Position numbers and translations under genes: made by a program
The notes under the pieces: generated by a model
The model's database searches: none
What the model was told of the DNA's origin: nothing
Seen by the model: the letters and a program-made list of their open reading frames with translations, nothing else
Part shown: positions 1 to 46,098 of the stretch, piece after piece
Numbering within the stretch: position 1 is the stretch's first letter
How the letters are laid out: each line of letters opens with the position of its first letter
Source of the DNA: Clostridiales bacterium
GTDB lineage: Bacteria; Bacillota; Clostridia; HGM11327
Direction: 5' to 3'
Length of the DNA stretch: 46,098 bases
Assembly (NCBI GenBank): GCA_015056385.1
Contig: SVGI01000004.1
Span: 1-46,098 of the forward strand

Positions 1-308
1 AAGTTTCCGGTGACTTCGTTGTTAGGAATACGAATCACGCGAAGTCCATATTCTTCCAGAAAAGCAGTACGGTCTGCATCGTTTTCCATCTCATCTATCT
101 CATAGTGTTGGGATCCGTCTAATTCAATGACAAGCTTTGCTTCCGCACTGTAAAAATCAGCGATATATTTACCAAGTACCTTCTGTCTGGAAAAGCGAAC
201 AGGATAGTAACGCAAAAAATCATACCATAGATGCCGTTCTTCCTTTGTCATTTCTCTTCGCAGATGTTTTGCCAGCGGAATCAACTGCTTGTTATACTTT
301 CTCTGCAT
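1..308 (-). CDS. DUF559 endonuclease-like protein (C-terminus beyond window)
   Basis: This gene is not in the ORF track because it runs off the left edge. The reverse complement reads MQRKYNKQLIPLAKHLRRE..., then LVIELDGSQHYE and GLRVIRIPNNEV, the layout of DUF559 proteins, which have a restriction-endonuclease-like (Vsr/PD-(D/E)xK-related) fold. About 102 codons are present, most of the domain. The start is the ATG at 306-308, preceded by GGAGGG seven bases upstream. That ribosome binding site is part of a hairpin repeat (separate entry). Codon choice (CTG, CGC) differs somewhat from neighbouring genes, which favour CTT and AAG, suggesting acquisition. Its cellular role is not known; nuclease activity is inferred from the fold only. 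Confidence 0.8.
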   Translation of the reverse strand, partial: MQRKYNKQLIPLAKHLRREMTKEERHLWYDFLRYYPVRFSRQKVLGKYIADFYSAEAKLVIELDGSQHYEIDEMENDADRTAFLEEYGLRVIRIPNNEVTGN

Positions 309-309
309 A

Positions 310-365
310 ACAATCCCTCCGTCACGGCTTCGCCGTGCCACCTCCCTTTACACAAGGGAGGCTTT
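310..365. repeat. Tandem-hairpin repeat element upstream of DUF559 gene
   Basis: Two perfect inverted repeats lie back to back: CACGGC-ttc-GCCGTG and CCTCCCTT-tacac-AAGGGAGG. They are followed by weaker ones (GTGC...GCAC near 373-387, ACACT...AGTGT near 390-410). Read toward the DUF559 gene, the element ends in GGAGGG, which acts as the ribosome binding site. The compact double stem resembles REP/MITE-like dispersed elements. I recall very similar hairpins being common in Clostridia genomes, but only one copy is in this window. Confidence 0.6.
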
Positions 366-410
366 AGTACGGTGCAAAACCGCACAATACACACTACACC
401 GAACAGTGTA

Positions 411-649
411 TAGAAGCGCCCCCTTATCCGTTCGGCAAAATACAATTTATCGGTCTATATGAGTTATTGTATCATGCGGCTGCAATATATACAAGAACAG
501 TCCCTGAAGGATTGCCTGCCGGGACTGGAACTGTTTTGTGTACACCCGCCATTTCGGAGCCTTTGTTTTTGCCTTTTGCCGTTGTCTTAAAAATACAGAG
601 AGATTTTATTGCGTTTAAGTACAGGCGCTGTAAAAAATATAGTGGAGGG
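411..649. other. Non-coding stretch between the DUF559 element and hpf promoter
   Basis: I see no convincing gene here. The short ORFs in the track (231-413, 467-688) lack ribosome binding sites and protein-like composition. The sequence may be remains of older coding or repeat DNA. Confidence 0.4.
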
Positions 650-680
650 TATTGTAATTCAATACAATATATGGTATACT
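650..680 (+). promoter_or_regulatory. hpf promoter with overlapping inverted repeat
   Basis: TTGTAA (652-657), 17 bases, then TATACT (675-680) with a TGG extension fits a sigma-A promoter. The inverted repeat TATTGTA-attcaa-TACAATA (650-669) covers the -35 box and is a candidate operator. A second extended -10, TGGTATACT, is at 751-759 and could be an alternative hpf start. Confidence 0.45.
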
Positions 681-832
681 TAAGTTGAATCCAACAGTTA
701 TATTTGGGAAATATCTTAATGTTCCCAATTACGGAAGGCGGTGGTTGCCGTGGTATACTTTATCTAAAGCAGTGAACGAATAAATTACAATAGTTTGCTG
801 CTGTCTGAAAAATAGATAAGGAGAAAACTGTT

Positions 833-1363
833 ATGAAGATGAATTTTATCGTTAAAGGATTCAACCCCCAGAGTGATTTAGAAGGTCTCGCAAACAAGAA
901 GTATGCAAAACTCGACAGGTATTTTAAGACCGAGGTTGACGTTGAGCTCATATTGAAGTTTGTCCATATGGAATACGTTGCAGAAGCTACTATTGAATAT
1001 AGCGGCTACGTGTTCAGAGTTGCCGAAAAGAGTGCCGATCCATATAAAGCAATGAACAATGCTTTGGATAAAATGGAAAGGCAGATAATAAGGCAGAAGG
1101 ATAAATTTACTGATAAAAACCGTGGGATCATTGATGTGGACGAGGATATTGCAGAAATTGCTCCCGAGGATTCCATAGAGCATAAAATAGTAAAATTCAA
1201 AAAATTCACTATGAAGCCTATGACCCTGGATGAAGCGGTTTTGCAAATGGAAATGCTGGATCATTCCTTCTACGTATTCGTTAACGGCGATACATTTAAC
1301 GTTAACGTAGTGTATAAGAGGGGAGACGGAGACTACGGTCTTATCGAGCCTGATATCGAATAA
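833..1363 (+). CDS. hpf: Ribosome hibernation promoting factor, long form
   Basis: This 176-residue protein matches long-form HPF. The N-terminal domain (about 1-100, MNFIVKGFNPQSDLEGLANKKYAKLDRYF) binds near the 30S decoding site. The C-terminal dimerisation domain (about 118-176) carries the typical KFKKFTMKPMTLDEAVLQME and DHSFYVFVN stretches. Long HPF pairs two 70S ribosomes into inactive 100S particles in stationary phase or stress. The start is an ATG after an AAGGAG site. It appears monocistronic: its own promoter region lies upstream and a strong hairpin terminator follows. The family assignment is firm; regulation by the upstream inverted repeat is inferred. Confidence 0.95.
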   Translation: MKMNFIVKGFNPQSDLEGLANKKYAKLDRYFKTEVDVELILKFVHMEYVAEATIEYSGYVFRVAEKSADPYKAMNNALDKMERQIIRQKDKFTDKNRGIIDVDEDIAEIAPEDSIEHKIVKFKKFTMKPMTLDEAVLQMEMLDHSFYVFVNGDTFNVNVVYKRGDGDYGLIEPDIE

Positions 1364-1407
1364 TCCTATGCCTTAAGCATATTGATATATAATATAGAAT
1401 AGCGTTA

Positions 1408-1437
1408 GCCGCTGTGGGATATCCTACAGCGGCTTTT
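1408..1437 (+). terminator. Intrinsic terminator after hpf
   Basis: GCCGCTGT and ACAGCGGC form the stem (1408-1432), with an inner GGAT/ATCC extension, followed by TTTT. Confidence 0.8.
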
Positions 1438-1469
1438 ACGTAAAAAAACGCAAAAAATAATAAAGAATA

Positions 1470-1498
1470 TTGACATTTATATAAAAATAAGATATATT
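1470..1498 (+). promoter_or_regulatory. Sigma-A promoter for nhaC-family gene
   Basis: TTGACA (1470-1475), 17 bases, TATATT (1493-1498), with an A-rich stretch just upstream that could act as an UP element. Confidence 0.75.
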
Positions 1499-1569
1499 AT
1501 ACCGTATATTAACGTAAGTAGGCAGATCGTGTTATTTGCCTGTATCTCAAAAAATTAAGGAGAAAGTTT

Positions 1570-3159
1570 ATGGAAGGTACTTTTTGGGCGTTTGTCCCTG
1601 CGATAGTTGCAATCGTTCTTGCACTTATCACAAAGCAAGTGTACGTTTCTCTCTTTTTTGGTGTATTCGTTGGAGGTATGTTCCTTGCCGGCGGAAACCC
1701 CATTGAAGCAATTGGAACTGTTTACACAGTTATGAGCGAAAAGGTTGGCGGAAACGTTTCAATTCTCGTATTCCTTGTTGTTCTCGGTATTCTCGTTGTT
1801 CTTATGCAGAAATCAGGTGGCTCTTTGGCCTATGGTAAATGGGCTGCAAAGAGAATCCGTTCAGAGAAGGGAGCTCTTACAGCAACAGCAGCATTGGGCA
1901 GCCTTATTTTCGTTGACGACTACTTTAACTGCTTGACAGTTGGCTCTGTTATGAAGCCCTTAACAGATAAATATAGGGTTTCCCGTTCTAAACTGGCATG
2001 GATTATAGACTGTACTGCAGCGCCTATCTGCATTATAGCTCCCATTTCCTCATGGGCAGCAGCTGTTGCAGGTGAGCTTGAGGGCAACAGTCTTTCAGTT
2101 TTCATTTCCACTATCCCCTTCAACGTATATGCAATTCTTACAATCATTATGGTTTTTGCATTTGTACTTATGAAGCTTGATTTCGGTAAGATGCGTGAGC
2201 ATGAATACATAGCAAAAACAACAGGGGACCTTAACGCAGGGGCAACAGATCTTCCTGCAGAGGATGCGGCTGAATTTATTTCAAAGAACAAGCGCGCAAG
2301 GGTACAGTACCTTATTATACCTGTTATTATACTTATACTCTGCTGCATAGGCGGTATGATCTACGTTGGTTATTTTTATAACTGGGATACAGGCCTTCTC
2401 GGCAAGGAGCTTCAGTCCTCAAGCGTTATTGAAGCATTCAGTAACTGCGACGCAGGTCTGAGTCTTGCAATCGGTTCCACAGTTGCTCTTATTATCATTG
2501 CAGTATACTACATGATAATGAAGGCTCTTTCATTCAAGGAAATCACAGAGAGCTTTACAAGCGGCTTCAAGGCAATGGTTCCTGCAATTCTTATTCTTAC
2601 ATTTGCTTGGACACTTTCCGGCATTATGGGTGCAAAGGGCGGCTATCTTGATGCACAGGGCTTCGTTCAGACAACTCTTTCTGATATTAACCTTGCATGG
2701 TTGTTCCCGGCAGTGTTCTTTATACTTGCATGCGGTATTGCATTTGCTACGGGTACGTCATGGGGAACATTCGGCGTTCTTATTCCTATTGCAACAGCAA
2801 TCCTCGGAACACAGGTAAACACAATAACAATCCTTACAATTTCCGCAACATTGGGCGGCGCAGTTTTCGGCGACCACGTATCACCTATTTCAGATACAAC
2901 AATTCTTGCATCTGCAGGTGCTAACTGTAACCACGTTAACCACGTAAGAACACAGATGCCCTATGCAGGCTTGATTGCAGCAATCGCATTTGTTGCTTAC
3001 CTTGTAGGCGGTCTTACAACATCACTTGGCTCTGTTCTTTGCGGTGTTATCGTATGGGCTGTTGCTCTCGTGCTTTTCATTGGTGCTGTGCTTGTTATTA
3101 AAAAGAGAAACAAGAATAAGCCGGAGATTCCTACAATAGTTGTTGATGATAACGACTAA
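1570..3159 (+). CDS. nhaC: NhaC-family Na+/H+ (or amino-acid/ion) antiporter
   Basis: This 529-residue polytopic membrane protein has roughly a dozen hydrophobic segments. It carries NhaC-superfamily signatures: LIFVDDYFNCLTVGSVMKPL near 115, APICIIAPISSWAAA near 158, and FATGTSWGTFGVLIPIA followed by GAVFGDHVSPISDTT in the C-terminal half. Members exchange cytoplasmic Na+ (or malate/lactate, arginine/ornithine in relatives) for protons. The exact substrate cannot be read from sequence. The start ATG follows AAGGAGAAAGTTT. It is monocistronic, with its own near-consensus promoter and a strong terminator shared with the converging rodA operon. The family is secure, the ion specificity is not. 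Confidence 0.88.
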   Translation: MEGTFWAFVPAIVAIVLALITKQVYVSLFFGVFVGGMFLAGGNPIEAIGTVYTVMSEKVGGNVSILVFLVVLGILVVLMQKSGGSLAYGKWAAKRIRSEKGALTATAALGSLIFVDDYFNCLTVGSVMKPLTDKYRVSRSKLAWIIDCTAAPICIIAPISSWAAAVAGELEGNSLSVFISTIPFNVYAILTIIMVFAFVLMKLDFGKMREHEYIAKTTGDLNAGATDLPAEDAAEFISKNKRARVQYLIIPVIILILCCIGGMIYVGYFYNWDTGLLGKELQSSSVIEAFSNCDAGLSLAIGSTVALIIIAVYYMIMKALSFKEITESFTSGFKAMVPAILILTFAWTLSGIMGAKGGYLDAQGFVQTTLSDINLAWLFPAVFFILACGIAFATGTSWGTFGVLIPIATAILGTQVNTITILTISATLGGAVFGDHVSPISDTTILASAGANCNHVNHVRTQMPYAGLIAAIAFVAYLVGGLTTSLGSVLCGVIVWAVALVLFIGAVLVIKKRNKNKPEIPTIVVDDND

Positions 3160-3198
3160 TCAAGAATCGGATAATATCTGAAAAAAGATAATACACAA

Positions 3199-3232
3199 AA
3201 GGGTGTGCAAACTGCACACCCTTATTTTTTTT
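3199..3232. terminator. Bidirectional terminator between nhaC and rodA
   Basis: AAGGGTGTGCA-aac-TGCACACCCTT is an 11-bp perfect stem followed by a T-run on the plus strand and TTTTGTG on the minus strand. It can end both converging transcripts. Confidence 0.85.
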
Positions 3233-3236
3233 ACTT

Positions 3237-4445
3237 TTATTTAAGTGATATATCCAACGGTCCGCTGGCTACGTGATATTTGTTTTTCTCATCGGAGAAT
3301 ACGTCTGATTCGCGTCTTATTGCAACCGATGTAACAAGACCTATGGATATAAGATTTGTCCACATGGAGCTTCCTCCGTAGCTTAAGAAGGGAAGAGGAA
3401 TACCTGTAATAGGTGTAATGCCCATAGTCATACCTATATTTTCAAATATATGAGCTGCAAACATAGCGGCAACTCCCATACATATAAGCTTACCTATTTT
3501 ATCCTGAGAATGAAGGCCGATACGTATAATACGCCAAAGCATCAGCATAAAAAGCAATATTATTGCTACACCTGCAACAAGCCCCATTGCCTCTACTATA
3601 ACGGCAAATATAAAGTCTGTATGCTTTGCAGGAAGGTAATCCAGCTGGCTTAAGGTTGTCTCACCGAATATTCCCTTGCCGAAAAACTTACCTGAGCCAA
3701 CTGCAATAAGGGATTGGTTAAGATGATATCCTGCACCGAGAGGGTCAAGAGATGGGTCCAGGAAAACCAATATACGGTTTTTCTGTGCGTTGTTAAGTAT
3801 AAAATTCCATACCACAAGAGCGCCGCCGCCTATTACTGCGGCAGAAGGAATAACAAGCTTTAAGCTTATGCCTGATGCAAATACCATAAAAAGCGTGATA
3901 AACGCAATAACCATTGCAGTACCCATATCCGGCTGTATCATTATAAGCAGAAATGGTGGCGCGATTATGGCACCTAAAAGGAATAAATCACGCCAACGCC
4001 TTATTCCGTCTTCAAATCTTGGGGAGGAAAGGGCAGAGGCAAGGGCGAGTATAAGAATCGGCTTTGCAAATTCAGAGGGCTGAAACTTAAACGGTCCAAG
4101 CTGAAACCAGCTTGTTGCGCCGCCTGCAGACGTACCTAAAAAATAAACTGCTACAAGGGCTATCATTATTACCATATAAAAATACGGTATCCATGTTTTT
4201 AAGGACCTGTAATTGATTATTGCGGCAACCGCAGTAAGCACGCAGCCCGTAAGAAACCATATAAGGGCGAGAATGACGTACCTTAATTCAAAGGATTCAA
4301 GAGATTGAAGAAAGCCTATTTCGTCCTCTGCCGTAGGATTTTTCATTGCAACGCTTATGCCTATCAATCCAAAGCAAAACAGTACAAAAACAACGGAAAG
4401 AAGAAGAAAATCGATTTTTTTTGCGTATTTCCAGCGTTCGTTCAT
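3237..4445 (-). CDS. rodA: RodA, SEDS-family peptidoglycan glycosyltransferase
   Basis: This 402-residue SEDS protein has about ten membrane segments. SEDS signatures include KFQPSEFAKPILILAL, QPDMGTAMV, KHTDFIFAVIVEAMG and ITGIPLPFLSYGGSSMW. RodA polymerises lipid II into glycan strands during side-wall elongation, in complex with a class B PBP. The partner PBP2 gene lies directly upstream, 12 bases away, with AAGGAGAGG in the gap as ribosome binding site. It is the last gene of the shape operon. RodA rather than FtsW or SpoVE is chosen because of the Mre/PBP2 context. Confidence 0.93.
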   Translation of the reverse strand: MNERWKYAKKIDFLLLSVVFVLFCFGLIGISVAMKNPTAEDEIGFLQSLESFELRYVILALIWFLTGCVLTAVAAIINYRSLKTWIPYFYMVIMIALVAVYFLGTSAGGATSWFQLGPFKFQPSEFAKPILILALASALSSPRFEDGIRRWRDLFLLGAIIAPPFLLIMIQPDMGTAMVIAFITLFMVFASGISLKLVIPSAAVIGGGALVVWNFILNNAQKNRILVFLDPSLDPLGAGYHLNQSLIAVGSGKFFGKGIFGETTLSQLDYLPAKHTDFIFAVIVEAMGLVAGVAIILLFMLMLWRIIRIGLHSQDKIGKLICMGVAAMFAAHIFENIGMTMGITPITGIPLPFLSYGGSSMWTNLISIGLVTSVAIRRESDVFSDEKNKYHVASGPLDISLK

Positions 4446-4457
4446 TTAATCCTCTCC

Positions 4458-6869
4458 TTACGGCATAGCGTAGTCCGCTACGGTATCCGTTGCTGCATCC
4501 TCGTTTTGATAGTCAAAGTAGAGGTTTATTATTTTTAATGCCAAGGAGCTTGCGTTTGAAGAATTGTAAGCGTTGGGAAGCATTACGGATATAACAACCT
4601 CGGGATTATCATAGGGTGCGAAGCACGTAAACCACGCAGTATTATATTTTTTGTCTGTGCCAACAGTCTGGGCAGTACCTGTTTTTCCCGCAACTGTAAC
4701 GCCCCATTTTACCTGTGAGGGGAACGTTGAGCTTACAGAGCCGTTGCCGCCGCCGCTGTAGCTTTTATCGTTACATACCGCCCACATACCCTGCTTTACT
4801 GCATTAAGGTATGTTTCATATACGCCTGTTTCTGTATAGGTTACGGGTGTTTCGTATATTATGTTACCCTCGTTATCGGTGATATGCTTAATAAGGTGGC
4901 AATCCATTACCTTACCGCCGTTAGCTATTGTTGCAGTATAGCGCGCAAGGCCTATGGGGGTAAGCTGTACGTAAGCCTGGCCGATACCTGTTCGTACGGT
5001 ATCACCGGGCATCCAGTTTTTTCTGGGAACAAGAACGTCGTATATAATTGTTTCAACCATTTCCTGAAGCCCCTTTGTATCTGAAACGTTAGAGCCGGGT
5101 ATTCCGGAATCGGTAAAAAGCCCGTATTTGTTTACCAGGATATTGCGTACTGTGCTTTGTGATGTGTTTGCGGGAAGGGCCGAAAGCTCGTTTACAAGCT
5201 CTGATATAAGGGCGCTGTCTGTTTCATCGGTAATACAGCCTGCCTCGTTAAGATAATACCTTATCTCATATTTGATATTTGCGTATTCGTCTATGGATTT
5301 ACGCTCTCGGCTGCCTATAAAAGAGGATGTTTCCTCAATTTCAAGGCCTGTGGTTGAATTAAGACCGAAAATATCTGCCCATTTATTAAGGTCGTCTATA
5401 CCTATTCTTGAGGCTACCTCATAAAAATACATATCGCAGGAATGCTTAAGGGCGTTATAGAGATTTTCCCAGCCGTGATAGTTTGATACCCAGCAGGCAG
5501 GTGCATTTTCTGTACCGTACTTGGTGAAGCGTCTGTGGCAGTAAATTTCCTCGTTGATTTTAACCTCGTTTTCCATAAGGGCAACCAGGCCTACAAATGG
5601 CTTAAACGTGGAGCCCGGTGCATATCTTTCCTGGAATGCAAGGGCGGTAAGAGGCTTAAGAGGGTCTGAAAGAATAGCGTTGTAATCCTCTGTTGTAATG
5701 TAGGGGATGAAAATATTCGGGTCGTAGGAGGGGTAGTTTGCCATTGTAAGCACCTCACCGTTGTTAGGGTCAAGGATTACTACGGCACCCTTTTGTGCGT
5801 ATGGGGAATTGGAGGACTGGCTTATTTTATCAATATGCTCCTTCAAAAGGTCCTCAACCTCTGATTGAAGGCGGCTGTCTATTGTGGAAACAACGTTGTA
5901 TCCGTCTGAGGGCTTTACCTCCTCAACAATATTCGTTATTGAGCCAAGGCTGTCTATCTCACCAAGAATATAGCCTTTTTTATCTGACGTGGATGCGGTA
6001 AGGTATTCCTCTGCCGCTTTTTCGAGCCCGATTTTGCCTACAAGGTCGTTATCTATGTCGTATCCCGCTTTTTTGTAAATATCAACGTTATCGGATATTC
6101 TGCCCACATAGCCTAAAATATGCCCTGCAACGTCCTTTTGGGGATAATGGCGCATATTTTCTATTATTACCTCTATGCCGTCAAGGTCTGTTGCGGCCTC
6201 TACTGCCAGAATTGCTTCATAGGAAAGGTCCTGCGCTACGGTTATAGGAAGGTGCTTTTTATATCTGTAAAAATATACGTTCAGCCTTAAGGATATTATT
6301 CTTAAGGCATCCTCGTGAGATATATCGTCGCTTAAGGCGTATCTTTTGCGAAGCTGGCTGTATATTTCGTTTGCAGATACCTTTTTGCTTACGTTTATAT
6401 CCCTGTACCACGCGGACATTTTGGATGCCTGGGCGGATTCGGAAAGGTTTTCCCAGGTATAATAAAATTCGGCCTCGGATTTACCCGTTGCCTCGGAATA
6501 TACGTAGCGTACCTTAAGAGGAATGTCGGTTAAAAGAGTGTCTGCCTCATCCATATCGTCAAGTATATGAATGAAGGAAAGCAGGACATTGTTTACGTCC
6601 TTTGATTTTGATGGGAGAGTCTGAAGATTGAGTTGTACGGAATAGGAATACGTGTTTTCTGCAAGAACAACGCCGTTTCTGTCTAATATTTCCCCGCGGT
6701 TACCGGTAAGCACTCTGCTTACGGTTTTCTTACTTGATGAAAGCCCGTAATAATAATCTCCGTTCGTTACCGTGAGATTAAAAAGGCGCACAATCAGAAA
6801 CCCGCCGAAGGCAAGCAAAAGAAAGAAAAGTATTACAGAACGTATGTTTATTTTTTTCTCAGATTCCAT
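4458..6869 (-). CDS. mrdA: Penicillin-binding protein 2, elongasome transpeptidase
   Basis: This 803-residue class B PBP cross-links peptidoglycan as partner of RodA. One N-terminal membrane anchor lies at about 12-32. The PBP dimerisation domain follows, with NRGEILDRNG near 57 and HILGYVGRIS near 250. The transpeptidase domain has the active-site STFK at 420-423, the SCD triad motif (KHSCDMYFYEV) and KTG at 729-731. It is longer than typical PBP2 (about 600-700 residues); extra sequence sits between SCD and KTG (about 540-610, acidic and Ser/Thr-rich) and in the N-terminal half. The ATG at 6869 has only a poor ribosome binding site, so expression may depend on readthrough from mreD, 24 bases upstream. 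Confidence 0.93.
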   Translation of the reverse strand: MESEKKINIRSVILFFLLLAFGGFLIVRLFNLTVTNGDYYYGLSSSKKTVSRVLTGNRGEILDRNGVVLAENTYSYSVQLNLQTLPSKSKDVNNVLLSFIHILDDMDEADTLLTDIPLKVRYVYSEATGKSEAEFYYTWENLSESAQASKMSAWYRDINVSKKVSANEIYSQLRKRYALSDDISHEDALRIISLRLNVYFYRYKKHLPITVAQDLSYEAILAVEAATDLDGIEVIIENMRHYPQKDVAGHILGYVGRISDNVDIYKKAGYDIDNDLVGKIGLEKAAEEYLTASTSDKKGYILGEIDSLGSITNIVEEVKPSDGYNVVSTIDSRLQSEVEDLLKEHIDKISQSSNSPYAQKGAVVILDPNNGEVLTMANYPSYDPNIFIPYITTEDYNAILSDPLKPLTALAFQERYAPGSTFKPFVGLVALMENEVKINEEIYCHRRFTKYGTENAPACWVSNYHGWENLYNALKHSCDMYFYEVASRIGIDDLNKWADIFGLNSTTGLEIEETSSFIGSRERKSIDEYANIKYEIRYYLNEAGCITDETDSALISELVNELSALPANTSQSTVRNILVNKYGLFTDSGIPGSNVSDTKGLQEMVETIIYDVLVPRKNWMPGDTVRTGIGQAYVQLTPIGLARYTATIANGGKVMDCHLIKHITDNEGNIIYETPVTYTETGVYETYLNAVKQGMWAVCNDKSYSGGGNGSVSSTFPSQVKWGVTVAGKTGTAQTVGTDKKYNTAWFTCFAPYDNPEVVISVMLPNAYNSSNASSLALKIINLYFDYQNEDAATDTVADYAMP

Positions 6870-6892
6870 TTGTATATATCAGTCTGCCACGG

Positions 6893-7411
6893 TTATTCGT
6901 TCATTGGCAGAATCCTTTGCGGTGTTGTCATCCACAATACGGGGTAATATAGAATTACCATTGAAATTGTGGTAGAAAAAGATGTTGTAAGTATTATAAG
7001 CATGTTATAAAAGTCGTATGAAAAGCTTTCAAAGCTGAAGGATACGATAAACGACTGTATTGCCGTAAAAATAACAGAGCCCAAAAACGTACATATAAGG
7101 CAAAAAACAATATGCCTTGTTAAAAATTTGAATATTATTCCCGCTATTACTCCAACAAGGGAATAGGCAATTATTGAAAGAAAAAGCCCCTGTGAATAAA
7201 GCATTCCGTATAAAAGGCCGGAAAGCATACCTGCGTAGAAGCCCTTAAGGTATCCGCCTAACGCCCCGCATAGGAAAACAAATGCGAAAACTGCGTTGGG
7301 GATGAACATTGAAAAAAATTCGGAATGGGAAAACAGCCTGGGGACAAATATACCCTGTACTGTGGATATAAATAGTGAGGACAGTATAAGGATAATCGTT
7401 TTTAATACCAT
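6893..7411 (-). CDS. mreD: Rod shape-determining protein MreD
   Basis: A 172-residue hydrophobic protein with about five to six membrane segments, size and position typical of MreD, which helps link MreC and MreB to the wall-synthesis complex. Sequence identity is poorly conserved in this family, so the call rests on topology, length and its place between mreC and mrdA. The ATG follows the mreC stop by one base and uses an AAGGG inside the end of mreC, so the two are probably translationally coupled. Confidence 0.87.
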   Translation of the reverse strand: MVLKTIILILSSLFISTVQGIFVPRLFSHSEFFSMFIPNAVFAFVFLCGALGGYLKGFYAGMLSGLLYGMLYSQGLFLSIIAYSLVGVIAGIIFKFLTRHIVFCLICTFLGSVIFTAIQSFIVSFSFESFSYDFYNMLIILTTSFSTTISMVILYYPVLWMTTPQRILPMNE

Positions 7412-7412
7412 A

Positions 7413-8282
7413 TTATTTGCCCTTCGAAACTATAATAACCTCCTCCACAGCAAGGAAATCTACGTTGCTTTCCACAACTGCGGTAAGATAGTTTGCGTTT
7501 CTGTTTTCACTTATACTTTTAATCTGCCCAACGTATACACCCTTGGGAATAAATTCATCATATCCCGAGGTTATAATAGCATCTCCCACCTGAATATCAC
7601 TGTCCAGCGGCAAATATTTGATGTAAATAAGGTTTTCACTGTAATACAGGGTTGAGTTTCCGCCTGCAATACCTATTACTCTGGATCTGGAATTCAATAC
7701 GCTTATTGCGCTTTCAGGAGATACAATGCACCTTACCTTGGACCACGTGCGGTGGCATTCTATAACGGTACCCATAAAGCCTGAGGGTGTAATAACGGCC
7801 ATACCAACGCTTACCTTATCCATTGTACCCTTGTTTACGGTAAGAATATTATATGTACCCGTGGAGGCGATTCCCGTAATCTGCGCATACCCTATTACCT
7901 CATCAAGCAGGGTGTCGTCAATATTCATAAGCTCCTTGAGCCTTTTATTTTCCTTGGCGTATTCGTCTAAAAGAGCCTGTTCTCTTTCCAGCTCCCAAAT
8001 GCGTTGCTTGAGAAGCTTGTTTTCCTCAAGTATACTTATGTGATCTGTAATTGCATTCCAATCGTTCTTTATTTTTTCAAAGGTGCTTGTAAAAAACGTG
8101 CTTACAGATGATGCCACGGTATTTACGGTGTCGGAGCAAAAATCTATTACACCTATATCATAGGTTGTGTCTACAAGTATAAATGAACCCAAAAGGGCAA
8201 ACAGTATCACAGCAATAATGATACCCTTGCCCTTGAGAATAATATTTTTTGCTTTTCCTTTTTTTCGAAAATACCTTGCCAT
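7413..8282 (-). CDS. mreC: Rod shape-determining protein MreC
   Basis: This 289-residue protein has one N-terminal membrane segment (about 18-38), a coiled coil (about 75-115, ENKLLKQRIWELEREQALL) and the two beta-barrel domains of MreC (about 120-285). Recognisable pieces are NILTVNKGTMDKVSVGMAV and VGDAIITSGYDEFIPKGVYVG. MreC sits outside the membrane, contacts PBP2 and stimulates the RodA-PBP2 complex. The ATG is preceded by AAAGGAAGCATACC. It lies 40 bases after mreB in the same operon. Confidence 0.95.
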   Translation of the reverse strand: MARYFRKKGKAKNIILKGKGIIIAVILFALLGSFILVDTTYDIGVIDFCSDTVNTVASSVSTFFTSTFEKIKNDWNAITDHISILEENKLLKQRIWELEREQALLDEYAKENKRLKELMNIDDTLLDEVIGYAQITGIASTGTYNILTVNKGTMDKVSVGMAVITPSGFMGTVIECHRTWSKVRCIVSPESAISVLNSRSRVIGIAGGNSTLYYSENLIYIKYLPLDSDIQVGDAIITSGYDEFIPKGVYVGQIKSISENRNANYLTAVVESNVDFLAVEEVIIVSKGK

Positions 8283-8322
8283 GGTATGCTTCCTTTTTTA
8301 AGAACAGATACGCTTTTGAAAA

Positions 8323-9342
8323 TCAATCGTCGTTACTGTAAAATTTGAGATTTCTGAACTTTGCAGACTCCTCAACAATAGAGCCCAAGCCGTTTGCAAC
8401 ACAATCCAGGGGATTACTTGCAACTATTGATTTTATGCCTGTTTCCTTATAAAGAAGTGTATCAAGATTCTTAAGCATAGCGCCGCCGCCGGAAAGATAT
8501 ATGCCGTTTTCTGCAACGTCTGCAGCAAGCTCCGGGGGAGTAAGCTCAAGAGTGTTCTTTACGGAATCAACAATTGTCTGTACCTGCTCGGAAATAGCCT
8601 CTGCGATTTCATCGGAGCTTATTGTAAGGCTGTGGGGAAGGCCGCTTACCTGGTCAAGACCTCTTATAACCATTGTTTCTGCTTTACAGCCTGCGTCTGC
8701 TGATTTCATTGCGCTGCCGATAGTCATTTTAATCTTTTCAGCAGTTCTTTCACCTATAATCATGCTGTATTTTTTCTTAAGGTAGGTGATTATGGCCTCA
8801 TCCATTTTGTCGCCTGCGGCCCTTATACTGCAGCTTACAACAATACCGCCAAGGGACATAACGGCAACCTCTGTTGTACCGCCGCCGATATCAACAATCA
8901 TATTGCCCTGAGGCTCCATAATGTCAAGCCCTGCGCCGATAGCGGCGGCAATAGGCTCCTCAACAAGATATGCGGCGCGTGCACCTGCGTTGATGGCAGC
9001 CTCCTCTACGGCTCTGCTTTCAACCTTTGTAATGCCGTATGGAATACATACGAATATTGTGGGGCGGAGGGGGCCCACCTTTGCCTTTGATTTCTTAACG
9101 AAGTAGGAGAGTATTTCCTCTGTAACCTTGTAGTCTGCTATAACGCCGTCTCTCATAGGCCTTACAGCAACAACGTGGCCGGGAGTTTTACCTACCATGT
9201 TCTTTGCTTCCTCGCCTATGCTTACAAGTGAGCCCTTTGACGTATTGTATGCAACAACAGAGGGTTCTCTTAATATAATTCCTTTTCCTCTCATATAGAT
9301 GAGGATATTAGCTGTACCTAAGTCTATTCCTATAACCTTCAT
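8323..9342 (-). CDS. mreB: Actin-like cell shape protein MreB
   Basis: This 339-residue protein has the complete MreB/actin fold: phosphate 1 GIDLGTANILIY near the N-terminus, phosphate 2 NMIVDIGGGTTEVAV near 145-160, and the adenosine loop ENGIYLSGGGAMLKNLD near 280. REPSVVAYN and VRPMRDGVIADY are also typical. MreB filaments on the inner membrane steer the RodA-PBP2 machinery around the cell. Only one mreB is in this window; Mbl- or MreBH-type paralogues could exist elsewhere. The GAGGG ribosome binding site can pair with an upstream GCCCT in a short hairpin. Confidence 0.97.
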   Translation of the reverse strand: MKVIGIDLGTANILIYMRGKGIILREPSVVAYNTSKGSLVSIGEEAKNMVGKTPGHVVAVRPMRDGVIADYKVTEEILSYFVKKSKAKVGPLRPTIFVCIPYGITKVESRAVEEAAINAGARAAYLVEEPIAAAIGAGLDIMEPQGNMIVDIGGGTTEVAVMSLGGIVVSCSIRAAGDKMDEAIITYLKKKYSMIIGERTAEKIKMTIGSAMKSADAGCKAETMVIRGLDQVSGLPHSLTISSDEIAEAISEQVQTIVDSVKNTLELTPPELAADVAENGIYLSGGGAMLKNLDTLLYKETGIKSIVASNPLDCVANGLGSIVEESAKFRNLKFYSNDD

Positions 9343-9390
9343 ACCTGTATAGCCCTCAATAAGGGCGTACCTCCTTAAACCTGATCAATA

Positions 9391-9990
9391 TCAAATGTAA
9401 TTTATTTTTTTAAGCAGCCTTCTTACCAAGCCCATGGGAAGCCCCACAACGTTGGAATATGAGCCGCGTATTTCCTCAATAAAAAAGTCTGAACAGCCCT
9501 GTATTGCGTATGCGCCTGCCTTGTCGTAAACGTTTTCCTTGGCGATATACTCGTTTATTTCATCCTTGCTTAGCCCCTGCATTGTAACCCTTGTGATAGC
9601 CTTATCACAGCAAAGTGCGGGCTTGCCGTTTTCAAGATAGAGCAGCGCAACCCCCGTTACCACGGTGTGGGTATTACTCTGAAGAGAATTAAGCATATTG
9701 AATGCCTCATCCTTGTCCTTAGGCTTACCCATTATGTTATTCCCAAGTATTACGGAGGTATCTGCGGAGAGTATAATATCGCCCTCCTTAAGCTCTGTAA
9801 TACGTGATGCAGCTATTGCCTTACCTCTTGCGAGAATAAGAGGAAAATCCTCAACAGGCATACCCTGAGTGGTGTTTTCACGTATGTATGCATCCTCGTT
9901 AAATTCGGGGACTGCAATTTTATATGTGAATCCGCATTTTGTTAAAAGCTCACTGCGGCGTGGGGATTTAGATGCAAGTATTATACCCAT
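9391..9990 (-). CDS. maf: Maf-type nucleoside triphosphate pyrophosphatase
   Basis: This 199-residue protein has Maf signatures: IILASKSPRRSELL at the N-terminus, GDIILSADTSVILGNNIMGKP near 70-93, and YDKAGAYAIQG near 160. Maf proteins hydrolyse dTTP, UTP and modified nucleotides to monophosphate plus PPi, acting in house-cleaning, and overexpression blocks septation in Bacillus. The position next to mreBCD is a conserved Firmicute arrangement. It begins nine bases after the DUF4321 gene. The subfamily (dTTP/UTP versus 7-methyl-GTP) leans to dTTP/UTP but is not proven. Confidence 0.94.
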   Translation of the reverse strand: MGIILASKSPRRSELLTKCGFTYKIAVPEFNEDAYIRENTTQGMPVEDFPLILARGKAIAASRITELKEGDIILSADTSVILGNNIMGKPKDKDEAFNMLNSLQSNTHTVVTGVALLYLENGKPALCCDKAITRVTMQGLSKDEINEYIAKENVYDKAGAYAIQGCSDFFIEEIRGSYSNVVGLPMGLVRRLLKKINYI

Positions 9991-9999
9991 TTTCTTCCC

Positions 10000-10266
10000 T
10001 TATTTTGCAGTATAGTAAAGCACGAGTGCGGCAATAGTACCCAATGCGGATCCGAAATTGATCTTAAATGATATGCCGAAGCAAAATTTGAAAATAAATA
10101 AATCTATCCACACAGGGTTTCCTGAGGTCCCGAATTGTATGGAATTTGTAAAAATACCCCAGCCTGTAAGGTTACCCAATATGTTGCCGAGAACGGTTCC
10201 TATCAAAATACCTGCAAACAAAAGAAGCACCAGAAGCCAGACGGATTTTGTTTTGCGTTTTGCCAT
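10000..10266 (-). CDS. DUF4321 small membrane protein
   Basis: An 88-residue protein with an N-terminal basic patch (MAKRKTKS), a first membrane helix (about 9-30), a central FGTSGNPVWIDLFIFKFCFGISFKINFGSALG stretch and a second helix at the C-terminus. This pattern matches DUF4321, a family often found beside maf and mreB in Clostridia. Its function is unknown; the constant location suggests a link to envelope growth. The ATG is preceded by a GGAGGG site. Confidence 0.8.
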   Translation of the reverse strand: MAKRKTKSVWLLVLLLFAGILIGTVLGNILGNLTGWGIFTNSIQFGTSGNPVWIDLFIFKFCFGISFKINFGSALGTIAALVLYYTAK

Positions 10267-10288
10267 GTTTCCCTCCGTAAAAAGAGTG

Positions 10289-11692
10289 TTAAATTGTATA
10301 TTTGTCGTGATGAACAGCCCTCATAAGCTCCTTACGCTGGGTCTCATAACCCTTGCGGCCCAAAAGTGCAAATGTGGCCTTTTTACTTAATTCCACACCG
10401 GGCTGATCGTATGTATTGATGCCGAGAAGCTCACCCATAAAGGCGGTTTCAAATTCGAAGAACGTAAGAAGCTGTGCAACTGTGTTTGCATTTACCTCTG
10501 AAAGAGTAATGCTTCTCGTAAGCTTCCTTGAATCTGTAAGGGCGTACTGTGTGCCCTTTTGTTCACAGGCGGCAATATGGTCAAAACCTACACCTGAAAG
10601 GAATGACATTGCCTCCACCCCTGCATAATCCTCGGGTATATTTACAGAGCGTCCGTAATTTTCAACGTTTATGAACGTAATAACCTTATCGGACGGACCC
10701 TCTGAATAAAGCTGAAGCTGTGAGTGCTGGTCTGTTACACCTACTGCCTTTACAGGTGTTTGTCCGCAGTTAACAGTGTTGCCCTCTTTATCGTATTTCT
10801 TGCCGAGGCTTTCTGCCCAAAGCTGGCAATACCACTCTGCTATGGATGAAAGCTGCTGTGAATAGGGCATAAGCACGGAAATATTTTTTCCGGAATTTAC
10901 TGCAAGATACTGTAATAATGCAAATACAGCGGCAGGATTGCTTTTTATATCCTCGTTAAGGCAAAGCTCCTTCATTTTCTGTGCGCCTGTAAGCATACCC
11001 TTTATGTCTATACCGCAAACGGCGGCAGGGAAAAGGCCTACGGGTGAAAATACTGAAAATCTTCCGCCTGTACCGTTAGGTATTACAAAGCTCTTTATGC
11101 CGTACTCCCTTGCAAGCTCGAAAAGAACGCCCTTATCCTTGCTTGTGGTAAAGAAGAAATGCCTTGTCCAATCCTCAACGCCCTCCTTACAGAGAAGGTC
11201 CTTGAAGTATATAAACTGGGACATTGTTTCCGTTGTGGTTCCTGATTTTGTAATAACGTTAAAGGCGGTACGCTTAATGTCTATTACGTCGCAAAGAGCG
11301 CCTATCAGGGTAGGGTCGATATTATCAAGAACGTAAAAGCGGGGTCCCGGCCTTTTTGAATCGGGAAGCTCATTGTAGAAATTATGGTTTAAGGCCTTTT
11401 GAACGGCTATGGGGCCAAGTGCGCTTCCGCCTATGCCCAATACCACGAAATAGTCAAAATCTGCGGATACCTGCCTTGCGGTTTCCAATACGTCATTTAC
11501 AACGGAGTCCTCAGGTGAAAGAATATCCATCCATTCAACCATATTTTTTTCTGCGTTGTTATGAAGATCCCTTATTGCGTGAAGAGCGGAAGACGCCATA
11601 GGCAATATGTCAAAAAGCTGACTTTCGTCAAATCCACCCTGTGAAGCGGCTGAAAGCATATTATTATAATCGAATTTAAGTATGTTGTTCAT
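10289..11692 (-). CDS. pgi: Glucose-6-phosphate isomerase
   Basis: The enzyme interconverts glucose-6-phosphate and fructose-6-phosphate. The protein (467 residues from the ATG at 11692) shows VVLGIGGSALGP near 87, FNVITKSGTTTETMSQF near 143-160, and the catalytic PGVELSKK-like C-terminal motif (TYDQPGVELSKKATFALLGRKG). The ORF track begins at an upstream GTG (11701), but AGGTG is spaced seven bases from the ATG, which is preferred. It heads the cell-shape block; fructose-6-phosphate supplies GlcN-6-P for peptidoglycan, a plausible reason for the linkage. Confidence 0.95.
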   Translation of the reverse strand: MNNILKFDYNNMLSAASQGGFDESQLFDILPMASSALHAIRDLHNNAEKNMVEWMDILSPEDSVVNDVLETARQVSADFDYFVVLGIGGSALGPIAVQKALNHNFYNELPDSKRPGPRFYVLDNIDPTLIGALCDVIDIKRTAFNVITKSGTTTETMSQFIYFKDLLCKEGVEDWTRHFFFTTSKDKGVLFELAREYGIKSFVIPNGTGGRFSVFSPVGLFPAAVCGIDIKGMLTGAQKMKELCLNEDIKSNPAAVFALLQYLAVNSGKNISVLMPYSQQLSSIAEWYCQLWAESLGKKYDKEGNTVNCGQTPVKAVGVTDQHSQLQLYSEGPSDKVITFINVENYGRSVNIPEDYAGVEAMSFLSGVGFDHIAACEQKGTQYALTDSRKLTRSITLSEVNANTVAQLLTFFEFETAFMGELLGINTYDQPGVELSKKATFALLGRKGYETQRKELMRAVHHDKYTI

Positions 11693-11754
11693 TAAATACA
11701 CCTACCGTTTTATTACGCATTTACCCTGTGTGAATGTACTATAAATCACCCTAT

Positions 11755-11783
11755 ATTATATCACAGGGAGCACTTCTCTTCAA
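11755..11783 (-). promoter_or_regulatory. Promoter for the pgi-mre-rodA operon
   Basis: On the minus strand TTGAAG (11783-11778), 17 bases, TATAAT (11760-11755), about 60 bases before the pgi ATG. No terminator is evident inside the following eight-gene block, so this may drive all of it. Confidence 0.6.
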
Positions 11784-11876
11784 TAAAAATAATATAGAGA
11801 ATATATGTTTTTTATGAAAAAGGGTTAATCTTAAAAAATTAACATATCATTGAGTTATATATAAGCATATCCTACA

Positions 11877-11906
11877 TTGACAAAATTATGGAATATGTGG
11901 TATAAT
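11877..11906 (+). promoter_or_regulatory. Consensus promoter for the ileS T-box leader
   Basis: TTGACA (11877-11882), 18 bases, TATAAT (11901-11906): both boxes match consensus exactly. Transcription would start about 11913, giving a roughly 300-base leader. Confidence 0.8.
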
Positions 11907-11912
11907 CCACCT

Positions 11913-12176
11913 TAAAGTGATGAACGGAAGAGTAACACCCGGTGTTTTACACAGAGAGCGCTTTGTAAGCTGAAAGAAGCGTTAATTGCCGAGTTGTGAA
12001 TATCATCCGGGAGCTGCGCCCTGAAGCCTTTTATTCAGTAAGGGTATGCCGTTTTAGCCGCGTTAAGGTTATAAAAGTGGCGGTGTGTATATGCCGCAAC
12101 GTGGGTGGTACCACGGATAAATTGCTTGTCCGTCCCTCGGTGAGAGTTGTTCTCCTCGGGGGCATTATTTTTATAA
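11913..12176 (+). promoter_or_regulatory. T-box riboswitch (isoleucine type) of ileS
   Basis: The leader holds the T-box core TGGGTGGTACCACG (12102-12115), an AG-bulge AGAGAG in stem I (11953-11958), and a specifier region GTGAATATCATCC in which ATC (12002-12004) is the likely isoleucine codon. Past the T-box, CCCTCGGTGAG and CTCCTCGGGGG (about 12134-12163) form a terminator stem with a T-rich tail, the competitor of the antiterminator. Uncharged tRNA-Ile should stabilise the antiterminator and turn ileS on. Exact stem boundaries are my reading. Confidence 0.9.
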
Positions 12177-12218
12177 AGTACAATACAGCAGTAAGCTGTA
12201 TAAACGGAGGATATATAT

Positions 12219-15200
12219 ATGTCTAAATTCAGGAATCTTTCCAATGAGCCTGTCAAAAGCCGCGAGGCATCCACTGCTCAGTATTGGAATGATATTGACT
12301 TATTGAAAAGATCTGTGGAAACCAGAAGCGCAAGTGAGCCCTTCGTATTCTTTGAGGGACCTCCAACAGCTAACGGCCGTCCGGGTATTCATCACGTTAT
12401 GGCACGTGCTCTTAAGGATGCGGTTTGCAGAAATAAGACCATGAACGGCTATCGTGTAGAAAGAAAAGCAGGCTGGGATACACACGGTCTTCCCGTAGAG
12501 ATAGAGGTTGAAAAGAAGCTTGGGCTTCAGGATAAAAACGATATCGAAAAATACGGTATAGAGGAATTCAATAAAAACTGCCGTGCAAGCGTTTTCGAGT
12601 ATGAAAGCCTTTGGAGAGAGATGACAAAGCGTATGGCTTACCTCATCGACCTTGACAATCCTTATATCACCCTTGATAACGATTATATTGAAACCGAATG
12701 GTGGATATTAGACCAGATGAACAAGGCCGGTCTTTTGTACGAGGGTCATAAGATTCTGCCCTTCTGCACAAGATGCGGAACGGGCCTTGCTTCTCACGAG
12801 GTTGCTCAGGGCTACAAGGAAATAAAGGTAACCACAGTTACAGTTAAGTTCAAGAGAAAGGACGTAGATGAATACTTCCTTGTATGGACAACAACTCCCT
12901 GGACTCTTGCCTCCAACGTAGCTCTTACAGTAAACGCAGAGCACGACTACGTTAAGGTTGAAAAGGACGGAGTTATTTACTACGTTGGCGCACAGCAGGC
13001 AGCAAAGGTATTGGGCGAGGGATATACTGTTCTCGAAACGATGAAGGGTAGCGCTCTTGAATATATCGAGTACGAGCAGCTTATGCCCTTCCTCACACCT
13101 GATAAAAAGGCGTTCTACGTAACTACTGCAGATTACGTTACTACTGAAGACGGTACAGGTATAGTTCATACAGCACCTGCCTTCGGTGAGGACGACTATA
13201 ATACCTGCAAGCGCTACGGACTTCCCGTATTGAATCCCGTTGCTGAGGACGGTAAGTATTTCGAAACTCCCTGGGCAGGAAAATTCGTTATGGATGCAGA
13301 CCCCGACGTTATTGAATGGCTTATAGAAAACGGTAAGCTCTTCAAGAAGGAAAAGATGGTCCATAACTATCCTCACTGCTGGCGCTGCAAAACACCCTTG
13401 CTTTATTATGCAAAGCCCAGCTGGTATATTGAGATGACAAAGCTCAAGGACCTTCTCATTAAAAACAACAACACAGTTGAATGGTATCCCCCCTTCGTAG
13501 GTGAGGGAAGATTCGGCAACTGGCTTGAAAATCTTAACGACTGGGCAATTTCAAGAAGCCGTTATTGGGGTACTCCCCTTAACGTATGGCGCTGCGAGTG
13601 CGGTGCTATTGAAACAGTAGGCTCACGCAAGGAGCTTGCAGAGCGCGCTATTGAGGATATTGATGAAAGCATTGACCTCCACCGCCCCTACGTAGACGGT
13701 GTACACATCAAATGCCCCAAGTGCGGTAAGACAATGACAAGAGTTAAGGACGTTATCGACTGCTGGTTCGACAGCGGCTCAATGCCCTTCGCGCAGAGGC
13801 ACTATCCCTTCGAGCATAAGGATGATTTTGATAAATACTTCCCTGCAGACTTTATTTGTGAGGGTATAGACCAGACAAGAGGCTGGTTCTACTCACTCCT
13901 TGCTATATCAACCTTTGTAAAGGGCGTATCTCCTTATAAGAGAGTATTGGTAAACGACCTTATACTTGATAAAGACGGCCAGAAGATGTCTAAGTCCCGT
14001 GGTAACACCGTAGATCCCTTTGCGCTCTTTGATGAGTACGGCGCAGATGCCTTAAGATGGTATCTCTACTACGTTTCCCCCGCATGGAGCCCCACTAAGT
14101 TTGACGAATCCGGCCTCCGCGAGATAATGAACAGATTCTTCATTACGCTTAAGAATATCTATTCATTCTTCGTTATGTATGCCAATACAGATGATCTTGA
14201 TCCCCGTGAGTTCTATATTGAGCCTAAGGATCGTCCTGAAATAGACCGCTGGATGCTTTCAAGGCTTAATTCAGTAGTAAAATACGTAAACGAGTGCTTT
14301 GATTGCTACGATATTACAAAGGCAGCACGTAAGATTCAGGACTTCCTTAACGACGACGTTTCCAACTGGTATATCCGCCGCTGCAGAAGACGCTTTTGGG
14401 CAAGTGAGATAGACGACGATAAGCGCGCGGTATATAACACATGCTATGAGGTGCTTCATACCGTTGCAAGGCTTATTGCTCCTATGACTCCCTATATTGC
14501 AGAGGAATTGTACCGTGAGCTTACAAACGAGGAATCTGTACACCTTGCAGAATACCCCAAGTGCAACGACGCTCTTATTGATATGGCTCTTGAGGAGAAG
14601 ATGAATATCGTTATGACAGTTGCTACGCTTGGCCGTTCACTCCGTGAAAAGGTACGTATTAAGGTGCGTCAGCCCTTAAGCGAGGTTATGCTTGACGGAC
14701 GTTACAGTCAAACAGTAGGCGGTCTTACAGACCTTATTATGGAGGAGCTTAACGTAAAGAAGGTAACCTTCGTAGAGGATATGTCCGATTACGTTATTTA
14801 TACATTGAAGCCCAACTTCAGAGCAGTTGGCGGTAAGGTAGGTAAGCTTATGGGTGAATTTACACAGTGCCTTAAGAATGCCAACGCTCCTGAAATCGTA
14901 AAGACTCTTGAGGCAGGTAACACAGTTAAGTTCACTCTTTCCGGCAACGAGTTTGAGTTTAATGCAGATGAAATTACCGTAACCTATTCTGTACGTGAGG
15001 GCTTTGATATGATAAGCGGCAACGACGTTCTTGTTGTTCTTGAAACAACTCTTACAGAAGAGCTTATTGAAGAGGGCTACCTCCGCGAGCTTCTTTCAAA
15101 GGTCCAGAACCTCAGAAAGACAAGCGGCTTCGACGTTGCGGATAACATCAGGCTCTATGTTTCAGGTGATGAGGTTATTACAGGTGTTGTAAATAAATAC

Positions 15201-15317
15201 AGCGAGTATATCAAAACAGAGGTTCTCGCACAGGAGATAATCCTCAGTGATGAGGTTGTAACGGCTGTTGAGGATCTTAACTCACACGAAACAAAGATCG
15301 GTGTTGTTAAGCTTTGA
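12219..15317 (+). CDS. ileS: Isoleucyl-tRNA synthetase, type-2-like
   Basis: This 1032-residue class I synthetase charges tRNA-Ile. The HIGH-like site is GPPTANGRPGIHHV (GIHH at 56-59) and KMSKS is at 589-593. An editing (CP1) domain lies between (TTTPWTLASNVALTV, GTGIVHTAPAFGEDD near 310). Two Cys pairs sit in CP1/zinc-ribbon-like regions (CTRCG, CPKCGKT), followed by an anticodon-binding domain. The GRPGIHH form and total length resemble the eukaryote-like type 2 IleRS (often mupirocin tolerant) rather than type 1, which has GNIHIGHA. The ATG follows GGAGG. It is controlled by the T-box upstream and ends in its own terminator. Confidence 0.96.
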   Translation: MSKFRNLSNEPVKSREASTAQYWNDIDLLKRSVETRSASEPFVFFEGPPTANGRPGIHHVMARALKDAVCRNKTMNGYRVERKAGWDTHGLPVEIEVEKKLGLQDKNDIEKYGIEEFNKNCRASVFEYESLWREMTKRMAYLIDLDNPYITLDNDYIETEWWILDQMNKAGLLYEGHKILPFCTRCGTGLASHEVAQGYKEIKVTTVTVKFKRKDVDEYFLVWTTTPWTLASNVALTVNAEHDYVKVEKDGVIYYVGAQQAAKVLGEGYTVLETMKGSALEYIEYEQLMPFLTPDKKAFYVTTADYVTTEDGTGIVHTAPAFGEDDYNTCKRYGLPVLNPVAEDGKYFETPWAGKFVMDADPDVIEWLIENGKLFKKEKMVHNYPHCWRCKTPLLYYAKPSWYIEMTKLKDLLIKNNNTVEWYPPFVGEGRFGNWLENLNDWAISRSRYWGTPLNVWRCECGAIETVGSRKELAERAIEDIDESIDLHRPYVDGVHIKCPKCGKTMTRVKDVIDCWFDSGSMPFAQRHYPFEHKDDFDKYFPADFICEGIDQTRGWFYSLLAISTFVKGVSPYKRVLVNDLILDKDGQKMSKSRGNTVDPFALFDEYGADALRWYLYYVSPAWSPTKFDESGLREIMNRFFITLKNIYSFFVMYANTDDLDPREFYIEPKDRPEIDRWMLSRLNSVVKYVNECFDCYDITKAARKIQDFLNDDVSNWYIRRCRRRFWASEIDDDKRAVYNTCYEVLHTVARLIAPMTPYIAEELYRELTNEESVHLAEYPKCNDALIDMALEEKMNIVMTVATLGRSLREKVRIKVRQPLSEVMLDGRYSQTVGGLTDLIMEELNVKKVTFVEDMSDYVIYTLKPNFRAVGGKVGKLMGEFTQCLKNANAPEIVKTLEAGNTVKFTLSGNEFEFNADEITVTYSVREGFDMISGNDVLVVLETTLTEELIEEGYLRELLSKVQNLRKTSGFDVADNIRLYVSGDEVITGVVNKYSEYIKTEVLAQEIILSDEVVTAVEDLNSHETKIGVVKL

Positions 15318-15335
15318 TAAACAAATAAAATAATT

Positions 15336-15366
15336 AAACGGGTGGTATTATCCACCCGTTTTTTTG
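15336..15366 (+). terminator. Terminator after ileS
   Basis: AAACGGGTGG-tattat-CCACCCGTTT followed by a T-run. Confidence 0.85.
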
Positions 15367-15403
15367 CACAAAAAAATCCGTTCCCACAAAAGGAACGGAT
15401 TTT
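15366..15403 (-). terminator. Terminator after gdhA
   Basis: AAAATCCGTTCC and GGAACGGATTTT form a 12-bp stem. Read on the minus strand it is followed by seven T, so it ends the gdhA transcript. Confidence 0.85.
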
Positions 15404-15426
15404 GTATTATATAGTATTGACCTAAA

Positions 15427-16776
15427 TCAAACTACACCAAGCTGCATCATAGCCTCTGCTACCTTGCTGAAGCCTGCGATGTTAGCGCCGGAAACAAGGT
15501 CATCCTCGTGAGAGTACTTACATGCGTATTCGGATGCGTGGAGGTAAATGTTCTTCATGATCTCGTGAAGCTTGTGATCAACCTCGTCGAATGTCCATGA
15601 AATACGCTGACTATTCTGGCTCATTTCAAGGGCTGACGTAGCAACACCGCCTGCGTTTGCTGCCTTTGCAGGTCCGAAGAGAATGCCTGCATCCATAAGG
15701 GCGTGTGTAGCGTCTAACGTTGTGGGCATGTTTGCACCCTCTGCAACGAGCATACATCCGTTTTTGATAAGCTCTTTAGCTGATGCAAGGGGAAGCTCGT
15801 TCTGTGTAGCGCAGGGGAGAGCTATATCACAGGGTACCTCCCATATTCTAACACAGCTGTCAACGTACGTTGCATCGGGAACGTATTTGAGGTAATCTGA
15901 AATTCTGCCGCGCTCTACCTCCTTTATCTGCTTTACGATATCAAGCTTAATGCCGTTTTTATCGTAAATATAGCCGGAGGAGTCGCTCATTGCAATAACA
16001 GTTGCGCCCATAGATGCTACCTTTTCGTGAGCGTATATTGCAACGTTACCGGAGCCGGAGATAACAACCTTCTTGCCTTCAAAGCCGTTTTTCTTTGATG
16101 CAAGCATTTCGTTTGCGAAATAGATAAGGCCGTAGCCTGTGGCCTCTCTTCTTGCAAGAGAGCCGCCGTATGCAATGCCCTTGCCTGTAAGAACGCCTGT
16201 GTAGGAGCCTGTGATACGCTTGTACTGGCCGTAGAGGTAGCCGATTTCACGTCCGCCAACACCAATGTCGCCTGCGGGAACGTCAACGTCATCACCTACG
16301 TATTTGTAAAGCTCTGTCATAAAGCTCTGGCAGAAGCTCATAATTTCAGTATCGCTTTTGCCCTTGGGGTCGAAGTTGCTGCCGCCCTTACCGCCGCCGA
16401 TGGGAAGACCTGTAAGAGAGTTTTTAAGCACCTGCTCAAAGCCGAGGAATTTGATAATACTGAAGTTTACAGACGGGTGGAATCTCAAGCCGCCCTTGTA
16501 GGGTCCTATGGAGTTGTTAAATTGAACGCGGTATCCGCGGTTAACCCTTACCATACCCTTATCGTCTATCCACGGAACTCTGAACATGATCATTCTGTCC
16601 GGCTCAACATAACGCTCCAAAAGCGCGTATTTTTTGAATTCGGGATGCTGTGCGATATAGGGAATAAGTGAGGTAAGAGCCTCTGTTGCAGCCTGTATAA
16701 ATTCCGGCTGTTCAGAGCTTTTTCTTCCTAAGTAATTTAATACCTCTTCAACGTATTGTGAAGCATCTGTGTACAT
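15427..16776 (-). CDS. gdhA: Glutamate dehydrogenase (NADP-type, hexameric)
   Basis: This 449-residue enzyme makes glutamate from 2-oxoglutarate and ammonium with NAD(P)H. Family motifs include the substrate region GPYKGGLRFHPSVN near 92-105, LPIGGGKGGSNFDPKGKSD near 124-142 with its catalytic-region lysine, and DVPAGDIGVGGREIGYLYGQYK near 165. A Rossmann segment follows (VVISGSGNVAIYAHEK near 240). The length fits small bacterial GDH50. NADP use is inferred from resemblance to ammonium-assimilating enzymes. ATG follows AAGGAG. The upstream DNA carries repeated TGCAAGT motifs that could be operators. Confidence 0.95.
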   Translation of the reverse strand: MYTDASQYVEEVLNYLGRKSSEQPEFIQAATEALTSLIPYIAQHPEFKKYALLERYVEPDRMIMFRVPWIDDKGMVRVNRGYRVQFNNSIGPYKGGLRFHPSVNFSIIKFLGFEQVLKNSLTGLPIGGGKGGSNFDPKGKSDTEIMSFCQSFMTELYKYVGDDVDVPAGDIGVGGREIGYLYGQYKRITGSYTGVLTGKGIAYGGSLARREATGYGLIYFANEMLASKKNGFEGKKVVISGSGNVAIYAHEKVASMGATVIAMSDSSGYIYDKNGIKLDIVKQIKEVERGRISDYLKYVPDATYVDSCVRIWEVPCDIALPCATQNELPLASAKELIKNGCMLVAEGANMPTTLDATHALMDAGILFGPAKAANAGGVATSALEMSQNSQRISWTFDEVDHKLHEIMKNIYLHASEYACKYSHEDDLVSGANIAGFSKVAEAMMQLGVV

Positions 16777-16883
16777 TGCTGATTTCTCCTTTACAATAGA
16801 CTGTTATATGGAAATGATTCATACAAAGAATATATTCCAACAGTAACAAAAAAACATTGGAAGGATTATAACATAATGGAAAC

Positions 16884-16993
16884 AAAAAATGCAAGTGGAA
16901 GATATAAAAATTGCATTTTTAACGAAAAAAAATAAGTATAATTGATGTTATACTTGCATTTTTGCTAAAAAATGCAAGTGATAATGCAAAAAA
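16884..16993. repeat. Cluster of AAAAATGCAAGT motifs upstream of gdhA
   Basis: AAAAAATGCAAGTG occurs twice in direct orientation (16884-16897, 16967-16980). The inverse occurs as ACTTGCATTTTT (16952-16963) and a shorter TTGCATTTTT (16911-16920). TGCAAAAAA follows at 16985. The third and fourth copies make a nearly perfect palindrome around GCT. It may be an operator array for gdhA or part of a transcription end. Confidence 0.6.
16923..16955 (-). terminator. Probable terminator of the DUF2284/two-component operon
   Basis: On the minus strand AAGTATAA-catcaa-TTATACTT is followed by ATTTTTTTT. The stem is AT-only, so strength is uncertain. The TGCAAGT palindrome just before it may assist. Confidence 0.5.
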
Positions 16994-17015
16994 CAGTCAA
17001 ATCAGGGTGGAAAGC

Positions 17016-17918
17016 TTATACAGAGGGGAGTGTGAATACCGAAAGTACGAATAAATATATCGCAATTACGGCAACAGCGCTTATAAACAGGGAAAAAACC
17101 GTAAGATAACGCAAAAGATTTATTTGCCTTACAGAAAGTGAAGTATCGCCCTTGTGATCCCATGCATATACCATTCTGCGGAGGTTATCACTGCAGCGCA
17201 GACATATTTTCTTTTCCTTTGATTTATCTGCCTTTATGCCCATTACCCACTTAAACGCAAGTATAATGATGTTAAGCATAAGATATGCAGGATAAGAAAG
17301 TATAGCCGTAAGCCTGCCCGCGAATACAAGGTATCCGTGGGTAAGTATGCGTCTGTCGTTTACGTAAATACCTCTTAGGGCAAGTATAAGGTAAACGGCA
17401 AGAAGAGAAAAAACATATTTTTCAGGGCAAAGCATACCTATAATAACAGGGGTAATTATAAATTCTCCGCATATTTTTACCACAGCACCGCTTATTACGC
17501 TGTAATAGTTTGAGGGTACAATTTTATCTGTGTTGGGAATAAGCAGCTCGTCAATACAGCGTATAATATATCCGTCTGAATTGTGAATAATGCCCTTGCG
17601 TATTTTTTTGAGTGCGCCCATAAGCTGGCCTGCCTTTGAAAAAAAGCAGCCGCAGATTATGAAAAACACCCTGTACACGATTTTGTATTGAGATTTAACA
17701 ACATAAATGGACAATATCTCGCACATTAAAAAAGCCGCAATACATACAAATAACGTAATAAACGCGCCCTTATACACCAACGAGGAGTAAGTGGATTTTT
17801 TTTCGAATCTTAATGATGCCTTTACCGCAATATCCCTGGGTAAAGCAAAAAACGGCTTAAGCAAAAAGCCGAATATAAGGTTTAAGGTAAAGCCTACCAG
17901 TATGTAAAATGAACTCAT
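17016..17918 (-). CDS. CobD/CbiB-like membrane protein with degenerate motifs
   Basis: A 300-residue protein with about five to six membrane segments. I align it by eye to CobD/CbiB (adenosylcobinamide-phosphate synthase): N-terminal GFTLNLIFG (CbiB ...LDFIIGDP), GAVVKICGEFIITPVI (CbiB VVETVAENTVDGIIAPLF), a middle AGRLTAILSYPAYLML (PARLxxLL), and C-terminal KGDTSLSVRQINLLRYL (GDxxxxISVDDIxRTIRL). The conserved AEN...DG, DSMVGY and DDVAN signatures of active enzymes are missing, so cobalamin synthesis is doubtful. The ATG overlaps the kinase stop (ATGA), so it is co-expressed with the two-component system. It might be a sensor partner or transporter. The homology is tentative. Confidence 0.7.
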   Translation of the reverse strand: MSSFYILVGFTLNLIFGFLLKPFFALPRDIAVKASLRFEKKSTYSSLVYKGAFITLFVCIAAFLMCEILSIYVVKSQYKIVYRVFFIICGCFFSKAGQLMGALKKIRKGIIHNSDGYIIRCIDELLIPNTDKIVPSNYYSVISGAVVKICGEFIITPVIIGMLCPEKYVFSLLAVYLILALRGIYVNDRRILTHGYLVFAGRLTAILSYPAYLMLNIIILAFKWVMGIKADKSKEKKICLRCSDNLRRMVYAWDHKGDTSLSVRQINLLRYLTVFSLFISAVAVIAIYLFVLSVFTLPSV

Positions 17919-19201
17919 TTATTATCCTCGCCTAAAGTGAAAATAATCGAAAGACCGCCTCTTTCATTATTTTTTGCCGAAATTACTCCGTTGTGTGCCT
18001 CTACTATACTCTTGCATATTGCAAGTCCAAGACCTGCAACATGTCGGCTGCTGTCAGAGGTATAAAAGGGGTCAAAAAGCTTTTGGAGCTTTTCCTCACT
18101 TACACCGCCCCCGTTATCTGAAACCTCAAACACACCGTTGTTACAGAGAATCTGAATGCTTGTGTGCTGTGATGAGGAATGCCTTATGCTGTTGTTTATT
18201 ATGTTTGAAAAAACACGCTTTATCTGTGCGTTATCTATGCGGAGAATACAGTCGTTCCCTATAAAGTCCACGGAAAACTCCGCGTTTTTAAGAATCGGGT
18301 CCTCTGAAAACTCGGATTCTATTTCACGGCAAAGCTCAAATGCGGATATTTTAGTGAATATCATGGTATGCTCTCTGTTATACGAAAGGTACATATCAAC
18401 GTCGTCTATAAGGGACTGTATATGATGCGCACGTGAATAAATAATCTGTATGTATTTTCGCTTTACATCGTCGGGAAGGTCCTTCTTTTCCAGACGCTCC
18501 GCATATCCCATAACAGAGGTAAGAGGTGTTTTTATATCATGTGATATAGAGGCAATTACCTTCTTTTTTTCTTCATCCTTGGCCTTCAGCCTTGCGGTAA
18601 GCTCTGCAAATCTCTGGGAAATCCAGCCTATTTCATCGTTCCTGTTCACACCGCTGGGGATTACACCCTTTTCGTAAAGCTCCATATCCGTTTTAAGCCT
18701 TAGAAGCGGCTTTACCAGCCTTGTGTATATGTACACTATAACAAAAAGATAGATTACGGATATAACGATAGCCTCTGTAATAATGAGATTTTTTATGGGT
18801 GTAAAGCTTATGATGCTTTCTATATCGAAGGTTCCCATGGCAACGGTAACAGAAACCGAATAAACCCCGTCTGCAGCCTGTACGGGGAACGAACGGGAAA
18901 TAGGGTAAAAAACGTTCTCGGGAAGCTTGTCGTGCATAAGCACGTCCTGCCCGAGGCTGTTGGTTACTGTTACGCGTATATTATTCTCATCGGCGTATTG
19001 CTTAAGGCTTTCTTTTATATCCCCGCTATTGCAAAGGGGAAGTATTTCATTATTTATTGAATCACGAAGCTCAAGCTGCGTCTGCTCTACGGATTCTCTT
19101 ATATCCTTTGGTAAAAAGGCGGATATGTATATAAGCAAAACCGCTATATTCAAAAGAGATATAAGCAATACTGCCAGAGGTAATTTGTGTCTTAACTGCA
19201 T
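17915..19201 (-). CDS. Sensor histidine kinase with HAMP domain
   Basis: This 428-residue kinase has a membrane helix (about 8-28), an extracytoplasmic sensor of about 100 residues, a second helix (about 138-160) and a HAMP region. HisKA follows with phospho-acceptor SISHDIKTPLTSVMGY. The ATPase domain has an N box (NIINNSIRHSS), G1 (DNGGGVSEEKL) and G2 (GLGLAICKSIVEAHNG). It would autophosphorylate and pass phosphate to the OmpR-type regulator encoded just upstream. It overlaps the CobD-like gene by four bases. The signal is unknown; the outer domain matches no family I recognise. Confidence 0.94.
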   Translation of the reverse strand: MQLRHKLPLAVLLISLLNIAVLLIYISAFLPKDIRESVEQTQLELRDSINNEILPLCNSGDIKESLKQYADENNIRVTVTNSLGQDVLMHDKLPENVFYPISRSFPVQAADGVYSVSVTVAMGTFDIESIISFTPIKNLIITEAIVISVIYLFVIVYIYTRLVKPLLRLKTDMELYEKGVIPSGVNRNDEIGWISQRFAELTARLKAKDEEKKKVIASISHDIKTPLTSVMGYAERLEKKDLPDDVKRKYIQIIYSRAHHIQSLIDDVDMYLSYNREHTMIFTKISAFELCREIESEFSEDPILKNAEFSVDFIGNDCILRIDNAQIKRVFSNIINNSIRHSSSQHTSIQILCNNGVFEVSDNGGGVSEEKLQKLFDPFYTSDSSRHVAGLGLAICKSIVEAHNGVISAKNNERGGLSIIFTLGEDNK

Positions 19202-19213
19202 AGTAAAAAGTTT

Positions 19214-19903
19214 TTATTCTGCCTTGTTGTGCTTACCGTTTACAAATTTGTACCCTACACCCCAAACAGTTTTGATATAATCGGAATTTTTATCAAGCTT
19301 ATTTCGCAAACCGTTTATGTTTACGGCAACAGTACCTATATCTCCGTACTCACCGCCCCATACACCCTTGAAAATCTGTTCTCTTGTTAAAACAGTACCG
19401 CTGTTTTCACTCATAAATGAAAGAAGCTGGAATTCTCTTGTGGATAAAAGTATTTTTTCCCCGCAGAGGAATACCTCCATAGTATCCTTGTTTATAACAA
19501 TATCACCTACTGAAAGAATATCGTCGTTGTTGGAGCGCTCCTCACGCCTTAGGTGCGCCTTTATACGTGCGGTAAGCTCTTCAACAACAAAGGGCTTTGT
19601 TATGTAGTCGTCCCCGCCGGCGTTAAGCCCCTCAATAGTATCGGGAGTACTGCTTTTTGCGGTGAGAAACAAAATAGGACATTTCGTTTTTTTACGTAAA
19701 ATACTGCAAAGCTCTATTCCGCTCATATCAGGGAGCATAATATCGAGAACTATAAGGGATATAACGCTGTCTGCCTCCTCAAATGCACGTACAGCGTCTG
19801 CCGCATTATGGGCGGTTATACAGCTTATACCCTCCTCCTCAAGAGCGTCGGCTATAAGCCCTGCAATATCTATATCATCGTCAACTATAAGAACCTTTTG
19901 CAT
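19214..19903 (-). CDS. OmpR/PhoB-type response regulator
   Basis: 229 residues: receiver domain (1-120) with acidic pocket DDD at 8-10, phospho-acceptor D54 in VLDIMLPDMSG, Thr in LTAK and Lys103 in TKPF. A winged-helix DNA-binding domain (about 130-225) follows, ending GVGYKFVNGKHNK. The ATG follows AGGAG located inside the end of the DUF2284 gene, one base past its TGA, indicating coupled translation. Its cognate kinase is the next gene. Targets are unknown; self-regulation is likely but unproven. Confidence 0.95.
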   Translation of the reverse strand: MQKVLIVDDDIDIAGLIADALEEEGISCITAHNAADAVRAFEEADSVISLIVLDIMLPDMSGIELCSILRKKTKCPILFLTAKSSTPDTIEGLNAGGDDYITKPFVVEELTARIKAHLRREERSNNDDILSVGDIVINKDTMEVFLCGEKILLSTREFQLLSFMSENSGTVLTREQIFKGVWGGEYGDIGTVAVNINGLRNKLDKNSDYIKTVWGVGYKFVNGKHNKAE

Positions 19904-19904
19904 A

Positions 19905-20453
19905 TCAATTCTCCTTTTTAAGTAAGTAGCAGCTTGTATAGGTAATGGTAAGCGGGCCGTAATAATATGGAATATCGGAAAGCTCGCACACCTTGCTTAC
20001 CCATAAGCCGTATGCCTCCATGGATATAATAGCCTTGTCAGGAAATCTGCAGGGCTCCGGGTAAGCGCATTTTTCGCATACGGTGCAGGTGCCTGCGCCT
20101 AAAGGAAGCACGTTACCGTAGGATTCCTTAAGAAAGTCTGCCAGAGCCTGAAAGCTTTCCTTATGCTTTTTTGCTGTATCGGCAATGCTTTCAAAATCAA
20201 AATCATCCTCTTTTGTACCTGTTGTCTGCACTATTATACCGAAATCGTATTCCTTAAGCTTTGCTGCGCCCTCCTCAAGAGTACCGCACGCAGGCGGACA
20301 GCACCAATTCCTGCCGTAGCTTTGACATCTGTCTGCGCTGCACATTTCCCTAACCTCAGGCATTAAAACAAGAGCCTCAAGATTTAGGGGACCGGCGCTG
20401 CTAAAACCGAATTTTATGGCATTTTCAATATGCTTATCAACGTGGTATTTCAT
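19905..20453 (-). CDS. DUF2284 cysteine-rich metal-binding protein
   Basis: This 182-residue protein has two cysteine groups: MCSADRCQSYGRNWCCPPACG (near 37-57) and GTCTVCEKCAYPEPCRFP (near 121-138). This is the DUF2284 pattern, predicted to bind metal, probably iron-sulfur clusters. No enzymatic role is established. It is the first gene of the four-gene operon with a two-component system and CobD-like protein, so it may take part in sensing a metal, redox state or corrinoid; that is inference. Confidence 0.88.
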   Translation of the reverse strand: MKYHVDKHIENAIKFGFSSAGPLNLEALVLMPEVREMCSADRCQSYGRNWCCPPACGTLEEGAAKLKEYDFGIIVQTTGTKEDDFDFESIADTAKKHKESFQALADFLKESYGNVLPLGAGTCTVCEKCAYPEPCRFPDKAIISMEAYGLWVSKVCELSDIPYYYGPLTITYTSCYLLKKEN

Positions 20454-20489
20454 AATACTTCTCCAATAACGGTATCAAGGATATAGTCA

Positions 20490-20518
20490 ATTATATCACG
20501 CAATCAAGGGGTGTGCAA
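20490..20518 (-). promoter_or_regulatory. Promoter for DUF2284/two-component operon
   Basis: Minus strand TTGCAC (20518-20513), 17 bases, TATAAT (20495-20490), about 37 bases before the ATG. Confidence 0.6.
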
Positions 20519-20544
20519 TATTTCATAGTATTAAGAAATATTTA

Positions 20545-20573
20545 TTTACAAACAGAAACTTATTTAATATAAT
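20545..20573 (+). promoter_or_regulatory. Promoter for GH4 gene
   Basis: TTTACA (20545-20550), 17 bases, TATAAT (20568-20573). Transcription would begin about 20580, leaving a short leader. Confidence 0.65.
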
Positions 20574-20601
20574 AAATGCAAACCACTATGGAGGATTTAA
20601 A

Positions 20602-21921
20602 ATGAAGCTGACTTTTATGGGTGCGGGAAGCACAGTATTTGCAAGAAACGTTATAGGCGATTGCTTATGCTCAGAGGCGCTGAGGGACAGTGTTTTTGCA
20701 CTTTACGATATTGATGCAAAAAGGCTTGAGGAAAGTAAGGTTATACTCGAAGCTATAAGAAAAGCAAAGGGCGGTTTTGGTAAAATAGAATGCTACTGCG
20801 GTGTTGAAAACAGAAAAGACGCTTTGAGAGGTGCTGATTTTGTTGTTAATGCCATTCAGGTAGGTCTTTACGACCCATGTACAATTATAGACTTTGAAGT
20901 CCCCAAAAAGTACGGCTTAAGGCAGACTATTGCAGATACGTTGGGTATAGGCGGTATAATGCGCGCCTTGCGTACAATCCCCGTATTGCGTGATTTTGCA
21001 AGGGATATGGAGGAGGTTTGCCCCAACGCTCTTTTCCTTAACTACACAAACCCCATGGCGATGCTTACGGGCTTTATGCTCAGATACACAGGTGTTAAAA
21101 CGGTTGGCCTTTGCCACAGCGTTCAGGTATGCTCTGCAGGTCTTTTGGATCTTCTTGGCATGCAGGATAAGATTGAGGGAAGAAAGGAGCTTATTGCAGG
21201 TATCAACCATATGGGCTGGCTTCTTGAAATCAAGGATAAAAACGGTGTGGACCTTTACCCCGAAATCAAGGCTCGTGTTGAAGAGTACGTAAAGCAGGAT
21301 GTTTATTACGACAGAGTAAGGCTTGATTATATCCGTAATTTCGGTTATTATTGCACAGAATCAAGCGAGCATAACGCCGAATACAATATGTTCTATATAA
21401 AGAGTAAATATCCCGAGCTTATTGAAAAATTCAATATTCCTCTTGATGAATATATCCGCAGGTGTAAGCTTCAGATAAGCTTATGGAAGGATGAATACGA
21501 AACCATGCTTGAAAAGGGCGTAAAGGAGCATACACGCTCCAATGAATACGCCTCATGGATAATGGAGGCTATTGTTACAGGTAAGCCCATACAGATAGGC
21601 GGAAACGTTCTTAATACAGGCCACCTTATTACAAACCTTCCCGAGAATGCCTGTGTTGAGGTGCCCTGCCTTGTAAACGGCTACGGCGTACAGCCCTGCA
21701 GAGTTGGGGCTCTCCCTGTACAGTGCGCGGCTATGAATATGACAAACATCAACGTTCAGCTTCTCACAATAGAGGCGGCTGTAACGCAAAAGAAGGAGCA
21801 TATTTATCAGGCTGCAATGCTCGATCCCCATACGGGAAGCGAGCTTGATATTGATTCTATCAAGAAAATGGTTGACGAGCTTATTGAGGCTCACGGCGAT
21901 TATTTGCCTAAGTATAACTGA
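20602..21921 (+). CDS. melA: GH4 glycosidase, alpha-galactosidase-type
   Basis: This 439-residue GH4 enzyme cleaves glycosides by NAD+-dependent oxidation and elimination with a divalent metal, in the cytoplasm. The NAD-binding site is FMGAGST (5-11). The family motif is FLNYTNPMAM (N147-P151), and the metal ligands are in GLCHSVQ (C171, H172) and INHMGWLLEI (near 204). The sequence is closest in style to MelA-like alpha-galactosidases and alpha-glucuronidases; the precise sugar cannot be settled here. ATG follows GGAGG. It is monocistronic between a promoter and a terminator. No PTS or ABC sugar transporter is adjacent. Confidence 0.9.
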   Translation: MKLTFMGAGSTVFARNVIGDCLCSEALRDSVFALYDIDAKRLEESKVILEAIRKAKGGFGKIECYCGVENRKDALRGADFVVNAIQVGLYDPCTIIDFEVPKKYGLRQTIADTLGIGGIMRALRTIPVLRDFARDMEEVCPNALFLNYTNPMAMLTGFMLRYTGVKTVGLCHSVQVCSAGLLDLLGMQDKIEGRKELIAGINHMGWLLEIKDKNGVDLYPEIKARVEEYVKQDVYYDRVRLDYIRNFGYYCTESSEHNAEYNMFYIKSKYPELIEKFNIPLDEYIRRCKLQISLWKDEYETMLEKGVKEHTRSNEYASWIMEAIVTGKPIQIGGNVLNTGHLITNLPENACVEVPCLVNGYGVQPCRVGALPVQCAAMNMTNINVQLLTIEAAVTQKKEHIYQAAMLDPHTGSELDIDSIKKMVDELIEAHGDYLPKYN

Positions 21922-21943
21922 TACGAAATTTATAAGAGTACAA

Positions 21944-21982
21944 AAAAGCTCCGGGATATATATCTCGGAGCTTTACTTTTTT
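21944..21982 (+). terminator. Terminator after GH4 gene
   Basis: AAAGCTCCG and CGGAGCTTT (21945-21974) with an inner GATATATATC, then ACTTTTTT. A-rich sequence on the other side may let it also stop the converging EamA gene. Confidence 0.8.
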
Positions 21983-21996
21983 ATGTAGATATTTTA

Positions 21997-22920
21997 TCAG
22001 AACGGATTACACAAAAGCACAACGGATATTATTCCAAGGATAACACCTATCCACTGCTTTAAGGAAAGCCTTTCCTTGAAAAGCACGATTACTGCAAGAA
22101 GGCTTAAAACAAGTCCGCCGCCGTTTACAATGGGGAAGAATACTGCGCTGGGCATAGCGCCTGAAAGGAAAAGGTTAAGCTTGTTGTTTGCCGCAACGCA
22201 TATACCGCTTATTACCATTATAAGTATGGGAAGAAATGCAATAACGGATTTCTTATTGATAACAGCAGTGCCTTCCTTCTGTTCGTTTTGATGCACCGTA
22301 GTTTTTTTCCTGCGTATAGACTGAACTATAAAGAAAACCGTTGACGTAAGGAATGAGAAAAGGAATGCGATTACAAGAAATGCATCAAGCTCACCTTTGT
22401 ATGCGCTGTTCTGATGCCATTTCTGCATAACGCCTATAAAGCCCGTGCAAATAAATGCTGCGGCGCAATACCCCAGCCACTTAAGAGACGCCTTTTTCTG
22501 GTTGCTCTTGAAATCAACTGAGAGAATTATACATGCAACCATAAGCACAATACCTATTATCTGTACAAATGAAATGGTTTCGTTCCAGATTATTACGCCG
22601 GAAAGCGTGGGAATAAGAGTGGAAAGAGAAATAATTACAGACGTGTAGGAGAATGGCCCTACCTCAAGTGCCTGCATATTTGTTATCTGCTGGATAAGCG
22701 TTACAAGCCCGAAAAGCAGAGCAAGAAGAATTGTAAACGTAGATGCAGACATATTCGTAGAAACCACGAAGAGGCATACAGCGGCAACTATGGAAACAAT
22801 TGCGTTATAAAGCTGATATGCTCTGGTGGAGTTTTCAAATCTGTCTGTAAGAAGCTTTTTAAGCATTCCGCCTACAAGCGCGGCGGACATAGAAATTACC
22901 AGAAGAATAGGGTTGCTCAT
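21997..22920 (-). CDS. EamA/DMT-family transporter
   Basis: A roughly 307-residue protein with about ten membrane helices in two halves, the drug/metabolite transporter layout. IIWNETISFVQIIGIVLMV at the end of half one and VLFKERLSLKQWIGVILGI at the end of half two are typical EamA motifs. The ORF track starts at a TTG (22992), but the ATG at 22920 (MSNPILL) has AAAGGAAAT upstream and is preferred. The substrate is unknown. It lies next to a second EamA gene in the same direction, with a gap of 91 bases. Confidence 0.85.
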   Translation of the reverse strand: MSNPILLVISMSAALVGGMLKKLLTDRFENSTRAYQLYNAIVSIVAAVCLFVVSTNMSASTFTILLALLFGLVTLIQQITNMQALEVGPFSYTSVIISLSTLIPTLSGVIIWNETISFVQIIGIVLMVACIILSVDFKSNQKKASLKWLGYCAAAFICTGFIGVMQKWHQNSAYKGELDAFLVIAFLFSFLTSTVFFIVQSIRRKKTTVHQNEQKEGTAVINKKSVIAFLPILIMVISGICVAANNKLNLFLSGAMPSAVFFPIVNGGGLVLSLLAVIVLFKERLSLKQWIGVILGIISVVLLCNPF

Positions 22921-23011
22921 GATTTTAATTTCCTTTGCGGTTCGAGTTAGTAAATGGTTTATTATTATATCAAAAGACAATAATTTTTTCAATAAAATAT
23001 CAAAGGGGGTA

Positions 23012-23923
23012 TTACTGTATCCTATGCTCCCTTGCCCTGCGCTGGGGAAGCTGTACTAAAATAATAGCTGCAAACATAATCACACAGCCTATTATTTCGT
23101 TTAACACCATTGTTTCGTTAAGAATAATAACACCGGCTATAACTGCGAAAACAGATTCCAGGCTCATAAGGAGAGAGGCAATAGTGGGCTCTGTATGCTT
23201 CTGAGCAATTATCTGAAGCGTATAGCCCACACCACCCGAAAGAATACCGCAGTAGAGAATAGGCACAATAGCCGATACTATTTTATCCAGGCTGGGGGAT
23301 TCCGTAATAAACGCAAGTATAAACGATATTACCGCAGATGTTGCAAACTGTATTGCCGAAACCGTTACAGGGTCCCCCTTTGTGGCAAAGTGGTCACAGC
23401 AGAGAATGTGTCCGCTGAACATAAGGGCGCATATAAGTATGTAGATATCCCCGTTGGTTACTGTAAAGCCCTCCTTTACACAAAGAAGATACATTCCCAC
23501 TATTCCCAAGGCTACGGCAAGCCATACCCTTAAGGATATCTTTTTTCTGAAAATGAAAAAGCTTACTAACGGAACGAAAAGCATATACATAGCAGTTATA
23601 AAGCCTGCCTTACCTGCTGACGTGTAAACAAGGCCTATTTGCTGAAGCAGGCTTCCTGCAGTGAGAAACACGCCGCAGCATATACCGCCTATAATATTCG
23701 TTTTGCGTCTTTTTGAAGCGTCCTCAATATGTATTGGTTTGTTTTTTTTCTTCACAACAAGAGCAACAATTCCTACCATTATTGCAGAAAGCGTCATTCT
23801 CGAGGCAGCAAAGGTTATGGGCTCTATTTTATCCATACCCATACGCTGCCCTACGAAAGCCGTACCCCATATAAGGGCGGTTAATATAAGAAGTAGGTTT
23901 CCCATTATTCTTTTGTTTTTCAC
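23012..23923 (-). CDS. EamA/DMT-family transporter
   Basis: 303 residues with ten predicted helices. Signatures are ALIWGTAFVGQRMGMDKIEP at the N-terminus, LALGIVGMYLLCV near the centre and LLMSLESVFAVIAGVIILNE near 260. This is the more typical EamA type (RhaT/YdcZ superfamily) and is only distantly similar to its neighbour. The listed start is a GTG preceded by AGGAAG; an ATG six codons later (MGNLLLI) is possible. Substrate unknown, probably a metabolite or amino-acid exporter. Confidence 0.88.
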   Translation of the reverse strand: MKNKRIMGNLLLILTALIWGTAFVGQRMGMDKIEPITFAASRMTLSAIMVGIVALVVKKKNKPIHIEDASKRRKTNIIGGICCGVFLTAGSLLQQIGLVYTSAGKAGFITAMYMLFVPLVSFFIFRKKISLRVWLAVALGIVGMYLLCVKEGFTVTNGDIYILICALMFSGHILCCDHFATKGDPVTVSAIQFATSAVISFILAFITESPSLDKIVSAIVPILYCGILSGGVGYTLQIIAQKHTEPTIASLLMSLESVFAVIAGVIILNETMVLNEIIGCVIMFAAIILVQLPQRRAREHRIQ

Positions 23924-23967
23924 TAAACGAAAGCTTCCTTTCCTGCTTTGTGTATATTACGCAAAGC

Positions 23968-23979
23968 CACATTATATCA
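23968..23979 (-). promoter_or_regulatory. Extended -10 promoter for EamA gene
   Basis: Minus strand TGATATAAT with no good -35 box, about 50 bases before the start codon. Confidence 0.4.
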
Positions 23980-24064
23980 CAAAATATTATGGAATACTAC
24001 GGGGATAAGCGTTATATAAGTCCGAAATGTTTTGCGGTAACTGTGGAGCATATGTAAAAACATA

Positions 24065-25504
24065 TCAGAATCTTATAGCCAGAATACCTGCCTTAGGTAT
24101 TGTTATGGGCTTTGTAATATCAATGCTTACGCTTGAAGGTGCTATGTTATCGGGGCTTTCAAATGTGTTGTATGCGCGTATATCCTCGTTATAAAGCAAT
24201 ATACCCTCTGCACCTTGAGGTATATCTGCCCCAACTCCCTCAAGAGATATTTTAACGTCCTCACTGCAGGATACATTACATATTGTGATTAAGGTTTTAC
24301 CATCCTTTACAGATGCAGAAGCGCTTATAGAATTCTCAAAGCTATGGTTATCTGTAATAATAAGCTCAATAGCCTCACCGCCCTGATGCTCCTTATACAT
24401 GTTGAAAACGTGGTATGTGGGAGTTGTAATACAATTTTCTCCCTCTGCCAGAAACAGAGAATGTATATTGTTTACAAGCTGAGCAATGTTTGCCATTTTG
24501 ATTTTTTCGCAGTTGTTGTTAAAGACGTTAAGGGTAAGTGCGGCAGTCATAGCATCTCGCATAGTGCTTTGCTGCTCGTAAAGCTTTGCCCCCTTGCTTG
24601 GTCCGGAGCCTGCAGGGTGCCAACAACCCCATTCATCTATAACAAGCTTAAGCTTATCCTCTTGATTATTCGCGCATATAATATTCCAGTTTTTATTGAT
24701 TATTTCGTCCATTATCACGGTTTGAGAAAGCACGTCATACCATTCCTTTTGAGTAAAATTTATAACGTTACCCAAATGCCCGTAATAGCAGTGCATGGAA
24801 TATCCGTCTGCGTGTACAGAACCTAAATTTTGCGCCAAAGTATTGGTCCAATGGTAATCTGCGCCGTTTTCTCCGCACATAAAAAGGCTTACGTTAGGTG
24901 CTGTATTTTTCATCACTGTTGAATATTTGCGGTATTCGTTTGTATAGTATTCAGGGGTCATATTTCCCCCGCCACCCCAGTTTTCGTTGCCTACACCCCA
25001 ATAAGGTATGTTAAAGGGCTGTGGATGTCCGTTTTTCTCGCGTTCCATAGCAAGGGTCGTTGTGCCTTGTGGTGAAAGGCAGTAATCCATCCAGTTGCGT
25101 ATGTCCATAGGTGTTGTACTTGTAAGGTTTGCGGCAAAATATGCCTTAGCACCAACGGCCTCACAAAAATCCATAAATTCATGAGTACCAACCTCGTTTG
25201 TTTCGTATTTACCGTCCTCATTTTTCCACCAGTTGGGGCGTATGGGTCTGTTATTACCTATACCGTCGCGCCAATCATAGGTTTCGGCAAAGCACCCGCC
25301 GGGCCAACGTATAACAGGTGCCTTTATCTCGCGAAGCTTTTCAACAATATACTTTCTGAAGCCCTTTATGTTGGGGATATGAGAGCCCTTACCCACCCAG
25401 ATACCGCCGTATATGACACCCCCTATATGCTCTGTAAAATGTCCGTATATTTCGGGGGCTATTGTTGCTATTTTCTTGGGATAGAGAATATATATTTTTT
25501 TCAC
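24065..25504 (-). CDS. GH51 alpha-L-arabinofuranosidase
   Basis: This 479-residue GH51 enzyme releases terminal alpha-L-arabinofuranose from arabinan or arabinoxylan fragments. Landmarks are IYGHFTEHIGGVIYGGIWVG (19-38), RWPGGCFAETYDWRDGIG (66-83), the acid/base Glu174 in YWGVGNENWGGGG, and the nucleophile Glu291 in LVIDEWGCW. There is no signal peptide, so it acts in the cytoplasm on imported oligosaccharides. The start is a GTG with AAAGGAAA seven bases upstream. It has its own promoter. Family identity is secure; activity on arabinosides is expected, though a few GH51 members are endoglucanases. Confidence 0.95.
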   Translation of the reverse strand: MKKIYILYPKKIATIAPEIYGHFTEHIGGVIYGGIWVGKGSHIPNIKGFRKYIVEKLREIKAPVIRWPGGCFAETYDWRDGIGNNRPIRPNWWKNEDGKYETNEVGTHEFMDFCEAVGAKAYFAANLTSTTPMDIRNWMDYCLSPQGTTTLAMEREKNGHPQPFNIPYWGVGNENWGGGGNMTPEYYTNEYRKYSTVMKNTAPNVSLFMCGENGADYHWTNTLAQNLGSVHADGYSMHCYYGHLGNVINFTQKEWYDVLSQTVIMDEIINKNWNIICANNQEDKLKLVIDEWGCWHPAGSGPSKGAKLYEQQSTMRDAMTAALTLNVFNNNCEKIKMANIAQLVNNIHSLFLAEGENCITTPTYHVFNMYKEHQGGEAIELIITDNHSFENSISASASVKDGKTLITICNVSCSEDVKISLEGVGADIPQGAEGILLYNEDIRAYNTFESPDNIAPSSVSIDITKPITIPKAGILAIRF

Positions 25505-25568
25505 GGTAATTTCCTTTCGGGGAGAATTATTCCTGCAGATATGCGCGGTGTATGAATTTATTATGGAT

Positions 25569-25597
25569 ATTATACCATATATAGCGAAAAGCTTAAA
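25569..25597 (-). promoter_or_regulatory. Promoter for GH51 gene
   Basis: Minus strand TTTAAG, 17 bases, TATAAT with a TGG extension (25574-25569). Confidence 0.55.
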
Positions 25598-25598
25598 T

Positions 25599-25631
25599 AA
25601 AAAGAAAGCCCCTCACGCTGTGTGTGGGGCT
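25599..25631 (-). terminator. Terminator after surface-protein gene
   Basis: On the minus strand AGCCCCACAC-acagc-GTGAGGGGCT is followed by TTCTTTTT. It separates the repeat-protein gene from the GH51 gene. Confidence 0.75.
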
Positions 25632-25647
25632 GAATTATGCGCTGATT

Positions 25648-28533
25648 TTATCTTACGCACTTTTTCTTACTTGTGAATAATATAACAGCTATTGCAATTA
25701 TGCTTAAAGCCACGCCTATAATCCAAAGAAGAGGGTAAGCATTATCTCCCGTGATAGGTACTTTAACAGGAACAGGCTTCCACTTTGCATAAATTGTAAT
25801 ATCTCCTGCAGGCATTGTGGTGAATGTGTAAGCCTGGGTAAGCTCTTCGTCTGCATACCAGCCGTCGAAGATATAATCCTCAAGCGCGGGGTCTGCAGGC
25901 TGTGTTACTGCTGTGCCGAAATCCTGCGTGATGGGAGCAACGTTGCTTCCGCCGTTAGCGTTGAAGGTAATTGTGTAGCTGTTAACCTCCCAAAGTGCAT
26001 TAACAGTAAGTCCGTCAATGGGCATAGTTGTAGGAATCTCCTTATCCCAGCCCTTGAATGTATATCCATCCCTTGTGGGGTCAGTGGGTGCTGTTATGCT
26101 TGAGCCGAATGCCTGTGTAATGGGTGCGATAGCCGAGCCGCCGTCTGTATCGAAGGTGATAGTGTAATCGTTGGCCTCCCAAAGCGCCTTAACAGTAAGT
26201 CCGTCAATGGGCATAGTTGAGGGAATCTCCTTATCCCAGCCCTTGAATGTGTAGCCTTCTTTTGTGGGGTCAGCGGGTGCTGTTATGCTTGAGCCGAATG
26301 CCTGTGTAATGGGTGTGATAGCTGAGCCGCCGTCTGTATCGAAGGTGATAGTGTAGTCGTTAACCTCCCAAAGCGCCTTAACAGTAAGTCCGTCAATGGG
26401 CATAGTTGTAGGAATCTCCTTATCCCAGCCCTTGAATGTGTAGCCATCCTTTGTGGGATTGCTGGGTGCTGTTATGCTTGAGCCGAATGCCTGTGTAATA
26501 GGTGCGATAGCCGAGCCGCCGTCTGTATCGAATGTGATAGTGTAATCGTTGGCCTCCCAAAGCGCCTTAACAGTAAGTCCGTCAATGGGCATAGTTGTAG
26601 GAATTTCTTTATCCCAGCCCTTGAAGGTGTAGCCATCCTTTGTGGGGTCAGCGGGTGCTGTTACGCTTGAGCCGAATGCCTGTGTAATGGGTGCGATAGC
26701 CGAGCCGCCGTCTGTATCAAAGGTGATAGTGTAATCGTTAATCTCCCAAAGAGCCTTAACTGTAATTACGCTTCCGGGTATTATTGTGGGGATCTCCTTA
26801 TTCCAGCCTATAAACGTGTAGCCGTCCTTTGTGGGATTGGCGGGAACAGTTACAGCAGTGCCGAGAGTGCCTTCAACAGATGGGATAGCTGTGCCGCCGT
26901 CTGTATCAAATACTATAACGCTTGAAGCAGTGAAATTAGCCGAAGCAGCTCCGTTTCCTAAGAGAATCTTTTTGAGAACGTCCTCCCTTGTAGCGGTACT
27001 GTCAATAAGTAATTCTCTTGCAAGGTATTCATCAATATCCTCTATGCCTGAAACAGTACAATTCACAATGACAATGCCCTTCGTTGAGTTCGTTACGCAT
27101 TCTCCTATAAAATTTGAGCCTATAGGATCTGCATCACCGAGCTTTGTTGTGCCGAGAACCTCACAGCCTATGAATGATTGAACAGCAGGCTTGTTTGTAC
27201 CGCTAAGGGCATTATTTGTATTAACGTATGCCGCAAAGCCGCCAACGGTAGCTCCTGCAGAAGCTGTGATTTTAACGTCTGTTGATGTGTTGAGGAAGGT
27301 ACGGTTCTGGGCAGGATTAAATCCTCCTCTTCCGCCATATCCGTAATAAGTGGCTTCTGCTACAAATCCTCCGTATGTTCCGCCCAAGCCGTTGATTTCG
27401 CCCTGAACAGAGCATGAGTCGAAGCCTTTTATTGAATGGTGAACACCGTCTGTATCATCATACTCGTATTCTGTCATGGTTGCGTTAAGGGCTACGAATC
27501 CGCCAACTGAGGGAGAACCTGACGTAACGTTTATCTTAAGGTCTGTAAGGGAACAGTTTTTTGTAAACATGGAGTCGCCGTTATAATCCAGATTATAAGC
27601 CGTGAATCCTCCCACGTAGCTGTTTGTGCCGGATACGTTCATTGTAATATTGTATCCGTGTACGTTTTCAAAATAGCATACAAATACGGGGTTGTTTGTT
27701 AAATTTTCGGGTGTGGAGTCGCTCATCAATGTACCGGGGAGACAGTAATTCTGAATTGTTTTTGTAGGATCAGAATCGTTCTTTGCAGTGAAAAAGCTTG
27801 CTCTGGCATAGCCTGATACGGGATAAGTATAAGACTGAATCTGGCTGAACATACCGCCAATTTCGCCGCCTACTGCAGTTATTGTTACGTTACGGGCAAT
27901 AATATTTTTGAACTGCGATGTGTTTGCGCCGCCTGCAATAGCGCTTCCGCGACCGTTTATGATAACGTCTTCAACGGTAATGTTTTCAAGCACGTTATCG
28001 TGGAATGTATTACCTACAACAACACCTGTACCTGCTTTGGGATTTTCGATTTTAGCTTTTTTAATTGTGAAATCGTGTATATAAGAACCCTTACGTACAG
28101 AGTCAGCTCCGCCGTGCCCCACACGTCCGAACAAACCTGCTAATTTGCCTCCTGTAAGGTTGTTACCGTTTATATAAAGATTGGAAATTGTATGTCCGTT
28201 TCCATTAAATTCACCTATAAAATTAGCTTCATGGCTGTTGGTCTGTCCTCCGATAGGTGTCCAATGCCTGTTATCAAGGTCGATATCAGCGCATAGCTTT
28301 ATGGTCTTGTTCCAGAAACTTGTGTTAGCCTTTACAAGCTGTGCAAGGCCTGCAAGCTCCTCTGCAGTATGGATTTCGAATATCGTACCCTGTGGGGCAT
28401 CGGATATATACCAGCTTGTGTCTGCAGTGCCGTCCCACACGTCTGCTGTGCCTGCAGATGCAGGTGTTGCCACGTAGGGGAGAAGTGCAATGACTGCAGC
28501 AAGGGCAAGGACTATGGATAAAAGCTTTTTTAT
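25648..28533 (-). CDS. Secreted cell-wall protein with InlB-type B-repeats, AUA start
   Basis: The ORF track starts at an internal GTG (28473), but the open frame continues 20 codons upstream to ATA at 28533-28531. GGAGG lies eight bases before it. The extended N-terminus, (M)KKLLSIVLALAAVIALLPYVATPASAG, is a classic signal peptide, and no ATG, GTG or TTG occurs between it and the in-frame stop. The mature protein (about 961 residues total) has a GLUG/beta-helix-like N-terminal half (HTISNLYINGN, repeated GGF segments). Six InlB/Flg_new repeats of about 63 residues follow, four nearly identical. The C-terminus has VPITGDNA, a membrane helix and KKKCVR, a variant LPXTG sortase signal. It probably acts in adhesion; no catalytic domain was recognised. 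Confidence 0.88.
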   Translation of the reverse strand: MKKLLSIVLALAAVIALLPYVATPASAGTADVWDGTADTSWYISDAPQGTIFEIHTAEELAGLAQLVKANTSFWNKTIKLCADIDLDNRHWTPIGGQTNSHEANFIGEFNGNGHTISNLYINGNNLTGGKLAGLFGRVGHGGADSVRKGSYIHDFTIKKAKIENPKAGTGVVVGNTFHDNVLENITVEDVIINGRGSAIAGGANTSQFKNIIARNVTITAVGGEIGGMFSQIQSYTYPVSGYARASFFTAKNDSDPTKTIQNYCLPGTLMSDSTPENLTNNPVFVCYFENVHGYNITMNVSGTNSYVGGFTAYNLDYNGDSMFTKNCSLTDLKINVTSGSPSVGGFVALNATMTEYEYDDTDGVHHSIKGFDSCSVQGEINGLGGTYGGFVAEATYYGYGGRGGFNPAQNRTFLNTSTDVKITASAGATVGGFAAYVNTNNALSGTNKPAVQSFIGCEVLGTTKLGDADPIGSNFIGECVTNSTKGIVIVNCTVSGIEDIDEYLARELLIDSTATREDVLKKILLGNGAASANFTASSVIVFDTDGGTAIPSVEGTLGTAVTVPANPTKDGYTFIGWNKEIPTIIPGSVITVKALWEINDYTITFDTDGGSAIAPITQAFGSSVTAPADPTKDGYTFKGWDKEIPTTMPIDGLTVKALWEANDYTITFDTDGGSAIAPITQAFGSSITAPSNPTKDGYTFKGWDKEIPTTMPIDGLTVKALWEVNDYTITFDTDGGSAITPITQAFGSSITAPADPTKEGYTFKGWDKEIPSTMPIDGLTVKALWEANDYTITFDTDGGSAIAPITQAFGSSITAPTDPTRDGYTFKGWDKEIPTTMPIDGLTVNALWEVNSYTITFNANGGSNVAPITQDFGTAVTQPADPALEDYIFDGWYADEELTQAYTFTTMPAGDITIYAKWKPVPVKVPITGDNAYPLLWIIGVALSIIAIAVILFTSKKKCVR
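25984..26739 (-). repeat. Four near-identical 189-bp tandem repeats (B-repeats)
   Basis: Four units of exactly 189 bases (63 codons) encode NDYTITFDTDGGSAIAPITQ...VKALWE(A/V). CTTATCCCAGCCCTTGAATG recurs at 26041, 26230 and 26419, with a variant near 26608. Two diverged units flank them. Copy number could vary by recombination. Confidence 0.95.
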
Positions 28534-28746
28534 GAGAAAAACCTCCGCTTTAAGAGTGGTACCGTATATTGCGGTACACGAACGCTATAATATGCGTTCT
28601 GTTATTTGGTGGGTATCATTATAACCTCTCATGAAAAAAACACAGTGTTTTACAACGGAACGTGTGTAAAAATTTTTATTTACTGTTTGAATGAATAGTT
28701 GTAAGCCTTACATCGGTGTACCCGTATGAAAATGTACACCTGCTGA
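28534..28746. other. Upstream region of the surface-protein gene
   Basis: This AT-rich intergenic stretch holds the GGAGG site (28542-28546, minus), a possible -10 TATAAT (28623-28618, minus) without a clear -35, and a short palindrome AACACAGTGTT near 28639. No gene is seen up to the XRE remnant. Confidence 0.4.
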
Positions 28747-28890
28747 GCCTGTTGTCAGCGTGTGTATAGTAATTATGAGCGTGGGGATATAGATATTCCC
28801 ACGACAACCCTTATTAAAATTGCCGATTTCCATAAGGTATCTGTGGATTATCTTTTGGGGCGTACAAACAATTCAAAATTATATAAATAA
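28747..28890 (+). pseudogene. Remnant of an XRE-family HTH regulator (C-terminal end)
   Basis: The plus-strand frame reads ...QRVYSNYERGDIDIPTTTLIKIADFHKVSVDYLLGRTNNSKLYK*, which is the well-known C-terminal half of small XRE/Cro repressors (YSxYExG..IP...L.KIADF..VSVDYLLGRT). A TGA at 28744-28746 interrupts the frame and no start codon or N-terminal helix-turn-helix is present. The ORF track misses it. It is a decayed regulator, likely left from a prophage or integrated element. Confidence 0.8.
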
Positions 28891-28925
28891 ACAGAGCAAG
28901 CCTTGTTTGACTTGCTCTGTTTTAC
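28891..28925. terminator. Bidirectional terminator between XRE remnant and MATE gene
   Basis: ACAGAGCAAG-(10)-CTTGCTCTGT is followed by TTT on the plus strand and TTTATTTATA on the minus strand. Confidence 0.7.
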
Positions 28926-28933
28926 GTGTTTAA

Positions 28934-30247
28934 TTATAAATGCTCCTTGAGAAATTTTTTGTAGAAAATAAAGCCCACGGTGCTCGTTATTATTTCCGTT
29001 ACGGGGAACGTCATCCAGAACCAGTTCAGCCCCAGCCGTGAAAACAGAAATCCAAGGGGCACGAAGAGTATAACAGTGCGTATCACAGTAAGCAGTGAGC
29101 TTTTTATGCTGTAACCCACCGCCTGAAAAAATACGGGGAATATAAGTGAGGTTACCATGGGTATAAAGCTTATACCCACAAAGTGAAAGCCTACGCTTCC
29201 TATCTCTATTACAAGAGGGTCAGAGGTAAACACCTTAAGCATTTCTACGGGTATTATGTTAAAGCAAAGTGTTCCTAAAAACATTAAGGCCATACCAAAG
29301 CATATTGCAAAGCTGAATGTCTTTTTACAGCGTTCAATATTTTTTGCGGCGTAGTTAAAGCTTATTACCGGTATAATACAGGTTTGCATTGCTCCAAGGG
29401 GAATAAAGAAAAACGTCTGCCATTTATAGTATAGCCCCAGCGCCGTAACAGCCTGATCCGAAAACAGGGACAGTATAAGATTAAGACCTAAAATATAAAA
29501 GGTGTATGCAGACTGCATTAAAATATTCGGCATACCGAAATGAAATATTTCCCTTATATTGCGAAGACGGATTGAGCCCCGGGAGATTTTTCTGAAGCCA
29601 CCCTTAAATACGATTAAGGCGGCAACAACTTGTCCTGTTACAGTTGCTGTTGCGGCACCGGAAATCCCCATTTTCGGAAAGCCCAGGAGGCCGAAGATAA
29701 GTATAGGGTCAAGCACGATGTTGGTAACTGCACCTATAATCTGTGCCAGCATCGGCGTTCTCATATTGCCGTTTGCCTGAAGCACCTTTGTCCATACGCT
29801 TTCAAGAAAAAGCCCAAAGCTCATTACACATATAATTCTGCCGTAGGTAACAACGTCGTTTATTACATCAGGAGAATCTGTGGACATTCTTGCGTAGGCG
29901 GGCATAATAAGCCAACACACCCCCGCAAACAAAAGCCATATAATAATGGCGAGGGGAGTGCCTATACCTGCGTATTTATCGGCCTCACCTCTTTTGTTTA
30001 TTCCAAGCCTTGCAGCCATTATGGTATTGATGCCTACGCCTGTACCTACGGCAAGGGCTATCATAAGAAGCTGTAAAGGGTACACCACGGATAATGCGGT
30101 AAGCCCTGTTTGAGAGCATTTTCCCACAAAAAAGCTGTCTACAATATTATAAAGAGCCTGGATAAGCTGTGCAAGCATAACAGGGGGAGCAAGCTTGAGT
30201 AAAATCCTGCTTACCCTTTCTGTTGAGAAATAATTGGTTGCGTCCAC
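28934..30247 (-). CDS. MATE-family efflux transporter
   Basis: 437 residues with twelve predicted helices in two similar halves. MATE landmarks are PPVMLAQLIQALYNIVDSFFVG (N-terminus), TALSVVYPLQLLMIALAVGTGVG, and in the second half QAVTALGLYYKWQTFFFIPLGAMQ. Members expel drugs, metabolites or flavins using Na+ or H+ gradients; the substrate is unknown. The start is a GTG with AGAGGA upstream. An extended -10 (TGATATAAT) lies near 30292-30300 on the minus strand. Confidence 0.92.
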   Translation of the reverse strand: MDATNYFSTERVSRILLKLAPPVMLAQLIQALYNIVDSFFVGKCSQTGLTALSVVYPLQLLMIALAVGTGVGINTIMAARLGINKRGEADKYAGIGTPLAIIIWLLFAGVCWLIMPAYARMSTDSPDVINDVVTYGRIICVMSFGLFLESVWTKVLQANGNMRTPMLAQIIGAVTNIVLDPILIFGLLGFPKMGISGAATATVTGQVVAALIVFKGGFRKISRGSIRLRNIREIFHFGMPNILMQSAYTFYILGLNLILSLFSDQAVTALGLYYKWQTFFFIPLGAMQTCIIPVISFNYAAKNIERCKKTFSFAICFGMALMFLGTLCFNIIPVEMLKVFTSDPLVIEIGSVGFHFVGISFIPMVTSLIFPVFFQAVGYSIKSSLLTVIRTVILFVPLGFLFSRLGLNWFWMTFPVTEIITSTVGFIFYKKFLKEHL

Positions 30248-30291
30248 TATCTTATCCTCTGTATTCTAAGTATTGTAACAAACAGTAAGGT

Positions 30292-30300
30292 ATTATATCA
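30292..30300 (-). promoter_or_regulatory. Extended -10 promoter for MATE gene
   Basis: Minus-strand TGA-TATAAT about 45 bases before the GTG; no clear -35. Confidence 0.4.
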
Positions 30301-30318
30301 CGGCCAAGTAAAAAAAGA

Positions 30319-30357
30319 TACAAAAAATCAGCGCTGCAGCTAAGGCAACGCTGATTT
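30319..30357 (-). terminator. Terminator after YwaF-like gene
   Basis: Minus-strand AAATCAGCG...CGCTGATTT with an inner TTGC/GCAG arm, then TTTTTTGT. Confidence 0.7.
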
Positions 30358-30385
30358 AAGTGATTATCTGATGTAAAAGAGTGTG

Positions 30386-31171
30386 TTACAAAGTACTGCC
30401 GCTGCGCTTTTGCTTTATTTCCTTTATAATTTGGGGAAGGGAAACGATAGTAAACAGAACGCAAATAATACCAAGGGCTACAACAAGCCTTGCCCATACA
30501 TTGGAGGGCAAAACGTTAGCTAAGGAATCCCCCGGTGTACCTGCGGCAAGATACATATAGTTAGCGTCGGGGATGTTAAGGTTTGCATAAATTGCAAGGC
30601 ACGCAAGTATTGAAAGGGCTGTAAGGGGCTTGTACACCTTTCTGAAATCCGGCCTGAAGCCGTGTACGAACATCATATAGAACACACCGAGAATAGGGAA
30701 TATGTGCTCTATCCAGAATGAATAGTACCTGTAATGCCCAAAGCCAAGCTTTGTGATTACTGCAGGGGTGATAAGGGGGATAAGCCCAAGCGTAAGGGCT
30801 ATGTAAAACGCTATGTCAAACATATGCCTGTTTTTCTTGATAAGCATAAATGCGGCAATATACGCTGTCCATTCGCATACCTGCAGAGGGAGAAATGTCA
30901 TCATCTGTGTTCCGTCCATACTGTTACCTACGTAAAGCAGGCGCCAATAATAGGAGCATTCGTTGAAAATCAGCCAAACACCTATAAGCGTTCTGAACGT
31001 ATCCTCATATTTCCAACCGCGAAGCTTGTCCTTGTAACGGTACGTAAGAAATATGCCTACGATAAGTAAAAGGATAGGTAAAAGGTGCGCCAATGAAAAA
31101 TACTCAAAAATAGGGGTTTTGCTGTATCCGAAAAAGCCCTCGCTGTGGTATTCGTAAACGAAATTGTCCAT
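30386..31171 (-). CDS. YwaF/TIGR02206-family membrane protein
   Basis: 261 residues with about seven membrane helices. LPLQVCEWTAYIAAFML, GLIPLITPAVITKLGFGHYRYYSFWIEHIFPILG and the C-terminal NYMYLAAGTPGDSLANVLP are typical of the YwaF family (related to eukaryotic TMEM164). Its biochemical role in bacteria is not established. ATG follows GGGAGAAAAACT. It is a single gene between its terminator and the acyltransferase gene. Confidence 0.85.
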   Translation of the reverse strand: MDNFVYEYHSEGFFGYSKTPIFEYFSLAHLLPILLLIVGIFLTYRYKDKLRGWKYEDTFRTLIGVWLIFNECSYYWRLLYVGNSMDGTQMMTFLPLQVCEWTAYIAAFMLIKKNRHMFDIAFYIALTLGLIPLITPAVITKLGFGHYRYYSFWIEHIFPILGVFYMMFVHGFRPDFRKVYKPLTALSILACLAIYANLNIPDANYMYLAAGTPGDSLANVLPSNVWARLVVALGIICVLFTIVSLPQIIKEIKQKRSGSTL

Positions 31172-31239
31172 AGTTTTTCTCCCGCTTTATATCTTTATTG
31201 TTTTGCCTGTTATGTAAAAAGGCTTGGATTCTGAAATGT

Positions 31240-32361
31240 TTATTGCAGGTTACCCTTAACGGTAGTAATTCGCCTGAAAATATTGCCTGCGGTACGTGCT
31301 GTAAACCGAAGTATGCGTGAGAAGGCGTACATCACAAGCAGGGTCCATATAAGTATAAAAATCGGATATTTCGGCAGATACGCTATCCACTGGCACGTTT
31401 TTAACGGTGTAAAGAATATGCCGTGAAGAAACCACATATTCGTGCTTTCTTCAGAAAGCCTTGTTAAGATAAATTCAAGAGGCTTCCATGAAATGGAATT
31501 TAGTATTGTTAGAACCGCATAAATAAATATCGGCGTAAATATAGACAGACCGGACATTTTGTATATCCAGACGATGCCGGTATAGTTCCAGAGAAGCACC
31601 ATAGCTATTATGGCAAAAATTGATGCGGCAAGTAAAATGCCCTTTCTCAAATGTTTGGACAGGAACGTATGAAAAACAGTGTATATATTGTATTTTGCAA
31701 ACAAGTATCCCAGCATACCTATATGCCCCCAGGTTGCAAACGAGGAAAAAAGGGTCTGTATGGTGGAGATGGAGCCTTTGAATATGAGGCGGTTAAGTAT
31801 AAAATATCCGCCGAATAAAATGCCTGATATAAGTATAGAGTCTACTATGAAATTACGCCTGCAAAGCCGCGCTAACAATGGGGATATAAGCAGGAACATA
31901 ATGTAAAAGGAAACGTACCAGGCAAATACAGGGTGAATGGTACTGAAATATGCCCAGTCAAACCCTGTGGCGGTGGATATTCCAAAGCATTGCTGAAGGA
32001 ACATTCCAACAGAGGGGAAGGGCTCCTTCATAATGAAGACGTAAATCAAAAATACGAAAAAAATCCCCCAATATTTAATGAGAAATCCCACAATTCTTTT
32101 TATAACGGATTTGAAGCAGCTGTATTCGTTTTGCTTTATGAATAAAACGTATCCCGATATAAATGCAAATATACCAACGCATATTTTGCCAAAGGAAGCA
32201 AGCATCTCATCGATGGCTATGCTGCCTATATATGTAAGAATAATAGGATTATCGGGAGTACGCCATTGGGGAAATCCAATAAAATGATGAAAAAACATAG
32301 CAATTATTGCAATTCCCTTGAGTAGCTGAGTTTCTCTTTTTCCAAAGCTGAACTGTTGCAT
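31240..32361 (-). CDS. Acyltransferase 3 family membrane protein
   Basis: 373 residues and about ten membrane helices. KGIAIIAMFFHHFIGFP near 15-32 carries the family His motif, and GKICVGIFAFISGYVLF near 60-76 fits the Acyl_transf_3 (OafA/YrhL) pattern. WYVSFYIMFLLISPLLARL is the usual central segment. Such proteins transfer acetyl, succinyl or similar groups to extracellular sugars, wall polymers or lipids. The target here is unknown. Confidence 0.88.
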   Translation of the reverse strand: MQQFSFGKRETQLLKGIAIIAMFFHHFIGFPQWRTPDNPIILTYIGSIAIDEMLASFGKICVGIFAFISGYVLFIKQNEYSCFKSVIKRIVGFLIKYWGIFFVFLIYVFIMKEPFPSVGMFLQQCFGISTATGFDWAYFSTIHPVFAWYVSFYIMFLLISPLLARLCRRNFIVDSILISGILFGGYFILNRLIFKGSISTIQTLFSSFATWGHIGMLGYLFAKYNIYTVFHTFLSKHLRKGILLAASIFAIIAMVLLWNYTGIVWIYKMSGLSIFTPIFIYAVLTILNSISWKPLEFILTRLSEESTNMWFLHGIFFTPLKTCQWIAYLPKYPIFILIWTLLVMYAFSRILRFTARTAGNIFRRITTVKGNLQ

Positions 32362-32495
32362 TTTTCACCATTTACCTTGTAGAATAGCCTTGTTTTTTGG
32401 CGCTTTTACTCTATTTTATCATAATGTTAGAAAAACACAATAGGTAAACCAACTCCGTTAGATTATTACAACGCTGCATTTTTTATTAACAGTTT

Positions 32496-32525
32496 TGTTT
32501 TTTACAACATAAAATGGCATATAAT
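32496..32525 (+). promoter_or_regulatory. Possible promoter for EamA gene
   Basis: TTGTTT (32496-32501), 18 bases, TATAAT (32520-32525), about 75 bases before the ATG. Confidence 0.4.
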
Positions 32526-32598
32526 TGATAAGCTGCTTGAAAATAAAGCGGTTTTGTCTTATAATTCCCATTTGTGTACGGGAAAGGAGGGTCTTGAT

Positions 32599-33450
32599 AT
32601 GGAGGCGTGGATTTTACTCAGCGCATCATACGGCATAATTAAGGGCTGCAGAGAGCCTATTAAGAAAAGAGTGTTAAAGGACGTTAATTTAACAACTGCC
32701 CTTTTCGTATATACATTTATCGGATTTTTAATGGCTATCCCTACGGCTACAGGTATTTTTGATATTCCACCTGGTATGTTTGTGTGGATAATCCTTAAAT
32801 CCTGCGCCGTTTTCTTTGCGTGGATGCTTTCCTTTGCGGTATTAAGGAAGCTTCCCATAAGCATCTACGGCGTTACAGATATGTCCCAGGTTATTTTTTC
32901 TACACTTATGGGTGTTGTGTTCTTGCACGAAAGCCTTACCCTTAAGGGTATATTAAGCCTTGTTCTTGTGGCAGGCGGACTTTATCTTGCAAACCGCAAA
33001 ACCTCTGCAACAAAGGAGGAATACCCAATACGCTACGTATGGCTTTTATTGCTTTCCTGCTTTATGAACGGGGTTTCAGGTACGCTGGATAAGTACATAA
33101 TGTCCTCGGGTACTGTTACAAGCTCTGCATTACAGTTCTGGTTTATGCTTATCCTGTCTGTTATGTATCTTGTGTATATATTTATCAGAAGAGAAAGGCT
33201 GGAGCTTAAAAAGGCCCTTACAAACCCGTGGATATACGTCTTAAGCTTCTCTCTTGTGCTGGGGGACAGGCTGCTTTTTATTGCAAATTCAGACCCTGCA
33301 AGTAAGGTTACGGTTATGACCCTTATTAAGCAAAGCTCCGCCATAGTTACTATTGTGCTTGGTAAGGTGCTGTATCACGAAAAGCATATTGTCAAAAAGA
33401 TACTGTGCGCGCTTATTATACTTGCGGGAATTGCACTTGCCGTTTTATAA
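32599..33450 (+). CDS. EamA/DMT-family transporter
   Basis: 283 residues from the ATG at 32599, which has GGAAAGGAGGG upstream; the track start (32554) adds an unlikely leader. Ten helices in two halves, with AVLRKLPISIYGVTDMSQVIFSTLMGVVFLHE (half one) and MTLIKQSSAIVTIVLGKVLYHE (half two), EamA-type repeats. Substrate unknown. It is the third DMT transporter in the window and is not obviously co-transcribed with neighbours. Confidence 0.86.
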   Translation: MEAWILLSASYGIIKGCREPIKKRVLKDVNLTTALFVYTFIGFLMAIPTATGIFDIPPGMFVWIILKSCAVFFAWMLSFAVLRKLPISIYGVTDMSQVIFSTLMGVVFLHESLTLKGILSLVLVAGGLYLANRKTSATKEEYPIRYVWLLLLSCFMNGVSGTLDKYIMSSGTVTSSALQFWFMLILSVMYLVYIFIRRERLELKKALTNPWIYVLSFSLVLGDRLLFIANSDPASKVTVMTLIKQSSAIVTIVLGKVLYHEKHIVKKILCALIILAGIALAVL

Positions 33451-33456
33451 GAAAAA

Positions 33457-33495
33457 AATACTTATCTCATTAACACGGGATAAGTATTATTTTTT
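33457..33495. terminator. Bidirectional terminator, EamA gene and CrtO-like gene
   Basis: AATACTTATC and GATAAGTATT form the stem (33457-33488), flanked by a T-run on each strand. It overlaps the stop codon of the minus-strand gene. Confidence 0.75.
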
Positions 33496-34029
33496 ACGCT
33501 TTTGAGCTTTTATAAGCCTTATTATCCGGGGTCTGTTGTATCTTTGCATTATAACGAATATCCCGTCGTAACAGGCGGATAATACAGAGGTTATAATAAA
33601 TACCGACAGGGAGCCGAAATATACGGCGGAAATTATGGGGAGAAAGCTTAATACGATAATAGCCTCGTGAACCAATTCTGCCTGGCAGGTAGCCTGTGCG
33701 ATTTCATCCCAGGTGTGGTACTTTGGATCGAAAATTGTTGGGTCATACGTAGGCATTTTAGCCTTCCATTTGTGAACGCCGATTACCTTGTAAAGCCTTT
33801 GCTCGGTATTGCCAACGCGAAACCACCTTAAGCTATAATTTATGCGGTTATGAAATATGCCGTTTATTACGGCGCCTACGACAAGGCGCATTATAAGGTG
33901 GTAGGCAGTTGTACCGAATGTAATTGCAAGGGGTAGAAATAACGTTGTATAGGTGTATTTGTATAAAACAGCAAAAAGCACAGTTAATAAGGCTGATACA
34001 AGTGCCGTAATTTTCATTTTTTTAGCCAT
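33487..34029 (-). CDS. CrtO-like membrane acyltransferase homologue
   Basis: 180 residues from ATG 34029, which has AGGAG five bases upstream; the track start is a TTG at 34080. It has N-terminal hydrophobic segments, a polar middle (KWKAKMPTYDPTIFDPK), then ATCQAELVHEAIIVLSFLP, a helix pair and IMQRYNRPRIIRLIK. AELxH and QRYNRPR are the marks of the glycosyl-4,4'-diaponeurosporenoate acyltransferase (CrtO) family of Staphylococcus. No other carotenoid genes are present, so the lipid or sugar substrate is probably different. The function here is unknown. Confidence 0.8.
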   Translation of the reverse strand: MAKKMKITALVSALLTVLFAVLYKYTYTTLFLPLAITFGTTAYHLIMRLVVGAVINGIFHNRINYSLRWFRVGNTEQRLYKVIGVHKWKAKMPTYDPTIFDPKYHTWDEIAQATCQAELVHEAIIVLSFLPIISAVYFGSLSVFIITSVLSACYDGIFVIMQRYNRPRIIRLIKAQKRKK

Positions 34030-34074
34030 AAGCGCTCCTGCAATATTTCGTTTTACAAGCCTATTATAACCCTG

Positions 34075-34108
34075 CAACAAAAAAGGCAGAGAAAATTTCT
34101 CTGCCTTT
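34075..34108 (-). terminator. Terminator after spoIVB
   Basis: AAAGGCAGAGAAA-a-TTTCTCTGCCTTT is a 13-bp palindrome; on the minus strand it runs into TTTTTTGTTG. Confidence 0.8.
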
Positions 34109-34109
34109 C

Positions 34110-35168
34110 TTATGCAACGGCGTTAAGCATATTCTCAATAAAAATTCCGTATCCCCGTGTAGGGTCGTTTACTAAAACGTGGGTTACAGCACCGATAATC
34201 TTCCCGTCCTGAATAATGGGCGAGCCGCTCATACCCTGAACTATACCGCCTGTAAGGCTTAAAAGCTCCTCATCCGTAACGCGGATTATCATATTTTTCT
34301 CACCTCTTGAAAGGGGTACGCATATTTTTTCAATGGATATATCGTATATTTTAGTGCCCGAATCTCCTACGGTGGAGATTATCTGCGCCTTGCCTACGTG
34401 TACCTCGCTTGATTTTCCAACAGGCACAGTAGCGCTTTTGAAATAGGATTTATCCGTTATTTTGCCGTATAGTCCGCAATAGGTGTTGTTGGATATTCTG
34501 CCTACCTCTCCAAATGCGGAAAAGCTTCCCTGAAGCTCCCCCGGCGCACCTGAAATTCCTTTAATTGCACCGGTTACCGAAACCCTTGTAATTTTTCCGC
34601 TTTTTACGGGTAAGATAACACCGGAAACGTTATCTGCTATTGCATGGCCGAGGGCTCCGTAATTACCTGTTGCAGGGTCTATAAAGGTAAGTGTACCAAG
34701 GCCTGTGGTGTGGTCCCTAAGCCATACACCTATTTTTGTTTCGCCCACGGTGTCCTTTACAGGCGTAAGGTATACGGTTTTGCTATCCGCGCCCCTTATA
34801 AGAGATATTTCCACAGGTGATTTCTCTGAGGCCTCAACAAGCCTTGAAAAATGCTCCATGTTATCTATTTTCACGCCGTTAACATGGGTAAGCATATCTC
34901 CGGGAAGTATACCTGCCTCGGCAGCAGGGGAAAGCATTTGCCCCGACTGGCTTTTTACCTCGTTTATGCCTCCTACAAGAAGCCCGTCTGTTTCCATCAT
35001 TATACCTATACATTCTCCGGAGGGTATTACCTCAAGGGGTATGTTGGCAGAGGTTGCCTGTACATTTATATTAGGCGTCTGGGCTGTGAGTACAGTCAGG
35101 GCGCCTAAAGCACATACAATACTCCGCAGAATGCTTTTAAGGTGCTTTTTTATTCTTTTTTCATTCAA
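34110..35168 (-). CDS. spoIVB: SpoIVB sporulation peptidase (S55)
   Basis: SpoIVB is a forespore-secreted serine protease that cuts SpoIVFA and so triggers sigma-K activation. The protein has a membrane anchor (ILRSIVCALGALTVLTA), a PDZ domain (PAAEAGILPGDMLTHVNG) and the S55 peptidase domain with GALGHAI and GMSGSPIIQDGKIIGA, holding the catalytic His and Ser. The track start (35207) has a poor ribosome binding site. A TTG at 35168 follows GAAGGGAG at a proper distance and is preferred (352 residues). It is a clear sign that the organism sporulates. Confidence 0.94.
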   Translation of the reverse strand: MNEKRIKKHLKSILRSIVCALGALTVLTAQTPNINVQATSANIPLEVIPSGECIGIMMETDGLLVGGINEVKSQSGQMLSPAAEAGILPGDMLTHVNGVKIDNMEHFSRLVEASEKSPVEISLIRGADSKTVYLTPVKDTVGETKIGVWLRDHTTGLGTLTFIDPATGNYGALGHAIADNVSGVILPVKSGKITRVSVTGAIKGISGAPGELQGSFSAFGEVGRISNNTYCGLYGKITDKSYFKSATVPVGKSSEVHVGKAQIISTVGDSGTKIYDISIEKICVPLSRGEKNMIIRVTDEELLSLTGGIVQGMSGSPIIQDGKIIGAVTHVLVNDPTRGYGIFIENMLNAVA

Positions 35169-35224
35169 TTTTTTTCTCCCTTCAAAATAAAATTGAAAAC
35201 GCCGCATATGACGCTTTCAAAAAA

Positions 35225-35254
35225 TATTTTGTCCGTGATAAAAGCACCAATTCA
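35225..35254 (-). promoter_or_regulatory. Possible forespore (sigma-F/sigma-G) promoter of spoIVB
   Basis: On the minus strand TGAAT (35254-35250), 15 bases, GGACAAAATA (35234-35225). The latter fits the sigma-F -10 form GGnnAnAnTR. The location, 57 bases before the TTG start, agrees with known SpoIVB expression. Judged by eye only. Confidence 0.4.
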
Positions 35255-35273
35255 TTCAAGAAATATGTGTAAA

Positions 35274-35304
35274 AACAAAAAATGCCCCGAAAAAACGGGG
35301 CATT
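35274..35304 (-). terminator. Terminator after asnA
   Basis: AATGCCCCG-(6)-CGGGGCATT, followed on the minus strand by TTTTTTGTTTTT. Confidence 0.85.
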
Positions 35305-35359
35305 CCAATTTATGTATAAAAATATCATTTGCCAAAAAAATGAAAAAAGAACAGCGGAA

Positions 35360-36340
35360 TTAAAGAAGCTCCAGGTTGTGCTCCTTACAGTAATCAATGT
35401 TTTTTTGGTCCCAAACGGAAACCTGAACCTCGCCTATATGCATTTTTTCCATAAGAAGCATACAGAGCCTTGATTGGCCGATGCCGCCGCCTATGGTATA
35501 GGGAAGCTGTGAGGAAAGAAGCATTTTATGGAATTCAAGCTCACGCCTGTCGTTACATCCTGCGAGGGTAAGCTGCCTGTCCATAGATTCCTCATCTACA
35601 CGTATTCCCATTGATGAAAGCTCAAGAGCAATATCAAGGGGCTTGTGGTAGAAGAAAATATCACCGTTAAGCTCCCAATCGTCATAGTCGGGGGCGCGCA
35701 TATCGTGCTTGCTTCCGTCCTTGAGTATTTTGCCTATCTGCATAATGAATACAGTGCCGTGCTTTTTTACGATTTCGTATTCTCTCTGCTTTGGGGTAAG
35801 TGAGGGGTAGAGGTCAAAAAGCTCCTGTGAGGTTATAAACTTAACCTCCCTGTTAAGAGAAACGGAAAGCTCCGGGAATATTCCCTTAAGCATCTCGGAG
35901 GTATCGCAAATAGCATCAACTATTTTCTGCACCGTATCCTTAAGATATTCTACGGTACGCTCCTCCTTAAGCATTACCTTTTCCCAATCCCACTGGTCAA
36001 CGTAAATGGAGTGTATATTATCCATATCGTCATCACGGCGTATAGCATTCATATCCGTATAAAGCCCCTCGCCGTGTGAAAACTGATATTTCTTAAGAGC
36101 AAGGCGCTTCCACTTTGCCAGGGAGTGTACAACCTCTGCACATGCGTTTGCACGGGGTATATCAAATGAAACAGGCCGCTCTATTCCGCTTAAGTTATCG
36201 TTTAAGCCTGTGTTGGGGTTTACGAATAACGGTGCTGAAACACGCTTCAGGTTAAGCTTGGTTGCCAGGGCGTCCTCAAAATATCTCTTTACAAGACCTA
36301 TTGAGGACTGTGTTTCATAAAGGGAAAGAATGGGCTTCAT
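35360..36340 (-). CDS. asnA: Aspartate-ammonia ligase AsnA
   Basis: This 326-residue enzyme makes asparagine from aspartate and ammonium, using ATP to AMP. Its fold is like class II aminoacyl-tRNA synthetases. AsnA marks are LYETQSSIGLVKRYF at the N-terminus, RVSAPLFVNPNTGLNDNLSG near 34-53, SIYVDQWDWEKV near 111-122 and LPYTIGGGIGQSRLCMLLM near 283. ATG follows AAAGGAGCAATCAGC. The gene stands alone behind a perfect consensus promoter. Expression may respond to asparagine supply, but no leader structure is visible. Confidence 0.97.
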   Translation of the reverse strand: MKPILSLYETQSSIGLVKRYFEDALATKLNLKRVSAPLFVNPNTGLNDNLSGIERPVSFDIPRANACAEVVHSLAKWKRLALKKYQFSHGEGLYTDMNAIRRDDDMDNIHSIYVDQWDWEKVMLKEERTVEYLKDTVQKIVDAICDTSEMLKGIFPELSVSLNREVKFITSQELFDLYPSLTPKQREYEIVKKHGTVFIMQIGKILKDGSKHDMRAPDYDDWELNGDIFFYHKPLDIALELSSMGIRVDEESMDRQLTLAGCNDRRELEFHKMLLSSQLPYTIGGGIGQSRLCMLLMEKMHIGEVQVSVWDQKNIDYCKEHNLELL

Positions 36341-36370
36341 GCTGATTGCTCCTTTGAAATATTAGGGAAA

Positions 36371-36399
36371 ATTATAATGTTTTAAGCTAATAATGTCAA
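36371..36399 (-). promoter_or_regulatory. Perfect consensus promoter of asnA
   Basis: Minus strand TTGACA (36399-36394), 17 bases, TATAAT (36376-36371). Confidence 0.85.
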
Positions 36400-36501
36400 T
36401 ACTCACACAGGCAAAATTACATTTCAAAAAATAATTTTTAATTGTCGCTTAAGGTAAAAGCAGTATAATATGGTCGTATTTAGTATTATTCAAAAGAAAT
36501 A

Positions 36502-36529
36502 TTGCATTTTTCAAAAAAAGATGTATAAT
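36502..36529 (+). promoter_or_regulatory. Promoter of response-regulator gene
   Basis: TTGCAT (36502-36507), 16 bases, TATAAT (36524-36529). Confidence 0.6.
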
Positions 36530-36584
36530 TGTATATGTGAAAGTAAGAGCAAATTGCTTTTTTGATAATAAGGAGGTACTTTCT

Positions 36585-37268
36585 GTGGATAATCTGAAAG
36601 TTATGATAGTTGATGACGATGTTAATATAGCTCAGCTCGTTAGGCTTTATGCTGAAAGAGAAGGCTGGCAGACAAACTGCTGCGAGAACGGTGCAGTTGC
36701 ATTGAGAGAGTTTAACCGCTTCAAGCCTGACGTTGTGATACTTGATATAATGATGCCGGAGATGGACGGCTGGGAAACGTGCAGAAGAATTCGTGAGTTT
36801 TCAACAGTACCGATAATTATGCTTACGGCAAAGGGTGAGGTTTTTGACGAGGTTGCAGGCCTTGATATGGGCGCAGACGACTATATCATAAAGCCCTTCG
36901 ATGCTAAAATACTTATGTCCCGTATCCGAGCAAATACTCGTAGAACCCATCTCGATACCTCAAAGGCATTGGTTTACCCCGACCTTGTTATTGAAATGGA
37001 TAACTACAAGGTTACGTATAAGGACGTTGAATACGATTTTCCCCCCAAGGAAATTGAGCTTTTGTACTTCCTTGCCTCAAATCCCAACAAGGTATTTACG
37101 CGTGAACAGCTTCTTGAAAACGTATGGGGCTTCGATTACTTTGGTGAAACAAGAACTATTGACGTTCATATGAAGCGTATCAGAAGTAAGCTTGGCGAGG
37201 ATGATCCCCATCAGAAATGGCAGCTCAAAACTGTTTGGGGTGTAGGCTACAAGTTTGAGGTTAAATAA
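36585..37268 (+). CDS. OmpR/PhoB-type response regulator
   Basis: 227 residues from the GTG at 36585, which has AAGGAGGT upstream; the track start at 36537 adds 16 residues without a ribosome site. The receiver has DDD in MIVDDDVN, the phospho-acceptor Asp in VVILDIMMPEMDGWE, LTAK and IIKPF. The winged-helix domain ends KTVWGVGYKFEVK. It precedes a histidine kinase and an HtrA-type protease, like CssRS-HtrA or WalRK-type arrangements. An envelope-stress role is inferred from that order. Confidence 0.94.
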   Translation: MDNLKVMIVDDDVNIAQLVRLYAEREGWQTNCCENGAVALREFNRFKPDVVILDIMMPEMDGWETCRRIREFSTVPIIMLTAKGEVFDEVAGLDMGADDYIIKPFDAKILMSRIRANTRRTHLDTSKALVYPDLVIEMDNYKVTYKDVEYDFPPKEIELLYFLASNPNKVFTREQLLENVWGFDYFGETRTIDVHMKRIRSKLGEDDPHQKWQLKTVWGVGYKFEVK

Positions 37269-37284
37269 TTTTTGGTGAATTTAT

Positions 37285-37320
37285 CAGCTCCGTCGTCCTG
37301 TGCGGCGGAGCTGTTCTTTT
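37285..37320 (+). terminator. Internal terminator/attenuator between regulator and kinase
   Basis: CAGCTCCGTCG-tcctgtg-CGGCGGAGCTG forms an 11-bp stem followed by TTCTTTT. The kinase ribosome site starts only four bases later. It likely reduces kinase transcript relative to regulator. Confidence 0.65.
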
Positions 37321-37335
37321 CAGAGGAAAATAATT

Positions 37336-38775
37336 ATGTATAAAAACGTATTTCTCCGTTTTGCTATTGTAATCATTCTTTTAATGGTGATAATGCTTTT
37401 TGCTATGTCCCAGGTGTATCTTTCTGCCGTAAACGAAGGGTACAGGGAAATGAATGAAAAAAGGATGGATGACGTGGCAAGTAAGGTAAGCGTATGCGTA
37501 GGTGATTATCTTGCATCCAAGTACGGAAAGGATGAGCTTAACCTTAATCTCAGGAATATAGACGTACAGAATAATATGTCTGTATGGGTAATTGGTACGT
37601 CCCGTACCGTAATTCTTACCTACGGCGTTCAGTCCGGCTGTACAGTACAGGCGGGAGACGTACTTGACGATTCAAGTATTGACGACGTATTTGTTATCGG
37701 TGAGGACGGCATAACGTCTGCATTCTCAAAGTATTTTAACGAAGGGCATATATCCTGCGTAAAGGGCGTACATTCGGCGCTTCTTTCAAGAAAATATGCA
37801 GTAATAGTAAGTATGCCTGAATCATATATTACATCGGATGAAAATACGCACCTTGATATAGTTATTCTGTTTGCGGCAATAGGAATTGTTATGTTTACGG
37901 CCATGTTCTATTTTGTATCCAGAAGCATATCCCGCCCCATTAAGGAGCTTTCAGATGCCGCAGTAGCAGTATCAAAGGGTAACTTCAGCAAAAAAATCAA
38001 GATTCAAAGCGGGAAAAAGGATGAAATTACAAAGCTTGGCCAAAGCTTTAACGCCATGATGGATGCGCTTGACGAGGTTGAAACTCAAAGGCGTGAATTT
38101 ATGGGAAATATATCTCATGAGCTAAGGTCCCCTCTTACATCTATGCACGGTTATCTTCAGGGTATAGTAGACGGAGTTATAGAGGGTGAAATGCAGCAGA
38201 CTTACCTTAAAATCGCCCTTTCGGAAACAGAGCGAATGAAGGGCATGATAGAGAATATGTTCAATATGTCAAAAATGGAATCTCAGCAAAACGCTCTTAT
38301 GCGAAGTGTTTTTGATGTTAACGAGCTTATACGTATAGTTATCATTTCTAAAATAGTTCAGCTGGAACAGAAGGAAATAGAGGTTGTAACGGATTTTGAA
38401 AGCGAGCAGTTTTTTGTTGATGCGGACAAGGATATGATTCAGCAGGTAATAATAAACCTTGTTGATAACGCCGTAAAATTCACACCGCAAAAGGGTAAAA
38501 TCACTATTTCCACGTGGCTGTTCAAGGATAAGGTATTTGTTAAAATATCCGATACAGGCGTTGGCATCCCCGAGGATGACATAAATAAGATATGGGATAG
38601 GTTTTATCAGGTGGATAAGGCAAAGCCTGCAAGCAGAATGGGCAGCGGCCTTGGCCTTGCCATAGTAAAGCAAATAATAAATAAGCACGGCGAGGATGTC
38701 TGGGCAAAAAGTGAGGTAGGCAAGGGAACGGATTTTATGTTTTCTCTTCAAAAAACCACCAGAAAAAAGGATTAA
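37336..38775 (+). CDS. Sensor histidine kinase with HAMP domain
   Basis: 479 residues from the ATG at 37336 (MYKNVFLRFAI), which follows AGAGG; the track start at 37300 lies inside the terminator hairpin. It has two membrane helices (about 7-28 and 171-193) around a 140-residue outer domain and a HAMP (SRPIKELSDAAVAVSKGNF). HisKA follows with NISHELRSPLTSMHGY, and the ATPase domain has NLVDNAVKFTPQ, DTGVGIPEDD and GSGLGLAIVKQII. It pairs with the upstream response regulator. The outer domain is unclassified. Confidence 0.94.
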   Translation: MYKNVFLRFAIVIILLMVIMLFAMSQVYLSAVNEGYREMNEKRMDDVASKVSVCVGDYLASKYGKDELNLNLRNIDVQNNMSVWVIGTSRTVILTYGVQSGCTVQAGDVLDDSSIDDVFVIGEDGITSAFSKYFNEGHISCVKGVHSALLSRKYAVIVSMPESYITSDENTHLDIVILFAAIGIVMFTAMFYFVSRSISRPIKELSDAAVAVSKGNFSKKIKIQSGKKDEITKLGQSFNAMMDALDEVETQRREFMGNISHELRSPLTSMHGYLQGIVDGVIEGEMQQTYLKIALSETERMKGMIENMFNMSKMESQQNALMRSVFDVNELIRIVIISKIVQLEQKEIEVVTDFESEQFFVDADKDMIQQVIINLVDNAVKFTPQKGKITISTWLFKDKVFVKISDTGVGIPEDDINKIWDRFYQVDKAKPASRMGSGLGLAIVKQIINKHGEDVWAKSEVGKGTDFMFSLQKTTRKKD

Positions 38776-38850
38776 CAGTAGTAATTCCGTATAAATGCAT
38801 AGGATATAAATTAAAATTTACAATAAGATAACAATGGGAATTTCCGAAAA

Positions 38851-38859
38851 TGTTATAAT
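38851..38859 (+). promoter_or_regulatory. Extended -10 promoter of htrA-like gene
   Basis: TGTTATAAT (TGn-TATAAT) without a clear -35, about 80 bases before the ATG. It could be activated by the neighbouring response regulator. Confidence 0.45.
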
Positions 38860-38941
38860 ATGTGGGTAGGTGAGTGTATCGTTGTTTGATGATGTTGTTT
38901 ATGTATGGTAGTACCGCCTATGCAATAAGGAGAAATTTACT

Positions 38942-40102
38942 ATGAATAATTTTTATTTCGATGAGCAAAATTACAAGCCCTCCAGAAACTGGTGGAAGTA
39001 TATCATCGTAGTTGTTTTGTGCCTTGCGGTTGGTGCAGGTGTTGCATATTATGCTATAAATAATGAAAATTTTGGCCAACCCTCAAGCACGCCTCCCGTA
39101 TTGGTAACGCCTAATACAAATATCCAGATAGGAAATTCAACGCCTATTCAGATAGGTAAGGATATGCCCCTGGCAGATATATACGACGCAGTTGAACCGT
39201 CTGTTGTAAGTATTATTGCAACGGTAAGAACGTCTGCCACCTCGGCAGGCACCTCCCTGGGAACAGGCGTAATTCTTTCTGAGGACGGATATATAGTAAC
39301 AAATCACCACGTTATAGAAAATGCAGTTAAGGTTGAGATACATCTTTACGATGGTACCACGTATACTGCCGTGGTTGTAGGCGCAGATAAGGTATACGAT
39401 ATTGCCGTTCTTAAAATAATCCCTGCAGGTAAAACATTGGTTCCCGCAAGATTTGGGGACAGCACTGCTACGCGTACAGGTGAATGGGTTATTACAGTAG
39501 GTACACCATATGACCCTGCCTTCAGCGGTACTATGACGTTGGGTATAGTCAGCAAGGCCTCCAGGGTTATTAAGTTAGACGGTACTGAATACGAGTATAT
39601 TCAGGTGGATGCTGCTATTAACCCCGGCAACAGCGGCGGACCGCTTCTTAATGCAAACGGCCAGGTTATCGGTATAAATACAAGAAAAATTGTTTCTTAC
39701 AATATAGAAGGTATGGGCTTTGCAATTCCTCAGCACGTATTTATTCCTATCGTAGAGGATATAATTGCAAAGGGCTATGTTGAGCCTGTATGGAGATTGG
39801 GCATTGGCATAGAGGGTACGGTTCTTTCTCCTGATTCAGAGGTTTTGTACGGAATACCTCAGGGCGTGTATGTATATCAGTATACCGAAAACGGTCCTGC
39901 ACATAAGGCTGGCATAGGTAAGGGTGACGTAATTGTTCAGGTAGAGGGCTTTTCACCCGTTACCTTCGATACGTTAACGGAGTTGATTTCTATGAAGAAG
40001 CCCGGGGATACTCTCCGCGTAAAGGTTTGCACCTACAGCTCTAATTATAAAAAGACGGTCGATATGACGATTACTCTCGAGCTTTTGGAGTTTTTTGAGT
40101 AA
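38942..40102 (+). CDS. HtrA/DegP-like serine protease with PDZ domain
   Basis: 386 residues: short cytoplasmic tail, one membrane anchor (about 19-39), linker, trypsin-like S1C protease (about 78-255) and one PDZ domain (about 285-380). The catalytic triad is visible: His123 in VTNHHVIEN, Asp153 in VYDIAVLK and Ser231 in NPGNSGGPLL. It acts at the outer face of the membrane on misfolded proteins. ATG follows AAGGAG. It lies directly after a two-component system, matching stress-controlled htrA genes. A strong terminator follows. Confidence 0.95.
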   Translation: MNNFYFDEQNYKPSRNWWKYIIVVVLCLAVGAGVAYYAINNENFGQPSSTPPVLVTPNTNIQIGNSTPIQIGKDMPLADIYDAVEPSVVSIIATVRTSATSAGTSLGTGVILSEDGYIVTNHHVIENAVKVEIHLYDGTTYTAVVVGADKVYDIAVLKIIPAGKTLVPARFGDSTATRTGEWVITVGTPYDPAFSGTMTLGIVSKASRVIKLDGTEYEYIQVDAAINPGNSGGPLLNANGQVIGINTRKIVSYNIEGMGFAIPQHVFIPIVEDIIAKGYVEPVWRLGIGIEGTVLSPDSEVLYGIPQGVYVYQYTENGPAHKAGIGKGDVIVQVEGFSPVTFDTLTELISMKKPGDTLRVKVCTYSSNYKKTVDMTITLELLEFFE

Positions 40103-40128
40103 TTTACAGGATATTATGAAGAATATAG

Positions 40129-40158
40129 CCCGTTGGGATGTAACCCCAACGGGTTTTC
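40129..40158 (+). terminator. Terminator after htrA-like gene
   Basis: CCCGTTGGG-(7)-CCCAACGGG followed by TTTT. Confidence 0.85.
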
Positions 40159-40221
40159 TATTGTAAATAATACGGTTATATGTTATTATTTGAGTGAAAA
40201 TAATGAAATATAGGGTGTAAT

Positions 40222-40923
40222 ATGACGTTTGATGCCATAATAGTTGCATCGGGTGAGGGAAGGCGCTTTTCCTGTGATGTACCAAAGCAATTTCTTGAGT
40301 TTGGAGGTAAAACCGTTATTCAGACAACTGTGGACGCCTTCTTATCCTGTGAAGGGTTGAGAAGGATTGCCGTTGTTTTACCCCCGTTGCGAATGAATGA
40401 ATTTTCATACCTTTTCGACGAATATAAAAATACAGGTAAGCTTTTTCTTGTAGCAGGCGGAAAAACCAGGCAGGAGTCCGTATATAACGGGCTTTGTGCC
40501 TTAACGGAGCACGAGCCTGTGGTTTGTATCCATGACGGTGTACGCCCCCTTATTGAAAAATCAGTAATAATGGATTCTGTGAATGAGGCATATAAGGGGG
40601 ATGGCTGTATTACGGCGGTAAACGTGGCGGATACCGTAAGATACGTTTCCAACGAGGGCGTTTGCGTAAAAACGGTGGACAGGGATAATCTTGTTTTTGT
40701 TCAAACCCCCCAGACCTTTAAGTACGATATTATAGCTGAATCACACAAAAAAGCCGTCTGCGATGGCTTTAGCGCAACAGACGACGGTGAGCTGGTGATG
40801 CACTACGGCTACAAGGTTACAAGGGTTATGGGTAAAAGCACGAATATCAAAATAACCACCCAGGGGGATATGGAGCTTGCCCGCTACTTACTTTCAACAA
40901 GAAGAGAAAACGGAGAATATTAA
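40222..40923 (+). CDS. ispD: 2-C-methyl-D-erythritol 4-phosphate cytidylyltransferase
   Basis: The third enzyme of the MEP isoprenoid pathway, joining CTP and MEP to give CDP-ME. The 233-residue protein shows the nucleotide-binding ASGEGRRFSCDVPKQFLEF (the common form is AAGxGxRM...PKQ), VAGGKTRQESVYNGL near 77, VCIHDGVRPLIEKS near 100 and a C-terminal TDDGELVMHYGYKVTRVMG. The ribosome binding site is modest (GGGTG). It is followed two bases later by ispF, so they form one operon. The unusual AS for AA is compatible with function. Confidence 0.93.
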   Translation: MTFDAIIVASGEGRRFSCDVPKQFLEFGGKTVIQTTVDAFLSCEGLRRIAVVLPPLRMNEFSYLFDEYKNTGKLFLVAGGKTRQESVYNGLCALTEHEPVVCIHDGVRPLIEKSVIMDSVNEAYKGDGCITAVNVADTVRYVSNEGVCVKTVDRDNLVFVQTPQTFKYDIIAESHKKAVCDGFSATDDGELVMHYGYKVTRVMGKSTNIKITTQGDMELARYLLSTRRENGEY

Positions 40924-40925
40924 AT

Positions 40926-41393
40926 ATGAGAATAGGTGAAGGATACGACGTACACAGACTTGTGGAGGGGAGAAGGCTCATACTGGGCGGCGTGGAAATT
41001 CCCTTTGAAAAAGGATTGCTGGGCCACTCAGACGCAGACGTGCTTGTTCACGCCATAATAGATTCTCTTTTGGGCGCCTGCGCCTTTGGCGATATAGGTA
41101 CTCATTTTCCCGATACCGATATGCAGTATAAGGGTATATCCGGCGAGGCCCTTATGAAAAGAGTTTTGGAGCTTATTAAGGATTACGAGATACTTAATAT
41201 AGATACTACGGTAATAGCCCAGGCGCCAAAGCTTTCACCCTATATCGCTCAAATAAGAAATTCCCTTGCAAATATGATGTCCCTTGACGTAGGGCAAATA
41301 TCCGTAAAGGCAAAAACTGCGGAAAAATTAGGATATTTAGGCAGGGGAGAGGCAATAGAGGTCCGATGTGTATGCCTTCTTAAGAAAAGGTAA
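40926..41393 (+). CDS. ispF: 2-C-methyl-D-erythritol 2,4-cyclodiphosphate synthase
   Basis: This 155-residue trimeric enzyme cyclises CDP-ME 2-phosphate to MEcPP. Metal ligands are D8, H10 (GYDVHRL) and H42 (VLVHAIIDSLLG). Further motifs are GLLGHSDADV, GDIGTHFPDTD, and the C-terminal KAKTAEKLGYLGRGEAIEV. ATG follows GGAGAATATTAAAT. It ends with TAA immediately abutting the stop of the converging ylzJ-like gene, and no terminator lies between them. Confidence 0.97.
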   Translation: MRIGEGYDVHRLVEGRRLILGGVEIPFEKGLLGHSDADVLVHAIIDSLLGACAFGDIGTHFPDTDMQYKGISGEALMKRVLELIKDYEILNIDTTVIAQAPKLSPYIAQIRNSLANMMSLDVGQISVKAKTAEKLGYLGRGEAIEVRCVCLLKKR

Positions 41394-41639
41394 TCATGAA
41401 GACGAAAACATAGCAGGGTCTAATTCTGCGTCTATAATTGAACTGTTTTTAAGGTAATCCATAGGGTCCGAGCTCAATATGCGTCGGACCTTTATTTTTC
41501 CGCTGGGGCATTTCTCACACTCTACGTGAAGCCCATTATAATAAGCGGATTTACAGGTGCTGTCTGCGTGTTGAATTAAATTTAGTGGCGGAGAAACGGT
41601 ATAATAAAATGAACAGGGAAAGTCTTCTTCGTATTGCAT
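41394..41639 (-). CDS. YlzJ-like small protein
   Basis: 81 residues. The conserved stretch VRRILSSDPMDYLKNSSI near 51-68 matches the YlzJ-like family, whose Bacillus member follows tepA. Function unknown. Its ATG overlaps the end of the tepA gene, and GGAGG in that gene's last codons serves it, so the two are co-translated. It is short but well supported by start, spacing and family context. In Bacillus the next gene is the DNA translocase spoIIIE/ftsK; here ispF converges instead. Confidence 0.75.
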   Translation of the reverse strand: MQYEEDFPCSFYYTVSPPLNLIQHADSTCKSAYYNGLHVECEKCPSGKIKVRRILSSDPMDYLKNSSIIDAELDPAMFSSS

Positions 41640-42403
41640 CAGCTTACACCTCCGTTTTGCTCCTTTATCATCATTCTCAAGGCCCTTAATGCCTGGCTTA
41701 AGCCTCCTATTTCGTCTATAAGGCCGCAGTCCACAGCCTCCTTGCCTATAAGCACGGTGCCTATTTCATTTGCAATATCTCCCGTATTAAGCATAAGCCG
41801 TGAAAGGGCCTCTCTTGAAAGCCTTGAATGCTCTGTTATAAAGCCTATTATTCTTTCCTGCATTTTGTTCATATAATCGTACGTCTGGGGTGAGCCTATG
41901 AAAAGGCCGTTTATGCGTATGGGATGAATAGTCATTGCCGCAGTAGGTGCGATGAATGAATGTCTTGCACTTACTGCCAGGGGTACACCTATGCTGTGTC
42001 CGCCTCCGAGTACAAGTGAAACCACAGGGGTTGTCATAGTGGATACCATTTCCGCAATAGCAAGCCCCGCCTCAACGTCTCCTCCCACGGTATTGAGTAT
42101 AAGCAAAAGTCCTTTAATAGCAGAGCTTTCCTCAACTGCAATAAGCTGCGGAATTATGTGCTCGTATTTCGTCGTTTTGTTTTGGGAGGGCAGCACCATA
42201 TGCCCTTCTATCTGCCCTATAACAGTCATACAGTGTATATCGCTTATTTCGTTGGGAATATATCCTGCGGAGCCTGTTTCAACGATTCTTTTCTCCTGGG
42301 TGCTGCGGGGGCTTTCCCCTTCCTCACTCTCATCTGACGTATCTGCCGCAAGCCTTTTGAATAAGCTGTTTTTGAGAATGGATTTGTAAATTTCTCTGTC
42401 CAT
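41639..42403 (-). CDS. tepA: ClpP-class protease TepA
   Basis: This 254-residue protein belongs to the Clp/crotonase protease group. After a polar N-terminal tail (about 1-55) come IHCMTVIGQIEGHMVLP, ILNTVGGDVEAGLAIAEM, the catalytic Ser in LGGGHSIGVPLA and the catalytic His in AAMTIHPIRING. This pattern is TepA (YmfB/translocation-enhancing protein) rather than classical ClpP. In Bacillus it is cytoplasmic, with a role in protein export or spore signalling. ATG follows GAGGATTAAAT. It forms an operon with the ylzJ-like gene. Confidence 0.88.
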   Translation of the reverse strand: MDREIYKSILKNSLFKRLAADTSDESEEGESPRSTQEKRIVETGSAGYIPNEISDIHCMTVIGQIEGHMVLPSQNKTTKYEHIIPQLIAVEESSAIKGLLLILNTVGGDVEAGLAIAEMVSTMTTPVVSLVLGGGHSIGVPLAVSARHSFIAPTAAMTIHPIRINGLFIGSPQTYDYMNKMQERIIGFITEHSRLSREALSRLMLNTGDIANEIGTVLIGKEAVDCGLIDEIGGLSQALRALRMMIKEQNGGVS

Positions 42404-42509
42404 ATTTAATCCTCACAGTATTTTAGTATATTATTTGGCTGATTAAACAAAATAATACTCAAAATCACGTACATATTTTCCGTTATTATGGAAAAAGCTG
42501 AAAATAGCA

Positions 42510-42538
42510 TTGACAACGGCTCAATAATAAGGTATAAT
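42510..42538 (+). promoter_or_regulatory. Perfect consensus promoter of ppdK
   Basis: TTGACA (42510-42515), 17 bases, TATAAT (42533-42538), about 90 bases before the ATG. Confidence 0.85.
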
Positions 42539-42627
42539 TTCTCGGATAGATGGATGGTATGTCTATAATACTGTCCGTATGCAGTAAACAGCAAAAAGAA
42601 AACAAATGATATTTTAGGAGGACACAA

Positions 42628-45258
42628 ATGTCAAATAAGTATGTCTACCTGTTTAGCGAAGGCAACGCAACCATGAGAAATCTTCTCGGCGGTAAGGGCG
42701 CAAACCTCGCTGAAATGACAAATTTGGGCTTGCCCGTTCCTCAGGGATTCACTATCACCACAGAGGCATGTACTCAGTATTATGAGGACGGCAGAAAAAT
42801 CAACGACGAAATCCAGGCACAGATCATGGAATACATCGTTAAGATGGAAGGCGTTGTAGGAAAGAAATTCGGTGATAAGGAAAATCCCCTTCTCGTTTCC
42901 GTACGTTCCGGCGCAAGAGCTTCCATGCCCGGTATGATGGATACAATCCTTAACCTCGGTCTTAACGAGGACGTTGTTGAAACAATGGCAAGAAAGTCCG
43001 GCAATGCTCGTTGGGCTTACGACTGTTACAGAAGATTCATCCAGATGTACTCCGACGTTGTTATGGAGGTCGGCAAAAAGTACTTCGAGGAGCTTATTGA
43101 TAAGATGAAGGAAGAAAAGGGCGTTACACAGGACGTTGACCTTACAGCAGACGACCTTAAGGAGCTCGCAAACCAGTTCAAGGCAGAATACAAGGCTAAG
43201 ATCGGTAAAGACTTCCCCACAGATCCCAAGGAGCAGCTTATGGGCGCTGTTGAAGCAGTATTCCGTTCATGGGATAACCCCCGTGCAAACGTTTATCGCC
43301 GTGATAACGATATTCCTTACAGCTGGGGTACAGCAGTTAACGTACAGATGATGGCATTCGGTAACATGGGCGACAACTGCGGTACAGGCGTTGCATTTAC
43401 ACGTGATCCTGCAACCGGTGAGCGCGGCCTCATGGGCGAATTCCTCACAAACGCACAGGGTGAGGACGTTGTTGCAGGTGTTCGTACTCCTATGCCCATT
43501 GCAGAAATGGCACAGAAGTTCCCCGCAGCATTCGAAGAGTTCAACAAGGTTTGTGCTATCCTCGAGGATCATTACAGAGATATGCAGGACATGGAGTTCA
43601 CTGTTGAAGACGGTAAGCTTTACATGCTCCAGACAAGAAACGGTAAGAGAACTGCAAAGGCTGCTCTTAAGATCGCTTGCGACCTCGTAGACGAGGGCAT
43701 GATCGACGAAAAGAAGGCTGTTGCAATGATCGATCCCAGAAACCTCGACACTCTTCTCCATCCCCAGTTCGATGCAAAGGCACTTAAGGCTGCTAAGCCC
43801 GCTGGCGTTGGTCTTGGCGCATCTCCCGGTGCTGCTTGCGGTAAGGTTGTTTTCACAGCTGAAGACGCAGAAGCATGGAATGCAAGAGGTGAAAAGGTAG
43901 TTCTCGTTCGTCTTGAAACATCACCTGAAGATATTACAGGTATGAAGGTTTCTCAGGGTATCCTCACAGTTCGTGGCGGTATGACATCTCACGCAGCAGT
44001 TGTTGCACGTGGTATGGGTACATGCTGCGTATCAGGCTGCGGCGATATCAAGATGGATGAAGAAAACAAGAAATTCGAGCTTGCAGGTAAGACATATCAC
44101 GAGGGTGATTATATCTCTATCGACGGCTCAACAGGTAAGATTTACGACGGCATCATCCCCACAGTAGACGCTGAAATCGCAGGCGAATTCGGCAGAATTA
44201 TGGAATGGGCCGATAAATACAGAGTTCTTAAGGTTCGTACAAACGCAGATACACCTGCAGACGCTAAGAAGGCAAGAGAGCTTGGTGCAGAGGGTATCGG
44301 TCTTTGCCGTACAGAGCATATGTTCTTCGAGGCAGAAAGAATCGCTGCTTTCCGTGAGATGATCTGCTCCGATACAGTTGAAGAAAGAGAAGCAGCTCTT
44401 GATAAGATTCTTCCTTATCAGCAGGGCGACTTCGAAAAGCTCTATGAGGCTCTCGAAGGCAACCCCGTAACTATCCGTTTCCTCGATCCCCCGCTCCATG
44501 AGTTCGTTCCCACAGAAGAGGACGATATCAAGGCACTTGCAGATGCACAGGGCAAGAGCGTTGAGGACATCAAGGCTATCATTTCTTCTCTCCATGAGTT
44601 CAACCCCATGATGGGTCACCGTGGCTGCCGTCTCGCAGTAACTTACCCCGAAATCGCAGCAATGCAGACAAAGGCAGTTATCCGCGCAGCTATCAACGTT
44701 CAGAAGGCTCATGCAGACTGGAAGGTTAAGCCCGAAATCATGATCCCCCTCGTAGGCGAGGTTAAGGAGCTCAAGTACGTTAAGAACATCGTTATCGCAA
44801 CAGCAGATGCAGAAATCGCAGCTGCAGGTGTAAACCTCGAATACGAAGTTGGTACAATGATCGAAATCCCCAGAGCTTGCCTTACAGCTGACGAAATCGC
44901 AAAAGAGGCTGACTTCTTCTGCTTCGGTACAAACGACCTTACACAGATGACATTCGGCTTCAGCCGTGATGACGCCGGTAAGTTCCTCTCTGCTTACTAC
45001 GATAGCAAGATCTACGAAAACGATCCCTTCGCAAAGCTCGACCAGAACGGCGTTGGTATGCTTATGGAAATGGCAGTTGCTAAGGGTAAAGCAAGCGGCA
45101 AGAACCTCCACTACGGTATCTGCGGCGAGCACGGCGGCGACCCTGTATCTGTTGAGTTCTGCCATAAGATTGGCCTCAACTACGTATCCTGCTCACCCTT
45201 CCGTGTGCCGATCGCAAGACTTTCTGCTGCACAGGCTGCAATCAAGGATATGAAGTAA
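42628..45258 (+). CDS. ppdK: Pyruvate, phosphate dikinase
   Basis: The enzyme interconverts pyruvate + ATP + Pi with PEP + AMP + PPi; in anaerobes it often runs glycolytically. The 876-residue protein has the ATP-grasp domain (GGKGANLAEMTNLGLPVPQGF at 22-42, SVRSGARASMPGMMDTILNLG near 92), the phosphohistidine domain with His455 in GGMTSHAAVVARGMG, and the PEP/pyruvate domain with CFGTNDLTQMTFGFSRDD and Cys832 in GICGEHGGD. Positions agree with the Clostridium symbiosum enzyme. AGGAGG precedes the ATG. Strong promoter, strong ribosome site and highly biased codons indicate high expression. Confidence 0.98.
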   Translation: MSNKYVYLFSEGNATMRNLLGGKGANLAEMTNLGLPVPQGFTITTEACTQYYEDGRKINDEIQAQIMEYIVKMEGVVGKKFGDKENPLLVSVRSGARASMPGMMDTILNLGLNEDVVETMARKSGNARWAYDCYRRFIQMYSDVVMEVGKKYFEELIDKMKEEKGVTQDVDLTADDLKELANQFKAEYKAKIGKDFPTDPKEQLMGAVEAVFRSWDNPRANVYRRDNDIPYSWGTAVNVQMMAFGNMGDNCGTGVAFTRDPATGERGLMGEFLTNAQGEDVVAGVRTPMPIAEMAQKFPAAFEEFNKVCAILEDHYRDMQDMEFTVEDGKLYMLQTRNGKRTAKAALKIACDLVDEGMIDEKKAVAMIDPRNLDTLLHPQFDAKALKAAKPAGVGLGASPGAACGKVVFTAEDAEAWNARGEKVVLVRLETSPEDITGMKVSQGILTVRGGMTSHAAVVARGMGTCCVSGCGDIKMDEENKKFELAGKTYHEGDYISIDGSTGKIYDGIIPTVDAEIAGEFGRIMEWADKYRVLKVRTNADTPADAKKARELGAEGIGLCRTEHMFFEAERIAAFREMICSDTVEEREAALDKILPYQQGDFEKLYEALEGNPVTIRFLDPPLHEFVPTEEDDIKALADAQGKSVEDIKAIISSLHEFNPMMGHRGCRLAVTYPEIAAMQTKAVIRAAINVQKAHADWKVKPEIMIPLVGEVKELKYVKNIVIATADAEIAAAGVNLEYEVGTMIEIPRACLTADEIAKEADFFCFGTNDLTQMTFGFSRDDAGKFLSAYYDSKIYENDPFAKLDQNGVGMLMEMAVAKGKASGKNLHYGICGEHGGDPVSVEFCHKIGLNYVSCSPFRVPIARLSAAQAAIKDMK

Positions 45259-45279
45259 TTCATAATCAATAAATAAATC

Positions 45280-45312
45280 AAACCCTATCGAGCAATCGGT
45301 GGGGTTTTTGTA
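45280..45312 (+). terminator. Terminator after ppdK
   Basis: AAACCCTATCGA-gcaa-TCGGTGGGGTTT (12 pairs, two G-T) then T-run. Confidence 0.8.
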
Positions 45313-45365
45313 TCTGTTGTAAATAAAACAAAATAATATTATAATGCAACAAAGAGGTGGGAAAG

Positions 45366-45794
45366 ATGATTTATACTCCTATTACAAAAAAAGCATTGAA
45401 ATTATGCTTTGAGGCGCACAGAGATCAGGTTGATAAAAGCGGTATGCCCTATGTATTCCATCCGTTCCACTTGGCCGAACAAATGCAAACCGAAGAAACG
45501 ACGATTGTTGCATTGTTGCACGATTTGGTAGAAGATACGGATTACACAATTGAAGATTTAACAAGCATGGGATTTGATAAGAATATTACGGATGCAATTG
45601 CATTAATGACACACGCAGACAACGTGGAATATATGGACTATGTACGTAAAATAAAAAACAATCCCATTGCAAGAGAGGTAAAGCTTGCAGACTTAAAGCA
45701 TAATTCTGATTTAACGCGATTAGATATCGTTGATGAAAAAGCATTAAGCAGAAGAGAAAAATACTTAAAGGCAATTAAACTGTTGGAGGAGTAA
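45366..45794 (+). CDS. Small HD-domain phosphohydrolase (SpoT/MESH1-like)
   Basis: 142 residues from the ATG at 45366, which follows AGAGGTGG; the track start is a GTG nine bases earlier. The motifs VFHPFHLAEQM, VALLHDLVEDTDYT and VKLADLKHNSDL are those of RelA/SpoT-type HD hydrolases standing alone. Relatives may remove pyrophosphate from (p)ppGpp, as in small alarmone hydrolases, but this exact protein's substrate is unknown. Codon use is more AT-rich than in the adjacent ppdK. No synthetase domain is present. Confidence 0.85.
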   Translation: MIYTPITKKALKLCFEAHRDQVDKSGMPYVFHPFHLAEQMQTEETTIVALLHDLVEDTDYTIEDLTSMGFDKNITDAIALMTHADNVEYMDYVRKIKNNPIAREVKLADLKHNSDLTRLDIVDEKALSRREKYLKAIKLLEE

Positions 45795-45858
45795 TTTCCT
45801 CATTTGCGTCCCTAAAGGATGCTATCAAGGAATCTAAATAATTATGTTTATAAAAGTA

Positions 45859-45887
45859 GGGCAGGGGCTTGCTCCTGCCGTTTTTAT
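45859..45887 (+). terminator. Terminator after HD-domain gene
   Basis: GGCAGGGGC-tt-GCTCCTGCC followed by GTTTTT. Confidence 0.8.
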
Positions 45888-45897
45888 AAAACAAAAA

Positions 45898-45927
45898 TAT
45901 CCGTCTGAAGAAATTCAGGCGGATTTA
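45898..45927. terminator. Second hairpin, possible terminator
   Basis: ATCCGTCTGAA-gaaa-TTCAGGCGGAT followed by TTATATT; A-rich sequence lies on the other side. It may reinforce the preceding terminator. Confidence 0.45.
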
Positions 45928-45929
45928 TA

Positions 45930-45957
45930 TTGTGTTTTATAACTGATATGATATAAT
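45930..45957 (+). promoter_or_regulatory. Promoter for ACT-domain gene
   Basis: TTGTGT (45930-45935), 16 bases, TATAAT (45952-45957) with a TGA extension. Confidence 0.6.
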
Positions 45958-46001
45958 AGGTCTCAAAAATTAAAACGTTTTCATTTTTAAGGATGATCGC
46001 T

Positions 46002-46098
46002 ATGAAAAAAACCTATATAACATCTATGCCTGACCATATTGGTGCTTTCTTAAAAGCAAGTGAGTGTTTTTCATCATTGGGAATCAATATCACCCGAG
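46002..46098 (+). CDS. ACT-domain protein, N-terminal fragment
   Basis: The gene begins MKKTYITSMPDHIGAFLKASECFSSLGINITR and runs off the window. MPDHxGxFLKA...LGINITR is the start of an ACT-type amino-acid-binding domain. A ribosome site AAGGATGATCGCT precedes the ATG. What follows the ACT domain cannot be known here; it may be a stand-alone regulatory protein or the front of an enzyme. Confidence 0.7.
   Translation, partial: MKKTYITSMPDHIGAFLKASECFSSLGINITR

Follow-up and report, generated by a model that had tools for sequence, protein, structure and literature searches.

How does translation begin on a large surface-protein gene whose signal peptide is preceded by no canonical start codon? 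This question is raised by a gene on the minus strand of a 46,098-nucleotide stretch of DNA from a Clostridiales bacterium (the window; contig SVGI01000004.1, positions 1 to 46,098), in which the codon at the head of the signal peptide is ATA. The start region contains the following features.

25648..28533, minus strand: surface-protein gene, with a predicted secreted, sortase-anchored product of 961 residues read from ATA (translation; six PF09479 matches; TIGR02543 repeats)
28531..28533, minus strand: putative AUA start codon (GGAGG plus 8 nt; no canonical codon back to the in-frame TAG; aligned with the ATG of a homologue)
28541..28546, minus strand: Shine-Dalgarno sequence (SD) GGAGGT, six bases pairing with the anti-SD
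28585..28587, minus strand: upstream in-frame stop codon TAG
28471..28473, minus strand: first in-frame canonical start, GTG, without an SD and within the signal peptide
28453..28533, minus strand: predicted signal peptide (M/I)KKLLSIVLALAAVIALLPYVATPASA, cleaved before GTADVW (from the sequence, and aligned with the signal peptides of homologues)

The sequence-only reading of this locus had placed a GGAGG exactly eight bases before the ATA, with no ATG, GTG or TTG from there back to the in-frame TAG. Both points hold on the minus strand: GGAGG occupies 28546-28542, the 8-nt spacer TTTTTCTC occupies 28541-28534 and ATA occupies 28533-28531, and there is no ATG, GTG or TTG among the 17 codons that separate the TAG from the ATA (CGT TCG TGT ACC GCA ATA TAC GGT ACC ACT CTT AAA GCG GAG GTT TTT CTC). 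That reading had also described a textbook signal peptide that opens at the ATA, upstream of the first GTG, and would be lost without this start, and we find that it was correct on each count; conserved coding begins at the ATA when the gene is aligned with homologous signal peptides, and the GTG at 28473 lies midway along the signal peptide, which a start there would truncate. Neither this GTG nor the internal GTG at 28440 has an SD. Lying at the SD distance that this genome prefers and lacking a canonical alternative, the AUA is supported as the best candidate for the start of the gene. Two former starts were considered and rejected. Some homologues begin with MNLKK or MKIKK, but an ancestral start two codons upstream of the ATA would correspond to a TTT that lies 2 nt past GGAGG and is too close to it, and the CTC at 28536 differs from AUG by more than one base.

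We asked how often such an arrangement occurs in the source genome, an 84.6% complete draft of 71 contigs that by its look is a MAG. Start codons assigned by a simple coding and SD score in 281 kb comprise 180 ATG, 20 GTG and 9 TTG, and the spacing of SDs of at least five bases in the same 281 kb peaks at 7-8. In 531 kb of the 1.45-Mb genome, containing 373 coding ORFs, we listed every ORF with an SD-backed ATA, ATT, ATC or CTG ahead of its first canonical start, the other flagged ORFs being judged by eye. The surface-protein gene and infC are the only two of the 373 with a clear SD-backed non-canonical start and no SD-backed canonical alternative; nearly all of the other flagged ORFs have an ordinary canonical start, including those for AddA, which has an ATG, and RNase J, which has an in-frame TTG, while mreB and a TrmN6-like gene could be read either way. 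The pattern GGAGG-N8-ATAAARAAR occurs twice in the genome, and the second occurrence, ...ATGATAAAAAAA, has its ATG in the usual position. Among isoleucine codons the genome uses ATA most often (40.8 per thousand). The AUA of the surface-protein gene is more than a chance occurrence. We note separately that mreB (window positions 8325-9384, minus strand) has a strong AAGGAGGT 9 nt ahead of an in-frame ATT (9360), and that its likely ATG (9342) lies 18 bases beyond the ATT with a small hairpin (GCCCT/AGGGC) in between, so that a hairpin may shorten the SD spacing there, or else the gene may start at AUU. We also note that TAG is a rare stop codon in this genome sample (7 of 373 ORFs).

Where the ATA came from is suggested by homologues. 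A search with the N-terminal domain of the surface protein against 391 genomes of the class returned matches in 19 other genomes, some of which include the signal peptide. In one homologue (L142; MRRVLSILMAVVMVLGTMGFTAFA..., SD AGGAGGG) an ATG aligns exactly with the ATA, and in four others the start codon, ATG in L143, L146 and L149 and GTG in L147, lies two to four codons upstream of the position aligned with the ATA. Because ATG or GTG is the start codon in homologues that match both the signal peptide and the N-terminal domain, the ATA looks derived, and the suggestion that it arose by a change from ATG, which takes a single transition, is likely to be right for this lineage. The weak codon is not conserved in these distant relatives, so long-term selection for AUA cannot be shown; their ATG and GTG codons weaken the claim of a long-selected regulatory start but not that of initiation at AUA. 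We found no close strain among the relatives, the contigs of the genome, the 391 class genomes (searched with the N-terminal domain) or viral contigs, a search of the 391 genomes for the start-region pattern with the third base of the start codon left open returned none, and the genomes searched included no other member of the genus.

The genes for IF3 (infC) are classical non-AUG starters. In the source genome infC (L087 1480, contig C47) has an apparent ATA start, and ATA-GAC is conserved at the expected start in this genome and in two family mates (G001 and G002), where the region reads GGAGGTGATAACC-ATA with the same SD spacing of 8 nt as in the surface-protein gene. In most infC genes that we read in the class, a GGAGG-type SD is followed by ATT, ATC or ATA where the start is expected. 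The SD of the source-genome infC is only moderate (AAAGGA), so that its AUA start is itself a prediction; nevertheless, the presence of ATA at infC in all three genomes suggests that AUA initiation is probably already in use in this lineage. In Staphylococcus aureus, ribosomes arrested by retapamulin are found at the AUA codons of infC and ccpN, NCTC 8325-lineage strains have an AUA start in citZ, and AUA reporters give about 10% of the output of AUG in poor medium, that of ccpN reaching up to 30% in rich medium (PMC13009471). By analogy with these measured starts, reduced expression is to be expected of the surface-protein gene, as the sequence-only reading had proposed.

The encoded protein bears the features of a sortase-type surface protein. 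Its 961 residues comprise, in order, the signal peptide, an N-terminal domain of about 500 residues with no match in Pfam, repeats of the Flg_new/InlB type, the motif VPITGD, a hydrophobic stretch and the sequence KKKCVR. The Listeria-Bacteroides repeat (Flg_new, PF09479) is matched six times, at 267.8 bits against a curated cut-off of 27, TIGR02543 repeats are matched as well, and the only sequence matches in the PDB are InlB chains. The C-terminus carries the following feature.

25651..25761, minus strand: C-terminal sorting signal, VPITGD followed by a hydrophobic stretch and KKKCVR

The sortase-like tail that had been noticed earlier is therefore a sortase signal, and signal peptide, PxTG motif, hydrophobic stretch and positive tail are all present. 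The genome encodes one PF04203 sortase (contig C45), assigned to class B by a TIGR03064 match above cut-off. The protein is, as judged from its sequence, most likely wall-anchored, and the sortase that anchors it is probably this class B enzyme; perhaps the protein acts as an adhesin. Sortase-type PxTGD tails number five in the genome, one in the surface-protein gene (contig C11), two on C65 and one each on C66 and C56. The C56 gene runs off the end of its contig, and all three complete siblings (two on C65, one on C66) have an ATG directly before the signal peptide. As a side observation, with one class B sortase and at least five PxTGD tails, a single sortase probably serves several large surface proteins in this bacterium.

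Selection on the protein can be read from its repeats. Among four near-identical tandem repeats of 63 residues, divergence is 17-25% at synonymous sites but only 3-6% at nonsynonymous sites (pN/pS of 0.14-0.28, with Fisher p = 7e-5 and 3e-3 in two disjoint repeat pairs), and this low pN/pS indicates that the protein was under selection after the repeats arose. Gene conversion could shift the level of divergence between repeats but not the bias between synonymous and nonsynonymous change. The selection seen in the repeats may, though, predate the ATA. The codon-usage score of the gene lies at the 78th percentile of long ORFs.

On balance, we favor an explanation in which the ancestral canonical start (ATG) of a signal-peptide-bearing surface protein was replaced by ATA in this lineage, giving weak, IF3-sensitive initiation of a protein predicted to be anchored by a class B sortase. 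The initiator fMet-tRNA(CAU) would still initiate at AUA, the ribosome being kept over this codon by a 6-base SD placed at the optimal distance of 8 nt. Since IF3 discriminates against the third-position mismatch at AUA, output would be low, by analogy on the order of 10% of that of AUG, and would increase at low IF3 levels. The first residue would be methionine and would be removed with the signal peptide, so that the mature protein would be unchanged.

It is also possible, if unlikely, that the ATG was lost recently and that this strain in effect no longer expresses the gene, whose ORF is intact only since the mutation is young. Bacteria can often do without particular surface proteins, the starts of homologues and sibling surface genes are canonical, and a decayed remnant of an XRE-type regulator upstream suggests that the neighborhood tolerates decay. 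Such a loss would nonetheless have left a 961-codon frame, SD, signal peptide and sorting signal all intact, and, since in S. aureus an AUA that follows a good SD reached about 10-30% of the AUG level (PMC13009471), an AUA allele need not be silent.

A further alternative is that the ATA is an assembly consensus error or a minority-strain base at one position, the dominant sequence really being ATG. The incompleteness and fragmentation of the draft genome leave room for this, a minor base can enter a consensus from strain mixtures, and a search for an independent assembly found none. We consider this improbable, given that no other start was clearly lost among the 373 ORFs (531 kb), which argues that start-codon errors are rare, and that the 2.9-kb frame around the ATA is free of frameshifts, with the base in question lying outside any long homopolymer.

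Improbable as well is an adaptive version of AUA initiation, in which the codon serves as an IF3-linked volume control. Were this so, the surface protein, by sharing the weak start type of infC, would follow the ratio of ribosomes to IF3, and hence the growth state, in its level. It is very improbable that translation instead begins at the internal GTG at 28473 or 28440 to give a non-exported protein; callers limited to ATG, GTG and TTG would pick the GTG at 28473, but both codons lack an SD and lie within or after the signal peptide, which would strand a sortase-type protein in the cell, and homologues start ahead of the signal peptide. Although phase variation often affects surface proteins, we give almost no credence to a reversible ATG/ATA switch controlling this one, a possibility that the sequence-only reading had raised in calling the change phase-like, as neither the gene nor its leader has a second copy, and thus a recombination partner, in the assembled genome, the leader has no repeat tract able to toggle the start codon, and a point substitution is, to our knowledge, not a known reversible switch.

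Weak initiation at AUA, the explanation we favor, has parallels in other bacteria. Like the surface-protein gene, infC genes with AUU, AUC or AUA starts include cases of an SD-backed AUA, those of the family mates even sharing the 8-nt spacing, but the odd start of infC is conserved and autoregulatory whereas homologues of the surface-protein gene start with AUG or GUG. The ccpN gene of S. aureus and Bacillus subtilis also has an AUA behind a strong SD and is translated at a low level; its AUA is conserved across genera and responsive to the medium (PMC13009471), whereas that of the surface-protein gene is not conserved in distant homologues. The closest parallel is citZ of the S. aureus NCTC 8325 lineage, likewise an ordinary gene without a regulatory role whose AUA is specific to one lineage, although citZ encodes a cytoplasmic enzyme and its start has been seen by ribosome profiling and reporters, with an output of about 10% of that of AUG (PMC13009471), while that of the surface-protein gene is predicted from sequence. 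With PxTG surface proteins that carry the Listeria-Bacteroides repeat the protein shares a signal peptide, tandem PF09479 repeats and a sortase signal, and it differs from them in its own N-terminal domain and its ATA start. AUA starts have thus been described before in other bacteria, and their occurrence in a sortase-type surface protein seems to be a new instance; a limited literature search turned up no bacterial surface protein with an AUA start, though this is weak evidence that none exists. If initiation at this codon is real, the abundance of a surface protein would here be set by a weak start codon, a rare case outside regulatory genes, and display at the surface would be tied to IF3. 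Because callers limited to ATG, GTG and TTG would begin inside the signal peptide and predict such a protein to be non-exported, surface proteins with AUA or AUU starts may go missed in metagenomes.

Lastly, the leader of the gene carries one further feature.

28559..28599, minus strand: two different perfect tandem dyads in the 5' leader, GAACGC-N8-GCGTTC and GTACCG-N7-CGGTAC

These dyads are putative candidates for an operator or for 5' UTR hairpins; the fold z-score of -1.52 is not significant, and the pair has no copy in the other loci compared. The neighbors of the gene encode an alpha-L-arabinofuranosidase-type enzyme, EamA transporters and a MATE transporter. In the interval between the surface-protein gene and the MATE gene (window positions 28770-28890, plus strand) we also find a fragment from the C-terminal region of an XRE-type HTH regulator (YERGDIDIPTTTLIKIADFHKVSVDYLLGRTNNSKLYK), apparently left by a gene that has decayed.
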